From the NCBI RefSeq assembly GCF_000016185.1, contig NC_011420.2, forward strand, positions 1,508,501-1,572,500: a stretch of 64,000 nt of DNA, written 5' to 3'. Both the position numbers and the translations under genes were made by a program. Source of the stretch: Rhodospirillum centenum SW (lineage in GTDB: Bacteria > Pseudomonadota > Alphaproteobacteria > Azospirillales > Azospirillaceae). The notes below the pieces were generated by a model, which saw only the letters and a program-made list of their open reading frames with translations, was not told the origin of the DNA and did no database searches. Positions within the stretch are counted from its first letter, which is position 1. The number at the start of each line of letters is the position of its first letter. Of the stretch, positions 1 through 64,000 are shown piece after piece.

Positions 1-1192
1 CGTCGGTCTGGTGCCGCGGCAGGGTGAAGGCCAGCCGGTGGGCCGAGCCCTTGACCGGATCGGTCGGCTCCAGCGCCTGGACCATGCCGATGTAGCCGCA
101 GGCGAGGCTGGCGGCGATGGCGAGGTAGGGGTTGGCGTCGGCGCCGGCGACACGGTTCTCCACCCGACGGGCTTCCGGCGGGCTGACCGGGACGCGGAAG
201 CCGGTGGTGCGGTTGTCCCGCCCCCAGTGGACGTTGATCGGCGCGTCGGAGCCCTGGACCAGACGCCGGTAGCTGTTCACGTTCGGCGCCAGCATCGGCA
301 TGGCATAGGGCAGGTACTTCTGAAGCCCGGCGATGTGGCTCATGAACAGATCGGTGTCGCCACCGTCCGCCGCCCCGAACAGGTTCTGCCCCGTGACCTT
401 GTCCACCACCGACTGGTGGACATGCATGGCGCTGCCCGGCTCGTTCTGCATCGGCTTCGCCATGAAGGTGGCGTAGACGTTGTGCCGGATCGCCGCCTCG
501 CGCACGGTGCGCTTGAACAGCAGCACCTGGTCGGCGAGGTCGAGCGGGTCGCCATGGTTGAAGTTGATCTCGATCTGCGCCGCCCCGGCCTCGTGGGACA
601 TGGTATCGACGTCGATCTCCTGCTTCTCGCAGAAATCGTAGACGTCCTCGAAGATCGGGTCGAACTCGTTGACGGCGTCGATGCCATAGGCCTGACGGCC
701 GCTCTCCTGCCGGCCGGAACGGCCGATCGGAGGCACCAGCGGGTAGTCGGGGTCCTTGTTGATGGCGACCAGGAAGAACTCCAGTTCCGGCGCCACGATC
801 GGCTTCCAGCCGCGGGCATCGTAAAGATCCAGCACCCGCTTGAGCACGTAGCGGGGGGAGATGTCGACCGGCGACCCGTCGGCATAGAGGCAGTCGCACA
901 CCACCTGGGCCGTCGGTTCCTGATACCAGGGCACCATGCGGATGGTGCTGGCATCGGGGATCATGTAGACGTCGAAATTCTCCGGGCTGGTGACGTCCTC
1001 GTCATCGGGGTACTCGCCCGTGACGGTCTGGATGAAGATGCTCTCCGGCAGCCGCAGGCCCCGGTCGCGCAGGATGCGCAGGAATTTCTCGGCCGGCAGG
1101 ATCTTGCCACGGGCGATGCCGGACATGTCGGGGACCAGGCACTCCACCTCGGTGATCTGCCGGGACCGGATGAATTCTTCCAATGGATTCAT
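1..1192 (-). CDS. Glutamine synthetase family protein (PuuA-like), 3' end outside window
   Basis: The reading frame opens with an ATG at 1192 and runs off the left edge, so about 397 residues are visible. The N-terminal part has the GS beta-grasp region (VPDMSGIARGKILP), then the catalytic-domain signatures APELEFFLV and, near the edge, the ATP/glutamate part with NSYRRLVQGSDAP and RVENRVAGADANPYLA. That set of motifs is typical of gamma-glutamylputrescine synthetase-like enzymes rather than GlnA. The gene is divergent from a second family member starting at 1447, and a PuuB-like oxidoreductase and an aminotransferase lie nearby, so ligation of glutamate to an amine such as putrescine is likely. 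The exact substrate is not decidable from sequence. Confidence 0.88.
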   Translation of the reverse strand, partial: MNPLEEFIRSRQITEVECLVPDMSGIARGKILPAEKFLRILRDRGLRLPESIFIQTVTGEYPDDEDVTSPENFDVYMIPDASTIRMVPWYQEPTAQVVCDCLYADGSPVDISPRYVLKRVLDLYDARGWKPIVAPELEFFLVAINKDPDYPLVPPIGRSGRQESGRQAYGIDAVNEFDPIFEDVYDFCEKQEIDVDTMSHEAGAAQIEINFNHGDPLDLADQVLLFKRTVREAAIRHNVYATFMAKPMQNEPGSAMHVHQSVVDKVTGQNLFGAADGGDTDLFMSHIAGLQKYLPYAMPMLAPNVNSYRRLVQGSDAPINVHWGRDNRTTGFRVPVSPPEARRVENRVAGADANPYLAIAASLACGYIGMVQALEPTDPVKGSAHRLAFTLPRHQTD

Positions 1193-1446
1193 GAAACCGC
1201 CGCAGGATGCCGCTGCGTCCCGCAGCCCTCCGCGCTGTTGCGTCCACCCCAGTATAGGCAAAGTCCCCGGGGGTGCGGCAAGGGGCCGCCGCAGCCGCGC
1301 CACGAAGGTCCGACTCGGCCGCACCCACGGCGGTTCCGCCGGGAACGGATTTCCGCTCCGGCCGTCCTTGACTCGCGGGGGCGGCGGGGCCGAGCATGCG
1401 CGCCCGCAGCATGCTGCGCCCTTCCCCATCGTGCCCGACGGCCCCC
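1193..1446. promoter_or_regulatory. Divergent intergenic region between two GS-family genes
   Basis: This 254-bp gap lies between two divergently transcribed GS-family genes and must hold promoters for both. It is GC-rich and I could not assign convincing -35/-10 boxes or an operator. Confidence 0.4.
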
Positions 1447-2817
1447 ATGTCCAGCTACCGCATTGCCAGCGAAATCCAGGAATTCCGCAGCCGATACCCC
1501 GACGTTCAGGCGGTGGACGTGCTGCTTCCGGACCTCTGCGGCGTGTTCCGGGGCAAACGGGTGCCGATCGACGAGCTGGGCAAGGTCTGGACCGACGGCG
1601 TCGCCATTCCCGGCTGCACCTTCGCCGTGGACATCACGGGCGAAACGATCGAGGAAACGGGCATGAGCCAGGCGCTGGGCGTGCCCGACCGCATCTGCCT
1701 GCCGGTCGCCGGCACGCTGGCCCCGGTGCCCTGGGCGGCACGGCCGCTGGGACAGGTGCTGACCTCCATGCGCGGACCGCAGGGCGAACCGTTCCCCTAT
1801 GCCCCCCGCTCGCTGGTCGAGACGCTGGTGGGCACGCTTGCCGCGCGGGGACTGACGCCCGTCATCGCGGTCGAGCTGGAGTTCTACCTGATCGCCGGCG
1901 GCCGTGGCGCCTTCGAGCCGCCGCGCCCGCCCGTCTCGCCCAAGAACGGGCTGCCGCAGGACCGCACCCAGGTCTACGGGCTGGCCGAGCTTGAGGATTT
2001 CGAGGCGGTGCTGGACGACATCACCGCCGCCTGCCGCGATCAGGCGATCCCCGCCGGCACCGCCATCGCGGAATACGGCCCCGGCCAGTATGAGATCACC
2101 CTGTCGCACCGGCCCGACGCGCTGCGCGCGGCGGATGACGCCGTGCTGTTCAAGCGGGCGGTGAAGGGCGTGGCCCAGCGCCACGGCTTCGACGCCACCT
2201 TCATGGCGAAGCCCTACCGCGACCAGGCGTCCAGCGGCATGCATGTCCATATGAGCGTGCTGGACCGCGACGGCCGCAACATCTTCGCCGCCGAGGACCC
2301 GGCCGGCAGCGAGCAGCTCCGCTGGGCGATCGGCGGGCTGGCGCAGACCCTGCCGGCGGCCATGGCGCTGGCCGCCCCCGGCGCCAATTCCTGGCGGCGG
2401 CTGCAACCGGGCAGCTACGCGCCGACCGTCGCCGCCTGGGGCGTGAACAACCGCACCGCCGCCCTGCGCATCCCGGCCGGTCCGCCGCCGTCGCGCCGGG
2501 TCGAGTACCGCATCGCCGGGGCCGACGCGAACCCCTATCTGGTGGTCGCGGGCCTGCTGGCCGGCCTCCTGCACGGGCTGGACGGTCGCATCGACCCCGG
2601 CCCCCCGGCGGAGGGCAACGCCTATGGCGCCGATGCCCCGCGGCTGCCGACCGGCTGGGACGCGGCCCTGGACCTGCTGGACGGGTCCGCTGTCCTGCGC
2701 CGCGGGCTGGGCGACGCCTTCGTTGACACCTATGTGATCACCAAGCGGGCGGAGCAGCGCAAGTTCGCGGCCGAGGTGACGCCCCTGGAATACGGCTGGT
2801 ATCTCCGCAACGCCTGA
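1447..2817 (+). CDS. Glutamine synthetase family protein (PuuA-like), second paralogue
   Basis: This 456-residue protein is taken from the ATG at 1447, where GS homology begins; an upstream in-frame start at 1396 adds only low-complexity residues. Signatures seen in order are LLPDLCGVFRGKRVP, AVELEFYLI, EYGPGQYEITL, the ATP-binding stretch FMAKPYRDQASSGMHVH, ANSWRRLQPGSYAP and RVEYRIAGADANPYL. The glutamate- and metal-binding residues appear intact. It is clearly a paralogue of the divergent gene at the left edge. A gamma-glutamyl-amine ligase role in polyamine or amine catabolism is inferred from family and neighbours. Confidence 0.88.
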   Translation: MSSYRIASEIQEFRSRYPDVQAVDVLLPDLCGVFRGKRVPIDELGKVWTDGVAIPGCTFAVDITGETIEETGMSQALGVPDRICLPVAGTLAPVPWAARPLGQVLTSMRGPQGEPFPYAPRSLVETLVGTLAARGLTPVIAVELEFYLIAGGRGAFEPPRPPVSPKNGLPQDRTQVYGLAELEDFEAVLDDITAACRDQAIPAGTAIAEYGPGQYEITLSHRPDALRAADDAVLFKRAVKGVAQRHGFDATFMAKPYRDQASSGMHVHMSVLDRDGRNIFAAEDPAGSEQLRWAIGGLAQTLPAAMALAAPGANSWRRLQPGSYAPTVAAWGVNNRTAALRIPAGPPPSRRVEYRIAGADANPYLVVAGLLAGLLHGLDGRIDPGPPAEGNAYGADAPRLPTGWDAALDLLDGSAVLRRGLGDAFVDTYVITKRAEQRKFAAEVTPLEYGWYLRNA

Positions 2818-2898
2818 TCCCTGTCTCCCCCTTCGGACGCGGAAATGCGGCCGTCGGGACGGTTGCCCGGCGCCACCGCTCTGGGGCATGGTGCGGGC

Positions 2899-3456
2899 AT
2901 GTTGGACTTCTTCAGCGATCCCGCCACCGTCTATGTCGTGCTGGGTCTGGCCGCCGTCTATCTGGTGGCCCGGCTGGTCATCGGCGTCCGTTTCCGCTTC
3001 GGGCGCGGCAAGCGCGCCAGGCTGCCGGATGCCGATGCCACGGCACTGCTGGCGGACACCCGCGCCCTGGCCCTGTCGCTCGAAGCGGCGGCCGTCTCGG
3101 CCCGCACCCTGGGCGACGAGGCCGCGACGCAGCCCGACGCCCCGCTCGACCTCGCGCGGCTGGATTTCGACATGCCGGTCCGCTACCGCGGCGACGTCCG
3201 GCGGCTGGAGAAACTGCCAGCACCGTTCGGTCCGCTGGCGGCGCTGGCGGCGCGCAAGGCGCAGACCCTGCGTCACCGCCTGCACGATCCCAACTGGGAG
3301 CCGGCGCAGCGCCGCGACGGGCTGGACGGGCCGGCGATCAGCGGGAAACTGGCCCATGATTTCGAGGTCGCGGCCGCCCAGGCGCGGCGGGTCGAACGTC
3401 TGCTGCGGGAGGCCGTACCGTCGCCGACCCGGCGGCTGAAGGTGGTGAAGCACTAG
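2899..3456 (+). CDS. Membrane-anchored hypothetical protein
   Basis: This 185-residue protein starts at the ATG at 2899. It opens with a transmembrane segment (residues about 8-28, VYVVLGLAAVYLVARLVIG) followed by basic residues, so it is probably a single-pass inner-membrane protein with a cytoplasmic alanine-rich, helical domain. I do not recognise a domain. It ends 3 bp before the FAD oxidoreductase at 3460, suggesting co-transcription with the GS-like gene upstream. Confidence 0.6.
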   Translation: MLDFFSDPATVYVVLGLAAVYLVARLVIGVRFRFGRGKRARLPDADATALLADTRALALSLEAAAVSARTLGDEAATQPDAPLDLARLDFDMPVRYRGDVRRLEKLPAPFGPLAALAARKAQTLRHRLHDPNWEPAQRRDGLDGPAISGKLAHDFEVAAAQARRVERLLREAVPSPTRRLKVVKH

Positions 3457-3459
3457 CCC

Positions 3460-4734
3460 ATGCCGAAATCCTATCCGCGCTCCTGGTACGCCGACACGGC
3501 CGACATCCCGACCCGCCGTCCGCCCCTGACCGGCGATGTCCGTTGCGACGTCTGCATCGTCGGCGCCGGGTACACCGGGCTGGTCACGGCCATCGAGCTG
3601 GCGCAGCGCGGCTACGACGTGGTCGTTCTGGAGGCGGAGCGGATCGGCTGGGGGGCTTCGGGGCGCAACGGCGGCCAGATCGTCACCGGCTTCAACAAGA
3701 GCATCGGCACCATCGCCGGCTGGGTCGGGCGGGAGGACGCGGTCCGCCTCTGGCATCTGAGCGAGGAGGCGAAGACCATCCTGGCCGATCTCGTGGACCG
3801 GTTCGGGATCGAGTGCGACCTGCACTGGGGCTATCTGCTGGCGGCGCTGAAGAAGCGGCAGATGGACGAGCTTGAGGCATGGCGGGAGGAGCTGGCCGGG
3901 CTCGGCTACGACCGCACCCGCCTGCTGGACCAGGAGCAGACCCGGGCCGAGATCGCCACCAACGCCTATGTCGGCAGCGTGCTGGACGAGGGCAGCGGCC
4001 ACCTGCATCCGCTGCGCTATGTGCTGGGACTGGCGCGCGCGGCGGAGAGTCTGGGCGTGCGCATCTTCGAGGGCAGCCGCGTCCTGCACCTGGAGACCGG
4101 CGCCGTGCCGCGGGCGGAGACGAAGACCGGCCGCGTGCTGCCGCGCTTCCTGGTGCTGGCGGGCAACGCCTATCTCGGCCGGCTGGTGCCGGAAATCGCC
4201 GGACGGATCATGCCGGTGGCGACCTACATCATCGGCACCGAGCCGCTGGGCGAGGAGCGCGCCCGCGCGCTGATCCCGTCCGGCCACGCCGTCGCGGACA
4301 CCAACTTCGTGCTGAACTACTACCGGCGCTCCCCCGACCACCGCTTCCTGTTCGGCGGCGGCGTCAGCTATTCGGGGCTGGACCGGCCCGACCTGAAGCA
4401 GGCGCTGCGGCGGACGATGCTGCGCTTCTTCCCGCAGCTTGAGGATGCGCGCATCGACTACTGCTGGGGCGGGCATGTGGCGATCACCATGGACCGCACG
4501 CCCCATGTCGGACGCATCGGCCCGGCGACCTATTACGCCCAGGGCTTCAGCGGCCATGGCGTGGCGATGACGGCGATCTGCGGCCGTCTGATGGCCGAGG
4601 CGATCGCCGGACAGGCGGAGCGGTTCGACGTCTTCGCCCGTATCCCGCACGCCCCCTTCCCCGGCGGCGGCAGTCTGCGCAAGCCGGCCCTGGTGCTGGC
4701 CATGATGTGGTACCGGATGCGGGACCTGCTGTAG
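3460..4734 (+). CDS. FAD-dependent oxidoreductase, DAO/PuuB-like
   Basis: This 424-residue protein has the N-terminal dinucleotide-binding fold CIVGAGYTGLVTAIELAQRG (residues about 31-50, GxGxxG) and the flavin-associated motif GASGRNGGQIVTG (about 66-78). Near the C terminus DRTPHVGRIGPATYYAQGFSGHGV matches the FAD-contacting end of the DAO family. The architecture is that of gamma-glutamylputrescine oxidoreductase (PuuB) and related amine oxidases, which convert a gamma-glutamylated amine to the aldehyde. Its position 3' of PuuA-like genes fits a Puu-like pathway. A different secondary amine substrate remains possible. Confidence 0.85.
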   Translation: MPKSYPRSWYADTADIPTRRPPLTGDVRCDVCIVGAGYTGLVTAIELAQRGYDVVVLEAERIGWGASGRNGGQIVTGFNKSIGTIAGWVGREDAVRLWHLSEEAKTILADLVDRFGIECDLHWGYLLAALKKRQMDELEAWREELAGLGYDRTRLLDQEQTRAEIATNAYVGSVLDEGSGHLHPLRYVLGLARAAESLGVRIFEGSRVLHLETGAVPRAETKTGRVLPRFLVLAGNAYLGRLVPEIAGRIMPVATYIIGTEPLGEERARALIPSGHAVADTNFVLNYYRRSPDHRFLFGGGVSYSGLDRPDLKQALRRTMLRFFPQLEDARIDYCWGGHVAITMDRTPHVGRIGPATYYAQGFSGHGVAMTAICGRLMAEAIAGQAERFDVFARIPHAPFPGGGSLRKPALVLAMMWYRMRDLL

Positions 4735-4762
4735 GCCCCGCCCTCCGGCCCCGTCCCGGCGG

Positions 4763-6088
4763 TCAGGTCACCAGTTCCAGCACGTCGCGCAGCGTATCGA
4801 CGATCCGCCCGATCTCCGCCTCCGAAACGATCAGCGGCGGCGACAGCGCGATGATGTCGCCGGTCACCCGGATCAGCACGCCCGCCTCGTAGCAGCGCAC
4901 GAACGCCTCATAGGCCCGCGCGCCGGGCGCGTTCGGGCGCGGTTCCAACTCGATGCCGGCGACGAGGCCGAGGTTGCGCACGTCGATGACATGGCGGCGT
5001 CCGCGCAGGGCATGCACCGCCTCCTCCAGCACGGGCTCCAGATCCGCCGCCCGCTGGAACAGCCCCTCCTCCCGGTAGAGCGCCAGCGTCGCCTCCGCCG
5101 CGGCGCAGGCCAGCGGGTGGGCGGAATAGGTGTAGCCGTGGAACAGCTCGATCTGCCCCGGCGGCCCCTGCATGAAGGCGTCATGCACGGCCCCGCTGAC
5201 CAGCACGGCGCCCATCGGCACGGCCCCGTTGGTCAGCCCCTTCGCCACCGTCATGAGGTCGGGGACGACGCCCAGGCGATCGGCGGCGAAGGGGGCGCCC
5301 AGCCGCCCGAATCCGGTGATGACCTCGTCGAAGATCAGCAGGATGCCGTGCCGGTCGCAGGTCGCGCGCAACCGCTCCAGATATCCCCGCGGCGGCACCA
5401 GCACGCCGGTCGAGCCGGCCATCGGTTCCACGATGACGGCCGCGATGGTGCTGGGGTCGTGCAGCGTCACGATCCGATCCAGCGCGTCGGCCAGATCCGC
5501 CCCCCACTCCGGCTGGCCGCGGGAGAAGCCCTGTCGGGTACGGTCGTAGGTGTGCGGCAGGTGGTCCACCCCGGCCAGCAGCGGCCCGAAGGTCCGGCGG
5601 TTGGTGGCGATGCCGCCGACCGAGATGCCGCCGAAGCCGACGCCGTGATAGCCGCGCTCGCGCCCGATCAGGCGGGTGCGCTGCCCCTCGCCGCGGACCC
5701 GGTGGTAGGCGAGCGCGATCTTCAGGGCCGTATCCACCGATTCGGACCCCGAGCCGGTGAAGAAGACATGGTCGAGCCCGACCGGCGCCAGGGCCGCCAG
5801 CGCCGATGCGGCCCGGAAGGCGCCCGGATGGCCCATCTGGAAACTGGGAGCATAGTCCAGTTCCCCCGCCGCGCGGCGGATGGCCTCCACGATCGGCGCA
5901 CGGTTATGCCCGGCATTGACGCACCAGAGCCCGGCGGTGCCGTCCAGCACCTGCCGCCCGTCATGGCTGCTGTAATACATGCCGTCGGCCGAGACGAGGA
6001 GGCGGGGTGCCGCCTTGAACTGCCGGTTGGCGGTGAAGGGCATCCAGTAGGCGCCCAGATCGTTCGGTGCCGGCACGCTGCCGTCCAT
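4763..6088 (-). CDS. Class III (omega) aminotransferase, PLP-dependent
   Basis: This 441-residue enzyme starts at the ATG at 6088 (MDGSVPAPN). Class III features are YWMPFTANRQF near the N terminus, GTAGLWCVNAGHNR, the phosphate-binding FFTGSGSESVDTALK, the aspartate motif LIFDEVITGFGRLG and the Schiff-base lysine in TVAKGLTNGAVPMG. The start region resembles omega-amino acid:pyruvate (beta-alanine:pyruvate) aminotransferases. It converges on the PuuB-like gene with a 28-bp gap, so it probably acts on a diamine or omega-amino acid from the same catabolic set. Confidence 0.87.
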   Translation of the reverse strand: MDGSVPAPNDLGAYWMPFTANRQFKAAPRLLVSADGMYYSSHDGRQVLDGTAGLWCVNAGHNRAPIVEAIRRAAGELDYAPSFQMGHPGAFRAASALAALAPVGLDHVFFTGSGSESVDTALKIALAYHRVRGEGQRTRLIGRERGYHGVGFGGISVGGIATNRRTFGPLLAGVDHLPHTYDRTRQGFSRGQPEWGADLADALDRIVTLHDPSTIAAVIVEPMAGSTGVLVPPRGYLERLRATCDRHGILLIFDEVITGFGRLGAPFAADRLGVVPDLMTVAKGLTNGAVPMGAVLVSGAVHDAFMQGPPGQIELFHGYTYSAHPLACAAAEATLALYREEGLFQRAADLEPVLEEAVHALRGRRHVIDVRNLGLVAGIELEPRPNAPGARAYEAFVRCYEAGVLIRVTGDIIALSPPLIVSEAEIGRIVDTLRDVLELVT

Positions 6089-6191
6089 GATGCGCTCCCC
6101 CGCGCGTTCGCCAAGCTGGGGAAAGGCTAGCATGCCCGCCGGCCGGGGCGGCAAGCGCGGCCCCATCCCCGGCGGACAGATGCGGCATGCG

Positions 6192-7241
6192 TCAGCGGCG
6201 GTCCTCCTCCAGGTCGAAGACCAGCAGCAGCGTGCGCTGCGAGGCGCTGAAATTGTCGTCGGAGATCAGGTAGACACGGGTCGGGCCGCCGGGCGGCCGC
6301 CGCACGTCGATGCCTTCGTAATTGTCCACCGTCAGCGGCCGTTCCAGCCGGGCGACCGTCTCCCCCGCCACCTCGCCGCCGGCGAGCAGCCGCTCCCGCG
6401 GGACCCGGGCGATCCGCGCGCCGACACCGGCGGGCCAGCTGTAGCGCCGTTCCAGCACCAGCAGGTCACCGTCCGGCAGTACCGCCGCCCCGACCGGCCG
6501 GTAGGGCGGCTGCGCCAGATAGGTGAAGGACTGCCAGCCGCCCTCACCGCCCAGCCAGCCGGGGTGCCGCTCCTCCTCCGCCTCACCCTCCGCGATCAGG
6601 ACCAGGGTGCCGTCGGCCAGGGCCGCCATCGCCTCGATCCCGCTGTTCCCGCCCAGCCCGGACAGCCCGTCGGGGCCGGTCATGGCCGTCGGCGTGCCCG
6701 CCGCGAGAACCTCCGGATAGCGCATCAGCCGGTGCTCGCGCTCGAAGGAGACGACCCAGCCGCCGCCGGGCAGATGCGCCATCTCCTCGGAGTCGGAGCG
6801 CCGGCCCGTCAGGGCGGTGCCGTCGCTGTCGCGCAACGGCGTGACGACGAGACCGCTAGTGCCGGTCAGGCGCCCCTCTGCGTCATGTATCAGGCTGCCG
6901 GTGACGATGCGGCCACGGTCGGAGAGCGCGGTGAAGCCGGTCCCCTCCGGCGTCACCCGGATGCTGGAGAGACCGCCGAAGGCCGGGTCGTCATGGTGCA
7001 GTTCAAGCCCGCCGCGGAAGCGCAGGGGCCCCACCCGGTCGGCATGACCGGCTTCCTCCGACAAAGGCACGGGCCGGATCGACCCGTCCGCGGCCAGACC
7101 CGCCCCGCATCCGGCCAGGACCGCCGCGATGACAAAGAACGCCGGGACATGGAAGTACCGATCTCCATGCTTCCGCAGGCGGACGCCGAAGGGGTATCCT
7201 GCGGCCGCCCGGCTCAGGGCGGAACGCAGGGACTGCACCAT
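6192..7241 (-). CDS. Phytase-like (esterase-like) lipoprotein
   Basis: This 349-residue protein is taken from the ATG at 7241. Residues about 30-48 form a lipoprotein signal ending in the lipobox LAGC, so it should be lipid-anchored after export. The mature part matches the phytase-like/esterase-like beta-propeller family (PF13449), with FGGLSSIRV, DSEEMAHLPGGGWVVSFER, GNSGIEAMAAL and DNYEGIDVRR in the usual order. The reaction is unknown for most family members. The chosen ATG shares a CATG with the divergent gene at 7240; a non-ATG start closer to the signal peptide is possible. Confidence 0.72.
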   Translation of the reverse strand: MVQSLRSALSRAAAGYPFGVRLRKHGDRYFHVPAFFVIAAVLAGCGAGLAADGSIRPVPLSEEAGHADRVGPLRFRGGLELHHDDPAFGGLSSIRVTPEGTGFTALSDRGRIVTGSLIHDAEGRLTGTSGLVVTPLRDSDGTALTGRRSDSEEMAHLPGGGWVVSFEREHRLMRYPEVLAAGTPTAMTGPDGLSGLGGNSGIEAMAALADGTLVLIAEGEAEEERHPGWLGGEGGWQSFTYLAQPPYRPVGAAVLPDGDLLVLERRYSWPAGVGARIARVPRERLLAGGEVAGETVARLERPLTVDNYEGIDVRRPPGGPTRVYLISDDNFSASQRTLLLVFDLEEDRR

Positions 7242-7479
7242 GGCTGAGAACGACGGACGCCTGCGCGAGATCGCGGCGAGACTCGAACGTATCGAGACCA
7301 GATTGAACCGCATGGACGGAACCGCTCCTGCCCCGGAACCTGATCCCGGCCCGTCGGCCTCGCTGGACAATCTGATCGGGGCCGGCACGCGGGTGCTCGA
7401 CTGGGCCATGGCGAATCCCATCCTCGGTGCGCTGGCCGGCATCGCCCTGCTGGTGCTTCTGTCCCACATCCTCGGCTGA
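7240..7479 (+). CDS. Small coiled-coil/transmembrane hypothetical protein
   Basis: This 79-residue protein has an N-terminal charged helix (RLREIAARLERIETRLNRM) that could form a coiled coil, a proline-rich linker, and a C-terminal transmembrane segment (NPILGALAGIALLVLLSHIL). It looks like a tail-anchored inner-membrane protein. No function is recognised. It is followed 9 bp later by another small gene at 7489. Confidence 0.6.
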   Translation: MAENDGRLREIAARLERIETRLNRMDGTAPAPEPDPGPSASLDNLIGAGTRVLDWAMANPILGALAGIALLVLLSHILG

Positions 7480-7488
7480 GGCGGGGCG

Positions 7489-7806
7489 ATGGCGGCGTTC
7501 TACGATTTCGAGACGACCCTCACCTTGAAGTCCCATGGCGAGATGGACAAGGCCGAGGATTGGATACGCGGCAACATCAAGGGCCTGTGGGCCGTCGAGT
7601 TCCTGGGGCTGGAGGAACGGGTGGACAGTGCCACCCGCGCCCGCAGCCAGGTTCTTCATGTCCGTTTCAAGTTCGGCCGACGGGAGGATTTCGACCGTTT
7701 CCGCCATGAGTATGTTCAGGGCAGACCTCCGGCTGCCGCGGCCCGCAAGACCGCAGTCCAGTCACCCCAGAAGCGAAAGGGTCTTCTGGGATGGCTGCTC
7801 AAGTGA
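7489..7806 (+). CDS. Conserved hypothetical protein, 105 aa
   Basis: This small soluble protein (MAAFYDFETTLTLKSHGEMDKAEDW...) has a compact alpha/beta-looking first 75 residues and a basic, hydrophobic C terminus (KRKGLLGWLLK) that could touch the membrane. Codon-position GC is consistent with a real gene and it sits 9 bp after the small membrane protein, so the two may be co-expressed. I do not recognise a family. Confidence 0.6.
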   Translation: MAAFYDFETTLTLKSHGEMDKAEDWIRGNIKGLWAVEFLGLEERVDSATRARSQVLHVRFKFGRREDFDRFRHEYVQGRPPAAAARKTAVQSPQKRKGLLGWLLK

Positions 7807-7936
7807 AACGCCCGCTGGGCGGAGCCCGTGATTTTTCCCGGCTATCGCCCGCGGGCTAGGTCATAAGACTTATTTTCGGGCAGAGCCGGGCGGGCTTACA
7901 ACATCCCCGGTCGGATGCGCCGGGCATCCGTGTTTC

Positions 7937-8689
7937 GTGGGGTTTGCTCAGGTGGGGATGACCGCTGATCCGGGTGGTCCCGCGGACAGGCGGGCCGGTA
8001 GCCACAGCGGTGACCGGATCGCGGACAGCCCGGCAGGAACGCCACAGACGGACTGGGCCGGGCGATGCCGCCTGCTCGAATCCGCCCTCGCGGACAAGGA
8101 AGCGACGCTGCGGGAGATGCAGCATCGCGCCAAGAACAGCCTCCAGCTCGTCATCAGCCTGCTCCGCCTGCAACACCACCGGATCAGCGACCCGACCGCC
8201 CGCGCGGCCTACGACCAGACGATGCACCGGGTGGAGGTGCTGGCCATCCTCTACCGGCAGGTCCATGAGACGCGGTCGGAGACGCAGGTGGACCTGCCCC
8301 GCTATCTGCGGGAGGTCTGCGAAACCGCTGTCCTGAATGCTGCCGATACCCTGCGGCCGGCGCAGGTGCAGGTGCAGGTGGACGCCCAGGCCCTGACCAC
8401 CTCCCTCTATTCGGCCATGCCCCTGGGTCTGATCGTGAACGAACTGGTCAGCCAGGGCCTGACCCATGCCTATCCCACGGACGGCTGGCTGAAGGTCAGC
8501 CTGGAGTCGCTGACCGACGGCACCGCCCGGCTGACCGTTTCGGACAACGGCCGCGCCCTGCCCACGGGCTTCGACACCGAGGCGGACGCCGCTGCCATGC
8601 TGGTGGAAGCGCTGGCTACCCAGCTCGGTGCCGACCTGGACATCCGGCACGGAACGGGCACAACCGTCAGTCTGACCCTGAAGCTCTGA
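7937..8689 (+). CDS. HisKA_2-family sensor histidine kinase, cytoplasmic
   Basis: This protein of up to 250 residues (an ATG at 7958 is an alternative start) has a HisKA_2 phosphoacceptor region REMQHRAKNSLQLVISLLRL whose histidine should be phosphorylated. A HATPase domain follows, with N-box LGLIVNELVSQGLTHAYP, G1 VSDNGRALP and a G2-like GTGTTVSL. There is no transmembrane segment and no recognisable sensor domain; the first 60 residues are low complexity. Kinases of this class commonly pair with PhyR-type or stand-alone receivers in alphaproteobacteria. No response regulator is adjacent, so the partner is unknown. Confidence 0.82.
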   Translation: MGFAQVGMTADPGGPADRRAGSHSGDRIADSPAGTPQTDWAGRCRLLESALADKEATLREMQHRAKNSLQLVISLLRLQHHRISDPTARAAYDQTMHRVEVLAILYRQVHETRSETQVDLPRYLREVCETAVLNAADTLRPAQVQVQVDAQALTTSLYSAMPLGLIVNELVSQGLTHAYPTDGWLKVSLESLTDGTARLTVSDNGRALPTGFDTEADAAAMLVEALATQLGADLDIRHGTGTTVSLTLKL

Positions 8690-8959
8690 CCCTCCCCGGC
8701 GGCGGTCTGCCCGCGGATGCCACAGGCCCGCGCGGAACCCAGGGCTCGCCGGCACCGTTGCGGCCTCGGAACACTGCCCGGATGGCGCTGCTTTCCACAG
8801 CCTTTCGGGGAAAGTTCGCGCCTCTCTCGCGTCTGCACAATTCCATGGCGCAGGCCAGTGAACCGGTGTATGTCAGTCGGTGAGGGGCAAGCAAAGCGAT
8901 AAGAAGCGGCGTCGATGGGCCTGGGAAGGCGATCGGCGACGACTGCGAAGGGCAGCCTG

Positions 8960-10966
8960 ATGAACAAGCTGACGGCGTTCGCGCGTATCCCCCTGACGGA
9001 CCGCCGAACCCTGGCCTACGCCCACGACATCCTGATGGCGGCCGGGTCTTTCGTTCTGTCCCTCTATCTCCGTGTGGGCAGCGACTTCATGGCATTCCTG
9101 CCGGAGTTGTGGCCGGGTCTTCTGATCTTTACCTTCATCGCGGCGGTCAGCTACCGCGTCTTCGGGATGAATTCCGGCGTCTGGCGCTATGCCAGCCTGC
9201 GCGATCTGCTCGCCATCATGCGGGCGGTGACGGCCACGATTCTGATCTTCCTGATGCTCCTGTTCCTGGTCACGCGCCTGGAGCTGCTGCCGCGGTCCAT
9301 GCCGGTGATCAACTGGTTCGTGCTGGTGGTGATGCTGGGCGGGCCGCGGCTGGTCTACCGCATCCTCAAGGACCGGCGGATCGCCAGCATCCTGGAGATG
9401 AACGCCCGCGACCGCATTCCCGTGCTGCTGGTCGGTGCCGGAGACGAGGCGGAGCTGTTCATCCGCGCCATGCAGAACGACCGCGAGGCCGCCTACCGCG
9501 TCGTCGGCATCCTGGACGACAAGGGCGGCCGGATCGGCCGCGAAATCCATGGCGTCAAGGTGCTGGGGCGGCTCGGCGACCTGCCGCAGGTGATCGCCGA
9601 CCTGACCGAGGGGGGGGACCGGCCGCGGCGGCTGATCCTGACCCGTCCGCAACAGCGCCTGACCGGCGTGGATCTGGGCGAGATCGTCGAGCGCTGCGAG
9701 GCGCTGAATCTGATGCTGGCCCGCCTGCCGGACCTGACGGAATTCAAGGACGCGAAGAGCGATCCCGGTCTGACCGTCCGTCCCATCCAGATCGAGGATC
9801 TGCTGGGCCGCCCGCAGGTGGCCCTGGACAAGGGCGCCATGGGCGACCTGATCACCGGCCGCGTCGTGCTGGTCACCGGAGCCGGCGGCACGATCGGCTC
9901 GGAGCTGACGCGCCAGATCGCCGGCCTGCGGCCGAAGCGTCTGGTCATGGTCGATCACGGGGAATTCAATCTCTACTCCATCGACCTGGAGATGCGGGAA
10001 TCCTTCCCCGACCTCTGCGTCCGCGCCGTGCTGGCCGACGTGCGCGACCGCGCGCGCATTACCCAGATCTTCCGGGAAGAGGCGCCGGAACTGGTTTTCC
10101 ACGCCGCCGCCCTGAAGCACGTCCCGATGGTGGAGCTGAACCCGGTCGAAGGCGTGCTGACCAACGTGATGGGCACGCGCAACGTGGCCGATGCGGCCAC
10201 GGCCTTCGGCTGCCTCGCCATGGTGTTGATCTCCACCGACAAGGCGGTCAGCCCCACCAACGTGATGGGGGCCACGAAGCGGGTCGCGGAAAGCTACTGC
10301 CAGGCGCTGGATCTCCAGGGCAACGGGGGACAGGGCAACGGCGGGCGGTCGCATTCAACCCGCTTCATGACGGTGCGCTTCGGCAACGTGCTGGGCTCGA
10401 CCGGCTCGGTGGTGCCCCTGTTCACCCGCCAGCTCCGCGCCGGCGGACCGCTGACGGTGACGCATCCCGACGTCTGCCGCTTCTTCATGACCGTGCGGGA
10501 GGCCGTGGAACTGGTGCTCCAGGCGTCTGCCTTCGGTATCCGCCACCGCGAAAGCCGCGGCCGAATCTTCGTGCTCGACATGGGGCAGCCGGTGCGGATC
10601 GTGGATCTGGCACGGCAGATGATCCGGCTGGCGGGACTGCGCCCGGACAAGGACATCCGCATCGTCTTCACCGGCCTGCGTCCCGGCGAGAAGCTGTACG
10701 AAGAGATGTTTGACGCCGCCGAGCCCCCGGTCCGCACCGATGCGGAGGGTGTGCTGGTCGCCTCGCCGCGGGCGGTGGATTTCGGAATCCTCAACCGTTC
10801 GCTGGACGAGTTGGACGCCGCCGCCCACGGCTGCGACGTGCCGCGGCTGCTGGCCCTGTTGCAGCATATCGTCCCCGGCTTCGTCCGCCAGACGCATCCC
10901 GCTCTTCTTCCCCAGGCGGAAGCAGCAGATGGTGCCGGCCGGGTGATCCCCCGGCAGCTTCACTGA
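8960..10966 (+). CDS. Nucleoside-diphosphate-sugar dehydratase/epimerase, WbpM/FlaA1/CapD family
   Basis: This 668-residue inner-membrane protein starts at the ATG at 8960. Four N-terminal transmembrane helices occupy residues about 20-125. A CoA-binding-like Rossmann fold (VLLVGAGDEAELFI) follows, and then the catalytic extended SDR domain with LVTGAGGTIGSELTRQIA and DVRDR. The active-site segment STDKAVSPTNVMGATKR has methionine in place of the usual tyrosine, giving the Ser-Met-Lys triad known from WbpM-type 4,6-dehydratases. The likely product is a UDP-4-keto-6-deoxy-HexNAc for surface polysaccharide or glycan synthesis. No glycosyltransferase genes are adjacent. Confidence 0.9.
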   Translation: MNKLTAFARIPLTDRRTLAYAHDILMAAGSFVLSLYLRVGSDFMAFLPELWPGLLIFTFIAAVSYRVFGMNSGVWRYASLRDLLAIMRAVTATILIFLMLLFLVTRLELLPRSMPVINWFVLVVMLGGPRLVYRILKDRRIASILEMNARDRIPVLLVGAGDEAELFIRAMQNDREAAYRVVGILDDKGGRIGREIHGVKVLGRLGDLPQVIADLTEGGDRPRRLILTRPQQRLTGVDLGEIVERCEALNLMLARLPDLTEFKDAKSDPGLTVRPIQIEDLLGRPQVALDKGAMGDLITGRVVLVTGAGGTIGSELTRQIAGLRPKRLVMVDHGEFNLYSIDLEMRESFPDLCVRAVLADVRDRARITQIFREEAPELVFHAAALKHVPMVELNPVEGVLTNVMGTRNVADAATAFGCLAMVLISTDKAVSPTNVMGATKRVAESYCQALDLQGNGGQGNGGRSHSTRFMTVRFGNVLGSTGSVVPLFTRQLRAGGPLTVTHPDVCRFFMTVREAVELVLQASAFGIRHRESRGRIFVLDMGQPVRIVDLARQMIRLAGLRPDKDIRIVFTGLRPGEKLYEEMFDAAEPPVRTDAEGVLVASPRAVDFGILNRSLDELDAAAHGCDVPRLLALLQHIVPGFVRQTHPALLPQAEAADGAGRVIPRQLH

Positions 10967-10996
10967 CGGACATTCCGGCAGGAATCCTTCGACACC

Positions 10997-11024
10997 CCCC
11001 GCCCGCACTGCCCTGCGGGCGGGG
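10997..11024 (+). terminator. Strong GC stem-loop after the sugar dehydratase gene
   Basis: CCCCGCCCGCA at 10997-11007 and TGCGGGCGGGG at 11014-11024 form a perfect 11-bp stem with a 6-nt loop, 30 bp after the dehydratase stop. There is no U-run, so it is a stem-loop that may terminate or stabilise the mRNA rather than a textbook intrinsic terminator. Confidence 0.5.
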
Positions 11025-11110
11025 AGGGCTTGCCGGTTGCGTCGGGGGGCGCCGTCGGGGTTGAATTGACCGGGAGAGAGGACGGCGCTCCGGGATCTCG
11101 GGGGGTGGGG

Positions 11111-11647
11111 ATGGACAGGCTGCGCGGCTTCGTCGCCGCGGTGGATGCCCTGAACAGGATGCTGGGTGAGGCGCTGTCCTGGCTGACCCTGGGCACCGTG
11201 CTGGTCTGCTTCGCCGTGGTGGTGCTGCGCTACGGGTTCGGCATCGGCTTCGTCTGGATGCAGGAGCTTTATGTCTGGCAGCATGCGCTGGTCTTCATGC
11301 TGGGGGCCGGCTACACGCTGCTGCACAACGGCCATGTCCGGGTGGACGTCTTCTACGGCCGCGCCGGTGGACGACGCCGGGCCTGGATCGACATCACCGG
11401 CACCCTGGTCTTCCTGCTGCCCTGGCTGGCCGTCCTGGCCTGGGAGAGCGCCCCCTTCATCGGCCAGAGCTGGACCATCCGCGAGGCCTCCCAGCAGACG
11501 GGCGGCCTGCCGGGCTACTTCCTGCTGAAGTCCGCCGTCTGGGCGTTCTGCCTGCTGCTGGGCCTTCAGGGGGTGGCGCTGATCGCCCGCCGTGCCCTCT
11601 ACCTTGCCGGCGATGCGCGCTACACGCCGCACGCCGGCACGGACTGA
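11111..11647 (+). CDS. TRAP transporter small permease (DctQ-like)
   Basis: This 178-residue protein has four predicted transmembrane helices, starting with LSWLTLGTVLVCFAVVVLRY. It carries the small-permease hallmark WMQELYVWQHALVFMLGAGY and HVRVDVFYGR. It pairs with the large permease 12 bp downstream to form a TRAP carrier driven by an ion gradient. The start is the ATG at 11111, preceded by a G-rich stretch. No periplasmic DctP binding-protein gene is nearby, so the substrate is unknown. Confidence 0.88.
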   Translation: MDRLRGFVAAVDALNRMLGEALSWLTLGTVLVCFAVVVLRYGFGIGFVWMQELYVWQHALVFMLGAGYTLLHNGHVRVDVFYGRAGGRRRAWIDITGTLVFLLPWLAVLAWESAPFIGQSWTIREASQQTGGLPGYFLLKSAVWAFCLLLGLQGVALIARRALYLAGDARYTPHAGTD

Positions 11648-11659
11648 GCCGGGGCGACG

Positions 11660-13246
11660 ATGCAGCCCGCCCTGCTCGGCGAACTGCTCGCCCTCCTGAT
11701 GTTCCTCTGCACGCTGGTTGCGGTGCTGGCGGGTTATCCGGTGGCCTTCACCCTGGCCGGGACCGCGCTGCTGTTCGCCTGGGCGGGCCACGGCCTGGGC
11801 GTGTTCGATCCGGCCCTGCTGACGGGGCTGGCGTCACGCTATTTCGGCACCATGGTGAACGAAGTACTCGTGGCGGTTCCGCTGTTCGTCTTCATGGGCG
11901 TGATGCTGGAGCGCTCGCGGCTGGCGGAGACGCTGCTCACCACCATGGGCGAGCTGTTCGGAAGTCTGCGCGGGGGCCTCGGCATCTCCGTCGTGCTGGT
12001 CGGGGCGCTGCTGGCCGCCTCCACCGGCATCGTCGGGGCGACGGTGGTCACCATGGGGCTGCTGAGCCTGCCGGCGATGGCACGGGCGGGCTACGATCCG
12101 AAGCTGTCGGCCGGGATCATCTGCGCCTCGGGCACGCTGGGGCAGATCATCCCGCCCTCCACCGTGCTGATCTTCATGGGCGACATGTTGCAGGGCGCGA
12201 ACCAGACGGCGCAGCTTGCGCTGGGGAATTTCGCGCCCGAGCCCGTCTCCGTCGGGCAGCTCTTCGCCGGCGCGCTGCTGCCGGGACTGCTGCTGGCGGG
12301 GCTCTATGTCGGCTGGGTGGTCGTGCAGGCGGTAGTGAACCCGGCGGCCTGCCCGGCCCTGCCCCTGGATGCCGCCGACCGCCGCCGGTTGCCGCGGAAG
12401 GTGCTGCTGGCGCTGGCGCCGCCGCTGCTGCTGATCCTGGCGGTGCTGGGCTCCATCCTGGCCGGCATCGCCTCCCCCACCGAATCGGCCAGTGTCGGTG
12501 CCGTCGGCGCCATGGCGCTGGCTGCCGCGAACCGGCGGCTGGACCTGGAGGTGCTGCGACAGGTGATGCGCTCCACCCTCACCATCAGCTCGATGGTGTT
12601 CGTCATCCTGATGGGCGCGTCGGTCTTCAGCCTCGTCTTCCGCGGGCTGGGCGGGGAGCGGATCGTGGAGGACGTGCTGTCCGCCATGCCGGGCGGCAAG
12701 TGGGGCGCCCTGCTGCTGGTGATGGCGCTGATGTTCGTGCTCGGGTTCTTCCTCGACACGTTCGAGATCATCTTCATCGTCGTACCGATCACGGCCCCCG
12801 TCCTGATCCGGCTGGGCGTCGATCCGCTCTGGCTGGGCGTGATGATGGGGGTCAACCTGCAGACCAGCTTCCTGACCCCGCCCTTCGGTTTCGCCCTGTT
12901 CTATCTGCGCGGCGTGGCGGGACGGCTGGTGAGCACCCTGGACATCTATCGCGGGGTGCTGCCCTTCGTGGGCATCCAGGTGCTGTGCGTCGGCCTGCTG
13001 ATGGCCGTGCCGTCCCTGGGCACCTGGCTGCCGGAGCGCCTGTTCGCCGCCGGCCCCGTCGCGCTTCAGCCGGACGGCGAGGAGCTTCGCCGTCCGACGC
13101 CGGCAGGTCCGGTGGAACCGCGCAGCCAGGAATTCGAGAACCTGTTCGGACCCGATGGGCGGGCATCTTCCCGGCAGCCCCCCGGGCAACCCTGGGGGCC
13201 GGAGTTCGAGGACCTGTTCAGCACCGGACGGCCGCCCGGCCCCTGA
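11660..13246 (+). CDS. TRAP transporter large permease (DctM-like) with C-terminal tail
   Basis: This 528-residue protein has about 12 transmembrane helices covering residues 1-455. Typical DctM elements include VPLFVFMGVMLERS, GIVGATVVTMGLLSLPAM, the substrate/ion-site stretch IPPSTVLIFMGDMLQGAN and a second re-entrant region LQTSFLTPPFGFALFYLRG. It forms the membrane channel with the small subunit upstream. It is longer than usual: about 70 extra hydrophilic residues follow the last helix, and they contain two copies of a short motif, EFENLFG (about 490) and EFEDLFS (about 515). No binding protein is encoded beside it. Confidence 0.9.
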   Translation: MQPALLGELLALLMFLCTLVAVLAGYPVAFTLAGTALLFAWAGHGLGVFDPALLTGLASRYFGTMVNEVLVAVPLFVFMGVMLERSRLAETLLTTMGELFGSLRGGLGISVVLVGALLAASTGIVGATVVTMGLLSLPAMARAGYDPKLSAGIICASGTLGQIIPPSTVLIFMGDMLQGANQTAQLALGNFAPEPVSVGQLFAGALLPGLLLAGLYVGWVVVQAVVNPAACPALPLDAADRRRLPRKVLLALAPPLLLILAVLGSILAGIASPTESASVGAVGAMALAAANRRLDLEVLRQVMRSTLTISSMVFVILMGASVFSLVFRGLGGERIVEDVLSAMPGGKWGALLLVMALMFVLGFFLDTFEIIFIVVPITAPVLIRLGVDPLWLGVMMGVNLQTSFLTPPFGFALFYLRGVAGRLVSTLDIYRGVLPFVGIQVLCVGLLMAVPSLGTWLPERLFAAGPVALQPDGEELRRPTPAGPVEPRSQEFENLFGPDGRASSRQPPGQPWGPEFEDLFSTGRPPGP

Positions 13247-13282
13247 GAAAGCCGTGCGGCAGAGCCGGTCGGCGGGTCCGGG

Positions 13283-13510
13283 TCAGCGGTCGTCCCAGTC
13301 GGGTTCGTCGGCGCGCAGCAGCTCGACCAGCCGGGCCACGCGGCCCGAGGGCATGCGCTGGAGGTCCTGGCCCAGCATGTCGTCGGCAGCCAGCCAGGTC
13401 CGCGCCTCCATCAGTTCCTGCTCGGAAGCGCCCGTACCGATGATGTTGGCGACACGCAGGTCGTCCATGCGACCGCAGATCTCGTAGACCTGATCGCGGG
13501 TGAGTGCCAT
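13283..13510 (-). CDS. Conserved hypothetical protein, 75 aa
   Basis: This small acidic helical protein (MALTRDQVYEICGRMDDLRVANIIGTGASEQEL...DEPDWDDR) looks like a soluble helical bundle. It begins at an ATG at 13510 preceded by the purine-rich ribosome-binding sequence AAGGG, and lies opposite the convergent TRAP gene. I have no function to propose. Confidence 0.65.
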   Translation of the reverse strand: MALTRDQVYEICGRMDDLRVANIIGTGASEQELMEARTWLAADDMLGQDLQRMPSGRVARLVELLRADEPDWDDR

Positions 13511-13697
13511 GGCGGGGAACCCTTCAAGCCAGCGACAGCGCTTGGCAGATAACCCCGCCCTCCCCTGTTTGCAAGAGCCATAGGACGCGCCAGGGCGGCC
13601 CCTGGGACCTTACGTCCGGGGCTGTCGCCCCGCGTTGACAGGCGCGCGGACCGCCGCGTCTACTGCCCGCCGGTCCAACCATCCGGTCGAACCCGCC

Positions 13698-15392
13698 ATG
13701 GCCCAGCCCCCCGTCCCCTCTCCGCCGCCCCGCAGCGGTGGACGCCTCCTGGTCGATGCGCTGGTCGGCCACGGCGCCGACATGGCCTTCTGCGTGGCCG
13801 GAGAAAGCTATCTGGAGGTGCTGGACGCCGCCGTGGACCGCCCGGAACTGCGTCTGATCACCTGCCGGCAGGAGGGCGGTGCCGCCTTCATGGCGGAAGC
13901 CTACGGCAAGCTGACGGGCCGGCCGGGCATCTGCATGGTCACCCGTGGTCCCGGGGCCTGCAACGCCGCGATCGGCGTGCATGCGTCGATGCAGGACAGC
14001 ACGCCGCTGATCCTGCTGGTCGGACAGGTGGCCCGCGACCAGGCCGACCGCGAGGCGTTCCAGGAGATCGACTACCGCCGCATGTTCGGGCCGGTGGCGA
14101 AATGGGCGGCGCAGATCGACCGCGCCGACCGCATCCCCGAATATCTGGCGCGGGCCTTCCGCACCGCCACCTCCGGCCGGCCCGGCCCCGTGGTGCTGGC
14201 CCTGCCGGAGGACATGCTGCGGGAGAGCGCCGCCGTCGCCGACCTGCCGCCGGCCCTGCCCGTGCAGCCGCATCCCGATCCGGCGGCGCTGGAGCGGATG
14301 ACGGCGCTGCTGGCACAGGCGCGACAGCCGCTGATGCTGGTGGGCGGCAGCGGCTGGGACGATCCGGCCTGCGCCCGCCTGCGCGCCTTCGCGGAAGCGT
14401 GGGACCTGCCCGTCGCCTGCTCCTTCCGGCGGCAGGACGTGATGGCGAACGACAGTTCCTGCTATGTCGGCGATCTGGGCACCGGCCCGAACCCGGCGCT
14501 GGTGGAGCGGCTGCGGCGGGCGGACCTGCTGCTGGCCGTGGGCACCCGGCTGGGTGAGATCCCGACCCAGGGCTACACGCTGCCGGCACCGCCGCGGGCC
14601 GCGGCCACCCTGATCCATGTCCACCCCGATCCGGAGGAACTGGGCCGGGTCTACCAGCCGGACCTTGCCGTCCTTGCCGGAACGGCGGCCTTCGCCGCCG
14701 CCGCCGCTGCGCTGCCCGCCCCCGCGGTGCGGCCCTGGAGCGGCTGGCGGGAAGCGGCGCGGGCCGAGTTCCTGGCCTGGCAGGAGCCGCCCGCCTATGG
14801 CGGCGACCTGGACCTCGGCCGGGTCTTCGGCTGGCTGCGCGAGCGGCTGCCGGCCGATGCCGTGGTGACGAACGATGCCGGCAACTTCTCCGGCTGGGGG
14901 CACCGCTTCCTGCGCTACGGAAGGCCCGGCCGGCAGCTCGGCCCGACCTGCGGTGCCATGGGCTACGGCGTGCCTGCTGCCGTGGCGGCGTCGCTGCTGC
15001 GGCCGGAACGGCCGGCCGTCTGCCTGGTCGGGGACGGCGGCTTCACGATGACGGGGCAGGAACTGGCGACGGCACTGCACCATGGCGCGACGCCCCTGAT
15101 CCTGGTGTTCAACAACGGCATGTACGGCACCATCCGCATGCACCAGGAGACCCGCTTCCCCGGGCGGGTCAGCGCCACCGACCTGACCAACCCCGACTTC
15201 GCCGCGCTGGCGCGGGCCTATGGCGCCTTCGGAGCCGCCGTGTCGCGGACAGAGGAGTTCGCCCCCGCCTTCGAGGCGGCACTGGCGAGCGGCCGGGCCG
15301 CGGTGATCGAGCTGCGCATGGACCCCGACCGCATCAGCACCCGCACCACCCTGTCCCGGATCCGGGAGACGGCGCTGACGGCGCGCGGCTGA
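13698..15392 (+). CDS. Thiamine pyrophosphate-dependent enzyme, acetolactate synthase-like
   Basis: This 564-residue protein is taken from the ATG at 13698. The N-terminal ThDP-binding domain has the activating glutamate in CRQEGGAAFMAEAYG and MVTRGPGACNA. The central domain follows, and the C-terminal domain carries the ThDP motif GDGGFTMTGQEL...FNNGMYGTI (GDG to NN). It belongs to the large decarboxylase/acetolactate-synthase superfamily, but no ilvN-like regulatory subunit is present, so biosynthetic IlvB is unlikely. It could be a catabolic alpha-keto acid decarboxylase or a related carboligase. Confidence 0.82.
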   Translation: MAQPPVPSPPPRSGGRLLVDALVGHGADMAFCVAGESYLEVLDAAVDRPELRLITCRQEGGAAFMAEAYGKLTGRPGICMVTRGPGACNAAIGVHASMQDSTPLILLVGQVARDQADREAFQEIDYRRMFGPVAKWAAQIDRADRIPEYLARAFRTATSGRPGPVVLALPEDMLRESAAVADLPPALPVQPHPDPAALERMTALLAQARQPLMLVGGSGWDDPACARLRAFAEAWDLPVACSFRRQDVMANDSSCYVGDLGTGPNPALVERLRRADLLLAVGTRLGEIPTQGYTLPAPPRAAATLIHVHPDPEELGRVYQPDLAVLAGTAAFAAAAAALPAPAVRPWSGWREAARAEFLAWQEPPAYGGDLDLGRVFGWLRERLPADAVVTNDAGNFSGWGHRFLRYGRPGRQLGPTCGAMGYGVPAAVAASLLRPERPAVCLVGDGGFTMTGQELATALHHGATPLILVFNNGMYGTIRMHQETRFPGRVSATDLTNPDFAALARAYGAFGAAVSRTEEFAPAFEAALASGRAAVIELRMDPDRISTRTTLSRIRETALTARG

Positions 15393-15414
15393 CGCCTGCC
15401 GGACTCGCCGGGCC

Positions 15415-16047
15415 TCAGACGGTCTCAGCCCGTGGGGCGGGAACGGCCATGCCGCGCTGCACGGCGGGCCGGGCGGCGACGGCCGCGTGCCAGCGGGCCA
15501 GGGCCGGCCGCCCCGCCAGCAGCTCACCGGCCGGAAGGGCCGCGTCGATGAAGGGGAACACCGCGATGTCGGCCACCGTGTACCCGTCCCCGGCGAGATA
15601 CGGAACCCGGGCCAGCCGCGCCTCCAGCACGTCGCAGCAGCGGGCGATCTCCTCCCGGTAGACGCCGATGGCGTAGGGCAGCTTCTCCGCCGCCAGCACG
15701 GCGAAGCGGAAATGCCCCACCATGGCCGGCGTCAGGTCCGTCATCCCGAGGAACAGCCAGCTCAGCGCCTCCGCCCGGCCGGCCGGATCGGGCGGCAGCA
15801 GGGTCCCCGTCATCTCCGCCAGATGCAGCAGGATGGCCCCGGAGCCGAACACCCGCACCTCGCGGCCGCCGATCGCGTCCGTGATCGCCGGCACCCGGCC
15901 GAGCGGGCTGACCCGCAGCAGTGCCGGGTCGGTGACGCGGTCGCCGTCGAAATCCAGGGGATGCACCCGGTAGGGCAGCCCCGTCTCCTCCAGCATGATG
16001 GAGGCGCGATGCCCGTGGGGCGTGCCGAAGCTGTAGAGCGTGATCAT
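15415..16047 (-). CDS. Glutathione S-transferase family protein
   Basis: This 210-residue protein starts at the ATG at 16047. It has a thioredoxin-like N-terminal domain (MITLYSFGTPHGHRASIMLEE, with the cis-proline region GRVPAITD and the glutathione-site GSGAILLHLAE) and an all-helical C-terminal domain with the N-capping motif YTVADIAVFPF. This resembles the YfcG/Nu class of bacterial GSTs. It converges on the ThDP enzyme with a 22-bp gap; a functional link is not evident. Confidence 0.85.
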   Translation of the reverse strand: MITLYSFGTPHGHRASIMLEETGLPYRVHPLDFDGDRVTDPALLRVSPLGRVPAITDAIGGREVRVFGSGAILLHLAEMTGTLLPPDPAGRAEALSWLFLGMTDLTPAMVGHFRFAVLAAEKLPYAIGVYREEIARCCDVLEARLARVPYLAGDGYTVADIAVFPFIDAALPAGELLAGRPALARWHAAVAARPAVQRGMAVPAPRAETV

Positions 16048-16198
16048 CCGCCGCCTCTCCCGCCTGGAAGCCCCGGGCGCCAGCGGCCCGGGCTCGCCGC
16101 TGATGTCGCACCGAACGCCACGGCGGCGCAACCGCTCATTGGCGGTCGCACAGCCGCAGCGCCGCTCCGGACCCGCGTCAGGGGGGGCCGGCGGCGGA

Positions 16199-18472
16199 TC
16201 AGTCGGTGAAGCGGTTGTCCTTCGGGAAACCGTTCGGCGGCAGCTTGCCCTGGGTGCCGCGGTAAGCGATCCAGCCCTGGAGGTCGGGCAGCGTGACCGT
16301 GCGGGTCTTCTCCCCGCTGCCCCCCATGCGCCAGGACAGCCCCTCCGCCAGCGCGAAGACCTTGAGGTCGGAGAGGCTGGCGTCCTTGTACTTCTGGAGC
16401 TGGACGCCCTTGCCGCGGGTCATCACCGGCAGTTCCTCCAGCTTGAAGACCAGGAGCTTGCGGTTGTTGCCGATCACGGCGACCGCATCGCCCTCCGCCG
16501 GCACGGCCAGGACGGCGGCGGCACCGTCGGCCGGGGTCAGCACCTGCTTGCCCGCGCGGGTCTGGGCGACGACGTCGTCCGCCTCGACCTGGAAGCCGCG
16601 GCCGTCGGCGGAGGCCACGACCAGACGCTGCCCCGGCTGGTGCCGCAGCAGGGCCACGATCTCCGCCTCGCCCAGATCCACCATCAGCCGCACCGGCTCA
16701 CCGAAGCCGCGGCCGCCGGGCAGCCGGTCCACGCCCAGGGTGTAGAACTTGCCGCTGCCGGCGAAGAGCAGCAGCCGGTCCGTCGTCTCCGCATGCAGGA
16801 CGAAACGCTCCCGGTCGCCGTCCTTGTACTTGGTGCCGGCCACCTCCTGCGCGCTCTGATGGCCGCGGACGGTGCGGATCCAGCCCTTCTCGGAGAGGAA
16901 GACGGTGACCGGCTCGCGCTCGATCATCGCCTCCGCGGGCACGGCGAGATCCTTCGGCGGCTCGCCGATCAGGGTGCGGCGCTCGCCCAGGGCGGTCGTG
17001 CGGCCGAACTTCCGGTCCATCTCCGCCACCTCCTTGGAGATGGCCTTCCAGCGCTTGTGCCCGTCCTCCAGAAGCCCGACCAGAACGCCGCGCTCCTTGG
17101 TCAGGGCGTCGTTCTCCTTGCGGATCTCGAACTCCTCCAGCTTCCGCAGGGAGCGCAGGCGCATGTTCAGGATCGCCTCGGCCTGCACGTCCGTGAGGCT
17201 GAAGCGGGCCATCAGCTCCCGCTTCGGCTCGTCCTCCTCCCGGATGATGCGGATGACCTCGTCGATGTTCAGGTAGGCGATCAGATAACCGCCCAGCACC
17301 TCCAGCCGGTGGTCGATCTCGCCCAGACGGTGGCGGCTGCGCCGGAGCAGCACCTCCTGCCGGTGTTCCAGGAAGGCGCGCAGCACCTCGTAGAGGGTCA
17401 TCACCCGCGGCACCAGCCCGCCTTCGCGGGCGTCCAGCACGTTCATGTTCATGCTGAAGCGGGTTTCCAGGTCCGTGTTGCGGAACATCTGTTCCATCAT
17501 CACGTCCGGATCGACGTTGCGGCTCTTGGGTACCAGTACCAGCCGGATATCCTCGGCCGATTCGTCGCGCACATCCTCCAGCAGCGGCAGCTTCTTCTCC
17601 GCCAGCAGCTCGGCGATCTTCTCCACCAGGCGCGACTTCTGCACCTGGTAGGGGATCTGCGTGACAATGATCTGCCAGGTGCCCTGGGCCAGCGGCTCCT
17701 TCTGCCAGCGGGCACGGGTGCGGAAGGCACCGCGGCCGGTGCGGTACGCTTCCAGGATGTTCTCCCGGCTCTCCACCAGCACGCCGCCGGTGGGGAAGTC
17801 CGGCCCCGGTATCCAGCTCACCAGTTCCTCGACCGTCACCGGGCGGCGCTTGTCCGGAGCGGGCAGCAGCTCGCGCTCGATGATCAGGTTCAGGGCACCG
17901 CAGATCTCCCCCACATTGTGCGGCGGGATGTTCGTCGCCATGCCGACGGCGATGCCGGCCGACCCGTTCGCCAGCAGGTTCGGGAAGGCTGCCGGAAGTA
18001 CCATCGGCTCCTCCCCCTCCCCGTCATAGGTCGGGCGGAAGTCGGTGGCGTCCTCGTCGATGCCGGCCAGCATGGCCTTGGCGACCTCGGTCAACCGCGC
18101 CTCGGTGTAGCGCATGGCCGCGGCGTTATCGCCGTCGATGTTGCCGAAATTGCCCTGGCCCTCGACCAGCGGATACCGGGCCGCGAATTCCTGCGCCAGC
18201 CGCACCAGCGCGTCGTACACGGACTGGTCGCCGTGGGGATGGAACTTGCCGATCACGTCACCGACGACACGGGCCGACTTCTTGGGCGGCGTCGTCGGCT
18301 CCAGCCGGAGCTGGCTCATGGCGTAGAGCAGCCGGCGATGCACGGGCTTCAGCCCGTCGCGCACGTCCGGCAGGGAACGAGACACGATGGTTGAGAGGGC
18401 ATAGGACAGGTAGCGCTCGCCCAGGGCCTCGGCGAGCCGCTTGTCCAGAATCTCGATGGCGGCGTCGGTCAT
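16199..18472 (-). CDS. parC: DNA topoisomerase IV subunit A
   Basis: This 757-residue type IIA topoisomerase A subunit cuts and rejoins DNA in chromosome decatenation. The N-terminal winged-helix domain has [20 protein letters not shown] and [20 protein letters not shown] (the quinolone-resistance region). The catalytic tyrosine lies in [11 protein letters not shown]. The C-terminal half has the beta-propeller of ParC rather than the GyrA box repeats, and the length fits alphaproteobacterial ParC. Its ATG overlaps the recO stop by 4 bp (ATGA), so recO-parC is an operon. Confidence 0.93.
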
Positions 18473-19221
18473 GGTGCCGGAGTGATACCAGATGTTGTAT
18501 GCGCTTTGCGATAGCGATCCACGAATCGCGTCCGGGCGGCCGGCACTTCGGCATGGCGCAGGGCGAACAGGTGGCGGTCGAGGAAGTGGCCGGTAAGCGC
18601 CAGCCCTTGCACCACCTCCTCAGCGCCCCCCGCACTCCGCCCCACCAGGAACGGCGGCAGCGCCAGCAGCCGGTCACGGTACGGCTCCCCGGCGGAAAGG
18701 GAGACGGCGCGGCCCGTGCGCGGGCTGACATAGGCGAGCTGGTCGTTGTCCGTGATGCCGGTCGCGGCACAGCTCCCGAAGTCCAGACCGAAGCCGGCTT
18801 CTTCCAGCAGCCCGATCTCCCAGCGCACGTAGATCTCGGCCCAGACTTCCGTCTGCAAGGCGTCGAAAAGCGCCAGCGTGGCGTCGAACAGGGCCGGGTG
18901 CGGTTCCCGTTCCGGCAGCGCGGCATCGACCAGGGCGCAGGCCGAGGAGAGCGCGGCCAGCCGCAGCGGATCTTCCAGAAGGCCGGCCGCCGTCGCCCGC
19001 TCAAGCTCCAGCGCGAGGGTCCCGAGCTGTTCGACCAGCCGGGCGGCCCAGCGGGCGGCGACACGGTTGCCCGGTTCCAGCACCGGCCGCATCCGGCCGG
19101 ACTGACCACCATGGACAAGGCCGGCATGGCGCCCGTGGCCGCGGGTCAGCAGCACCGCCAGCGCGGCGGTCTCGCCGTGCGGGCGGGCGGACAGGACGAT
19201 GGCGTCGTCGGTCCATTCCAT
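18469..19221 (-). CDS. recO: DNA repair protein RecO
   Basis: This 250-residue recombination mediator of the RecFOR pathway loads RecA onto SSB-coated gaps. The N-terminal OB-fold begins [18 protein letters not shown] and [15 protein letters not shown] follows, both characteristic. The C-terminal helical part contains [18 protein letters not shown] and ends with the [10 protein letters not shown] segment. The family's C4 zinc site is largely absent, as often seen in proteobacteria. It is the first gene of the recO-parC pair. Confidence 0.92.
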
Positions 19222-19354
19222 GCCGCGGTTCTAGCAGAGGCGGCCCCCGCTGTCGCGCCGGACCAGCGGCAAAAGGTCAGGTCGGTGGCCGGACCCTTGT
19301 GACGCGGTGATTACGATAAATTTAGAAGGCTGTGGCAAAGTTGGGCTAGCATCC

Positions 19355-20080
19355 ATGGATGGCACAGCCGCGGGACGCTTCCCGCGGATGCCGAGAGCGT
19401 TTCGAATGATCGCATACCACACGACCTTGACGGCCCGCACCGCCGGGCAGATCCGGCTCAGCGAAGAACGCTATGCCCTGGCGGCCGCCGCCGGTAACGA
19501 CGGCCTCTATGACTGGGATCTGCGGACCGACCGGATCTACTACTCCCCCGGCTGGAAGGCGCTGCTCGGACTCGCCGAGGAAGACGTGGGAAACAGCCCC
19601 TCGGAATGGCTGGATCGGGTCCATTGCGAGGATGTGATCTGGCTGCACGCGACGCTGGACGCTCAGGCCAGTGCAGGCGGCAAGCCCTTCCAGATCGAAT
19701 ACCGCGTCCGCCATGCCAACGGTGGCTGGCGCTGGATGCTCTGCCGCGGCATCGCCGTGCTGGATGCGGAGGGCGAGCCGCAGCGCATCGTCGGCTCGCA
19801 GATCGACATCACCGACCGCAAGGTCGCCGAGGAGGGACTGCGCCTCAGCGAGGAACGCTACGCCCTGGCGGCTGCGGGCTCGAACGACGGGCTCTGGGAC
19901 TGGCGGGTGCCGGAGGGAGAGGTCTACTACTCCGCCCGCTGGGCCAGGATGCTGGGCCTGGGCGAGCGGGAGATGACCGGGACCATCGAGGACTGGTACG
20001 CCCGGGTGCATCCGGACTGCCTTCCCGCCCTGCGTGCGGCGATGGACCTGCACCTGTCCGGCGGCAGCCGCCAGCTGTGA
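19355..20080 (+). pseudogene. 5' fragment of a PAS-PAS-GGDEF-EAL signalling gene, cut by a Mu-like element
   Basis: Host coding sequence runs to 20075; the next bases belong to the element and give a stop at 20078-20080. The fragment holds a first PAS domain (GLYDWDLRTDRIYYSPGWKAL to the PAC end IVGSQIDITDRK) and most of a second (GLWDWRVPEGEVYYSARWARML), ending GGSRQL. The missing part resumes at 27882 inside a downstream frame (QLEHEFRMLHAS). Starts at 19307 (GTG), 19388 and 19406 are alternatives to 19355. Without the insertion the protein would be about 725 residues. Confidence 0.9.
20071..20075. repeat. Left 5-bp target-site duplication (CCAGC)
   Basis: CCAGC directly precedes the element's TG terminus and recurs at 27882-27886 directly after its CA terminus. 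Joining the host sequence through one copy restores the PAS reading frame (RQLEHEF). Five-base duplications are the hallmark of Mu-type transposition. Confidence 0.9.
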
Positions 20081-20239
20081 CACGACAGATGGTCTTGGAG
20101 AGGACCGGGATATTCCGAGAATTACCGGGACGTATCGAGACACCGCAGAAACCCTGGGGTTCGGGGCGCCTTCGGTGGGGACCTGCTCCAAAACCATGTG
20201 ACGCACCGAAAACGGCCTTTGCGACAGATGGTCGTGGAG
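20080..20239. promoter_or_regulatory. Left-end transposase-site array (L1-L3)
   Basis: Three copies of a roughly 20-bp site are present: L1 at 20080-20100 on the plus strand, L2 at 20185-20204 on the minus strand and L3 at 20221-20239 on the plus strand. All contain ATGGTnnTGGAG. Their offsets from the terminus (about 5-25, 110-129 and 146-164) mimic the spaced L1/L2/L3 layout of Mu attL, so binding by a MuA-type transposase is inferred. Confidence 0.8.
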
Positions 20240-20377
20240 GCGCCCCAGGGTCGACGCGGAGGGCGAAAGAGGCCCCGTCGAAGCGGGTGACGGTACCGCG
20301 GCGCCCGGCTACCACCAAAGATATTGCCCACCGCTCACGGTGTCGATAGGTTCCAGCCTGCCGCGATCTGACGATCC
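20240..20377. other. Non-coding left-end segment of the element
   Basis: This stretch between the left site array and the stop of the XRE repressor gene holds no open frame I would support and no further ATGGTnnTGGAG site. Confidence 0.5.
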
Positions 20378-20953
20378 TCAGGCCCGGCGTTTACTCTCGG
20401 CGCCGACCGGGGCTTCGCGGAGGTCGCGGCGCAGCTGGGCGAGCATGCCCTTCACGGCGACCTTGCGGTCGTTCGGGTCGTCGTAGGCGCCGACCAGGTC
20501 GGCGTGCATGCGGGCCGCCTGGCGCCCCAGGTCGCGCGGCGGAAGCCCTACGTTTTCCTCACGATAGACGGCGATGATGCCGTCGACGAGCAGGCCCATC
20601 AGGTCCTCGTCGACGGCCACCGCTCGCCCTTCAACCGCCAGCGGAGGCTCAGCCTCTACCGGCGGTGCCGACGCATGCCTGCGCTCCATCGGGACATCAC
20701 CGCCGGCGAGCCATTCGAGCGAGACGCCGGCGGCTTCAGCCATGCGAGCCATTGCGAAGAATTGCGGTTTCGCCTTCCCGTCGCGCCATTTTCCAATCTG
20801 CTCGTCGGTGACGCCGACAATCGTCGAGGTCGCGCGCAGGCCGCCGATCCGTTCAATGGCCGTTGAGAGACGGCTTCCGACTTCCGGGCTGTAACCCGGA
20901 ACGGCGGCGCTCTTCCCCCTATTCTCTTCCGACTTATCATAAGTGTCTGACAT
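20378..20953 (-). CDS. Phage XRE-family repressor-like protein
   Basis: This 191-residue protein is taken from the ATG at 20953 (MSDTYDKSEEN); an upstream start at 20998 is possible. An N-terminal helix-turn-helix (GSRLSTAIERIGGLRATSTIVGVTDEQIGKWRDGKAKPQ, split across residues about 26-64) is followed by MARMAEAAGVSLEWLAGG. The C-terminal half is helical and lacks the LexA/S24 self-cleavage motifs, so it would not be RecA-induced. It is transcribed leftward, divergent from ner, in the position of an immunity repressor in transposable phages. Confidence 0.78.
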   Translation of the reverse strand: MSDTYDKSEENRGKSAAVPGYSPEVGSRLSTAIERIGGLRATSTIVGVTDEQIGKWRDGKAKPQFFAMARMAEAAGVSLEWLAGGDVPMERRHASAPPVEAEPPLAVEGRAVAVDEDLMGLLVDGIIAVYREENVGLPPRDLGRQAARMHADLVGAYDDPNDRKVAVKGMLAQLRRDLREAPVGAESKRRA

Positions 20954-21120
20954 ACCACCATTTTCCGCGATACCGACGAAGGACGGCACATCTCGCAAGT
21001 CGGAACCGATTTTTCCCGTTGACGCAGCCGTTTAACGTCGGCATTGTCAGAACAGATGTTTTGAATTGACACCGACAAAAACCGGCCCTGCCAGGCCGGC
21101 GCGAGATGGAGACGAACCCG
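20954..21120. promoter_or_regulatory. Divergent early control region between repressor and ner
   Basis: This AT-richer 167-bp gap separates the leftward repressor from the rightward ner remnant, as in Mu's early control region. A possible rightward promoter is TTGACG near 21017 with CATTGT 17 bp further. Related half-sites TGTCTGAC (about 20943) and TGTCAGAAC (about 21045) could be operators. These assignments are by eye. Confidence 0.4.
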
Positions 21121-21516
21121 ATGGCGAAGCGACGTCCGAAGGGCTGGCACAAGGAGGACATCAAGGCGGCGATCCGCAAGCGCGGCACCACCGTGACCGA
21201 CCTTGCCCTGTCCAACGGCCTGGGCTCCAGCACCTGCCGGGTCGCCCAAAACGCTCGCGACAGATGGTGGTGGAGCGGATACGCCGTCCGGTCGGAGGCC
21301 GAACCCAAAGATTTCTGCGGCCGTCGCAGTAATGGCGAGGAGCGGAGTTCTCTACTCGAAGTCGGAAAGAAGTGCCGCCGGGTTCGGAGTTTCGTCCGGC
21401 TTCTCCGAAATTTTAATCCTGTCAGTGTGTTGAAGACCGTTCCTCAAGCATACGTAGCGGGCCGGACAGCCTGGAATTCGGCCGGCTCCGGAGGCAGTGC
21501 CGACAACTGGACTTAG
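21121..21516 (+). pseudogene. ner: Truncated Ner-like regulator
   Basis: Residues 1-45 (GWHKEDIKAAIRKRGTT, then LALSNGLGSSTCRVA) match the N-terminal two-thirds of Mu Ner, the negative regulator of early transcription. Homology stops at about 21255, where an ATGGTnnTGGAG site (21257-21276) begins. The rest of the open frame, to 21516, is read through unrelated repeat-like DNA. The Ner C terminus (the segment around WPKGE...IWPSRY in Mu) is missing. An ATG at 21106 is an alternative start. In intact phages transposase A follows ner; here it is absent. Confidence 0.75.
21257..21325 (+). repeat. Internal copy of the element's terminal site plus flank
   Basis: GCGACAGATGGTGGTGGAGC at 21257-21276 is nearly identical to end site L3. 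After a 35-bp gap comes TTTCTGCGG preceded by CCGAACCC. The reverse complement of the left end shows the same order: site L2, a 33-bp gap containing CCGAACCCC, then TTTCTGCGG. This looks like a diverged second copy of end sequence, or a MITE-type repeat, abutting the ner truncation. Confidence 0.65.
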
Positions 21517-21590
21517 GCATACCGCTAACGCGATCTTTCGGGGACTGGCTTGACCAAGAAGAAGTGGGCAGGGCAGGACCTGATGGATAA
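21517..21590. other. Short segment with no supported gene
   Basis: This DNA lies between the ner-remnant frame and the leftward terminator. I see no transposase remnant in any frame here. Confidence 0.4.
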
Positions 21591-21619
21591 GAAAAAGGGC
21601 CGCCCCTTTCGGAGCGGCC
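21591..21619 (-). terminator. Intrinsic terminator for the leftward regulator gene(s)
   Basis: On the minus strand GGCCGCTCC-GAAA-GGGGCGGCC forms a perfect 9-bp hairpin with a tetraloop, followed directly by CTTTTTC. It lies 119 bp past the stop of the Mu-type HTH gene and should end leftward transcription coming from 22849 or 22313. Confidence 0.85.
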
Positions 21620-21737
21620 TAATCAACCAAGGAAACGGCCAGAAACTCTTAAACCGAGGCTCAACAACGGCTTCGGCGGGTTGATCGCCATGGGCGCGCT
21701 ACCGCCGACGGTGGCGCTTTCCAAGTAATGCGCAAGG

Positions 21738-22313
21738 TCATGCGGGGAGCCTGATGCCCATCCGCGCAAGCGCCTCTTCCACCTGATGGGCGGTGGGGGC
21801 ATCCAGGCTTGGCGGCAGGGTGGCTTCCAGGCGTGCGACGGCGGACGCGACGGAGGCGACGGCGCCGCTCTTGACCAGGCGCAGGAGGGGCAGCGTCCAC
21901 GGCGGCGCCGTCGTGGTGTCGTCGGCAAGCACCGGCCGGGGCGCCGCCGGCAGGCGCAACTCGATGCGCTCCGGCTCCGGCTCCGGGATCGCCTCGACGA
22001 TGAGGGCGATGAGCTGGTCGAAGGCGCGCGGCGGCAGCGACGTGACGTGGTACTCGAACCGGATGCCGCCGCGCCCATGGACCTCGCGGACGCGCCACGC
22101 CTCGGCGCGGGCAAGCCGAGTGATGCCGGCCTTGGTCGCCGGCAGGCCGGGCAGGCGCACGCCCGCCAGTTCCGCAGCCGAGAACCACTCACGCACGCGC
22201 CCCTTATCGCGGAGCACCTGGACAATGACGGCTTCCAGGAAGTGGGCACGGCGGCGCAGGTACGCCAGTTCCTCGGCACCGACGGATACGGTGAACTCGA
22301 AACGATCGGTCAT
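21738..22313 (-). CDS. Mu-type HTH protein, Mu c-repressor-like
   Basis: This 191-residue protein contains the Mu-type DNA-binding domain shared by Mu repressor and the MuA N terminus. The signature REWFSAAELAGVRLPGLPAT is followed by KAGITRLARAEAWRVR and GGIRFEYHVTSLPP (residues about 40-95). The remainder is alanine- and proline-rich with a helical C terminus. There is no DDE catalytic core, so it is not a transposase. The size and leftward orientation fit a Mu c-like repressor; a transposase N-terminal fragment is less likely because the C-terminal half is a different, apparently intact domain. Confidence 0.8.
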   Translation of the reverse strand: MTDRFEFTVSVGAEELAYLRRRAHFLEAVIVQVLRDKGRVREWFSAAELAGVRLPGLPATKAGITRLARAEAWRVREVHGRGGIRFEYHVTSLPPRAFDQLIALIVEAIPEPEPERIELRLPAAPRPVLADDTTTAPPWTLPLLRLVKSGAVASVASAVARLEATLPPSLDAPTAHQVEEALARMGIRLPA

Positions 22314-22390
22314 TGCAGAACCCCCTCACCACAACGGGCGGACCTTGGCGGCCCGCCCGAGTTGGAATGTCAAGATTGGCCGGCGGCCGG

Positions 22391-22849
22391 TCACTCCCCG
22401 GTGCCGATACGCCGGCCCGCGTCGTCCTTGTCGTCCGACACCTTGAGCTTGGGGTAGGTGTCGCCTTCGCCGTCATCGTCCCCGGTAGCGGCGGCGCGGG
22501 CCTCCCGCAGGGCGTTTTCCCGGCCTTCGGCGAAGGCACGCACGTAGTCCCTGGCGTACCTGCCAACGTCCTCTTCAAGCATGTGGATCATGACACCACC
22601 GTTGGTGAGGCTGTTCTCCACCGCCCGTAGAAGCACCGCGAGGCCGCTCCGTTCGCGGCTCGACATGGCCTCTTCCGCCTCCGTCAGGGCGTAGCGAACG
22701 AAGGCCACGACGCATGCGGCGTCGTCCATCGCGTCCATGTAGCGGGCGCTGCGCCGACCACCAGTGACGCTCTCGGGGTCGATGAAGGCGAGAGAGGGGT
22801 ATTCGCGGGCCTCGGGGGCGGTGCTATGTTGATTGGTAGCCTGAGACAT
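22391..22849 (-). CDS. Element-encoded hypothetical protein, 152 aa
   Basis: It begins at the ATG at 22849 with a good Shine-Dalgarno (GGAGAAG). The sequence (MSQATNQHSTAPEAREYPS...) has a helical core (YMDAMDDAACVVAFVRYALTEAEEAMSS, split) and an acidic C terminus with GDDDGEGD. No family is recognised. The gene is transcribed leftward from a promoter region that contains half of an 11-bp inverted repeat and is upstream of the Mu-type HTH gene, possibly in one transcript. Confidence 0.65.
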   Translation of the reverse strand: MSQATNQHSTAPEAREYPSLAFIDPESVTGGRRSARYMDAMDDAACVVAFVRYALTEAEEAMSSRERSGLAVLLRAVENSLTNGGVMIHMLEEDVGRYARDYVRAFAEGRENALREARAAATGDDDGEGDTYPKLKVSDDKDDAGRRIGTGE

Positions 22850-22919
22850 GGGGCTTCTCCATCGTCTTGGGTCAGGCCCGGTGGTGTGCGTCACCACACC
22901 ATCGGGCCGCCGGTTATAA

Positions 22920-22974
22920 CCGTACAAAACAGCTTGTAACACGCACTGGACTTCGCGGCAAATGTTTTGTACGG
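22920..22974. promoter_or_regulatory. 11-bp inverted repeat in a divergent promoter region
   Basis: CCGTACAAAAC at 22920-22930 and GTTTTGTACGG at 22964-22974 are perfect inverted copies 33 bp apart. A rightward promoter may be TGGACT-17-TACGGT, with the -10 overlapping the right arm. A leftward one may be TTACAA-15-TATAAC, with the left arm between its boxes. This symmetry suggests one operator controlling both genes, probably through the adjacent ribbon-helix-helix protein. Confidence 0.7.
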
Positions 22975-23001
22975 TCCTATCCGGACAGAAGGAGATAGAA
23001 T

Positions 23002-23199
23002 GTGGCACGGCCAACCGACGATCCCAAGACAGCGCGCTTGGAGATCAGGGCGACCCCGGCCCTACTGGCGGCGGTGGATGAATGGCGGCAGGGGTGCGAG
23101 GTTGTACCTCCCCGCGCTGAGGCAGTCCGATACTTGATCGAACTCGGACTTGCGGCAGCGACACGGCGTCGCCAAGAGGCCGACGGCGACGAACCCTGA
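23002..23199 (+). CDS. Small ribbon-helix-helix (Arc/CopG-like) DNA-binding protein
   Basis: This 65-residue protein starts at GTG 23002 behind a strong AGAAGGAGA Shine-Dalgarno. The pattern KTARLEIRATPALLAAVDEW followed by RAEAVRYLIELGLAAA is the beta-strand/helix/helix fold of Arc/MetJ/CopG repressors, in which the strand residues read the DNA. It sits just after an 11-bp inverted repeat that flanks its own promoter, so autoregulation and control of the divergent gene are likely. Two terminators follow it, so it is a single-gene unit. Confidence 0.75.
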   Translation: MARPTDDPKTARLEIRATPALLAAVDEWRQGCEVVPPRAEAVRYLIELGLAAATRRRQEADGDEP

Positions 23200-23204
23200 A
23201 GACG

Positions 23205-23235
23205 CGGCCCCGCCCCAAGCGGGGCCGTTGCCGTT
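23205..23235 (+). terminator. Stem-loop after the RHH gene
   Basis: CGGCCCCGC (23205-23213) and GCGGGGCCG (23219-23227) form a 9-bp stem with a 5-nt loop, followed by TTGCCGTTTGT. It lies 6 bp past the RHH stop. Confidence 0.75.
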
Positions 23236-23240
23236 TGTCC

Positions 23241-23265
23241 AACCGGAACGATCCTTCCGGTTTTG
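23241..23265 (+). terminator. Second stem-loop with T-run
   Basis: AACCGGAA (23241-23248) and TTCCGGTT (23255-23262) pair with a 6-nt loop and lead into TTTTGCC. It is in tandem with the hairpin just upstream. Confidence 0.65.
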
Positions 23266-23533
23266 CCGCTGGCGGAGCGGCGCGAGCGAAAACCGCCTCA
23301 GAAGCCCGTGGACACGCCTTAGCGCCTCGGCCGCCTCCATCTTACCGAACTACCCCCTAAGGGGCGCCCTACCCCCTTTAAGACCCGTTTAACGGCGACG
23401 CCATGAGGCATCCGCCGGGGCGGGTGCGTGGCGTGCTTCGGCGGATGGTTGGCCCGGAAGTAGTTCAGGGCAGAGGATTGACCGGAAGTCCTTCAGTCTT
23501 GACGGAGTGAAGCAAAAAGCCGGGGCGCGGTCA
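23266..23533. promoter_or_regulatory. Control region upstream of the Mor-like genes
   Basis: This leader holds a direct repeat, CCGGAAGTnnTTCAG, at 23454-23468 and 23482-23496, 28 bp apart centre to centre, just upstream of the first Mor-like gene. It also contains TACCCCCT twice around 23345-23378. In Mu this position holds the middle promoter; here an activator or operator site is inferred. Confidence 0.45.
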
Positions 23534-23989
23534 ATGTGTGGCGAGAATGTCAACAAGCGAAGGGGCGGGCTTGACTTCGAGCTTCGCCGCAACTTCTACG
23601 GCGAGACGACGCGCCTGCTGTTGGATGCGCTTGGCGACAAGGCGGAAGCCTTCATGGTCGCCTTCGGCGGTGGCGAGGGCCGGTTGATACCTGCCGCCCC
23701 GCACCCCGACCATCCCTTCGTGTCCGTCATCGGCCTTGAGAAGATGCGAGCGCTGGTGGACGCGCTGGGCGGAGAGCGGGTTTACATCCCCACGGTCAAG
23801 CGGGCGGCGAGCCGCAAGTTCCTGATCGCGCAAGCGATCATGCGTAACGAGGTGTCGCGGTCCGAAATGGCGCGGTGCTGCGGCGTGACGGCGCGGTATG
23901 TGCGGATGGTGGCGCGGGAGATGGAGGCGGCAGGTGTCGCCGTGCCGCCTCCCATGACGAAACCGCCCCACCGGGATGAACCCGAGTGA
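23534..23989 (+). CDS. Mor-like transcriptional regulator
   Basis: This 151-residue protein is taken from ATG 23534; GTG 23507 is an alternative. The N-terminal half (LDFELRRNFYGETTRLLLDALGD) is followed by LGGERVYIPTVKRA, a hydrophobic beta element typical of Mu Mor/C activators. A C-terminal helix-turn-helix (EVSRSEMARCCGVTARYVRMV) follows. In Mu, Mor switches on the middle promoter that leads to late gene expression. It overlaps the next gene by 14 bp. Confidence 0.62.
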   Translation: MCGENVNKRRGGLDFELRRNFYGETTRLLLDALGDKAEAFMVAFGGGEGRLIPAAPHPDHPFVSVIGLEKMRALVDALGGERVYIPTVKRAASRKFLIAQAIMRNEVSRSEMARCCGVTARYVRMVAREMEAAGVAVPPPMTKPPHRDEPE

Positions 23990-24560
23990 GGCGGCCAGTC
24001 CTGCAGGGAAGTGGAGTCTACCCGTGACACCAACGAACATAGACGCGGTGGTCAGTGCCGCCAGCCTGACAGATGACAGTCCGGTGGTGCCGCTGCTGAA
24101 TCACCTGGAGCCGGATGCCCTGTTCCTCGGGGTCGCGCGCGACTTCTGCCGCCGGTCGCCGACGATGGCCGACAGGATCATGCCGCCCCTGGTGGTGGCG
24201 CTGGCGAAGGCCGGCGGATACGACGCGGCGCTCACGCTGGTGTGGAAGCGCGGCGGGCAGTCGCCGCGCCTGCCGTCGCCGTACCGGATCGCGGGGTCTT
24301 GGCTGGCGGAGATCGTCGGCAAGGCGACGGCTATCCGCATGTACCACACGCTCGAAGCCCGCCAGACGGCGGAAGGGCGCGTCCACATTCCGACCCGCGC
24401 CGCCGTGCGCAAGTGCGTGCGCCTAGCGTGCCTGGAGCACCTGGCGGCGGCGGGCCTGTCGAAAGCCCGCATCGCCTCGGTTCTCGGCATGTCCGAGCGC
24501 ACCGTCTGGCGGCACATCTCCGACCGCCGCAAGGCGGACCTCTCTCGCAAGCAAGGATGA
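23976..24560 (+). CDS. Second HTH regulator with Mor-like C terminus
   Basis: This 194-residue protein begins within the end of the previous gene. Residues about 125-190 repeat the Mor-like layout: GRVHIPTRAAVRKCVRL, then a helix-turn-helix LSKARIASVLGMSERTVWRHI and a basic tail. The N-terminal two-thirds is helical and unlike Mor. It may be the C-like late activator, since head genes start 7 bp downstream. No close family is recognised. Confidence 0.6.
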   Translation: MNPSEAASPAGKWSLPVTPTNIDAVVSAASLTDDSPVVPLLNHLEPDALFLGVARDFCRRSPTMADRIMPPLVVALAKAGGYDAALTLVWKRGGQSPRLPSPYRIAGSWLAEIVGKATAIRMYHTLEARQTAEGRVHIPTRAAVRKCVRLACLEHLAAAGLSKARIASVLGMSERTVWRHISDRRKADLSRKQG

Positions 24561-24566
24561 TCCCGG

Positions 24567-25517
24567 ATGCCCGATGAACTGGACATCGAACTCTTCCGCC
24601 CCGGCACCTTCACGGCGGCCGGCGGGCGGAACCTCGACTTCTCCGCCGATACCCTGGCGCAGATCGCGGCGGGCTACGACCCGGCCGCCTATGACGCGCC
24701 CGTGGTGGTGGGGCACCCGGCCGGCGACGCGCCGGCCTACGGATGGGTGAAGGGGCTCCGGATCGAAGGCGGCCGCCTGAAGGCGACGCTGCACAAGATC
24801 GACCCGGCCTTCGCGGAGCTGGTCAAGGACGGGAAGTACCGCAAGGTGTCGGCGTCGTTCTACATGCCGGACCACCCGAACAACCCCAAGCCGGGCGCCC
24901 TGTCGCTTCGGCACGTCGGCTTCCTCGGGGCGCAGCCGCCGGCCGTGAAGGGCCTGAAGCCGGTGGAGTTCGCCGAAGGCGACCGGGTGGATCGGGTGGC
25001 GGTGGTGGAGGCGGACGGCTTCGCCGACTTCGCCGAAGGCGGCGCCACCATGGCGGAGCTGCTGGCGCAAGTCCGCGCCCTCAGCAACCAGGTCAACGAA
25101 CTGCGGGCCAGGAACGCCGACTTCGCGGAGACGGAGCGCGCCGCCAAGAGCCGCGAGAACCGGGCCTTCGTGGCGACCCTGGTCAAGGAAGGCCGGTTCT
25201 GGCCCGGCTTCGCCGACGGCATGGCCGCCTTCCTCGACAGCCTGGACGGGCCGGGCCACGTGATCGAGTTCGCCGAACACGGCGAGACCGTCACCCGCTC
25301 CGGCGGCGAGTTCATGCGCGACTTCCTCCGGCGCCAGCCCGTCACCATCCACTTCGGCGAGCTGGCGGCGCCGGATGCCGCCGCCGTCGGCGAACACGCC
25401 ACCGAAGACGAACTTGCCGAGCGCATCGCCGGCTTCGTGGAGAGCGAGCGGGCGGCCGGCCGCACCGTCTCCTACTCCGACGCTCTGCGCGCCGTCACCC
25501 TTTCCCGCAATGCCTGA
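24567..25517 (+). CDS. Mu gpI-like prohead protease/scaffold
   Basis: This 316-residue protein matches the Mu-like prophage I protein family. The N-terminal protease-like domain has IELFRPGTFTAAGGRNLDFS, YDAPVVVGHPAGDAPAYGWV, YRKVSASFYMPDHPNNPKPG and LRHVGFLGAQPPAVKGL. The C-terminal part (MAELLAQVRALSNQVNELRARN...) is a coiled-coil, scaffold-like region. In Mu-type phages this protein shapes the prohead and is cleaved during maturation. It directly precedes the capsid gene, as in intact phages, but portal and terminase genes, which normally come before it, are absent. Confidence 0.87.
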   Translation: MPDELDIELFRPGTFTAAGGRNLDFSADTLAQIAAGYDPAAYDAPVVVGHPAGDAPAYGWVKGLRIEGGRLKATLHKIDPAFAELVKDGKYRKVSASFYMPDHPNNPKPGALSLRHVGFLGAQPPAVKGLKPVEFAEGDRVDRVAVVEADGFADFAEGGATMAELLAQVRALSNQVNELRARNADFAETERAAKSRENRAFVATLVKEGRFWPGFADGMAAFLDSLDGPGHVIEFAEHGETVTRSGGEFMRDFLRRQPVTIHFGELAAPDAAAVGEHATEDELAERIAGFVESERAAGRTVSYSDALRAVTLSRNA

Positions 25518-25535
25518 TCCCTAGGACGCACGCCC

Positions 25536-26468
25536 ATGAAGCATCCCTTCCCCGCGAGCCCCGACCTGACCTCGGTGGTCATGGCCTATCGCAACCCGCG
25601 CATGATCGCCGACGAGGCGCTTCCCCGCTACCCGGTGGAGAAGATGAACTACCGCTACAGCGAGTACGACCTGGCGGAGGGCTTCACCGTCCCCGACACG
25701 CTGGTCGGCCGCAAGAGCGCGCCGACGCAGGTGGAGTTCAAGGCCGTCGGCCGCGACCGCAGCACCAAGGACCACGCCCTCGACGACGTGGTGCCGGTGG
25801 TGGACGTGGAGAACGACCCCAACGGCCGCAACCGGGTGGCCCGCACGTCGGAGCGCCTGGCGGACCTGATCGCGCTCGACCGCGAGATCCGCACGGCCAA
25901 CCTGATCTTTGATGCGGCGCAGTACCCGGCGGGCCACAAGGAGACGCTGGCGGGCACCAGCGTGTTCGGCGACCCCAACAGCGACCCCATCGGCATCGTC
26001 ACCGACGCCATGGACGCCCTGATGATGCGTCCGAACGTCATGGTGTTCGGCCGCTCGACCTTCACCCGCTTCGCCCGTCACCCGCAGGTGGTCAAGGCCG
26101 TCAACGGAACCTCCGGCGACAGCGGTTTCGCCCGGCGCCAGCAGGTGGCGGAGCTGTTCGAGGTGGAGAAGGTGCTCGTGGGCGAGGCCTTCGTGAACAT
26201 GAACCGGCCGGGGCAGACGGCAAACCTTCAGCGGGCCTGGGGGCCGCACCTGGCGCTGTACTACCTGGCGCCGCTGGGCGGGCCGGACGAGAACCCGTCG
26301 TTCGGCTTCACGGCGCAGTACGGCAAGCGCATCGCCGGCGACAAGGAAGACCCGAACATCGGCATGCGGGGCGGCTATCGCGTGCGCGTCGGCGAAAGCG
26401 TCGATGAGGTGATCGCCGCGCCCATGCTGGGCTACTTCCTGGAGAACGCCGGCGCCGATCCGGCCTGA
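25536..26468 (+). CDS. Phage major capsid protein
   Basis: This 310-residue protein follows the gpI-like protease by 18 bp. Features typical of the major capsid proteins of B3/BcepMu-type transposable phages are YNYR-like YRYSEYDLAEGFTVPD, LDREIRTANLIFDAAQYP, RPNVMVFGRSTFTRFARHP, FEVEKVLVGEAFVNMN and the C-terminal LYYLAPLGGPDENPSFGFT. The reading frame is uninterrupted and full length, so it could still make protein. An HK97-like fold is expected by family but not provable here. Confidence 0.82.
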   Translation: MKHPFPASPDLTSVVMAYRNPRMIADEALPRYPVEKMNYRYSEYDLAEGFTVPDTLVGRKSAPTQVEFKAVGRDRSTKDHALDDVVPVVDVENDPNGRNRVARTSERLADLIALDREIRTANLIFDAAQYPAGHKETLAGTSVFGDPNSDPIGIVTDAMDALMMRPNVMVFGRSTFTRFARHPQVVKAVNGTSGDSGFARRQQVAELFEVEKVLVGEAFVNMNRPGQTANLQRAWGPHLALYYLAPLGGPDENPSFGFTAQYGKRIAGDKEDPNIGMRGGYRVRVGESVDEVIAAPMLGYFLENAGADPA

Positions 26469-26533
26469 TGAACCGGCGGCCGGCGGCCCATGGGGGCAGG
26501 CCGGCCGCGAAAGACCGAAAGGGGCGCGACCCG

Positions 26534-27169
26534 ATGCAGTACCTGACGAACGAAGCGGCCCGCGCGGCCCTGGCGGAGCGGCTGGCGGCCATTAAGGCCA
26601 AGGTAGAGCGGCGGGAGAGTGTCGCACGGCTGGAACAGCGGCTCGACCGCCGCATCCAGGAGCTGGCAGAGGAGAGGAAGGCGGCGCTGCTGGCCTGTGC
26701 CGCGCTTCAGGAAGGCGCGGAGACGGTGGAGGCGTGGCGGGAGCGCACCAAGGCGGCCGGTGAGCACGAAAGCCAGGCGACGGTTCTGCGGGCGACCCTG
26801 GAAGGTCTTCGCGTCGAACTGGCGGCGGCCCGTCGCGAGAAGGCCGGCCTGGTGGCGGAGCTGAACGACGACTGGCGCGACTTCTGGCGCCGCTACGGCG
26901 ATGCCCTGGTGAAGGAGTACCGCGAGGCGGCCGAAAACCTGGTCTTGCGCTACCTGCATCCGCTCCGAGCCATCGGCGCGAAGGGTCACGGCATGTCGCG
27001 CCTGTGCGCCGGGGCCGTGGAGGGCATCGGGTGGTGGGAAGAGGGCAACGTCCGCCGCACCGTCTGGCCTGCCCACGACACCCGCGACGCCGCTGGCAAC
27101 AGGATCGAGGCGGCGGACCTCTACGGCCGCCTCACGGCCGATCTTCTGGCCTCCGGGGAGGACGCATGA
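26534..27169 (+). CDS. Element-encoded coiled-coil protein
   Basis: This 211-residue protein starts at ATG 26534. Residues about 1-115 are strongly helical and charged (LAAIKAKVERRESVARLEQR, EERKAALLACAALQEGAE), predicting a coiled coil. The rest contains a W/Y-rich segment (LNDDWRDFWRRYGDALVKEY). No family is recognised; it may be a head-associated or regulatory phage protein. Its stop overlaps the next ATG (ATGA). Confidence 0.6.
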   Translation: MQYLTNEAARAALAERLAAIKAKVERRESVARLEQRLDRRIQELAEERKAALLACAALQEGAETVEAWRERTKAAGEHESQATVLRATLEGLRVELAAARREKAGLVAELNDDWRDFWRRYGDALVKEYREAAENLVLRYLHPLRAIGAKGHGMSRLCAGAVEGIGWWEEGNVRRTVWPAHDTRDAAGNRIEAADLYGRLTADLLASGEDA

Positions 27170-27405
27170 CGCTTCCGACCTTCCAGTGCGTCGGCGGCGT
27201 CTGGCGCTGGCACCTGGGAGACCAGGAACCCGAGGGGTGCCGCTACGTCATCGGCGAACCGTGGCGGCCGGGCTGGCGGTTCTGCCAACAGCCGATACAC
27301 GGCGAAGGCAGCTACTGCGAAGAGCACGCGAAGGCCTGCCTCACGCCGCTGAAGCGGAAGAAGGCGGCCGGCGGTACACGGAACCGAAGAAAGGAACGAG
27401 AATGA
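27166..27405 (+). CDS. GcrA-like zinc-motif protein, element-encoded
   Basis: This 79-residue protein has CRYVIGEPWRPGWRFCQQP followed by SYCEEHAKACL. The pattern CxxxIGxP...xFC...YCxxHxxxA is that of the C-terminal part of GcrA, the alphaproteobacterial cell-cycle regulator that acts with sigma-70 at methylated GANTC promoters. The N-terminal DNA-binding helix-turn-helix of GcrA is missing. The cysteines and histidine probably hold zinc. It is translationally coupled to its neighbours on both sides by ATGA overlaps. Confidence 0.65.
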   Translation: MTLPTFQCVGGVWRWHLGDQEPEGCRYVIGEPWRPGWRFCQQPIHGEGSYCEEHAKACLTPLKRKKAAGGTRNRRKERE

Positions 27406-27710
27406 ACGTGGGGGACCTCCTGAAGGCCCTGAAGGGCCTGCCCGCTGACGTGCCTGTGGTGTTCGATACCGGGCTCTACGGCCCGATCATCGACACCCGG
27501 ACAGTGGGGTGTGGACGTGCGTCGCCTGTACGAGGGCGGCGCCCATGCGGGCGGCGGCCAGTTTGTGGCGAGAGTGCGGATCGGCGACCGTCGGGTGGTG
27601 ATGGGGCTGGAAGGCGCCCCGCGCACGACCCCGGCAATCCGAGCACGCTTCAAGAGCGACGGGGAGGTGGTCCGGTTCCTGACCGAGCACGCGGACGGCC
27701 GCACCATTGA
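27402..27710 (+). CDS. Small element protein, probably frameshifted
   Basis: The frame starts with MNVGDLLKALKGLPADVPVVFDTGLYGPIID, a sensible folded-looking N terminus, but after about residue 36 it turns into arginine/proline-rich shadow sequence. The continuation that looks real (DVRRLYEGGAHAGGGQFVARV) lies in the +1 frame from 27511. A single-base insertion in GTGGGGTGTGG near 27501-27512, or a programmed shift, would join them. Confidence 0.45.
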   Translation: MNVGDLLKALKGLPADVPVVFDTGLYGPIIDTRTVGCGRASPVRGRRPCGRRPVCGESADRRPSGGDGAGRRPAHDPGNPSTLQERRGGGPVPDRARGRPHH

Positions 27711-29340
27711 TTGGTTGACGGCGGAGGCGAAAAGGCGCTTTGGTGATGCCCGCGCCCCCTCACGGTCGGCTATAGGACGCTTCGTCGTCCGCCTTCGCCG
27801 TCAGCACCACTTGCCGCGCAAGTACCGGGCCGCGCTCCACGACCATGTGTCGCGCGCTCCAGAACCATTTGGCGCGCTACACCAGCTTGAGCACGAATTC
27901 CGCATGCTGCATGCCTCCGGCGCGGAATGCTGGATGCTGGTGCGCGGCGCCGCGATACGGGACGGCAACGGCACAGCCCTACGCATGGCCGGGTCGATGT
28001 CGGACATCACGGCCCGTAAGCATGCCGAGGCGCAGCTTCTCTTCGACGCCTTCCACGACGGTCTGACCGGGCTGTCCAACCGTCACCTGCTGCTGGACCG
28101 CATCGGGCAGGCGATCGACCGCCGCCGGCATCCGACGGACGGACAGTTCGCCCTGATCCTGTTCGACCTGGACCAGTTCAAGGCCATCAACGACAGCCTC
28201 GGCACCGCCCTGGGGGACGAGGTGCTGCGCATCGTGGCCAGGCGGCTGGGCGAGGCCCGGCGCAGCGGCGACACCGTGGCCCGCACCTCGGTGGACGAGT
28301 TCGGCGTGCTGATGGACGGAGTCGCCGACGTCAAGGCCGCCATGAGTGGCGCCGAGCGGCTGGCCGCCGCGGTCTGCCGGCCCATCACCCTGCCCGACGG
28401 GCGGGAGATCGTGCTGACCTGCTCGGCCGGGCTCGCCATGTCCAACACGGGCTATGCCGCGGCAACGGACATGCTGCGCGACGCCAGCCTCGCCATGTTC
28501 CGCGCCAAGGCCGCCGGCCGCAGCCGGATCGAGGTGTTCGACGACGCCCTGCGCGAGCGTGCCCTCTCGCGGCTGCGCACGGAGTCCGACCTCCGGGTGG
28601 CGCTGGACAGCGACCAGCTCTTCCTGGTCTATCAGCCGATCATCCGCATGCAGAACGGCAGCATCGCCGGTTTCGAGGCGCTGGTGCGCTGGTCCCACCC
28701 GGAGCGGGGCACCATCCTGCCCGGCGAATTCATCGCGCTGGCGGAGGAGACGGGGCTGATCCTGCGCCTGGGCCGCTGGGCCCTGAAGGAAGCGGCACTC
28801 CAGATCAAGGACTGGCGCCGGCGCACGGGCCGCGACCTGTTCGTCAGCGTCAACGTCTCCGGCCGCCAGCTCATGGACGACGACATGGCCGCCGCCGTCG
28901 CGCAGGTGCTGGGGGAGACGGGCGTGGAACCCCGCGCCCTGAAGCTGGAGATCACCGAAAGCCTGCTGCTGGACGATACCGCCCGCTGCGTGCAGATGCT
29001 GCACGACATCCGGAAGCTGGGCGTCCGCCTCTGCCTGGACGATTTCGGCACCGGCTTCTCGAACCTCAGCTACCTGCACTCCTACCCGGTGGACACGCTG
29101 AAGATCGACCGCAGCTTCGTGCGGGCGGCCACGGCCGGCGACCGCCGGGCCGAGATCGCCCGCATCATCACCATGCTGGCCGCCGCCCTGGATCTGGAGG
29201 TGGTGGCGGAAGGCGTGGAGCGGGATGCGGAGGCCGCGTTCCTGCGCGACCTCCATTGCCAGTACGCCCAGGGCTACTTCTTCGCCCGGCCGATGCCGCC
29301 GGAGGAGGCCGAGCGCCACCTGCTGGTCCAGGCGGCCTGA
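27511..29340 (+). CDS. Fusion frame: element HTH-like N terminus joined to PAS/GGDEF/EAL host protein
   Basis: This 609-residue frame starts at GTG 27511. Residues 1-124 are element-derived, including EVVRFLTEHADGRTIDWL and an HTH-like ARAPSRSAIGRFVVRLRRQ. From residue 125 (QLEHEF) it is host sequence: the end of a PAS domain with its PAC (MAGSMSDITARK), a GGDEF domain (residues about 170-335) and an EAL domain (about 350-600). The cyclase signature is SVDEF instead of GGDEF, so cyclase activity is doubtful. The phosphodiesterase residues look intact: EALVRW, NVSGRQL, LEITES, DDFGTG, LKIDRSF, AEGVE and the Q of YAQGYFFARP. It may hydrolyse cyclic di-GMP if expressed. Confidence 0.75.
   Translation: MDVRRLYEGGAHAGGGQFVARVRIGDRRVVMGLEGAPRTTPAIRARFKSDGEVVRFLTEHADGRTIDWLTAEAKRRFGDARAPSRSAIGRFVVRLRRQHHLPRKYRAALHDHVSRAPEPFGALHQLEHEFRMLHASGAECWMLVRGAAIRDGNGTALRMAGSMSDITARKHAEAQLLFDAFHDGLTGLSNRHLLLDRIGQAIDRRRHPTDGQFALILFDLDQFKAINDSLGTALGDEVLRIVARRLGEARRSGDTVARTSVDEFGVLMDGVADVKAAMSGAERLAAAVCRPITLPDGREIVLTCSAGLAMSNTGYAAATDMLRDASLAMFRAKAAGRSRIEVFDDALRERALSRLRTESDLRVALDSDQLFLVYQPIIRMQNGSIAGFEALVRWSHPERGTILPGEFIALAEETGLILRLGRWALKEAALQIKDWRRRTGRDLFVSVNVSGRQLMDDDMAAAVAQVLGETGVEPRALKLEITESLLLDDTARCVQMLHDIRKLGVRLCLDDFGTGFSNLSYLHSYPVDTLKIDRSFVRAATAGDRRAEIARIITMLAAALDLEVVAEGVERDAEAAFLRDLHCQYAQGYFFARPMPPEEAERHLLVQAA
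27800..27875. promoter_or_regulatory. Right-end transposase-site array (R1-R3)
   Basis: Reading inward from the right terminus on the minus strand there are R1 at 27856-27875 (GCGCCAAATGGTTCTGGAGC), R2 at 27834-27853 (GCGACACATGGTCGTGGAGC) and a weaker R3 at 27800-27819 (GCGCGGCAAGTGGTGCTGAC). All face the same way and are closely packed, as R1-R3 are in Mu attR. The sites lie inside the coding sequence of the fusion frame. Confidence 0.78.
27882..27886. repeat. Right 5-bp target-site duplication (CCAGC)
   Basis: This is the second copy of CCAGC, directly after the terminal ...CTACA of the element. The host PAS codons resume here. Confidence 0.9.
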
Positions 29341-29362
29341 CGGGCCGCCCGGACCGGGGGGA

Positions 29363-30385
29363 TCAGGCGTTGTAGTCCAGACCCCAGTCCCGGTAGCGCT
29401 CGGGATCGTCCACCCAGTTCTCCCGCACCTTGACGAACAGGAACAGGTGGACCCGCCGGTCCATCATGGTCTCCAGCTCCTGCCGGGCGGCGGTGCTGAT
29501 GTGCTTGATGCGGCTGCCGCCCTTGCCCAGCACGATGGCCTTCTGTCCGTCGCGCTGGACATAGATGACCTGGGAGATCTTGACGCTGCCGTCGTCGAAC
29601 TCCTCCCAGGACTCCGTCTCCACCGTGGCGGCGTAAGGCAGTTCCTGGTGCAGTTGCAGGAACAGCTTCTCCCGCGTCACCTCCGCCGCCAGCAGCCGCT
29701 CCGGCATGTCGGAAAGCTGGTCGGCGGGATAGAGCCACGGCCCTTCCGGCACCTCGGCCGCGAGGAAGGCCGACAGGTCGGCCAGCCCGTCGCCCGTGAG
29801 CGCCGAGATCATGAAGGTGCGGGTGAAGATGCCGTGGGAGTCCAGTTCGGCGGCCAGCTTCAGCAGCTTCTCGCGCTTGATCAGATCGACCTTGTTCAGG
29901 GCCAGGATGGCGGTGCGCCCCGCCTCCTTCAGCCGCTCGATGATGCCGAGCGTGTCCTCGTCCAGCCTGTCGTTGGAGGCGTCGTACAGCATCACGATCA
30001 GGTCGGCGTCCGTCGCCCCCTGCCAGGCCGCCGCCACCATGGCCCGGTCCAGCCGGCGCTTCGGCTTGAAGATACCGGGCGTATCGACGAACAGGAGCTG
30101 GCTGTCCCCGGTGATGCCGATGCCGAGCACGCGCGAGCGCGTCGTCTGCACCTTGGGGCTGACGATGGAGACCTTGGCGCCTACGAGCGCGTTCAGCAGG
30201 GTGGACTTGCCGGCGTTCGGCGCCCCGACCAGGGCGATGAAGCCGCAGCGCGGATGCTCCGGCTCGGGCGTGCCGTCCTCCCCGTCATCGTCCGTATCGT
30301 CCTCGAACGCCTCCTCCCCCTCCTCGGGGAAGTCGTCGTCGGGGAGATCGTCCTCGGGCCGGGAATCGTCGTTGAAGGTCGTCAT
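29363..30385 (-). CDS. era: GTPase Era
   Basis: This 340-residue GTPase acts in 16S rRNA maturation and 30S assembly. It has G1 GAPNAGKS, G2 region KVQTTRSRVLGI, G3 DTPG, G4 NKVD and G5 SALTGDG, then the RNA-binding KH domain with VLGKGGSRIKHI. It carries an unusual acidic N-terminal extension of about 45 residues (DDLPDDDFPEEGEEAFEDD) before the G domain. The start ATG at 30385 overlaps the rnc stop by 4 bp, placing it last in the lepB-rnc-era operon. Confidence 0.95.
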   Translation of the reverse strand: MTTFNDDSRPEDDLPDDDFPEEGEEAFEDDTDDDGEDGTPEPEHPRCGFIALVGAPNAGKSTLLNALVGAKVSIVSPKVQTTRSRVLGIGITGDSQLLFVDTPGIFKPKRRLDRAMVAAAWQGATDADLIVMLYDASNDRLDEDTLGIIERLKEAGRTAILALNKVDLIKREKLLKLAAELDSHGIFTRTFMISALTGDGLADLSAFLAAEVPEGPWLYPADQLSDMPERLLAAEVTREKLFLQLHQELPYAATVETESWEEFDDGSVKISQVIYVQRDGQKAIVLGKGGSRIKHISTAARQELETMMDRRVHLFLFVKVRENWVDDPERYRDWGLDYNA

Positions 30386-31092
30386 CCTTTTACGGTCCTG
30401 ATCTGGCGCAGCAGGGCTTCCGCCGCCGCCTTTTCCGCAGCGCGCTTGGACGGTCCGGTGGCGGTGGCGGGCTCGGCCCCCTCCACCCGCACCCGCACCC
30501 GGAAGACCGGGGCGTGGTCCGGCCCCTCGCGCGAGAGTGTCTCATAAGCAGGCAGCGGTCGCCCGCGGCCCAGGGCCCATTCCTGCAACGCCGTCTTGGG
30601 GTCCTGCGGCGGCGACAGGTCGGCCTCGATCAACGGCGTCCAGCGCGTGCGGATGAGCGTCCGCGCCGGCTCCAGACCGCCGTCCTGGAAGATCGCGCCG
30701 ATCACCGCCTCGCAGGCGTCGGCCAGGATGGCCGGCTTGGCCTGCCCGCCGGAATCCCGCTCGCTGGGGGCGAGCCTCAGGAACGGGCCGAGCCCGATCG
30801 TCTCCGCCACGACGGTCAGCGCCTCCGCCCGCACCAGCGCCGTGTGGCGTCGGGCGAGCGCCCCCTCCGCTTCGGCCGGAAACCGCTCCAGCAGCCACTC
30901 CGCGATCACCAGCCCGAGCACACGGTCGCCCAGGAACTCCAGCCGTTCGTAACCGCGGCCGGCGTTGCGTTCGACGCCGCCGAGGCTGGGATGTGTCAGC
31001 GCCTGCACCAGAAGGTCACGGTGGCGGAAATGGTATCCCAGCCCCGTCTCAAGCTCGGACAGCGGCGGGCCGCCGCAATCATGCGTGGTCAT
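30382..31092 (-). CDS. rnc: Ribonuclease III
   Basis: This 236-residue double-strand-specific endoribonuclease matures rRNA precursors. The catalytic signature ERLEFLGDRVL lies at residues about 45-55, the second acidic cluster DACEAVIGAIFQDGG follows, and a C-terminal dsRBD (DPKTALQEWA...SKRAAEKAAAEALL) completes it. It overlaps lepB upstream (ATGA) and era downstream, so translation is coupled. Confidence 0.95.
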   Translation of the reverse strand: MTTHDCGGPPLSELETGLGYHFRHRDLLVQALTHPSLGGVERNAGRGYERLEFLGDRVLGLVIAEWLLERFPAEAEGALARRHTALVRAEALTVVAETIGLGPFLRLAPSERDSGGQAKPAILADACEAVIGAIFQDGGLEPARTLIRTRWTPLIEADLSPPQDPKTALQEWALGRGRPLPAYETLSREGPDHAPVFRVRVRVEGAEPATATGPSKRAAEKAAAEALLRQIRTVKG

Positions 31093-31850
31093 TCAATCCC
31101 GTCGAACAGGCGGTCGAAACGGATGGCCCAGGGCCATTCCCAGAACTCCCAGAAGCTGGTGCCCTCTTCCAGGGAGAAGAAGATGAACTCGGCCCGGCCG
31201 ACCAGATTCTCCACCGGGATGAAGCCGACCTGGTTCAGCACCCGGCTGTCGGTGGAGTTGTCCCGGTTGTCGCCCATGGCGAAGACATTGCCCGGCGGCA
31301 CGACATAGACGGGCGTGTCGTCCAGCCCCCCGGCATCCCCGAGCTGCTCGATGATCAGGTGCTGGCGGCCGTTGGGCAGGGTTTCGATGTACTGCGGCAC
31401 GGCGATGGCGGTTCCCATCACCTCCCCCACTACCCGGTCCTGGATCCGTTCCCGCTTCACCGGCTCGCCATTGATGTGCAGAACGCCGCCGATCACCTGG
31501 ATGCGGTCACCGGGCAGGCCGATGATGCGCTTGATGTAGTCGGTCTTGCCGTCGCGCGGCAGCTTGAACACCGCCACGTCTCCCCGCTCCGGCAGGCCGC
31601 CCAGGAGGCGCCCGTCGAACAGCGGCTGGCCGAAGGCCACCGTATGGCGGCTGTAGCCGTAGCTGAACTTGGAGACGAACACATAGTCGCCGACCAGCAG
31701 CGTGGGGATCATCGAGCCGGAGGGGATGTTGAACGGTTCGTAGGCGAACGTCCGGATCATCAGGGCCAGAAGGATACCCCCGGCGATCCAGCGCAGCTCA
31801 TCGAGCAGCTTCAGGAAGCCGGAACGCTCGGAAACGCTTTGAACGCCCAT
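31089..31850 (-). CDS. lepB: Signal peptidase I
   Basis: This 253-residue inner-membrane protease removes Sec and Tat signal peptides. One N-terminal transmembrane segment (LRWIAGGILLALMIRTFAY) precedes the nucleophile box NIPSGSMIPTLLVGDYVFVS. The general-base lysine is in DYIKRIIGLPGDRI, and the conserved GDNRDNSTDSR is present. The ATG at 31850 is preferred to one 33 bp upstream because homology begins there. It starts the lepB-rnc-era run. Confidence 0.94.
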   Translation of the reverse strand: MGVQSVSERSGFLKLLDELRWIAGGILLALMIRTFAYEPFNIPSGSMIPTLLVGDYVFVSKFSYGYSRHTVAFGQPLFDGRLLGGLPERGDVAVFKLPRDGKTDYIKRIIGLPGDRIQVIGGVLHINGEPVKRERIQDRVVGEVMGTAIAVPQYIETLPNGRQHLIIEQLGDAGGLDDTPVYVVPPGNVFAMGDNRDNSTDSRVLNQVGFIPVENLVGRAEFIFFSLEEGTSFWEFWEWPWAIRFDRLFDGIE

Positions 31851-32011
31851 ACAGTGGGACCTCGGAACAGGATGACCCGGCACAAGGCGGGATCGGGTTG
31901 CGGCCCCGCCCCGGTCGGCGCAGGTCCAGATTCGGCTTCCCTATATGCTACCTGCCGTAAGGTCGGGCAATCGCCTTTTCCGCCGCCGGGGGCCGCGTCA
32001 GGGCACGGCGG

Positions 32012-32437
32012 TCAGGGCTGCGGAGCGGGCACGGCGGAGATCAGGACGATGGCCTGGGCGATCGGCAGCTCGTCCGTCAGGGTCAGGTGAATCTCCGCAA
32101 CCATGCCGGGCGGGGTGATCTGCCGCAGGCGCTCCAGCGCCCCGCCGGTCAGTGCCAGGGTGGGGCGCCCGCCCGGCAGGTTCACCACCCCCATGTCACG
32201 CCAGTAGACGCCCTTGTTCAGACCCGTCCCCAGCGCCTTGGCGCAGGCCTCCTTGGCGGCGAAACGCTTGGCATAGGTGGCGGCCCGCGGGCTGTGCGGC
32301 CCGGCAGCGGAGCGTCGCTCCGCCCGGCGCCGCTCGGCCTCGGTGAAGACGCGGTCCAGGAAGCGATCACCGAACCGCTCGATGGTCCGCTCGATGCGGC
32401 GGACATCCACAAGGTCGTTGCCGATGCCCAGGATCAT
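32012..32437 (-). CDS. acpS: Holo-[acyl-carrier-protein] synthase
   Basis: This 141-residue phosphopantetheinyl transferase converts apo-ACP to holo-ACP. It has the metal-binding start [16 protein letters not shown], the [18 protein letters not shown] motif carrying the catalytic glutamate and lysine, and the C-terminal HLTLTDE strand. It overlaps pdxJ by 4 bp, the usual pdxJ-acpS pairing. A 161-bp gap separates it from lepB. Confidence 0.94.
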
Positions 32438-33183
32438 GCCGCGGCCCCGGCCGCACGGCCGGCATCCATCAGCTCCCGCATCCGGCGGATCGAGGCCTCG
32501 AAGCCGACGAACACGGCCTCGCCCACCAGATAGTGGCCGATGTTCAGCTCCACCACCGTGGGGATGGCAGCGACCGGGCCGACATTGTCGTAGGTCAGGC
32601 CGTGTCCGGCATGGCACTCCAGACCGATGGCCTCGGCATGGGCCGCGGCAGCGCGGAGCCGGTCCAGTTCCGCCGCCCGGGCCGCGCCGTCCTCCGCATC
32701 GCCGTAGGCGCCGGTGTGCAGTTCCACGACCGGGGCGCCGATATCCCGCGCGGCGTCGAGCTGGGCCGGGTCGGGGGCGACGAACAGGGAGACGCGCACA
32801 CCGGCCGCCCCCAGTTCCTGGGCGAAGCGGCGCAGGTGCCCGCGCTGGCCGACCACGTCCAGCCCGCCCTCGGTCGTGCGCTCCTGACGGCGCTCGGGCA
32901 CGATGCAGCAGGCGTGCGGACGGTGGCGCAGGGCGATGGCGAGCATCTCCTCCGTCGCCGCCATCTCCAGATTCAGGGGCAGGCCGATGCTGCCCATCAG
33001 CCGCTCGATGTCGCTGTCGGTGATATGCCGCCGATCCTCGCGCAGATGCGCGGTGATCCCGTCGGCCCCGGCGGCGGCGGCCAGCGCCGCAGCCCGGAGC
33101 GGGTCCGGATGCGGGCCGCCGCGGGCGTTCCGGATCGTCGCCACATGGTCGATGTTGACGCCCAGCCTGAGATACCTGCTCAC
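32434..33183 (-). CDS. pdxJ: Pyridoxine 5'-phosphate synthase
   Basis: This 249-residue TIM-barrel enzyme condenses 1-deoxyxylulose-5-phosphate with aminoacetone phosphate to make pyridoxine phosphate. Seen are [29 protein letters not shown], the central [10 protein letters not shown] and GHGLTYDNV. The start is GTG 33183 (VSRYLRLG), whose GTGA overlaps the stop of the DUF2062 gene. Homology starts right there, supporting the GTG. Confidence 0.94.
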
Positions 33184-33764
33184 GTCCCACCCTCCGACTC
33201 GTTGCCGCCGGTCCCGTCGCCGGGGACGGGATCGGCGGCCGGCGGCACGCGCCGCCTGGACAGCCGCCGCTGCTGGTACATCGCCACCAGGGGCTTGGCA
33301 ACGGCATAGGCCAGCCCCCAGACGAAGACCCCCATGAGGAAACCGCCGATCGACATGGGCAGCAGCACCTGGACCGGATTGGCGATGAGGAAGTCCATCG
33401 TCAACTGCTCGGCCGTGTCGTGCCCGGGCGTGCGCCCCAGCAGGTCGCAGCCGATGCGGTAACTGACGTACCAGATGGCCGGGAAGGTCCAGGGATTGCC
33501 CAGGGCCGTGCCGATGGCCGCCGCCAGCATGCTGCCCCGGACCACCCAGGCGAGGCCGAAGCCCAGCAGGAAATGCAGGCCCACGAAGGGCGTCATGGAG
33601 ACAGCCGCCCCGCTGGCGAAGCCTGCGGCGATGCGGTGCGGCGGGCCCGGCAGGCGGCCGACGCGGTGCCCCAGATACAGCAGGGCACGCCGCCAGCCCA
33701 TCCGCGGCCAGAGGAAATCCCGCACCCGCTGGCGCAGGGTGAACTTGTGTCGGCGCTTGAACAT
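33180..33764 (-). CDS. DUF2062 family membrane protein
   Basis: This 194-residue protein has an N-terminal basic segment, then the DUF2062 core ([38 protein letters not shown]) and two or three transmembrane segments, ending in a hydrophilic tail. The function of the family is unknown. It is wedged between rsh and pdxJ, a common order in Rhodospirillales-type genomes, and overlaps pdxJ. Confidence 0.85.
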
Positions 33765-33799
33765 TCCGGCGGTTCCTCCCGCCCCGACTAACGCGCCGG

Positions 33800-36001
33800 T
33801 CAGCGGCTTCTTGCACGCTCGACGGAATTGATGACCGGCATGGCCCGCAGCGCTGCCATGATGTTGGTCAGATGCTTGACATCATGCACGTCGATGTCGA
33901 TCAGCATCTCGAAGAAATCCGGTGACCGGCTGGTGAACTTCAGGTTCGTGATGTTGCCGCCGTTCTTGCCGATGACGGTGGTGAGCGTGCCCAGCGCCCC
34001 GGGCTCGTTGGCGACGACGACGGAGATGCGGCCGACCGCATCCTCCATCCCCTCGGCCTCCGGGTCCCAGGCCACGTCGATCCAGCGCTCGGGACTCTCG
34101 TGGAAGCTCTCCAGCGTCTCGCAGTCGATCGTGTGGATCGTGACGCCCTTTCCGGTGGTGACGATGCCGACGATGCGGTCGCCCGGCAGCGGGTGGCAGC
34201 AACGGGCGTAGTGGACCGCCATCCCCGGGATCAGGCCGCGGATCGGCAGCGGCGCGCTGCTGCTCCGCTTGGGCTTCGCCTTGGCCTGCGGAACGATCTT
34301 GTCCTCCGGCGCGACCTGCTGCTGGGTGCGGTGGCCGGGGAAGATCGTGTTGAAGACGTCGCGCGCCCCGGTCTGGGCGGCGCCGATGGCGGCCAGCAGG
34401 TCCTCCGACGTCGGCTGCTGGAAGATCTTGATGACCCCGTCCAGCGCCTTGTCGGAATATTCGTAGCCTTCCTGCTTGAAGATGCGTTCCAGCAGGCCGC
34501 GGCCCAGCTTGATGTGCTCTCCCCGCTGCTGGGTCCGGATGAAGCGGCGGATGCGGGCCCGCGCCTTGCCGGTGACGACGAAGTTCTCCCAGTCCGTGGA
34601 CGGCGTGGAGTTCTTCGAGGTCAGGATCTCCACCTGGTCGCCGTTCTGGAGCGGCGTCCGCAGGGGCAGCATGCGCCCGTTGACCTTGGCGCCGACGCAG
34701 GTATCGCCCACCACCGAATGGACGGCATAGGCGAAGTCCACCGCCGTGGCACCGCGCGGCAGGGCGATCAGATCGCCCTTGGGCGTGAAGCAGAAGACCT
34801 GGTCCTGGAACAGTTCCAGCTTGGTGTGCTCAAGGAACTCCTCCGGCCGGACGGCATGCTCCAGGATGTCCAGCAGTTCGCGCAGCCAGCGGTACTGCCG
34901 TCCCTCGGTCGTGCGCGGCCGGCCCTCCTTGTAGGCCCAGTGCGCGGCGACGCCGACATCCGCCACCTCGTGCATCTCGTCGGTGCGGATCTGCACCTCG
35001 ATGCGGTGCTTCTCCGGCCCGATGACGGTGGTGTGGATGGAGCGGTAGCCGTTCGGCTTCGGGGTGGAGATGTAGTCCTTGAACCGGCCGGGAACGACCG
35101 GGTACTTGGCATGGATGACGCCCAGCGCCTGATAGCAGTGCTCGACCGTGTCCACGACGATGCGGAAGGCCATGACGTCGGAGAGCTGCTCGAACGCCAC
35201 GTTCTTGCGCTGCATCTTGCGCCAGATGGAATAGGGCGCCTTGCGTCGGCCGGAAACGGTGGCGGTTTGCAGGCCGGCGCTGTGGACCGTTTCCTCAAGC
35301 TCCTTGATGATGCGATCAACGCCGCCCGCCCCGTCCTCCTCCAGCCGTTCCAGCCGGCCGCGGATGGAGGCGAAGGCTTCCGGGTTCAGTTCCTGGAAGG
35401 CCAGCTCCTCCAGCTCGTCCTTCCAGCGCTGGATGCCGATACGCTCGGCCAGCGGTGCATAGATCTCGATGGTCTCGCGGGCGATGCGGCGGCGCTTGTC
35501 CGGATTCTTGATGTAGTGGAGCGTCTGCATGTTGTGCAGACGGTCCGCCAGCTTGACCAGCAGGACCCGGATGTCCTCCGACATCGCCAGCACCAGCTTG
35601 CGGAAGTTCTCCGCCTGCTTCTGCTGGTCGGACTGCGGCGTGCCGGTGTGTTGCAGCTCGATGCGGGACAGCTTGGTGACGCCATCCACCAGCCGCGCCA
35701 CGTCCGGGCCGAAGGCGCGCTGGATCTCCTGCAACGAGGTGAGCGTGTCTTCGACCGTATCGTGCAGCAGCGCCGTGATGATGGAGGCGGTGTCGAGCTT
35801 CAGCTCGGTCAGCAGGTAGGCGACCCAGATCGGGTGGGTGAAATAGGGGTCGCCGCTGGCACGGGTCTGGGACCCGTGCGCCTTGATCGTGAAGACGTAG
35901 GCCTTGTTGAGGGCGTCCTCGTCCGCGTCGGGATCGTAGGACTTGACGCGCTCGACAAGTTCGTACTGGCGGATGATGGGCTGGGCGGATGGCCGGTTCA
36001 T
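33800..36001 (-). CDS. rsh: Bifunctional (p)ppGpp synthetase/hydrolase
   Basis: This 733-residue RelA/SpoT homologue sets the stringent-response alarmone level. The HD hydrolase domain is intact ([26 protein letters not shown]). The synthetase has [18 protein letters not shown] and [14 protein letters not shown]-like residues ([20 protein letters not shown]). TGS ([20 protein letters not shown]) and a C-terminal ACT domain follow. Both catalytic domains look functional, as in single-Rsh alphaproteobacteria. It lies downstream of rpoZ, the known rpoZ-spoT arrangement. Confidence 0.94.
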
Positions 36002-36119
36002 CGGGGCGGGTCGTCAGGTCCGTTCGCTGAGGACGGGCCGCCCGATGCGGCCCGCCGGTCCCGAAGCGGGGCTCAGCCCGCCATCCCTTCGCCCGTTCGG
36101 CACGATGCTGCCCGCCCGA

Positions 36120-36548
36120 TCAGATCTTGTCCTCGTCAGCCAGGTCCGCCAGCGGGACGTCCATCTCGGAGAAGTCCGGCTCGGCCCCGGCAGCGGCCCC
36201 CTCGCCCTCGTCATCCAGCAGTTCGGACGCGTCGCCGCCTTCGTCGCCGCCGGCCTCCGGAACCGACCAGGCGTTCTCGCCGGCCATCAGCTCGACGATC
36301 TCCTCCTCGGGCTCGTCCTGCTCGGGAACGCGCTGGTGCCCCTTGATCAGGGAGTTGCGCAGCGTCTCCAGGGTCACGGTCTCGTCGGCGATCTCCCGCA
36401 GGGCGACGACCGGGTTCTTGTCGTTGTCGCGGTCGACGGACAGGGGCGAGCCGGCCGCGATGTCGCGCGCCCGCTGGGCCGCCATCATCACGAGTTCGAA
36501 CCGGTTCGGAACCTTCTCGACGCAATCTTCGACCGTTACGCGGGCCAT
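36120..36548 (-). CDS. rpoZ: RNA polymerase omega subunit
   Basis: This 142-residue omega subunit helps assemble RNA polymerase and contributes to ppGpp binding. The conserved core is [20 protein letters not shown] followed by [11 protein letters not shown] and [12 protein letters not shown]. Beyond residue about 75 comes an acidic, low-complexity C-terminal extension (EEEIVELM...[13 protein letters not shown]) that is longer than in enteric omega. It is 118 bp upstream of rsh. Confidence 0.93.
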
Positions 36549-36633
36549 GCCTGGAACTCTCCCAAAACCATGTAAGCCTCCCTATATACGGCCCATGCTC
36601 CCGGGAGGCAAGGCAGCCTGCGCGGGCCAGCCA

Positions 36634-37173
36634 TCATACATCCGCGATCCTGCCATCCACGATCCTGCCATCCACGATCCTGGCATCCGGGATACTGCGG
36701 GCGTCCTGGCCGGGGGGCAGGTCGGCGATCAGCTCATCCACCCGCCGCCCGGACACCGGATGCACCCAGCCGGGCGCCAGTTCTGCCAGGGGCAGCAGGA
36801 CGAAGGCCCGGAGATGCATACGAGGGTGTGGTAACATGGGCGCATCGTCGCGGCGCTGCCCGTCATGATCCAGCAGGTCGAGGTCGAGCACCCGGGCCTC
36901 GTTCACCACCTGGCGCACACGGCCGAACTCCGCTTCCACCGCATGCAGGACCGACAGGATGCCGTCGGGGCCGAGCGGGCTCTCCACCTGCGCCACGGCG
37001 TTGACGAACCAGGGCTGGTCCGACACCGGCACAGGCGCCGTCTCATACCAGCGGGACCGCGCGACGACCCTCAGCCCGCGGCGTTCCAGGGCGGCGAGCG
37101 CGGCCGTGCAGACGGCGAGCGGGCCACCGATGCCGGGCACGGCGAGGTTCGATCCCAGACCGATCAGGATCAT
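36634..37173 (-). CDS. folK: 6-hydroxymethyl-7,8-dihydropterin pyrophosphokinase
   Basis: This 179-residue HPPK transfers pyrophosphate from ATP to the pterin in folate synthesis. Landmarks are MILIGLGSNL, SRWYETAPVPVSDQPWFVNAV and the RVLDLDLLDHDG motif holding the metal-binding aspartates, plus PHPRMHLRAFVLLPL. The C terminus (RIVDGRIVDGRI) is encoded by a 15-bp tandem repeat. The start ATG at 37173 is chosen where homology begins. It is divergent from the NYN gene at 37325. Confidence 0.92.
   Translation of the reverse strand: MILIGLGSNLAVPGIGGPLAVCTAALAALERRGLRVVARSRWYETAPVPVSDQPWFVNAVAQVESPLGPDGILSVLHAVEAEFGRVRQVVNEARVLDLDLLDHDGQRRDDAPMLPHPRMHLRAFVLLPLAELAPGWVHPVSGRRVDELIADLPPGQDARSIPDARIVDGRIVDGRIADV
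36646..36704. repeat. 15-bp tandem repeat at the 3' end of folK
   Basis: The unit GATCCTGCCATCCAC occurs at 36646-36660 and 36661-36675. A diverged third copy (GATCCTGGCATCCGG) lies at 36676-36690 and a decayed fourth after it. On the minus strand it encodes the repeated RIVDG at the FolK C terminus. Confidence 0.8.
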
Positions 37174-37324
37174 GCCCCGCACTCCCGCAAGGCCATGCGC
37201 AGCCTTGCCCCCCCGACCGGACCTGTCATATTGCTGGGGCGGAAATTTCTCGTCTCCGACCTCCAATGGCGAGAATTCCGCGCCATAATCATCGTATTGC
37301 CCCCGGCCATTGAGGCTTTGAAGC

Positions 37325-38026
37325 ATGGATCGAAAGATATTCTATCAGGAAGAGCGGCTGGCGATGTTCATCGACGGCGCCAACCTTTACGCCGCAGCCC
37401 GGTCTCTGGGCTTCGACATTGACTACAAGAGGTTGCTTGAGCTGTTCGCCGGGCGCGGCCGGCTGGTGCGCGCCTTCTACTACACGGCCCTGGTCGAAGA
37501 CCAGGAGTATTCACCGATCCGCCCCCTGGTCGACTGGCTCGACTACAACGGCTACACGATGGTGACGAAGCCGACCAAGGAGTACACGGACGCGTCGGGG
37601 CGGCGCAAGATCAAGGGAAACATGGACATCGAGCTGGCCATCGACGTGATGGAGATGGCCGAGCATGTGGACCATATCCTGCTGTTCTCCGGCGATGGCG
37701 ACTTCCGCCGGCTGGTGGAGGCGGTCCAGCGCAAGGGCGTGCGCGTGACGGTGATCAGCACGGTCCGCTCCACCCCGCCGATGGTGGCGGACGAGCTGCG
37801 CCGGCAGGCCGACAATTTCCTGGAGCTGCAGGATCTCTCGCCGAACATCATGCGCACCCACTCGCCCCGGTTCCAGAACCAGGGCGGGCCGCAGCAGGGC
37901 GGCGATCCCGGACTCCGCGACATGGGCGGCAGGGACATGAGTGGCAGGGACTTCGGCGGGCGCGACATGGGGGGACGCGATATCGGCCCGCGCGACCTGG
38001 ACGAGGACGAAGAGCCGCTGGACTGA
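37325..38026 (+). CDS. NYN-domain (LabA/DUF88) protein with RDMGG repeat tail
   Basis: This 233-residue protein has a PIN-like NYN domain over residues 1-165. Acidic metal-site residues occur in AMFIDGANLYAAA, GNMDIELAIDVM and FSGDGDFRRLVEAV, so it may be a ribonuclease acting on RNA. The C-terminal 50 residues hold six near-pentapeptide repeats (RDMGG, RDMSG, RDFGG, RDMGG, RDIGP, RDLDE) and end acidic. The gene is divergent from folK and 5 bp upstream of a uracil-DNA glycosylase gene. Confidence 0.85.
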   Translation: MDRKIFYQEERLAMFIDGANLYAAARSLGFDIDYKRLLELFAGRGRLVRAFYYTALVEDQEYSPIRPLVDWLDYNGYTMVTKPTKEYTDASGRRKIKGNMDIELAIDVMEMAEHVDHILLFSGDGDFRRLVEAVQRKGVRVTVISTVRSTPPMVADELRRQADNFLELQDLSPNIMRTHSPRFQNQGGPQQGGDPGLRDMGGRDMSGRDFGGRDMGGRDIGPRDLDEDEEPLD

Positions 38027-38031
38027 CCGGC

Positions 38032-38691
38032 ATGGTTCCGACACCGACCGGCGTCCGGCTGCAACCGGACGCCGACTGTCCGCTCTGCCCGCGCCTTGCC
38101 GCGTTCAGGCAGGACAACCGCGCCCGCTTCCCTGACCATGCCAACGCGCCGGTGCCGTCCTTCGGGCCGGCCTCGGCTCGGCTGCTGATCGTCGGGCTGG
38201 CGCCCGGCCTGCACGGGGCGAACCGGACCGGCCGGCCCTTCACCGGGGACTATGCCGGCGACCTGCTGTACGAGACCCTGGCCCTGTTCGGATTCGCCCG
38301 CGGCCGCTACGACCGCCGTCCGGACGACGGTCTGGAACTGGTGGACTGCCGGATCGTCAACAGCGCGCGCTGTGTGCCGCCGGAGAACAAGCCGACTCCG
38401 GCGGAGGTCGCCACCTGCCGCCGTTTCCTGATCGACGAGCTTGAACACCTGCCGGACCTGCGCGCCGTGGTGGCCCTGGGGACCGTCGCCCATGCCAGCA
38501 CCGTGACCGCGCTGGGCGGGCGGGCGTCCCGCTTTCCCTTCGCCCATGGCGCCCGGCACGAGGTGAGGCCGGGGGTGGCGCTGTTCGACAGCTATCACTG
38601 CTCCCGCTACAACACCAACACGGGCCGCCTGACGCCGGAGATGTTCCACACCGTCTTCAAGGCCGTGCGCGACCTGCTCGACGCGGCCTGA
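38032..38691 (+). CDS. Uracil-DNA glycosylase, family 5 (UdgB-like)
   Basis: This 219-residue base-excision repair enzyme removes uracil, and in this family other deaminated bases, from DNA. The family 5 motifs are clear: GLAPGLHGANRTGRPFTGD, where alanine replaces the catalytic acidic residue of other families, and SYHCSRYNTNTGRLTPEMF. Cysteines in CPLCPR, VNSARCVPP and ATCRRF fit the 4Fe-4S cluster. It is 5 bp after the NYN gene and probably co-transcribed with it. Confidence 0.88.
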   Translation: MVPTPTGVRLQPDADCPLCPRLAAFRQDNRARFPDHANAPVPSFGPASARLLIVGLAPGLHGANRTGRPFTGDYAGDLLYETLALFGFARGRYDRRPDDGLELVDCRIVNSARCVPPENKPTPAEVATCRRFLIDELEHLPDLRAVVALGTVAHASTVTALGGRASRFPFAHGARHEVRPGVALFDSYHCSRYNTNTGRLTPEMFHTVFKAVRDLLDAA

Positions 38692-38706
38692 CGGAGCCGG
38701 CCGGAA

Positions 38707-39174
38707 TCAGTCCGTCAGGTTGTGGGTCATGGAGCTGGCGCCGTCGGTGGACAGCAGGAAGAAGCCGGCGGTGCGGTGGCCCCGTGCCTCGCAGTCGGTG
38801 TCACCCCCGATCTCGAAGTCCTTGCCGTCAACGCAGAACGGAAAATCGCCGCCCCAGCCGGTGCCCGGCTCCTCCGGCTCGGCGCGGAGATAGTATTCGA
38901 GCAGCTTGAGGTCGGTATCGAGCAGGGCACGGCATTCGCCGGGGGCGATGTGCCACCAGCCGCGGGAGCGCCAGCCGTCCCCCTCCTCCACGCCCAGCGC
39001 CACCTTGACCGGCTCCGACACCCGGTTGCAGACCGTCAGGCGCGCATCCGCCACCGACACCCAGACCAGGGACGCCATGGCAGCGACCGCCGCCGTCAGG
39101 CCGGCTGTCTTCCTGCCCGCGGTCTTGTTGCCCGTGGTTTTCTTGCCCGTGGTTTTCTTGATCGCGTTCCGCAT
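38707..39174 (-). CDS. DUF1036 family exported protein
   Basis: This 155-residue protein has a very basic N terminus with repeated Lys-Thr (KKTTGKKTTGNKTAGRKTAG). A signal-peptide-like hydrophobic stretch (LTAAVAAMASLVWVSVADA) with AxA cleavage comes next. The mature domain carries the DUF1036 signature: LTVCNRVSEPVKVALG, SRGWWHIAPGECRALLD, FCVDGKDFEIGGDTDCEARG. Function is unknown; the cysteines probably form disulfides in the periplasm. The repeated KKTTG/KTAG codons form a short tandem repeat. Confidence 0.8.
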   Translation of the reverse strand: MRNAIKKTTGKKTTGNKTAGRKTAGLTAAVAAMASLVWVSVADARLTVCNRVSEPVKVALGVEEGDGWRSRGWWHIAPGECRALLDTDLKLLEYYLRAEPEEPGTGWGGDFPFCVDGKDFEIGGDTDCEARGHRTAGFFLLSTDGASSMTHNLTD

Positions 39175-39266
39175 GATCCATCCCCGCGGAATACCTCCTT
39201 CGAGGATAGACAAAGGCCGGGAGGCAGGAAAGCTCCGCACCGTCGCGGAGCCGCCCTGCGCAAACG

Positions 39267-39743
39267 TCAACCCTTCGCCCGCATCAGGCGGGCCTTGTCC
39301 CGCTGCCAGTCGCGCGCCTTCTCGGTCTCGCGCTTGTCGCCCTTCTTCTTGCCCTTGGCGATCCCGAGTTCCACCTTCGCCAGCCCGCGGTCGTTGAAAT
39401 AGATCGACAGCGGAACCAGCGTCATGCCCTCGCGCTGGATGGAGGCGAACAGGCGTCCGAGCTGGCGGCTACGCACCAGCAGCTTGCGGGGCCGCCGCAC
39501 CTCATGCTGGAAGAACTGTCCCGCGAGCTGGTACTCGGGGATGTAGGCGTTGAACAGGAACAGTTCGCCGTTCTGCTCGCCGGCATAGGATTCGTTGATG
39601 CTGGCACGACCACTGCGGAGGCTCTTCACCTCCGTTCCGGCCAGCACGATTCCCGCCTCCAGCGTGTCCTCGATGAAGTAGTCGAACCGTGCCCGTCGGT
39701 TCTGCGCGGCGATCCTGCCGGGCGCGGAATCTGCACGAGCCAT
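39267..39743 (-). CDS. smpB: SsrA-binding protein
   Basis: This 158-residue partner of tmRNA rescues stalled ribosomes. The beta-barrel core shows [20 protein letters not shown] and [20 protein letters not shown], and the basic C-terminal tail ([20 protein letters not shown]) inserts in the decoding channel. It lies 25 bp after dapA, in the common dapA-smpB order. I did not find the tmRNA gene in this window. Confidence 0.95.
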
Positions 39744-39768
39744 GGACTTGGAGCCTTTTCTTAAGGTA

Positions 39769-40644
39769 TCAGGTCAACAATCCGGTCTTCACCAGGGCCG
39801 CCCGCACGACATCGCGGGTGGCCTGGGTCGGGGGCACCATGGGCAGCCGCATGTCCTCGGCACACTTGCCGAGAAGGCTGGCCGCATACTTCACCGGACC
39901 AGGGCTGGTTTCGACGAAGAGGGCATGATGCAGCGGCATCAGCAGGTCGCGGACCCGCGCCATTTCAGCAAGGTCACCCCGCGCCCAGGCATCCTGCATC
40001 CGGGCGCAGAGGCCCGGGGCGACGTTCGCCGTGACGGAGATGCAGCCGACGCCGCCCTGCGCCAGGAAGGCGGTGGCGGTGGCATCCTCGCCGGAAAGCT
40101 GGCAGAAATCGGGTCCGATCTCGATGCGGGTCCGCAGCGGCCGCACCAGATCGCCGGTGGCATCCTTGACGCCGACGATGTTCGGCAGCTTCGCCAGCCG
40201 CGCCATGGTCGCCACACTCATGTCCACGACGCTGCGGCCGGGAATGTTGTAGATGACGATGGGCAGATCGACGGCATCGTGGATGGCCTTGTAATGCGCG
40301 TACAGACCTTCCTGCGTGGGCTTGTTGTAGTAGGGCGTGACGACCAGAGCCGCCGTCGCGCCGGCCTCCTTGGCAAAGCGCGTGAGGCTGATCGCCTCTT
40401 CCGTGGAGTTGGAGCCGGTGCCGGCGATGACCGGCACGCGCCCGCGCGAAACCTCGACGCAGAGCTGGATGACCCGGCGATGTTCCTCGTGCGACAGCGT
40501 GGTGGACTCGCCGGTGGTGCCCACGGGAACCAGTCCATGGGTACCTTCCGCGATCTGCCATTCGACGAAATCCTGGAAGGCGCGCTCGTCGATACCGCCG
40601 TTCCTGAACGGCGTGATCAGAGCGACGATCGACCCCCTGAACAT
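39769..40644 (-). CDS. dapA: 4-hydroxy-tetrahydrodipicolinate synthase
   Basis: This 291-residue (beta/alpha)8 aldolase condenses pyruvate with aspartate semialdehyde, the first dedicated step to lysine and diaminopimelate. Motifs are [35 protein letters not shown] with the catalytic tyrosine, [11 protein letters not shown] and the Schiff-base lysine in [12 protein letters not shown]. It is divergent from the lytic transglycosylase at 40696. Confidence 0.95.
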
Positions 40645-40695
40645 CCTGATCTCCCTGGACCCTCGGAATTGAAGCGCGGCACCTTACAAGCCCCC

Positions 40696-42687
40696 ATGGG
40701 GCGAAACAAGCGCGGCCTGCGGGCCGCCCTCGCGGCCCTGACGCTCGCGGCCGCCCTCTCCTGGCCTGCCTTCTCGCCCGCCCGGGCCGAGCTGACCTCG
40801 GCCGACGTGCAGACCTACCGGCAGGCCTTCAAGGCAGCGGAACAGGGCCGTTTCGCGGAGGCGCGGCAGATCGCCGACCGGGCGCGAGAAGACCTTCCTG
40901 CCAAGGTCATCCGCTGGCTGGACCTGACCCGGCCGACGACGGACGCCGATTTCCGCACCCTGGCCGACTTCCTGGAGAAGAACCCGGACTGGCCGAACCA
41001 GGCTGCGCTGAAACGCAACGCCGAAGGCCGGATGCAGGGGCTCTCCGACAAGGAGGTGCTGTCCTGGTTCCGCAAGAACCCGCCGCTGACGACCGCCGGC
41101 TTCCTGCGTCATGTCGATGCGCTGCTGGCCACGGGCGACAGCGCCACCGCCACCCGTCTGGTCCGCGAGCGGTATGTGCAGGGCACCTTCGGAGCGGTGG
41201 AGGAACGCGATTACCGCAGGCGCTTCACCAGCATCCTGCGGCCCCAGGACCACTGGGCCCGGCTGGACCGGCTGCTCTGGGACGAGGACGAGGCCGGCGC
41301 CCAGCGGGTGATGCCGCTGGTGGACAAGGGGCGGCAGAACCTGGCGCTGGCCCGGCTCGCGCTCGCCGGCATGTCCGGCGGCGTCGACGGCGCGATCCGG
41401 CGGATTCCCAGCAATCTGGTGGACGATCCCGGCCTTGCCTATGAGCGTCTGCGCTGGCGGCGGCGCAAGGACATGGATGCGGGTGCGCTGGAAGCCCTGG
41501 CAAAGCCCCCGAAGGACCTGGGCCGGCCGGAGGCGTGGTGGACCGAGCGCCACATCATGGCCCGCCGCCTGATCGAGAAAGGACAGTACCAGCGCGCCTA
41601 TCAGCTTGCCGTGGCGCACGGCACGACGGAGGGGCTGCCCTTCGCCCAGGCCGAGTTCCTGTCGGGCTGGCTGGCGCTGCGCTTCCTGAAGAAGCCGGAT
41701 GTGGCGCTCCGGCATTTCGAAACCCTGTACCGGGGCGTCGGCACGCCGATCAGCAAGTCGCGCGGCGCCTACTGGGCCGGGCGCGCCGCACAGACCCTGG
41801 GCGATAAGGAGCGGGCGAAGACCTGGTTCCAGATCGCCGCGGCGCACGGCACCACCTTCTACGGCCTGCTGGCCGCGGACGAGCTGGGAATGCCGCCTGC
41901 CGCCGCCATTCCCAGGGCGCCGGAGATCACCGCGGAGCAGCGCGGCGCGTTCGAGAAGCGGGAACTGGTGCGCGTCGCCCGCATGATGGCCCGGATCCAG
42001 GGAAGCGATGGCTCCCTGACCGAGCTGTTCCTGCGCCGGATGGCCATCGTGGCCAAGAGCGACGCCGACTACAGCCTGACCGCCCGGCTGGCGGAGGATC
42101 TGGGGCGGCCCGATCTGGCGGTCACCACGGCACGCCAGGGGCTCCAGGACGGCTGGGCGGTGGTGGACGGGGGCTATCCGCTGCTCGACCGGAAGCTGGC
42201 GGCCCGGCCCGAACCGGCCCTGGTCCATGCCATCGTGCGCCAGGAGAGCACCTTCGACTCCGATGCCGTCAGCCCGGCCGGCGCCCGCGGCCTGATGCAG
42301 ATGATGCCGGCCACGGCGCAGCATCTGGCGAAGCAGCTCGGCGTGAAGCACACGCACGAAAAGCTCACGGCGGACCCGGACTACAATGTCCGCCTGGGCA
42401 GCACCTACATGCTGGGGCTGCTGGAACGCTTCGGCGGCTCCTACGTGCTGGCCATCGCCGCCTACAATGCCGGGCAGGGACGCGTGGCCGGCTGGCTGCG
42501 GGATATCGGCGACCCGCGCAGCGGAAGCATGGACGTGGTGGACTGGATCGAGACGATCCCGATCTATGAGACCCGCAACTATGTGCAAAGGGTCATGGAG
42601 AACCTGCATGTCTACCGCACGCGACTGGGCGCGCCGCCCCTGTCCATGACGGACGACCTGAAACGGGGCAGCGCAGGAGCCGGATGA
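40696..42687 (+). CDS. Soluble lytic murein transglycosylase (Slt70-like)
   Basis: This 663-residue periplasmic enzyme cleaves peptidoglycan glycan strands to anhydromuropeptides. A Sec signal peptide covers residues 1-34 (LRAALAALTLAAALSWPAF, cleavage near ARA). A long helical superhelix follows, with YWAGRAAQTLGDKERAKTWF typical of Slt70. The C-terminal catalytic domain has the glutamate in AIVRQESTFDSDAVSPAGA, then RGLMQMMPATAQ and AAYNAGQGRVAGW. It starts at the ATG at 40696, 51 bp from divergent dapA. Confidence 0.93.
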   Translation: MGRNKRGLRAALAALTLAAALSWPAFSPARAELTSADVQTYRQAFKAAEQGRFAEARQIADRAREDLPAKVIRWLDLTRPTTDADFRTLADFLEKNPDWPNQAALKRNAEGRMQGLSDKEVLSWFRKNPPLTTAGFLRHVDALLATGDSATATRLVRERYVQGTFGAVEERDYRRRFTSILRPQDHWARLDRLLWDEDEAGAQRVMPLVDKGRQNLALARLALAGMSGGVDGAIRRIPSNLVDDPGLAYERLRWRRRKDMDAGALEALAKPPKDLGRPEAWWTERHIMARRLIEKGQYQRAYQLAVAHGTTEGLPFAQAEFLSGWLALRFLKKPDVALRHFETLYRGVGTPISKSRGAYWAGRAAQTLGDKERAKTWFQIAAAHGTTFYGLLAADELGMPPAAAIPRAPEITAEQRGAFEKRELVRVARMMARIQGSDGSLTELFLRRMAIVAKSDADYSLTARLAEDLGRPDLAVTTARQGLQDGWAVVDGGYPLLDRKLAARPEPALVHAIVRQESTFDSDAVSPAGARGLMQMMPATAQHLAKQLGVKHTHEKLTADPDYNVRLGSTYMLGLLERFGGSYVLAIAAYNAGQGRVAGWLRDIGDPRSGSMDVVDWIETIPIYETRNYVQRVMENLHVYRTRLGAPPLSMTDDLKRGSAGAG

Positions 42688-42990
42688 CGGCCGGTCCCGG
42701 CTTCCATTGGCGCCTGTAATCCGGACGGATTAATCCGTCCGGCCTAGCTCTTTCGAAATTTCCATGAACGGCATCGACAATATTGAATCTTTCTACATTT
42801 CAGGTCTTCCATAGGAATGACCCAGAACGACTTAATTCAGATGCACACAACACACGCATCACCCCCTTTACCACTCCTTAACTGGCGATACGCGTAGATG
42901 GAGCGTGTTCCGAAGGCGGGATTATCTCCTGACCTGTCCAACCGCACCGACACATTCCTCCGGCAACCCTTCATCCAAGGAACGTCTTCC
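42688..42990. other. 303-bp intergenic region with palindrome
   Basis: This gap is AT-richer than its surroundings. It contains a 22-bp palindrome near its start and a T/A-rich stretch around 42755-42800. I see no gene; it probably holds the slt terminator and the promoter of the 76-residue protein that follows. Confidence 0.5.
42721..42742. terminator. 22-bp perfect palindrome downstream of slt
   Basis: CCGGACGGAT joined to its complement through TA gives a perfect palindrome, which folds as a 9-bp stem with a TTAA loop, followed by CCTAGCTCTTT. It can act as a terminator for the transglycosylase gene; as a perfect dyad it could equally be an operator. Confidence 0.5.
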
Positions 42991-43221
42991 ATGCGCGGTA
43001 TCGCGATCGAGTCCGAGGTTCGCCACTCCTGCCGTGTCCATGCCCGCCTTCTGGATGCCTTCATCGAGATGACGCGGGAGGAGCTGGACCGGCACAGCCC
43101 CGGCTTCGTCGAAGAGAGCCTGCGGGAACTGCTGGAGACACTGCGGACCGAGCGTAAGCTCTACGGGTCGCTCGGGGCGATCATGCCGGTGGCCCACCAC
43201 CCCATCGAGAACGCCGCCTGA
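42991..43221 (+). CDS. Small conserved hypothetical protein, 76 aa
   Basis: The start is the ATG at 42991 with AAGGAA upstream. The sequence (MRGIAIESEVRHSCRVHARLLDAFIEMTREELDRHSPGFVEESLRELLETL...) is helical and soluble. No domain is recognised. It has its own upstream region, suggesting independent regulation. Confidence 0.65.
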   Translation: MRGIAIESEVRHSCRVHARLLDAFIEMTREELDRHSPGFVEESLRELLETLRTERKLYGSLGAIMPVAHHPIENAA

Positions 43222-43241
43222 GAGAAAGGCCGGCTGGCCGG

Positions 43242-43742
43242 TCAGGCCTCGGACTTGCGGCTGCGCGATGTGCGGCGGGTGCCGGTGGCGGCGCCCGCCA
43301 TTTCGCTCTCAGGCGACGGAGAGCCGCCGTCCGATACCGGCCCGTCGTTCCCCTCGGCCGGCCGCATGGAACCGGCAGCCTCGCCGCTTCCGCCCCGGGA
43401 CCGACCCGCACGCCGGGAGGCCGGAGCAGTTCCCCTCTCCGCAGCGCCCGGCTCCGGGGCATGAACCCCGGGCATCGTCGCCGGATCGGCCGACCGGCTT
43501 CCCCTGCCGCGACGGCGCGGGGTTTCTGCCGGGGACGGGGCTGCGTCCGTCGTGGCCGCTTCGCGGTCCTCACCCGGTTCCGGCACGGGCTCCAGGACGG
43601 ATCCGGGCGTGGAGAATTCCGCCAGGGCCAGAAGCTCCTCGCGGGCCCGCGACCAGTGTTCCTCCTGCCGCCCGTCGGGCCGACCTTCGCGTTCCCAGAT
43701 CTCGTAAGCCCGCTGGCTGATACGCTTCTCCAGATCGTCCAT
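43242..43742 (-). CDS. DUF2934 domain protein with disordered tail
   Basis: Residues 1-40 (ISQRAYEIWEREGRPDGRQEEHWSRA) match DUF2934, a short domain of unknown function common in alphaproteobacteria. The remaining 125 residues are proline-, arginine-, serine- and glycine-rich and look disordered, ending in a basic RRTSRSRKSEA. Total length is 166 residues. Confidence 0.75.
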   Translation of the reverse strand: MDDLEKRISQRAYEIWEREGRPDGRQEEHWSRAREELLALAEFSTPGSVLEPVPEPGEDREAATTDAAPSPAETPRRRGRGSRSADPATMPGVHAPEPGAAERGTAPASRRAGRSRGGSGEAAGSMRPAEGNDGPVSDGGSPSPESEMAGAATGTRRTSRSRKSEA

Positions 43743-43857
43743 CGCCCTCTCCTTGCGGAATGACTGACTAACGGACCCACCGGCAGCGGGTTCCCGGGTC
43801 CGGTGCCACGAAACCCAAGGAATCCCTCACCTTGCCACCGCCCGGGGTCCCCGGTGC

Positions 43858-44604
43858 CTACGGGCTGTTCGCCGGTGTCCCCGGGAACGGCCGCAGCACC
43901 AGCTTCGTCCGATGATCCGGGATGCCGGGCGCTCCATCAGGGCGGCGCCCCCGGAAATAGGTCTTCTGCCACGCTTCCGCCTGGGCGCGCGAGCCTTCGA
44001 CGGGCAGGTCCTGAAGGAAGCTGGTGCGTCCCTCGACCCAGGCACGGTGCAACCCGGCGACCTCGGGATCGCTCTCCAGCACGCGCATCTCCGGCTCCGT
44101 CGCCTCCACCAGGTCACGGTTCAGGGGGAAGAAGAAGCAGATCGGCTCCCCCTTCTCGAAGCGCACGGTCCAGTTCGGCCGGGTGAACTTCCAGTTCATG
44201 GTGAAGCTGTAGGGGGACCAGTCCGTCTCGATCACGCCCGACAGGGCCTGGATCGCATCTTTCGGCCGGTTCACCGGCCCTCCCACCCAGAGATTGATCC
44301 CGGGTTCGGTGCGCAACAGGCAATGGATGTGGAAGGTCAGCACCCCGACACCGAAATGGCTCAACGGCAAGGTGTCGGCCGGCGCGTCGGACTCGATCCG
44401 GATCGCGTCCTTGCGGTCGCCTCCCGACCAGACCGCGCTGAAGCCGGCTGGAGCGAGAACCTCCCAGCCATGGGTGTTGGCGATGTTCAGCGGCAGGCAG
44501 CGATAGGCGAACCTATCCACGGTTGCATCCATCCAGTCCCGGGCCAGAGGGGCTGGCCGGATATCCGGGACGAAACCCGAGGTCGGGTAGCAGATCAGTT
44601 TCAC
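43858..44604 (-). CDS. DUF6065 family protein
   Basis: This 248-residue protein starts at GTG 44604 (VKLICYPTSGFVP). Conserved DUF6065-like segments are FAYRCLPLNIANTHGWEVL, LWVGGPVNRPKDAIQ, LSGVIETDWSPYSFTMNWKF and VRFEKGEPICFFFPLNR. Members are soluble and of unknown biochemical function, sometimes near oxygenase or natural-product genes; nothing adjacent narrows it down here. Confidence 0.75.
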   Translation of the reverse strand: MKLICYPTSGFVPDIRPAPLARDWMDATVDRFAYRCLPLNIANTHGWEVLAPAGFSAVWSGGDRKDAIRIESDAPADTLPLSHFGVGVLTFHIHCLLRTEPGINLWVGGPVNRPKDAIQALSGVIETDWSPYSFTMNWKFTRPNWTVRFEKGEPICFFFPLNRDLVEATEPEMRVLESDPEVAGLHRAWVEGRTSFLQDLPVEGSRAQAEAWQKTYFRGRRPDGAPGIPDHRTKLVLRPFPGTPANSP

Positions 44605-44690
44605 GGGATCGGCTCCACAGGCCCCCTCACGGGCGTCGGGACCCGTGCGAGCTGACACGCAATCACCATAGCGCAGAACGGAACCGCGCG

Positions 44691-45623
44691 TCAGCGGCTG
44701 CCCTGTCGCGCCAGCACGATCCCGGCCAGGATGACGATACCGCCCGCCACCTGCAGACCGCCGATCGCTTCGCCCAGCAGCACCGCCGCGAAGATCGCCG
44801 CCAGAAGGGGTTGCAACAGCAGCGAGACGGAGGTGAAGGCCACCGGCAGGTGCGCCATGGAATAGGCGATCAGGCTCTGCCCCCCGGCATGGCTGATCAC
44901 GGCAAGGCCGAGCAGCACCAGCCAGCCGGTCGCCGTATGGGGCACCAGTACCGGCTCCGTGGCGAGCGCCAGCAGCAGCAGCGACAGGGCGCCGGCAACG
45001 GCACTCCAGACCATGATGGTGGCGGTGGAGAAGCGCATGCGCAGCCTCTCGACCGTGATCAGATAGCCGGCAAGGAACATGGCCGTCACCATGCCCAGTC
45101 CGTCGCCGACGACATGGTCGGGACCGATCTGCACACTCGCCCCGATCAGCAGGCCGGCGCCGGCCAGCGCACCCGTGAGGCCGAGCAGAAAGCGTGGACT
45201 GAACCGGCGGCGGAAGAACAGCCAGCCGACAAGCGTCACGAAGACCGGCGCCGAATTGGCAAACAACGTGGCATTCGCCACCGTCGTGTGCGTCAACGAC
45301 CAGTGCCAGAAGGCGAGATCGCCGGCGAAGAACAAGCCTGCCGCGAACAGACCCGCCCAGTCGCGCAGGTTCCGTGGGCTTCCGGCTCCGCCGTTCCGCT
45401 TGATCTCGGCCACGCGCCACAACCCCAGAAGAGGAAGCGCCAGCGTCACACGCCAGAAGGCACTTGCGATGGGACCGATTTCGCTCAGTCTGAAGAAGAT
45501 GGGGGAAAGAGCGATGGCCGCCGTGCCCAGAGCCAGCAACATGAGAGCACGGCGCTCCGCCCGGGCGAGCGGAGTCCCGCCGACATGCCCTTCAGCGACG
45601 CGCATCATGGTTCGTTCCGACAC
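44691..45623 (-). CDS. EamA/DMT-family transporter
   Basis: This 310-residue protein has ten predicted transmembrane helices in two EamA repeats; the first begins with LMLLALGTAAIALSPIFFRL and the second contains YSMAHLPVAFTSVSLLLQPLL. Drug/metabolite exporters of this type move amino acids, metabolites or drugs outward. The substrate is unknown. Confidence 0.85.
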   Translation of the reverse strand: MSERTMMRVAEGHVGGTPLARAERRALMLLALGTAAIALSPIFFRLSEIGPIASAFWRVTLALPLLGLWRVAEIKRNGGAGSPRNLRDWAGLFAAGLFFAGDLAFWHWSLTHTTVANATLFANSAPVFVTLVGWLFFRRRFSPRFLLGLTGALAGAGLLIGASVQIGPDHVVGDGLGMVTAMFLAGYLITVERLRMRFSTATIMVWSAVAGALSLLLLALATEPVLVPHTATGWLVLLGLAVISHAGGQSLIAYSMAHLPVAFTSVSLLLQPLLAAIFAAVLLGEAIGGLQVAGGIVILAGIVLARQGSR

Positions 45624-45956
45624 GATTGACCCTACCCTTGCGGCGTAACAGCAGTGCGTATTTCCGGCAACGGACCTTCATGCCGTCATCTTTCCCTGAG
45701 CAAGGGGATCTGATGGTGAATTTCGCTTCATAAGGTTACTCTTGGCAATTGTCTGGCATCCTGTCCAATGCCGTATTACACTGCACACACCTCAGTATGC
45801 GAATTCGGTCTGGAAGCCTTGCATTTCGTTGATGCAACCCCTTGCTTCAGCGGTTGTCTCCGGAAACCGTTATGCATACTCTAATAAAGAATGGTCCGCG
45901 GCGGCGCCGTGCCGCGCGTGGCACACCGCGCCAGTGATGGGCTTTGGAGAAGGTCT
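45624..45956. promoter_or_regulatory. AT-richer upstream region of the XRE regulator
   Basis: This 333-bp gap lies between divergent genes. A plausible sigma-70 promoter for the regulator is TTGTCT at 45854-45859 and TACTCT at 45877-45882, with 17-bp spacing. The inverted TTGCAT/ATGCAA near 45818-45838 could be an operator. By-eye assignment. Confidence 0.4.
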
Positions 45957-46655
45957 ATGCCCAGAAGAACCAAGAATGCCGCCGTCGCCGCCCTGGAAAG
46001 CGTGATCGAAAGCCATGTCGCCAGTCGTATCCGGCTGCGTCGTGGCCTGCTGGGAATGAGCCAGTCCGATCTGGCCCGAACTCTAGGGATCACCTTCCAG
46101 CAGGTCCAGAAGTACGAGCGGGGCTCGAACAGAGTTTCCGTGGGCAAGCTCTACAGACTTGCCGAAATTCTTGATGTTCCCTTGACCTTCTTCTTCGACG
46201 GCCTGGACCTGCCGGACCTGAAGAAACCGCCGCAGACGACGACCGGCTTCGCGGAACAGCAGTCGCCCATTCTCTCCCGTCGGGAGCTGGATCTGCTCCG
46301 GGCCTGGAAGAACTCGCCGCCGGAAGTCTCCGACGCGGTGGCGTCGCTTCTGCGGGCCATCGCTCCCTATGTGGACGAGGACGCCGCGGACGCCGAGCGA
46401 CCGGCCGACGATGATCTGCCCGCCCCTCTCGCCTCCGACGACGGGGATGAGGGAGAGGACGGGGACATGGGGGATGACGATGGGGATGAGGTCGGGAACG
46501 CCTCCCCCGCCCCGTCGCCCCGCCCGCGCGGTCGCAAGCCGGCCGTGGCGGTGACGGAGGACGCCGACAAGGGCGGCCGCCGCCGTCGGCGCAACGCCGT
46601 CTGGGACCCCTCGGACATCGAGAAAGCCAGCCGGGGGGCATCCCGCCGCCGCTGA
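45957..46655 (+). CDS. XRE-family transcriptional regulator with acidic tail
   Basis: This 232-residue protein is taken from ATG 45957. An N-terminal Cro/C1-type helix-turn-helix (SRIRLRRGLLGMSQSDLART, ITFQQVQKYERGSNRVSVG) is followed by LYRLAEILDVPLTFFFDGL, a pattern common in alphaproteobacterial regulators. The C-terminal half has a long acidic run (DDGDEGEDGDMGDDDGDE) and then a basic end (KGGRRRRRNAVW), unusual for this size class. The target is unknown. Confidence 0.85.
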   Translation: MPRRTKNAAVAALESVIESHVASRIRLRRGLLGMSQSDLARTLGITFQQVQKYERGSNRVSVGKLYRLAEILDVPLTFFFDGLDLPDLKKPPQTTTGFAEQQSPILSRRELDLLRAWKNSPPEVSDAVASLLRAIAPYVDEDAADAERPADDDLPAPLASDDGDEGEDGDMGDDDGDEVGNASPAPSPRPRGRKPAVAVTEDADKGGRRRRRNAVWDPSDIEKASRGASRRR

Positions 46656-46673
46656 CGCGGTGGTCTTTTCCAG

Positions 46674-46706
46674 GGTACGGCCGGCGGTCAGGCCGGCGGC
46701 CGTACC
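46674..46706. terminator. Stem-loop between convergent genes
   Basis: GGTACGGCCGGC at 46674-46685 faces GCCGGCGGCCGTACC at 46692-46706. The hairpin lies after the XRE gene and overlaps the 3' end of the convergent permease gene, so it may serve both directions. No clear T-run on either side. Confidence 0.4.
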
Positions 46707-48034
46707 GTCCGTGCGCCTTTCCCAGACGGCAGTCGCCGTGCCCAGACCAGGGCCGGCACGCCCGCCGCCAGCGCCAGGACACCGAACAGCGCCCCGATGC
46801 CGGTGTGGGCCAGGCTGGCGTGCAGCATGAACAGGCAGGCCAGACAGAAGGCGATCGGCGTCAGCGGGTAGAGCGGAACGCGGAACGCGGCCGGCAGCCG
46901 CATCGCCCGGAAGCGGAACAGGGCGAGCCCCGTCATCAGCAGGAACAGCCAGAACGCTGGCGCCGTGAACTCCACCATGGCGGCAAAACTGTCCCGTGCC
47001 GGCGTGCCCAGAACGATCAGCAGCAGCGCCACCATGCCCTGCACGAGCAGCGCCCCTCCCGGCGTGTCGCGCCCGCCGTCCCAGCGCCCCAGGAAGCCGA
47101 AGCGCGGATAGTCGCGCCCCAGGGCGTAGGAGGCGCGCGCGCCGGTGAAGATCGTGGCATTGACGGTGCTCAGGGTCGCCAGCGCGACCAGCAGGCCGAC
47201 CACCTGCCCCGCCTGTCCTCCCAGCGTCTCCCCGGCAAGGTCGATGGCGACGGTGGATGCCCCCGCCAGCCGGTCGAGCCCGAGCACGGACACATAGGCG
47301 AGGTTGATCGTCAGATAGAGCGCCGCCACGGCGCCGATCCCGATGACCAGCACCCGCACCATGCCCCGGCGCACGTCGCGCAGCTCGCCTGCCAGATAGG
47401 CGGCCTCGTTCCAGCCGCCATAGGTCAGCAGCACGAAGATCATCGCCATGCCGGCCACCGTGGCACCACCGCCGGATGCGGCCGGGTCCGGTGGCGTCCC
47501 GCCGTACAGCAGGGCCGAGACCGCGAGCACCGCCGTCCCCAGCACCAGCGCGCCGGTCAGAACGGCCTGCGTCCGCGCCCCGGTCACGGCGCCGCGCAGG
47601 TTGACGACCGTCAGCAGGGTGACCGAAGCGGCCGCGTAGACCGAGGCGCCGAACGGCCCCAGCGGGGCCAGTTCCTGGGCATAGTCCCCGAAGACGAAGG
47701 CGACCGCCGCGATGGCGCCGGTCTGGATCACGGCCAGCCGACCCCAGGCGAACAGGAAGCCCACCGTGCCGCCCCAGGCCCGGGTCAGGATGCTGTATTC
47801 GCCGCCGGCATCGCTCTGCGTCGTCGCCAGCTCCGCGTAGCAGAGGGCACCGATTAAGGAGACCAGCGCCCCCGCCCCCCAGAGCAGAAGGAAGTCGGTG
47901 GCGCTGCCCGAACTGGCGGCCACCAGCGCCGGGGCCTTGAAGATGCCGACGCCGACGACGGTGCCGACGAGCAGAGCCACGCCGTCGGTCACCGAGAGCC
48001 GGCGCGCGGGCGCCGGCCCCTCCCCTGTCGCCAC
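46688..48034 (-). CDS. APC-family amino acid permease
   Basis: This 448-residue protein has about 12 transmembrane helices. The N terminus VTDGVALLVGTVVGVGIFKAPA contains the GxG/A unwound-helix motif of APC carriers, and ELATTQSDAGGEYSILTRAWG follows in TM3. It probably imports an amino acid or amine by antiport or proton symport; the substrate is undetermined. Only 3 bp separate it from the methyltransferase gene upstream. Confidence 0.86.
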   Translation of the reverse strand: MATGEGPAPARRLSVTDGVALLVGTVVGVGIFKAPALVAASSGSATDFLLLWGAGALVSLIGALCYAELATTQSDAGGEYSILTRAWGGTVGFLFAWGRLAVIQTGAIAAVAFVFGDYAQELAPLGPFGASVYAAASVTLLTVVNLRGAVTGARTQAVLTGALVLGTAVLAVSALLYGGTPPDPAASGGGATVAGMAMIFVLLTYGGWNEAAYLAGELRDVRRGMVRVLVIGIGAVAALYLTINLAYVSVLGLDRLAGASTVAIDLAGETLGGQAGQVVGLLVALATLSTVNATIFTGARASYALGRDYPRFGFLGRWDGGRDTPGGALLVQGMVALLLIVLGTPARDSFAAMVEFTAPAFWLFLLMTGLALFRFRAMRLPAAFRVPLYPLTPIAFCLACLFMLHASLAHTGIGALFGVLALAAGVPALVWARRLPSGKGARTVRPPA

Positions 48035-48037
48035 GCC

Positions 48038-48892
48038 TCAGCCGCCTGTCCGCTCGGCGGTCCAGGTGCCACCGCCCTCCACCGTCCCGCTCATGCGGTC
48101 GCCCTCGACCGTGCCGGTATAGGTGCGGGCCTCGCCGTCCCCCATCGCCAGGGTGAATCGGATGTCCTTGCCCTCCAGGCGGCCGCCGGTGAGCCGGGCC
48201 ATGCCGGTGTCGGCCCGCACGGCCCCGTCGAACCGCTGATAGGTCTGGTCCAGCGTCAGGCGTGCGCCGCCGCCCTCGGAACGCAGGTCCCAGGTGCCGC
48301 TGACCTTGGCCGGCACCACCCAGCGGTAGAGGCGCTTGCCTTCCACCGTCCGCGTCTCGTCCGGCGTCCAGTCTCCCATGTCGAAGGCATGGGAGACGAC
48401 CCGGGTGCCGGGCGCAAGCGTGTCGAGCACGACCGGCCGCAGCCGCAGATTGACCTGCGGCAGCAGATACATGGTCAGAACCGTGGCATCGGAGATGTCG
48501 GTCTTGAACAGGTCCTGGCGGACGAACTTCACCTTGTCGGTGACGCCGGCCCGCTCGGCGTTGGCGTTGCCCTCGGCGATGCGCTCGGGGTTCAGATCCA
48601 CGCCCATGCCGGGCGTGCCGAATTTCCGGGCCGCGGTGACGACGATCCGGCCGTCGCCGGAGCCGAGGTCGATCAGATAGTCGCCGGAGCCGACCTGCGC
48701 CATTTCAAGCATGGCATCCACCACCGGCTGCGGCGTCGGCACGTAGGGGACGTCGTACTGGCCGGCGGCAGGCCGCAGCGGCAGCACGACCACGGAAGCG
48801 GCGACGGCTCCCGCCACGAAGGCAGCGGACAGGGGCCGACCGAGGGTCGGGCGGAGGGCCGGCAAGGCGGCCCGGCGGGACTGGATCGGCAT
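48038..48892 (-). CDS. SAM methyltransferase-like protein with signal peptide
   Basis: This 284-residue protein starts at the ATG at 48892. Residues about 20-45 form a signal-peptide-like segment (LSAAFVAGAVAASVVVLPLRP, then AAGQYDVPYV). A class I methyltransferase core follows: YLIDLGSGDGRIVVTAARKFG (motif I), GVDLNPERIAEGNANA (motif II), FVRQDLFKTDISDATVL. The last 100 residues are beta-rich (TWDLRSEGGGARLTLDQ), unlike the core. Export would be odd for a SAM-dependent enzyme. It precedes and probably shares a transcript with the permease. Confidence 0.8.
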   Translation of the reverse strand: MPIQSRRAALPALRPTLGRPLSAAFVAGAVAASVVVLPLRPAAGQYDVPYVPTPQPVVDAMLEMAQVGSGDYLIDLGSGDGRIVVTAARKFGTPGMGVDLNPERIAEGNANAERAGVTDKVKFVRQDLFKTDISDATVLTMYLLPQVNLRLRPVVLDTLAPGTRVVSHAFDMGDWTPDETRTVEGKRLYRWVVPAKVSGTWDLRSEGGGARLTLDQTYQRFDGAVRADTGMARLTGGRLEGKDIRFTLAMGDGEARTYTGTVEGDRMSGTVEGGGTWTAERTGG

Positions 48893-49682
48893 CTGGCTCC
48901 CTCTTCGGCGCCGTTCCCGCGATGAGCGGCGGCGCCGCGCCGTCACGCCGCCCCGTCCGGCGGGCGATCCCCGCGGACCTCGGGAGGAAACAGGTGGAAC
49001 CGCAGAGCGGCACGGCACCGCCCGCGACCGGAAGGGGAGCGTGCGGGCGTCAGAGGGAGTAAGCAGGTCGGTGGCTGCGTTTCCTTCGCCGGAAGGCTGA
49101 GGCCGTGACGGCGGCCATGACATAACGTCCGTATGCGAGATGCAATGGCTCCAGACTGACGATCAGGGAAACTGTCATAGCAGTTCCGAACACGCAGAAA
49201 TAAAGACCTGGACTCCAAGAAAGAACTTCACCCCGTCCTGCGGTCAGAAAAAGAGACGGATCATGTATCCGCACAGCAATGCACCGATCCGACGAAATAC
49301 AGTCCGCCAACGCCTTTTATATTCAAACGGCCAAATCCCCCATGAAAAACCGGGGAAACGAATCCTTCAGGAATACGGAATATTTCAGGACGGGCACGCG
49401 CCCGATCAGCATGACAAAGCTGGAAATGCTGTGCTTGCCGCGATCGCTGTGCTTGCCGCAATCATCGATGTGTGCGCCCATCCCCGCCCCCAGGAAAGCC
49501 ACACGCATTTCCTGGAAGCCAAACCAAGGCGCCTCGGCAACAAAGCCTGAGACTGCCCAAGGGCAGCCGAACACAACCGAACAGGCTCGGACGATCTCTT
49601 ACAGGGACGACCGTTCCAGATCGGGGCTGCGGTTCCGAAACCGGCTGGCTCTCGGTTCCCCGACGCCAGCCGGTTCTGCCGC
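48893..49682. other. 790-bp gap without a supported gene
   Basis: The centre of this gap (about 49130-49480) is clearly lower in GC than the surrounding genes. Several short frames cross it but none has ribosome-binding, codon or homology support. A 13-bp direct repeat CTGTGCTTGCCGC occurs at 49429-49441 and 49447-49459. It may be a decayed gene or acquired DNA. Confidence 0.5.
49639..49675 (-). terminator. Stem-loop after gatA
   Basis: AACCGGCTGGC (49639-49649) and GCCAGCCGGTT (49665-49675) form an 11-bp stem with a 15-nt loop, 8 bp past the gatA stop. No T-run, so it may act as a Rho-assisted or mRNA-stabilising hairpin. Confidence 0.5.
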
Positions 49683-51248
49683 TCAGGCGTGGACCGGCGG
49701 CAGCGGTTGCGGGCCGGCCGCCTGTTCCAGCACGGCGGCCGTGCGGATCAGGGTCGCCTCGTCGAACGGCCTGCCGACGAGTTGCAGCCCCAGCGGCAGA
49801 CCATTGGCCGCCAGCCCGGCCGGAACAGACAGGCCCGGCAGACCCGCGAGGTTCGCCGGGACCGTGAAGACGTCGTTCAGGTACATGGCGATGGGATCGT
49901 CCATCTTCTCGCCGATGCCGAAGGCGGTGTTGGGCGCGGTCGGCGTCAGGATGACGTCACACTGCTCCCACGCCTTGGTGAAGTCCTCGGCGATGCGGGC
50001 GCGGACCTTCTGGGCCTTCAGGTAATAGGCATCATAGTAGCCGGCCGAGAGCACGTAGGTGCCGATCAGGATGCGGCGGCGCACCTCGCGGCCGAAACCC
50101 TCGCCGCGGGTGTTCTCGTACATCTCCTTCAGGTCCTTGCCCTCGACGCGCAGGCCGAAGCGCACGCCGTCGTAGCGGGCGAGGTTGGAGGAGGCTTCCG
50201 CCGGGGCGACGATGTAGTAGGCCGGCAGGGCGTACTTCGTGTGCGGCAGGCTGATCTCCACCGGCACGGCGCCGGCGGCCTTCAGCCACTCCACCCCCTG
50301 CTGCCAGAGCCGGTCGATCTCGGCCGGCATGCCGTCCACCCGGTACTCGCGCGGGATGCCGACGCGCAGGCCGCGGATGTCGCCGGTGATCGCCTTCTCG
50401 TAGTCCGGCACCGGCACGTCGGCCGAGGTGCTGTCCTTCGGATCGAAGCCGGCCATGGAGCGCAGCATGATCGCCGCGTCCCGCACGGTGCGGGTCATCG
50501 GGCCGGCCTGGTCGAGCGAGGAGGCGAAGGCGACGATGCCCCAGCGGGAGCAGCGGCCGTAGGTCGGCTTCAGGCCGACGATGCCGACGAAGCTGGCCGG
50601 CTGGCGGATGGACCCGCCGGTGTCCGTGCCCGTGGCGGCCATGGCGACGCGCGCCGCGACCGCCGCGGCCGAGCCGCCCGAGGAGCCGCCGGGGACGAGC
50701 CTGCGCTCCCACTCCCACTCGGTCACCGGCTGCGGCTGGCGGAACGCCTCCGCCACCTCCGACAGCACGCCCGACCCGGCCGGAGCGGCATCGCGCTGGA
50801 CGCGCCGGCCCTTCGACCAGGGGCTGATGACCGGGCCGTAGTAGCTGGTGATGTTGGCCGAGCCCATGGCGAACTCGTCCAGGTTCACCTTGCCCAGCAT
50901 GACCGCGCCGTCGCGCCAGAGATTGGCCGTGACGGACGATTCATAGGGCGGCTTGAAGCCGTCCAGGATGTGGCTGGCCGCCGTGGTCAGCACGCCCTCG
51001 GTGCAGAACAGGTCCTTCACCGCGATGGGCAGGCCGTCCATCGGCAGGGCCGTACCGGCGGCATAGCGCTCGTCCGCGGCCTTGGCCTGGCGTAGGGCGA
51101 TGTCCGCCGTCTCGGTGATGAAGATGTTCAGGCCACGGGTCGCCTCGACCGCGCGCAGATGCGCCTCGGTCAGCTCGGTGGCGGTGAACTCCCCGGCGCG
51201 GAGGCCCGCCAGGGCCTCGGCCATCGTCAGATGGTTCAGCGACATCAT
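49683..51248 (-). CDS. gatA: Glutamyl-tRNA(Gln)/aspartyl-tRNA(Asn) amidotransferase subunit A
   Basis: This 521-residue amidase-signature enzyme, catalytic subunit of GatCAB, makes Gln-tRNA or Asn-tRNA. The catalytic lysine lies in [11 protein letters not shown]. The serines are in [16 protein letters not shown] and [16 protein letters not shown], which also holds the nucleophile. The start is ATG 51248, overlapping the gatC stop (TGATG); GTG 51251 and ATG 51245 are alternatives. gatB is not in the window. Confidence 0.95.
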
Positions 51249-51535
51249 CACTCGACAACCTTCGGAACGGCGAAGAAATGCTCGGCACCCTCGGGCGCGT
51301 TGGCGACCACCTTCTCCGGGTAGCCCCCGTCGGTCACCACGTCCTGGCGGCGGCGCAGCGTCTGGGCCACGTTGCTGGTGATCGGTTGCACCCCGTCCGT
51401 GTCCACCTCGCCGAGCTGTTCGACCCAGCCCAGGATACCGTTCAGCTCCTGGGCCAGATGCTCCTGCTCTTCCTCCGGGACACGGATGCGGGCGAGATGC
51501 GCGATCTTCGCCACGGTAGCCTTGTCGAGCGACAT
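51248..51535 (-). CDS. gatC: Glutamyl-tRNA(Gln)/aspartyl-tRNA(Asn) amidotransferase subunit C
   Basis: This 95-residue small subunit stabilises GatA. It has the usual [19 protein letters not shown] start, [19 protein letters not shown] and the C-terminal [29 protein letters not shown] (split in two). The start is ATG 51535. Its stop overlaps gatA, so the two are coupled. It is divergent from ruvX with an 81-bp gap. Confidence 0.95.
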
Positions 51536-51616
51536 GCTGCTAAGTCTCATGCATGGATAGAGGGGCCGCGCCCCCGAAGGAGCCGGCGAACGCCGCGCGG
51601 AAGGTAGCATCCGACA

Positions 51617-52183
51617 ATGGCAATCCGCAACCTCATGGAACTGAAGGCCAGCCTGCCCCGGAACGGGCGTCTGATGGGGCTGGACCTGGGCGAGAAGACG
51701 ATCGGGCTGGCCGTCTCCGACCCCGGGCTGAGCGTCGCCTCCCCGGTCGGCACGATCCGCCGCACCAAGTTCACCCAGGACGCGCAGGAACTGGCCCGCG
51801 CCATGCGCGACCGCGACGTGCGCGCCCTGGTCGTCGGCCTGCCGGTGAACATGGACGGGACGGAGGGGCCGCGCTGCCAGTCGGTGCGGGAGTTCTCCCG
51901 GCTGCTGCTGCAACGGCCGCAGCTCTTCGGCTTCGAGCCGGAGATCGCTTTCTGGGACGAACGCCTGTCCACCAGCGCGGTCGAGCGCATGATGATCGGC
52001 TGGGACATGACCCGGAAGCGCCGGGACGAGGTCGTGGACAAGATGGCCGCCGCCTACATCCTCCAGGGCGCGCTGGACCGGCTGCGCCAGGGCGACGCGG
52101 CCCCTGGCGGCAGCGACGACGAGCGGGACGAGGACGGGGACACAGACGGTGAAGACGGCGGGGGCGACGGCGGGGGCGAATGA
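51617..52183 (+). CDS. ruvX: Holliday junction resolvase-like RuvX (YqgF)
   Basis: This 188-residue RNase H-fold protein takes part in 16S rRNA 5'-end processing and may resolve recombination intermediates. The core has LMGLDLGEKTIGLAVSD, VVGLPVNMDGTEGPRCQ and FWDERLSTSAVERMM. A C-terminal acidic, glycine-rich tail (DDERDEDGDTDGEDGGG) is extra. It overlaps the AEC carrier gene by 4 bp. Confidence 0.92.
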   Translation: MAIRNLMELKASLPRNGRLMGLDLGEKTIGLAVSDPGLSVASPVGTIRRTKFTQDAQELARAMRDRDVRALVVGLPVNMDGTEGPRCQSVREFSRLLLQRPQLFGFEPEIAFWDERLSTSAVERMMIGWDMTRKRRDEVVDKMAAAYILQGALDRLRQGDAAPGGSDDERDEDGDTDGEDGGGDGGGE

Positions 52184-53094
52184 TCACCGTCGTCACGGCA
52201 CTGGCGCCCGTCTTCCTGCTGATCGTCCTGGGGGCCTGGCTGCGCCGGAGCGGTCTGGTGCAGGACGGGTTCTGGCGCCCGGCGGAGCAGCTGACCTACC
52301 ACCTGTTCTTCCCGGCCCTGCTGATCGACAGCACGGCCCGCGCCAGCTTCGGCGGGGTGGACATCCTGGGGGCCGGCATCGCGCTCGCCGGCGGGGTGCT
52401 CGCCATCGCCCTGCTGACCGTGCTGGCCCGGCCGCTGCTGGCGAAGGACGGCCCGGCCTTCACCTCCGTCTTCCAGGGGACGGTGCGGGTCAACAGCTTC
52501 ATCGCCCTGGCGGTCGGCGCGGCCCTCTACGGCACGGAGGGCACGGCGCTCATGGCGCTGGGCGTGCTCTGGGTGGTGCCGCTGGTGAACGTGCTGAGCG
52601 TGCTGGCACTGGCGCGCTGGACCGGGGCGGCCACCGGCGGCTGGCCGGCGACGCTGCGGCTGCTCGCCACCAACCCGCTGATCCTGGCCGTGCTGATCGG
52701 CGGCACGCTGAACGCCGTCGGGGTTCCCGAGATCCCCGTCGTCTCCCCGCTGCTGAAGGTGCTCGCCGCGGCGGCGCTGCCGCTGGGGCTGATGGCGGTG
52801 GGCGCCGGGCTGGACCTGCCGGCCGTGCGCCGGGCTGGCAGCAAGGTGCTGGCGGCCTCCGTCGGGCGGCTGCTGGTGCTGCCGGCGATCACCCTCGGGC
52901 TGGCGGGGCTGGCCGGCGTGACGGGACGGCCGCTGGTCGTCATCGTGCTCTACAACGCCATCCCGACGGCGGCGTCGGCCTATGTGCTGGCCCGCCAGAT
53001 GGGCGGCGACCACCGGCTGATGGCCGGGATCATCACGGCGCAGACCCTGGCCGCGACGCTGACCCTGCCGCTCTGGCTGGCGCTGCTGACCTGA
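52180..53094 (+). CDS. AEC-family transporter
   Basis: This 304-residue protein of the auxin efflux carrier family (PF03547) has about ten transmembrane helices (ALAPVFLLIVLGAWLRRSGL at the N terminus; GRVNSFIALAVG-like VRVNSFIALAVGAALYG). Bacterial members transport malate or other carboxylates. Its start overlaps ruvX (ATGA), which implies co-transcription but not shared function. Confidence 0.87.
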   Translation: MITVVTALAPVFLLIVLGAWLRRSGLVQDGFWRPAEQLTYHLFFPALLIDSTARASFGGVDILGAGIALAGGVLAIALLTVLARPLLAKDGPAFTSVFQGTVRVNSFIALAVGAALYGTEGTALMALGVLWVVPLVNVLSVLALARWTGAATGGWPATLRLLATNPLILAVLIGGTLNAVGVPEIPVVSPLLKVLAAAALPLGLMAVGAGLDLPAVRRAGSKVLAASVGRLLVLPAITLGLAGLAGVTGRPLVVIVLYNAIPTAASAYVLARQMGGDHRLMAGIITAQTLAATLTLPLWLALLT

Positions 53095-53110
53095 CCGGGA
53101 CCCGGCGGTC

Positions 53111-53446
53111 TCAGCCCCGCGTCCGCCGGATGACGGTCGGCTTCGGCGCTGCCGTCTCCGGCTTGCGGTAGGCCTTCGCCGCCTCCTCCGGCTTCTGGAG
53201 CGCGTCCATCAGCCGGCGGGCGAACTGGCCGTTGTCGGCGCGGCCCTGGAGGAACAGCATCACCGCCTGCCGCGCCGCCTGCTTGTCATAGGGCTCGTCG
53301 GCGGAGGGGCCGGATGCCGGTCGGGCCGCCTCCAGCACCCGGGCGGCGCCCGCGGCCCTTTCCAGGACGGCCGGGTCGATCCGGCGGCGGAGGTCCCGCA
53401 TCTGGCGCAGCAGGTCGGCCTTGGGATCGGGCGGCATCGCGGGCAT
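53111..53446 (-). CDS. Hypothetical helical protein, 111 aa
   Basis: The chosen start is ATG 53446; ATG 53437 and one at 53509 are alternatives. The protein is helical and basic (DPKADLLRQMRDLRRRIDPAVLER, split; AARQAVMLFLQGRADNGQFARRL) with a basic C terminus TVIRRTRG. No domain is recognised. It is convergent with the AEC carrier, 16 bp apart. Confidence 0.6.
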   Translation of the reverse strand: MPAMPPDPKADLLRQMRDLRRRIDPAVLERAAGAARVLEAARPASGPSADEPYDKQAARQAVMLFLQGRADNGQFARRLMDALQKPEEAAKAYRKPETAAPKPTVIRRTRG

Positions 53447-53617
53447 CCGGACGGTTGGCCCCTGAGAATGCGCCGGAACCGCCCGACCGGCAAGAGTCGT
53501 CCCGGGCATCTGACGCTCCGGCGCCGGTCATAGGAATATTGTCGGAGGGACCGGCCGGTCCGCCCCCCCCTAGACTGCCGGTTCGACCTTCCGCCCCCTG
53601 ATCCGGGTCCGCGCGCC

Positions 53618-54859
53618 ATGCCCAAGCACACCCCCGCCCCGCCCGTCACCGGCCCGCTTGCGGGCGTGCGCGTCCTGGACATGAGCCGGGTGCTGGCCGG
53701 GCCGAGCTGCACCCAGATCCTGGGCGACCTCGGTGCCGACGTGGTGAAGGTGGAAAAGCCGGGCCAGGGCGACGACACCCGCCGCTGGGGCCCGCCCTAT
53801 CTGGAGGATGCGGACGGCGCCCCGACGGGAGAGAGCAGCTATTATCTGTCCGCCAACCGCAACAAGCGGTCCCTGACGCTGGACTTCACGAAGCCCGAGG
53901 GACAGGCCCTCGCCCGTCGCCTCGTCGGGCATGCCGACGTGCTGGTGGAGAACTACCGGACCGGCACCCTGGCCCGCTACGGGCTGGGCTATGACGATCT
54001 GCACATCGCCTATCCACGGCTGGTCTACTGCTCGATCACCGGATTCGGCCAGACCGGCCCCTATGCCACGCGGGCCGGCTACGACTTCATGGTGCAGGGC
54101 ATGGGGGGCATCATGTCCCTGACCGGGGAGCCCGGCGGCCAGCCGATGAAGACCGGCGTCGCCATCGCCGACCTGATGGCGGGGACCTATGCCGCCATCG
54201 GCATCCTGGCGGCGCTGCGCCACCGCGACCTGTCGGGCCGCGGCCAGCACCTGGACATGGCGCTGCTGGACACCCAGGTGGCCTGGCTGTCCAACGCGGG
54301 GCAGTACTTCCTGACCAGCGGCACGCCCGTGCCGCGGACCGGCAACGGCCATCCCACCATCGTGCCCTACCAGACCTTCGAGGCGGCGGACGGCTGGATC
54401 ATCCTGGCGGTGGGCAACGACGAGCAGTTCCGCCGTTTCTGCACCTTCGCCGGCCGCCCGGAACTGGCCGACGATCCGCGCTTCGCCACCAACCCGGCGC
54501 GGGTCGGCAACCGCGAGGCGACGGTGGCGGAGGTCGCCGCCCTGATCCGCCGGCAGCCGGCGGCGCACTGGCTGGAGGGGCTGGAGCGGCTGGGCGTTCC
54601 CTGCGGCCCGATCAACGACATCCCCGCCGTCTTCGCCGACCCGCAGGTACAGGCCCGCGGCATGCGGGTCAGCCTGGAGCATGACGCGGCGGGCCGGCCG
54701 GTCGATCTGATCGGCAGCCCGGTCCGGCTGTCGGAGACGCCCGTCAACTACCGCTACGCCCCGCCGACCCTGGGCCAGCATACGGAGGCGGTGCTGTCCG
54801 ACTGGCTGCACATGCAGCCCGACGAGGTGGCCCGATTGCGGCAGACGGGCGTGATCTGA
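53618..54859 (+). CDS. Class III CoA-transferase (CaiB/BaiF family)
   Basis: This 413-residue enzyme moves CoA between acyl groups. Family hallmarks are VRVLDMSRVLAGPSCTQILG, LGADVVKVEKPGQGDDTR, SANRNKRSLTLDFTKPEGQ and FGQTGPYATRAGYDFMVQGM. The catalytic aspartate is expected in VAIADLMAGTYAA. The fold is an interlocked dimer. The substrate is unknown; a downstream hydrolase at 54959 may be functionally linked. Confidence 0.88.
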   Translation: MPKHTPAPPVTGPLAGVRVLDMSRVLAGPSCTQILGDLGADVVKVEKPGQGDDTRRWGPPYLEDADGAPTGESSYYLSANRNKRSLTLDFTKPEGQALARRLVGHADVLVENYRTGTLARYGLGYDDLHIAYPRLVYCSITGFGQTGPYATRAGYDFMVQGMGGIMSLTGEPGGQPMKTGVAIADLMAGTYAAIGILAALRHRDLSGRGQHLDMALLDTQVAWLSNAGQYFLTSGTPVPRTGNGHPTIVPYQTFEAADGWIILAVGNDEQFRRFCTFAGRPELADDPRFATNPARVGNREATVAEVAALIRRQPAAHWLEGLERLGVPCGPINDIPAVFADPQVQARGMRVSLEHDAAGRPVDLIGSPVRLSETPVNYRYAPPTLGQHTEAVLSDWLHMQPDEVARLRQTGVI

Positions 54860-54958
54860 GCGGAGGTGCCCCTGCCGGGAGGGGGCCTGGGCGGCGGACC
54901 ACGGCGGACCATATCGACCGGGACACCGGCCGAGCCGCAATCAACCAGGAAGCGCCCC

Positions 54959-55867
54959 ATGCACGACCGCCCGAGCGACGCTCTCCCTTCGCCCTCCGTC
55001 TCTCTTGCCCCCGATGCGCGCGGTCTTGTCCCCCCGCCGGCCATGAGCCGCCGCGCCTTCGCCGTGACGGGACTTGCGGCGGGCTTCGCGCTCTCCGTGC
55101 GGCCGGTGGCCGCGGCCACGATTACCACCCCGGCGGACGGACTGACCGCGGGGGAGGTCCGCATCCCCGTGACGGACGGCGAACTGCCGGCCTACCGCGC
55201 AGCCCCGCGGGGCGACGGCCCCTTCCCGGTGGTGCTGGTGGTGCAGGAGATCTTCGGCGTCCACGAACATATCCGCGACGTCTGCCGCCGCTTCGCCCGC
55301 GAAGGCTGGCTGGCCGTGGCCCCCGAACTCTACGCCCGCCAGGGCGACCCGGCGGCGGTGCCGGACATCCAGACCCTGGTGCGCGACCTGGTCTCGAAGG
55401 TGCCGGACGCGCAGGTGCTGGGCGATCTGGACGCCACCCTGCGCTGGGCCGGGGCCAACGGCGGCGACGCCGACCGGGCGGCGGTGACGGGCTTCTGCTG
55501 GGGCGGGCGGATCACCTGGCTCTATGCCGCGCACCAGCCCCGGCTGAAGGCGGGAGTGGCGTGGTACGGCCGCCTTGCCTCGCCGCCGACCGGATTGCAG
55601 CCGATGGTGCCGGTGCAGCTTGCTGCCGAACTGAAGGCGCCCGTGCTGGGCCTCTATGGCGGGGCCGACCAGGGCATCCCGGTCGCGGATGTGGACGCGA
55701 TGCGCAAGGCCCTGGCCGCGGCGGGGAAGACGGAGTCGGAGATCGTTCTCTACCCCGACGGGCCGCACGGGTTCTTCGCCGACTACCGCGCCAGCTACCG
55801 GCCGGAGATCGCGGCCGATGCCTGGGCGCGCTGTCTGGCCTTTCTGCGGGCGCACGGGGCGGGCTGA
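54959..55867 (+). CDS. Dienelactone hydrolase family protein with Tat signal
   Basis: This 302-residue alpha/beta hydrolase is taken from ATG 54959. A twin-arginine-type signal ([17 protein letters not shown], residues about 29-45) is internal to a longer N terminus, so translation from the internal ATG is also possible. The catalytic cysteine is in [13 protein letters not shown] and the histidine in [23 protein letters not shown] carries the acid. It would act in the periplasm. Some family members hydrolyse carboxymethylenebutenolides; the true substrate here is unknown. Confidence 0.85.
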
Positions 55868-55934
55868 CCCGCCCCGCAGGTCACGGCACGGACCGCAAAG
55901 AACTCCACGGTCCGCCGGACCACCACCCGGGGGA

Positions 55935-56498
55935 TCAGCGGGTGGCCGCCGTCGGCTGCATCTGCTGCTGGACGAGCTGCGCCTCCTGGAGGTGTGCCTC
56001 CAGGTTCGGCACCTGCTGCCCGGCGAACCGGGCCACGGGTCCCTGCCCCTGGGCCTGGGTCCGGTAGAGCTGGATCGCCTTCTGGTGCGCCTGCACCTGC
56101 ATCTGGATGTAGGTCCGGTCGAACGACTGTTCGGGGGTCTCCTTCAGCGTGGCCAGCATCTGCTGCTGCTGCGCGTCGGGGTCGTCGGGGATATCCACGT
56201 CGTGCGCTTCGGCCAGCTCCTGGAGCTTCTCCAGGTTGGAGTCGTGCTCTTCGTCCATCCGCTCGGCGAACTGCTTGACCGGCGTGGCCTTCGCCTTGTC
56301 CTCCGCCACCTCGGCCATGGCGATCTCGGCCAGATCGCTCTGCACCGCCTGCCGGAGGAAGAGAACGTCCTGCTCCGAGACCCTGCCCTGGCCGGTGGTC
56401 GCATCGCCCTGAGTCGTCCGGGCGCTGCCGCTGCTCTGGGCCAGCGCCGTACCGGCGAACAGGCTCGCCGCGAGCGCGACGGGAATCATCATCCTCAT
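55935..56498 (-). CDS. DUF4142 exported protein
   Basis: This 187-residue protein starts at ATG 56498 behind a strong AGGAGGAAAG ribosome-binding site. A signal peptide ([21 protein letters not shown]) is followed by a ferritin-like helical DUF4142 domain: [39 protein letters not shown] and a C-terminal [11 protein letters not shown]. Periplasmic members are often stress-related; function is unproven. Confidence 0.85.
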
Positions 56499-56709
56499 GG
56501 CTTTCCTCCTTTTTCGGGCAGCCGGACGGGTGCCCTCGGGCGCCACAACAGACGACGCGACGCGATATCGGCGTGGCCGCCGGGTTTTCACACCCCTTTT
56601 CCAGCGACATCCGCGCCCGCGGCAGGGGCCTGATCCTCGACCGCTGCGGGACGGCCCCGCAGCGGCAGCCCTTGCGCGGGGGGAGGCCGGAAGCCATAGT
56701 CCCGGACCC

Positions 56710-57666
56710 ATGGACACCCAGGACATGACCGCCTTTCCCCACCGGCACCTTCTCGGCATCGAGGGGCTGACGGCGACCGACGTCGAACTGATCCTCGATC
56801 TGGCCGACGGCTACGTGGAACAGAACCGCAGCCCCGGCCGGAAGAGCGCCATTCTGAGCGGGCTCACGGTCGTCAACCTGTTCTTCGAGAACTCCACCCG
56901 CACCCGCACCAGCTTCGAACTGGCGGCCAAGCGGCTGGGCGGCGACTGCATCAACATGTCGAGCGACGGCTCTTCCGTGAAGAAGGGCGAGTCGCTGATC
57001 GACACGGCGATGACGCTGAACGCCATGCACCTGGACGTGCTGGTCGTGCGGCACCAGGAGTCGGGCGCGCCGCTGCTGCTCTCCAGCAAGGTCAACTGCG
57101 CGGTCATCAACGCCGGCGACGGCGCGCACGAGCATCCGACCCAGGCGCTGCTGGACGCGCTGACCATCCGCCGCCACAAGGGCACGCTGCGCGGGCTGAC
57201 GGTCGCCATCTGCGGCGACATCCTGCACAGCCGGGTGGCGCGCTCGAACATCCACCTGCTGAACATCATGGGCGCGCGGGTGCGCGTCGTCGCGCCGCCG
57301 ACGCTGCTGCCCGGTGCGGTGGACCGGCTGGGGGTGGAGGTCCACCACAGCATGGCGACCGGGCTGAAGGACGCCGACATCGTGATGATGCTGCGGCTCC
57401 AGCTCGAACGCATGCAGGGCCAGTACCTGCCCAGCCAGCGCGAGTATTTCCGCTTCTACGGCCTGGACTACGACAAGCTGGCGGTCGCCAGGCCGGACGC
57501 GCTCATCATGCATCCCGGCCCGATGAACCGCGGCGTGGAGATCGACAGCCTGGTGGCCGACGACATCCACCGCAGCGTGATCCTTGAACAGGTCGAACTG
57601 GGCGTGGCCGTCCGCATGGCCTGCCTGGACCTTCTGACCCGCGGCCACCGCGGCACCGGCGCGTAG
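56710..57666 (+). CDS. pyrB: Aspartate carbamoyltransferase catalytic subunit
   Basis: This 318-residue enzyme makes N-carbamoyl-aspartate in pyrimidine synthesis. The carbamoyl-phosphate site [20 protein letters not shown], the [16 protein letters not shown] loop, [17 protein letters not shown] and [13 protein letters not shown] are all intact. The start is ATG 56710. It is 15 bp upstream of a pyrC-like gene, the arrangement in which ATCase associates with a dihydroorotase-like partner. No pyrI is present. Confidence 0.94.
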
Positions 57667-57681
57667 GACGGCGACAGACCC

Positions 57682-58974
57682 ATGACCACCCGCACCGCCT
57701 ACATCAACGCCCGCCTGCTGGATCCTGCGACCGGACTGGACGCGCCCGGCGCCCTGCTGGTCGAGGGGGAGCGCATCGCCGACCTGGGCCCGCACCTGTT
57801 CGCCGACGGCGTGCCGGAAGGGGTCGCCGTCGTGGACTGCGGCGGCCACTGCCTCGCCCCCGGCCTCGTGGACCTGCGCGCCCATGTCGGCGAGCCGGGC
57901 TTCGAGCACGACGAGACGATCGCCACCGCCGGCCGCGCCGCGGCGGCGGGCGGCATCACGGCGCTGGCCGCGCTGCCCAACACCGACCCGGTGATCGACG
58001 ACGTGGCCGGGCTGGAGTTCATCGCCCGTCGCGCCCGCGAGGAGCGGCTGGTCAAGATCTTCGCCTACGCCGCCGTGACGCGGGAGACGGCGGGCAGCCA
58101 GATCACCGAGTTCGGCCTGCTGGCGGAGGCCGGCGCCGTCGGCTTCACCGACGGCCTGCATGCCGTGGCCGACGCCCTGGTGATGCGCCGTGCCCTGAGC
58201 TACGCGAGCGCCCACGGCCAGACCATCTTCCAGCACCCGGAGGAGCCGCGGCTGGCCTCGGGCAGCATGAATTCGGGCGAGGTGGCGACCCGGCTGGGTC
58301 TGGGCGGCATTCCCGCCGCTGCCGAGATCATCATGCTGGAGCGCGACCTGCGGCTGGTCGAACTGACCGGCGGCCGCTACCACGCCGCGCACATCTCCAC
58401 CGCCGAGGGGGTGGAGGTGATCCGCCGGGCCAAGGCCAAGGGCCTTGCCGTCACCTGCGACACCGCCCCGCCCTACTTCGCCCTGACCGAGGTGGACATC
58501 GGCGACTACCGCACCTTCTTCAAGCTGTCCCCGCCCCTGCGGGGGGAGATGGACCGGCGCGCCATCGTCGCCGGTCTGGCCGACGGCACGATCGACGCCA
58601 TCGCCAGCGACCATCTCCCGCACGACCAGGACAGCAAGCGCGTCCCCTTCGCGCAGGCGGCCTTCGGTGCCGTCGGGTCGGAGACGCTGCTGCCGCTGAC
58701 CCTGGAACTGGCGCACAAGGGGGCGCTGCCGCTGCTGCGCGCGCTGGCCGCCGTCACCTGCATCCCGGCCGGCATCCTGGGCCTGTCGGAGCTGGGCCGG
58801 CTGCGCCCGGGCGGCCCCGCCGATCTGGTGCTGTTCGACGCCGGCCGCCCCTGGGTGGTGGAAGCGGAGAAGCTGCGCAGCAAGAGCAAGAACACCTGTT
58901 TCGACCGACGCCCCGTGCAGGGTCTGGTGCTGCGCACCGTGGTGGACGGGCGTACCGTCCACGCCTGTGCCTGA
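57682..58974 (+). CDS. pyrC: Dihydroorotase-like protein (PyrC/PyrX type), metal ligands altered
   Basis: This 430-residue amidohydrolase-fold protein is homologous to class I dihydroorotase (LPNTDPVIDD, AAHISTAEGVEVIRRAK, IASDHLPHDQDSKRVPF). The metal motif DxHxHxR reads D64-L-R-A-H-V-G70, so the first histidine and the arginine are missing. The region that normally carries PHH reads APPYFAL. It sits 15 bp behind pyrB. By comparison with the inactive PyrC'/PyrX proteins known to support ATCase assembly, it may be structural rather than catalytic. Confidence 0.85.
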   Translation: MTTRTAYINARLLDPATGLDAPGALLVEGERIADLGPHLFADGVPEGVAVVDCGGHCLAPGLVDLRAHVGEPGFEHDETIATAGRAAAAGGITALAALPNTDPVIDDVAGLEFIARRAREERLVKIFAYAAVTRETAGSQITEFGLLAEAGAVGFTDGLHAVADALVMRRALSYASAHGQTIFQHPEEPRLASGSMNSGEVATRLGLGGIPAAAEIIMLERDLRLVELTGGRYHAAHISTAEGVEVIRRAKAKGLAVTCDTAPPYFALTEVDIGDYRTFFKLSPPLRGEMDRRAIVAGLADGTIDAIASDHLPHDQDSKRVPFAQAAFGAVGSETLLPLTLELAHKGALPLLRALAAVTCIPAGILGLSELGRLRPGGPADLVLFDAGRPWVVEAEKLRSKSKNTCFDRRPVQGLVLRTVVDGRTVHACA

Positions 58975-59010
58975 TCCCCGCCCGCCGGCAACGAGAAGAC
59001 CGACCGAGCC

Positions 59011-59646
<636 letters not shown>

Positions 59647-59728
59647 ACTCCGTCCGCAGGGTAGTGGAAGCCATAGACACGGCATCGCGGCGGTTGACGA
59701 AACCGCGTGGCTGGCGGACCCTGCCGCC

Positions 59729-60874
59729 ATGCCGATCCAGTCCCCGACCGCCCGCCGCCCCCTGACCGCCGCCGAACGGCTGGACTGGCTGCGGCTGACG
59801 CGGGCGGAGAATGTCGGCCCCATCACCTTCCACCGGCTGGTCGAGCGGTTCGGCACCGCCACGGCGGCACTGGCCGCCCTGCCCGATCTCGCCCGCCGCG
59901 GCGGCCGGGCCAAGCCCCTGCGCGTGCCGTCGAAGGTGGAGGTCGAGCGCGAACTGACGGGGCTGGAGAAACTGGGCGGCCGCTTCGTCGCCACCTGCGA
60001 ACCCGATTATCCCGAAGCGCTGGCGGCACTGGACGACGCGCCGCCGCTGCTGGCGCTGCTGGGCCATCCCGTCCTGCTGACGCGGCCGGCGGTGGCCGTG
60101 GTGGGCGCGCGCAACGCCTCCATCGCCGGGCGCCGGATGGCAGAGCGGCTGGCCCGCGACCTGTCGGGTGCGGGATTCCTGGTCGTCTCCGGCATGGCGC
60201 GGGGGATCGACACGGCGGCGCATGTCGGGGCGCTGGACGGGGGCACGGCGGCCGTCGTCGCCGGCGGCGTCGATGTCGTCTACCCACCGGAGAACGAGGG
60301 GCTGCACCGCGATCTTGCGGAGCGCGGCCTGCTGCTGGCCGAATCCCCGCTGGGCACGGAGCCGCAGGCCCGCCACTTCCCCCGCCGCAACCGCCTGATC
60401 TCCGGCCTGTCCCTGGGTGTCGTCGTCGTGGAGGCGGCGCTGAAGTCCGGTTCCCTGATCACGGCGCGGCTGGCGCTGGAGCAGGGGCGCGAGGTCTTCG
60501 CCGTTCCGGGCTCGCCCGTCGATCCGCGGGCGCAGGGCTGCAACCGCCTGATCAAGGAGGGGGCGGGTCTGGTGGAGTCCGCCGAGGATGTGGTGGAGGC
60601 GCTGCGCCGCATCGCCTCCCGCCCGTTCGGGGAGGGGCGGCGCGACCTGTTCGACACCCCGCCCCCCGCCCCGTCCCCTGCCCCACCCGACGACCGGGAG
60701 CTGGAACGGGCGCGCGCCCTGGTGCTGGAGGCGCTTTCGCCCACCCCTGTTCTCGTTGACGAAGTGGTCCGGGGCTGCCAATTGTCTGCCGGGGTGGTGC
60801 TGACGGTCCTGCTGGAACTGGAACTGGCCGGGCGGGTCCAGCGGCATCCCGGCGGCCAGATCAGCCTGATCTGA
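59729..60874 (+). CDS. dprA: DNA processing protein DprA/Smf
   Basis: This 381-residue RecA-loading protein for incoming single-stranded DNA has an N-terminal SAM-like region (LDWLRLTRAENVGPITFHRL), a Rossmann core with VAVVGARNASIAGRRMAERL, SGMARGIDTAAHVGAL and SGLSLGVVVVEAALKSGSLI, and a C-terminal winged helix (residues about 320-380). Competence is not implied: the gene is widespread in non-transformable bacteria. It precedes topA, a frequent order. Confidence 0.93.
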   Translation: MPIQSPTARRPLTAAERLDWLRLTRAENVGPITFHRLVERFGTATAALAALPDLARRGGRAKPLRVPSKVEVERELTGLEKLGGRFVATCEPDYPEALAALDDAPPLLALLGHPVLLTRPAVAVVGARNASIAGRRMAERLARDLSGAGFLVVSGMARGIDTAAHVGALDGGTAAVVAGGVDVVYPPENEGLHRDLAERGLLLAESPLGTEPQARHFPRRNRLISGLSLGVVVVEAALKSGSLITARLALEQGREVFAVPGSPVDPRAQGCNRLIKEGAGLVESAEDVVEALRRIASRPFGEGRRDLFDTPPPAPSPAPPDDRELERARALVLEALSPTPVLVDEVVRGCQLSAGVVLTVLLELELAGRVQRHPGGQISLI

Positions 60875-60915
60875 AAGGCATCGCCGGTACTGGGCTTCTG
60901 AAAGGCGGACTTACC

Positions 60916-63708
60916 TTGCCTGGACACAACGTCGTCATTGTCGAGTCTCCGGCCAAGGCAAAGACAATCAACAAGTATCTCGGCCAGGATTTCACCGTGC
61001 TGGCGAGCTACGGGCATGTGCGCGACCTGCCGCCGCGCGACGGCTCCGTCCGGCCCGATGAGGACTTCGAGATGGACTGGGAGCTGGGCGACCGCTCCAA
61101 GCGCCATATCGACGAGATCGCCCGGGCCGTGCGCGGCGCCGACCGCGTCTATCTGGCAACCGACCCCGACCGCGAGGGGGAGGCGATCGCCTGGCACATG
61201 AAGGAGGTGCTGGGCGAGCGGCGGCTGCTCGGCAAGGTGGACGTCAAGCGCATCACCTTCAACGAGATCACGAAGTCCGCCGTGCAGACGGCGCTGGCGC
61301 AGCCCCGCGACGTGAACCGGGAACTGGTGGACGCCTATCTGGCGCGCCGGGCGCTCGACTATCTGGTCGGCTTCACCCTGTCGCCCGTGCTCTGGCGCAA
61401 GCTGCCCGGGTCCAAGTCCGCCGGCCGCGTGCAGTCGGTGGCGCTGCGGCTGGTCTGCGAGCGCGAGGCGGAGATCGAGGTCTTCCGCCCGCAGGAATAC
61501 TGGACCATCGAGGCGGATTTCCGCACCCAGGAGGGGCAGACCTTCACCGCCCGGCTGAGCCAGCTCGACGGCAAGCGGCTGGAGAAGTTCACCCTGGGCA
61601 CCCAGGGCGATGCGGATGCCGCCGTCGCCCGCATCCGCCCGATGACCTTCCGGGTCGGCCGGATCGAGCGCAAGGAGGTCCGCCGCAACCCCTTCCCGCC
61701 CTTCACGACCTCGACCCTGCAGCAGGAGGCCAGCCGCAAGCTGGGCTTCGGTGCGACCAAGACGATGCGCACGGCGCAGCGGCTCTACGAGGGCGTGGAC
61801 ATCGGCGGTGAGACGGTCGGTCTCATCACCTACATGCGGACGGACGGCGTGGCGCTGAGCCAGGAGGCGATCGACGCCGCCCGCCGCCTGATCGACGAGA
61901 GCTGGGGCCGCAGCTATGTGCCCGAGAAGCCGCGCATCTACAAGGCCGCGGCGAAGAACGCCCAGGAGGCGCACGAGGCGATCCGCCCGACCGATCTTTT
62001 CCGCCGGCCCGAGCACGTCGCCCGCTACCTGGAGAAGGACGAGCTGGCGCTCTACGAGCTGATCTGGAAGCGCACCCTCGCCTCCCAGATGGCCAGCGCC
62101 GTGCTGGACCAGGTGACGGTGGACATCATCAGCAAGGGGGCGGAGGCCGTCTTCCGCGCCACCGGCAGCGTCATCCGCTTCGACGGCTTCCTCAAGGTCT
62201 ACCAGGAGGACAAGGACGACGCCGACGAGGACGAGGACCACCGCCGCCTGCCGCCCATGCGCGACGGCGACGATCTGGCCCGCGGCGAGATCCGGCCGAA
62301 CCAGCACTTCACCCAGCCCCCGCCCCGCTATTCCGAGGCCAGCCTCGTGAAGAAGCTGGAGGAGCTGGGCATCGGCCGCCCCTCCACCTACGCCTCGATC
62401 CTCCAGGTCCTGCAGGACCGCGAATATGTCCGGCTGGAGAAGCGCCGCTTCATTCCGGAGGACCGCGGCCGGCTGGTCACGGCCTTCCTGGAGAGCTTCT
62501 TCCCGCGCTATGTCGAATACACCTTCACCGCCGATCTGGAAGGCAAGCTGGACGACATCTCCGGCGGCCGGATCGACTGGAAGCAGGTGCTGCGCGAGTT
62601 CTGGCGTCAGTTCTCGGCCGCCGTCGAGGACACGCGCGACCTGACGATCACGCAGGTGCTGACGGCGCTGGACGAGCTGCTGGGGCCGCACTTCTTCCCC
62701 CGCCGGCTGGGTCCCGACGGGCAGGAGGTGGATGCGCGCGTCTGCCCGACCTGCGGCACCGGCCGGCTGTCGCTGAAGCTGGGCAAGAGCGGCGGCTTCA
62801 TCGGCTGTTCCAACTACCCGGAGTGCCGCTACACCCGCCCCTTGTCCGTCGCCGGTGAGGGCGGCGAGGCGGAGTCGGGCGACCGCATGCTGGGCAACGA
62901 TCCGGAGACCAGCCTGCCGGTCTGGGTCAAGACCGGGCGGTTCGGTGCCTATGTCCAGCTCGGCAACGGCGACGGCAAGGAAGAGAAGCCCAAGCGCGCG
63001 TCGCTGCCCCGCGGCATGCTGCCGGCCACGATGGACCTGGACACGGCGCTGCGCCTGCTGGCCTTGCCGCGCTCGCTGGGCACGCATCCGGAGTCCGGGC
63101 TGGAGATCGTGGCCGGCATCGGCCGCTACGGGCCGTACCTGAAGCACGGCGCCAGCTACAAGAACCTGACGGCAGAGGACGACGTGCTGACCATCGGCCT
63201 GAACCGGGCCGTGGTGGTGCTGGGCGATGCGCCGGCCAAGAAGGCCGTGGCCGGCCGCGAACTGGGGGCGCACCCGAAGGACGGCAAGCCGGTCAAGGTC
63301 GGCTCCGGCCGGTTCGGCCCCTATGTGCAGCACAACAAGCTGTTCGCCAGCATCCCGAAGTCGATGAGCGCGGACACGGTCACCCTGGCCGAGGCGCTGG
63401 AGCTTCTGGCCGCCAAGGCGGCCAAGGACGGCGCCAAGAAGGGACCGGCCAAAGCCGAGGGCGGCGAAGAGGCTGCCGCCACGCCGGCGAAGAAGACCAC
63501 CGCGAAGAAGGCGCCTGCGAAGAAGGCCCCCGCGAAGAAGACAGGCGCCGCCAAGGCGGAGAGCGCGGGAACGGACGCCGAGGCGGAGACGGCGGAGAAG
63601 CCGGCCCGCAGGACGGCCGCGAAGACCACGAAGGCTCCGGCGAAGGCGTCCGCTGCCAAGGCTTCCGGGACCAAGGCGGCCACGCGCAAGGCGGCGGCGG
63701 GCGACTGA
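60916..63708 (+). CDS. topA: DNA topoisomerase I
   Basis: This 930-residue type IA topoisomerase relaxes negative supercoils. The start is TTG 60916, supported by homology beginning at once (NVVIVESPAKAKTINKYLG) and a GAAAGG upstream. Toprim acidic residues are in YLATDPDREGEAIAWH; the catalytic tyrosine lies in VGLITYMRTDGVALS. One C4 zinc finger (CPTCGTG...CSNYPEC) and degenerate C-terminal repeats follow. The last 90 residues form a Lys/Ala-rich tail (KKTTAKKAPAKKAPAKK), likely a non-specific DNA-binding extension. Confidence 0.95.
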   Translation: MPGHNVVIVESPAKAKTINKYLGQDFTVLASYGHVRDLPPRDGSVRPDEDFEMDWELGDRSKRHIDEIARAVRGADRVYLATDPDREGEAIAWHMKEVLGERRLLGKVDVKRITFNEITKSAVQTALAQPRDVNRELVDAYLARRALDYLVGFTLSPVLWRKLPGSKSAGRVQSVALRLVCEREAEIEVFRPQEYWTIEADFRTQEGQTFTARLSQLDGKRLEKFTLGTQGDADAAVARIRPMTFRVGRIERKEVRRNPFPPFTTSTLQQEASRKLGFGATKTMRTAQRLYEGVDIGGETVGLITYMRTDGVALSQEAIDAARRLIDESWGRSYVPEKPRIYKAAAKNAQEAHEAIRPTDLFRRPEHVARYLEKDELALYELIWKRTLASQMASAVLDQVTVDIISKGAEAVFRATGSVIRFDGFLKVYQEDKDDADEDEDHRRLPPMRDGDDLARGEIRPNQHFTQPPPRYSEASLVKKLEELGIGRPSTYASILQVLQDREYVRLEKRRFIPEDRGRLVTAFLESFFPRYVEYTFTADLEGKLDDISGGRIDWKQVLREFWRQFSAAVEDTRDLTITQVLTALDELLGPHFFPRRLGPDGQEVDARVCPTCGTGRLSLKLGKSGGFIGCSNYPECRYTRPLSVAGEGGEAESGDRMLGNDPETSLPVWVKTGRFGAYVQLGNGDGKEEKPKRASLPRGMLPATMDLDTALRLLALPRSLGTHPESGLEIVAGIGRYGPYLKHGASYKNLTAEDDVLTIGLNRAVVVLGDAPAKKAVAGRELGAHPKDGKPVKVGSGRFGPYVQHNKLFASIPKSMSADTVTLAEALELLAAKAAKDGAKKGPAKAEGGEEAAATPAKKTTAKKAPAKKAPAKKTGAAKAESAGTDAEAETAEKPARRTAAKTTKAPAKASAAKASGTKAATRKAAAGD

Positions 63709-63846
63709 TCCCGCCGCCTCCGACGGCACGTCTCCTGCCATGCCGCTGTTACGGCAGGGGCATCCGGCCTGACCGCAGCGCCGGCACGCCACCCCGCGGA
63801 CCAGACGCCCACGGACGAGACCCCACGGACGAAACACGGACGAGAC

Positions 63847-64000
63847 GGTGGAACCCACGCGCCGCAAGAAGGAAGCCCCCTTCCCCAGCAAGGACCAGGT
63901 CCTGGAGTTCATCCGGGAAAGTCCGACCCCCGTGGGCAAGCGAGAGATCGCGCGGGCCTTCCACATCACGGGCGATGCGCGCGTCCTGCTGAAGCACCTG
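63847..64000 (+). CDS. rnr: Ribonuclease R, 5' end only
   Basis: The frame opens at GTG 63847 and runs off the right edge after about 51 residues. The visible part (FPSKDQVLEFIRESPTPVGK, REIARAFHITGDARVLLKHL) is the N-terminal winged-helix domain of RNase R, which precedes the cold-shock and RNB domains. The topA-rnr order is common in alphaproteobacteria. An upstream start cannot be excluded. Confidence 0.75.

Follow-up and report, generated by a model that had tools for sequence, protein, structure and literature searches.

Laboratory mini-Mu elements are tools that retain both phage ends around a short interior, lack the full transposition module and need a helper's transposase; they are packaged by the phage terminase from the left end. 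Searches of the open-access literature that paired phage satellites or helpers with transposable, Mu-like or mini-Mu elements turned up no natural mini-Mu. The phage satellites that have been reviewed comprise P4-like elements, PICI, capsid-forming PICI, PLE and PICMI, and defective prophages have been proposed as proto-hitchers, a first step towards satellites (PMC11389934). The window analysed here, a whole stretch of 64,000 nucleotides from the chromosome of Rhodospirillum centenum SW, holds a short Mu-like element whose composite (hybrid) nature we consider close to certain.

The short element and its insertion site

The element occupies positions 20076-27881 of the window (7,806 bp), has TG...CA termini (TGTGACACGACAG...GGCGCGCTACA) and splits a PAS-GGDEF-EAL gene. 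An earlier note on this DNA had claimed such ends, a 5-bp CCAGC duplication and exact restoration of the host frame, and the sequence bears this out: with the element and one CCAGC removed, a single uninterrupted PAS-GGDEF-EAL frame of 740 codons runs from 19307. As in Mu-like phages, TG...CA ends with transposase-binding repeats are combined with a 5-bp duplication. Family searches likewise agreed with that note on a Mu-like gene content (HTH repressor, truncated Ner, two Mor/C-like regulators, gpI-like protease and capsid) and on the absence of a transposase, returning no match within the element to transposase A/B, terminase, portal or tail proteins, nor to any defence family. To these observations we add a resident full-length prophage, a second (Mu c-like) repressor, a third binding site and a frameshift in the last gene. 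The ends, the left module and the binding repeats, the last predicted from sequence, are these:

20071..20075, no strand: target duplication, left copy CCAGC (sequence)
20076..21247, no strand: left end common to the resident prophage (G000:C1:1147843-1149014), 1171/1172 identical, sole difference at 20366
20083..20100, plus: predicted L1-type transposase-binding repeat CGACAGATGGTCTTGGAG
20186..20203, minus: predicted weaker inverted binding repeat
20222..20239, plus: predicted L2-type binding repeat CGACAGATGGTCGTGGAG
20378..20998, minus: HTH repressor of 206 aa, with the same protein sequence as its resident-phage counterpart
21106..21247, plus: ner, cut by the junction after about 47 codons (family search and comparison with the resident)
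21258..21275, plus: predicted third binding repeat CGACAGATGGTGGTGGAG, not present in the resident phage
27833..27881, no strand: right end common to the resident prophage, 49/49 bp identical, holding the R2 and R1 repeats
27852 (first base), minus: predicted binding repeat R2, within the shared right end
27874 (first base), minus: predicted binding repeat R1, within the shared right end
27882..27886, no strand: target duplication, right copy CCAGC (sequence)

A resident prophage with the same ends

A full-length prophage with the element's ends, which the earlier note had proposed to look for in the host, is present in the same chromosome, searched as one contig of 4,355,543 bp. This Mu/B3-like prophage spans 38,760 bp (G000:C1:1147843-1186602), and its recognised genes encode transposase A, B, gp27, the large terminase, portal, minor head, sheath, tape measure and baseplate proteins; the A, B, terminase, portal, sheath, tape measure and baseplate genes are intact. 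The shared left arm of 1,172 bp takes in the end, the repressor and part of ner; it occurs twice in the genome, and 81 relatives from the same order gave short weak matches only. A search of the genome for the Mu transposase C-terminal domain had the resident A gene as its sole match. The element thus carries both ends of a transposable phage of the same cell and no transposase of its own, as a mini-Mu does. Because it has the resident's ends and no Mu-type transposase other than the A gene turned up in the genome, the resident prophage is the obvious transposase source, and we conclude from these sequences that its transposase probably moved the element. The resident is flanked by GCAGC, unlike the element's CCAGC, and these different 5-bp duplications, together with the otherwise intact target gene, argue for a separate and recent insertion.

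Interior genes and their ancestry

The left junction falls within ner, following 'GGGTCGCCC', and the third binding repeat adjoins it directly. From there to the right end the element encodes the following:

21738..22313, minus: Mu c-type repressor, 191 aa, with the Mu DNA-binding domain PF02316 and without the catalytic core
22391..22849, minus: helical protein p152, 152 aa (predicted model, low confidence)
23002..23199, plus: small regulator of 65 aa that weakly matches phage repressors (phrog_4738)
23507..23989, plus: Mor/C-family activator, 160 aa (family search)
23976..24560, plus: second Mor/C-family activator, mor194, 194 aa (family search)
24567..25517, plus: gpI-like head protease/scaffold, 316 aa (family search)
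25536..26468, plus: major capsid protein T, gpT type, 310 aa (family search)
26534..27169, plus: p211, 211 aa, after the capsid gene, a predicted long helical hairpin whose C-terminal part was modelled poorly
27166..27405, plus: 79-aa protein matching the GcrA C-terminal domain (family search)
27402..27832, plus: last gene, with a frameshift near 27500 and, in its second half, an HTH weakly like gp27/phrog_6738

Comparison of these genes with the resident phage separates the middle of the element from its ends. The capsid protein is 55% identical to the resident's, the protease (I) 37% and the 160-aa Mor/C activator 43% over 84 aa; no other interior gene has a resident counterpart, except for the Mu DNA-binding domain common to the c-like repressor and A. 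The 6.6-kb interior is therefore not resident DNA, and the element cannot have arisen from the resident phage by simple internal deletion; the protein comparisons show that its middle belongs to another Mu-like lineage. The earlier note had offered two origins, a deleted prophage or a satellite using a foreign transposase: the first, as a simple deletion of the resident, fails on the foreign interior, whereas the use of another phage's transposase accords with the ends and the A gene. Since it is not a simple deletion, the element is best described as a hybrid that bears the resident's ends and is non-autonomous.

The start of this interior resembles a phage end. Its third repeat, at 21258, scores 29.1 against 13.4 for the best background site in the 64 kb, and aligns with the L2 region, upstream AAAACG included; repeat scoring of the resident prophage found no end-type binding site away from its ends. 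The repeat is followed on the minus strand by the Mu c-like repressor, the usual repressor place in Mu-like phages. It probably represents the L2 site of another Mu-like element, an assignment based on one 18-bp repeat plus AAAACG; the interior would then begin with the left end of that second element, whose transposase would have had the same specificity. We make no claim for an R3-like site at 27816, which is weak and scores near background level. A pattern scan of IMG/VR for the binding repeat gave 26 matches, none with phage kin nearby.

The main interior genes are open and tightly packed, with third-position GC of the coding type, and the capsid and protease genes look preserved. Near-invariant residues are kept at 44 of 48 positions in the capsid protein and 24 of 25 in the protease despite their long branches, which shows that both diverged under constraint. 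The protease linker is shorter than those of the resident phage and of B3, and most relatives have a further gene between protease and capsid that is missing here. No informative relatives were found for p211, p152 or mor194; a p211 match in genome G266 stands in a host context. The last gene runs into the right end without a stop codon, and its reading as a truncated gp27 is made uncertain by the better-placed, still weak match to phrog_6738. The 79-aa product (27166-27405), encoded past the capsid operon, has just the C-terminal domain of the cell-cycle regulator GcrA.

Further copies were sought with the element's capsid protein T as query. No second short copy was found in the genome itself, in 82 genomes of the order, in 385 of the class, or among phages and plasmids; nor was one seen, where gene order was readable, among the best 80 of 128 T-relative loci from an alignment scan of about 85,000 genomes or among the best 80 of at least 562 IMG/VR loci. 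Labelled T loci with readable gene order lie in ordinary phage contexts, and many of the 21 labelled loci that lack a detected terminase, portal and F despite more than 4 kb of upstream sequence carry transposase A/B or tail genes. The collections searched thus yielded no recurrent element with a conserved gene set in several genomes. The earlier note's suggestion of a new kind of satellite with several independent short insertions was accordingly not borne out, and the single occurrence that it had named as favouring decay is what these searches gave.

Several of the loci recovered deserve description in their own right. One candidate for a bare parallel (L036:3419-10348, G215) proved to be a phage with a GpA-type terminase and an S49-type protease, in which a Mu/B3-type capsid protein stands beside its usual neighbour gene. 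Another, a 10-kb Vibrio parahaemolyticus plasmid (L047:1-10073, NZ_CP034307.1), was ruled out by its tape-measure gene; it encodes ParA, a serine recombinase, the Mu/B3-type capsid protein and a 786-aa tape-measure-like protein, has few other phage genes and is possibly a reduced phage-plasmid. Loci L130, L268 and L269 (IMG/VR 3300042281_000566) belong to a phage that has almost the same capsid protein as the resident prophage and similar late genes. Its early region (repressor and transposase) differs, which points to an exchange of early modules in this phage group. In the Mu-like phages at L132, L133, L146 and L054, terminase and portal are encoded on the strand opposite protease and capsid, unlike in B3, and in three of the four F is as well.

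Origin of the element and comparison with known systems

We favour, with moderate confidence, the interpretation that this transposable-phage element is composite and non-autonomous, the natural equivalent of a mini-Mu, and that the resident transposase inserted it as a short unit. The middle, beginning at the L2 region of a second Mu-like element, would have recombined onto the first phage's left arm, inside ner, and onto its right end; the resident transposase A (with B) would then have moved the resulting short unit into the PAS-GGDEF-EAL gene. The shared repressor would keep the hybrid silent; it would be replicated upon induction of the resident phage and may be packaged by the resident terminase from the shared left end. 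Insertion as a 7.8-kb unit appears likely from the recency of the event and the clean ends, and it is also the more economical account, given how recent the insertion is and that an end-type site lies in the interior. Against it stand the single known copy, the cut ner and the frameshifted last gene, as in a decaying element.

The same three features would suit an ordinary remnant, in which a full-length mosaic sibling of the resident prophage inserted and then lost its transposase, packaging and tail genes by several deletions. The missing genes agree with this account, as does the exchange of early modules in the phage group, exemplified by the IMG/VR phage with a nearly identical capsid and a different early region. 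However, a single difference in the 1,172 bp of shared end and an intact target leave little time for several deletions, and the main genes are open. An end-type site in the interior would moreover be unexpected of one phage with deletions, given that the resident has none away from its ends, and deletion alone would not place a weakly gp27-like HTH after the capsid gene. We regard this account as possible but doubtful.

Membership of an established family of transposable-phage satellites, which would build their own heads from their own capsid and scaffold and borrow the helper's transposase, terminase, portal and tail, is quite improbable. The presence of a helper whose ends and repressor match, a compact operon with protease and capsid preserved on long branches, and a helical 211-aa gene directly after the capsid gene would all fit such a family; yet no other member appeared in the genome sets and best-ranked loci described above, the ends were acquired very recently, and ner and the last gene are damaged. 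We hold it improbable, too, that the element is the first natural transposable-phage satellite, using its helper's transposase through borrowed ends, sharing the helper's repressor for joint induction and building heads from a protease-scaffold and capsid protein of its own, which the helper's terminase and portal would serve to fill. That the direct repeats and TG/CA ends arose by coincidence in a decayed island, for which only the shortness of a 5-bp repeat speaks, can be dismissed, given the letter-for-letter match of both ends to a complete prophage.

The hybrid mini-Mu-like element that we favour can be placed among known systems as follows. With the resident prophage it shares the left 1,172 bp, the right 49 bp, the repressor, the binding repeats and a 5-bp target duplication; the resident differs in being a 38,760-bp phage with A, B, terminase, portal, head and tail genes, and its capsid and protease are of another lineage. 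Like Pseudomonas phage B3 (Beetrevirus) and other Mu-like phages, the element has a gpI-type protease, a gpT-type capsid, ner, an opposite-strand repressor and Mor-type activators, but it measures 7.8 kb and is without transposition, packaging and tail genes and the gene intervening between protease and capsid. It resembles phage satellites in being small and helper-dependent, and its own capsid genes recall capsid-forming PICIs; it differs from satellites in having phage-transposase ends instead of an integrase, in its single copy and in being known from sequence alone. Where capsid-forming PICIs combine an integrase with capsid, portal and terminase, it matched protease and capsid only.

What is new here is a resident full-length prophage with the element's ends, together with an interior that, judged by its genes, is from a different Mu-like phage. 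The locus shows two Mu-like elements joined at a predicted end-type binding site, and a natural mini-Mu beside a complete phage with the same ends makes helper-driven mobilisation of a defective transposable phage testable in one strain. Laboratory mini-Mu is the closest comparison, from which this element differs in being natural and in having an interior derived from a second Mu-like lineage, which contributes a repressor, activators and capsid genes of its own.
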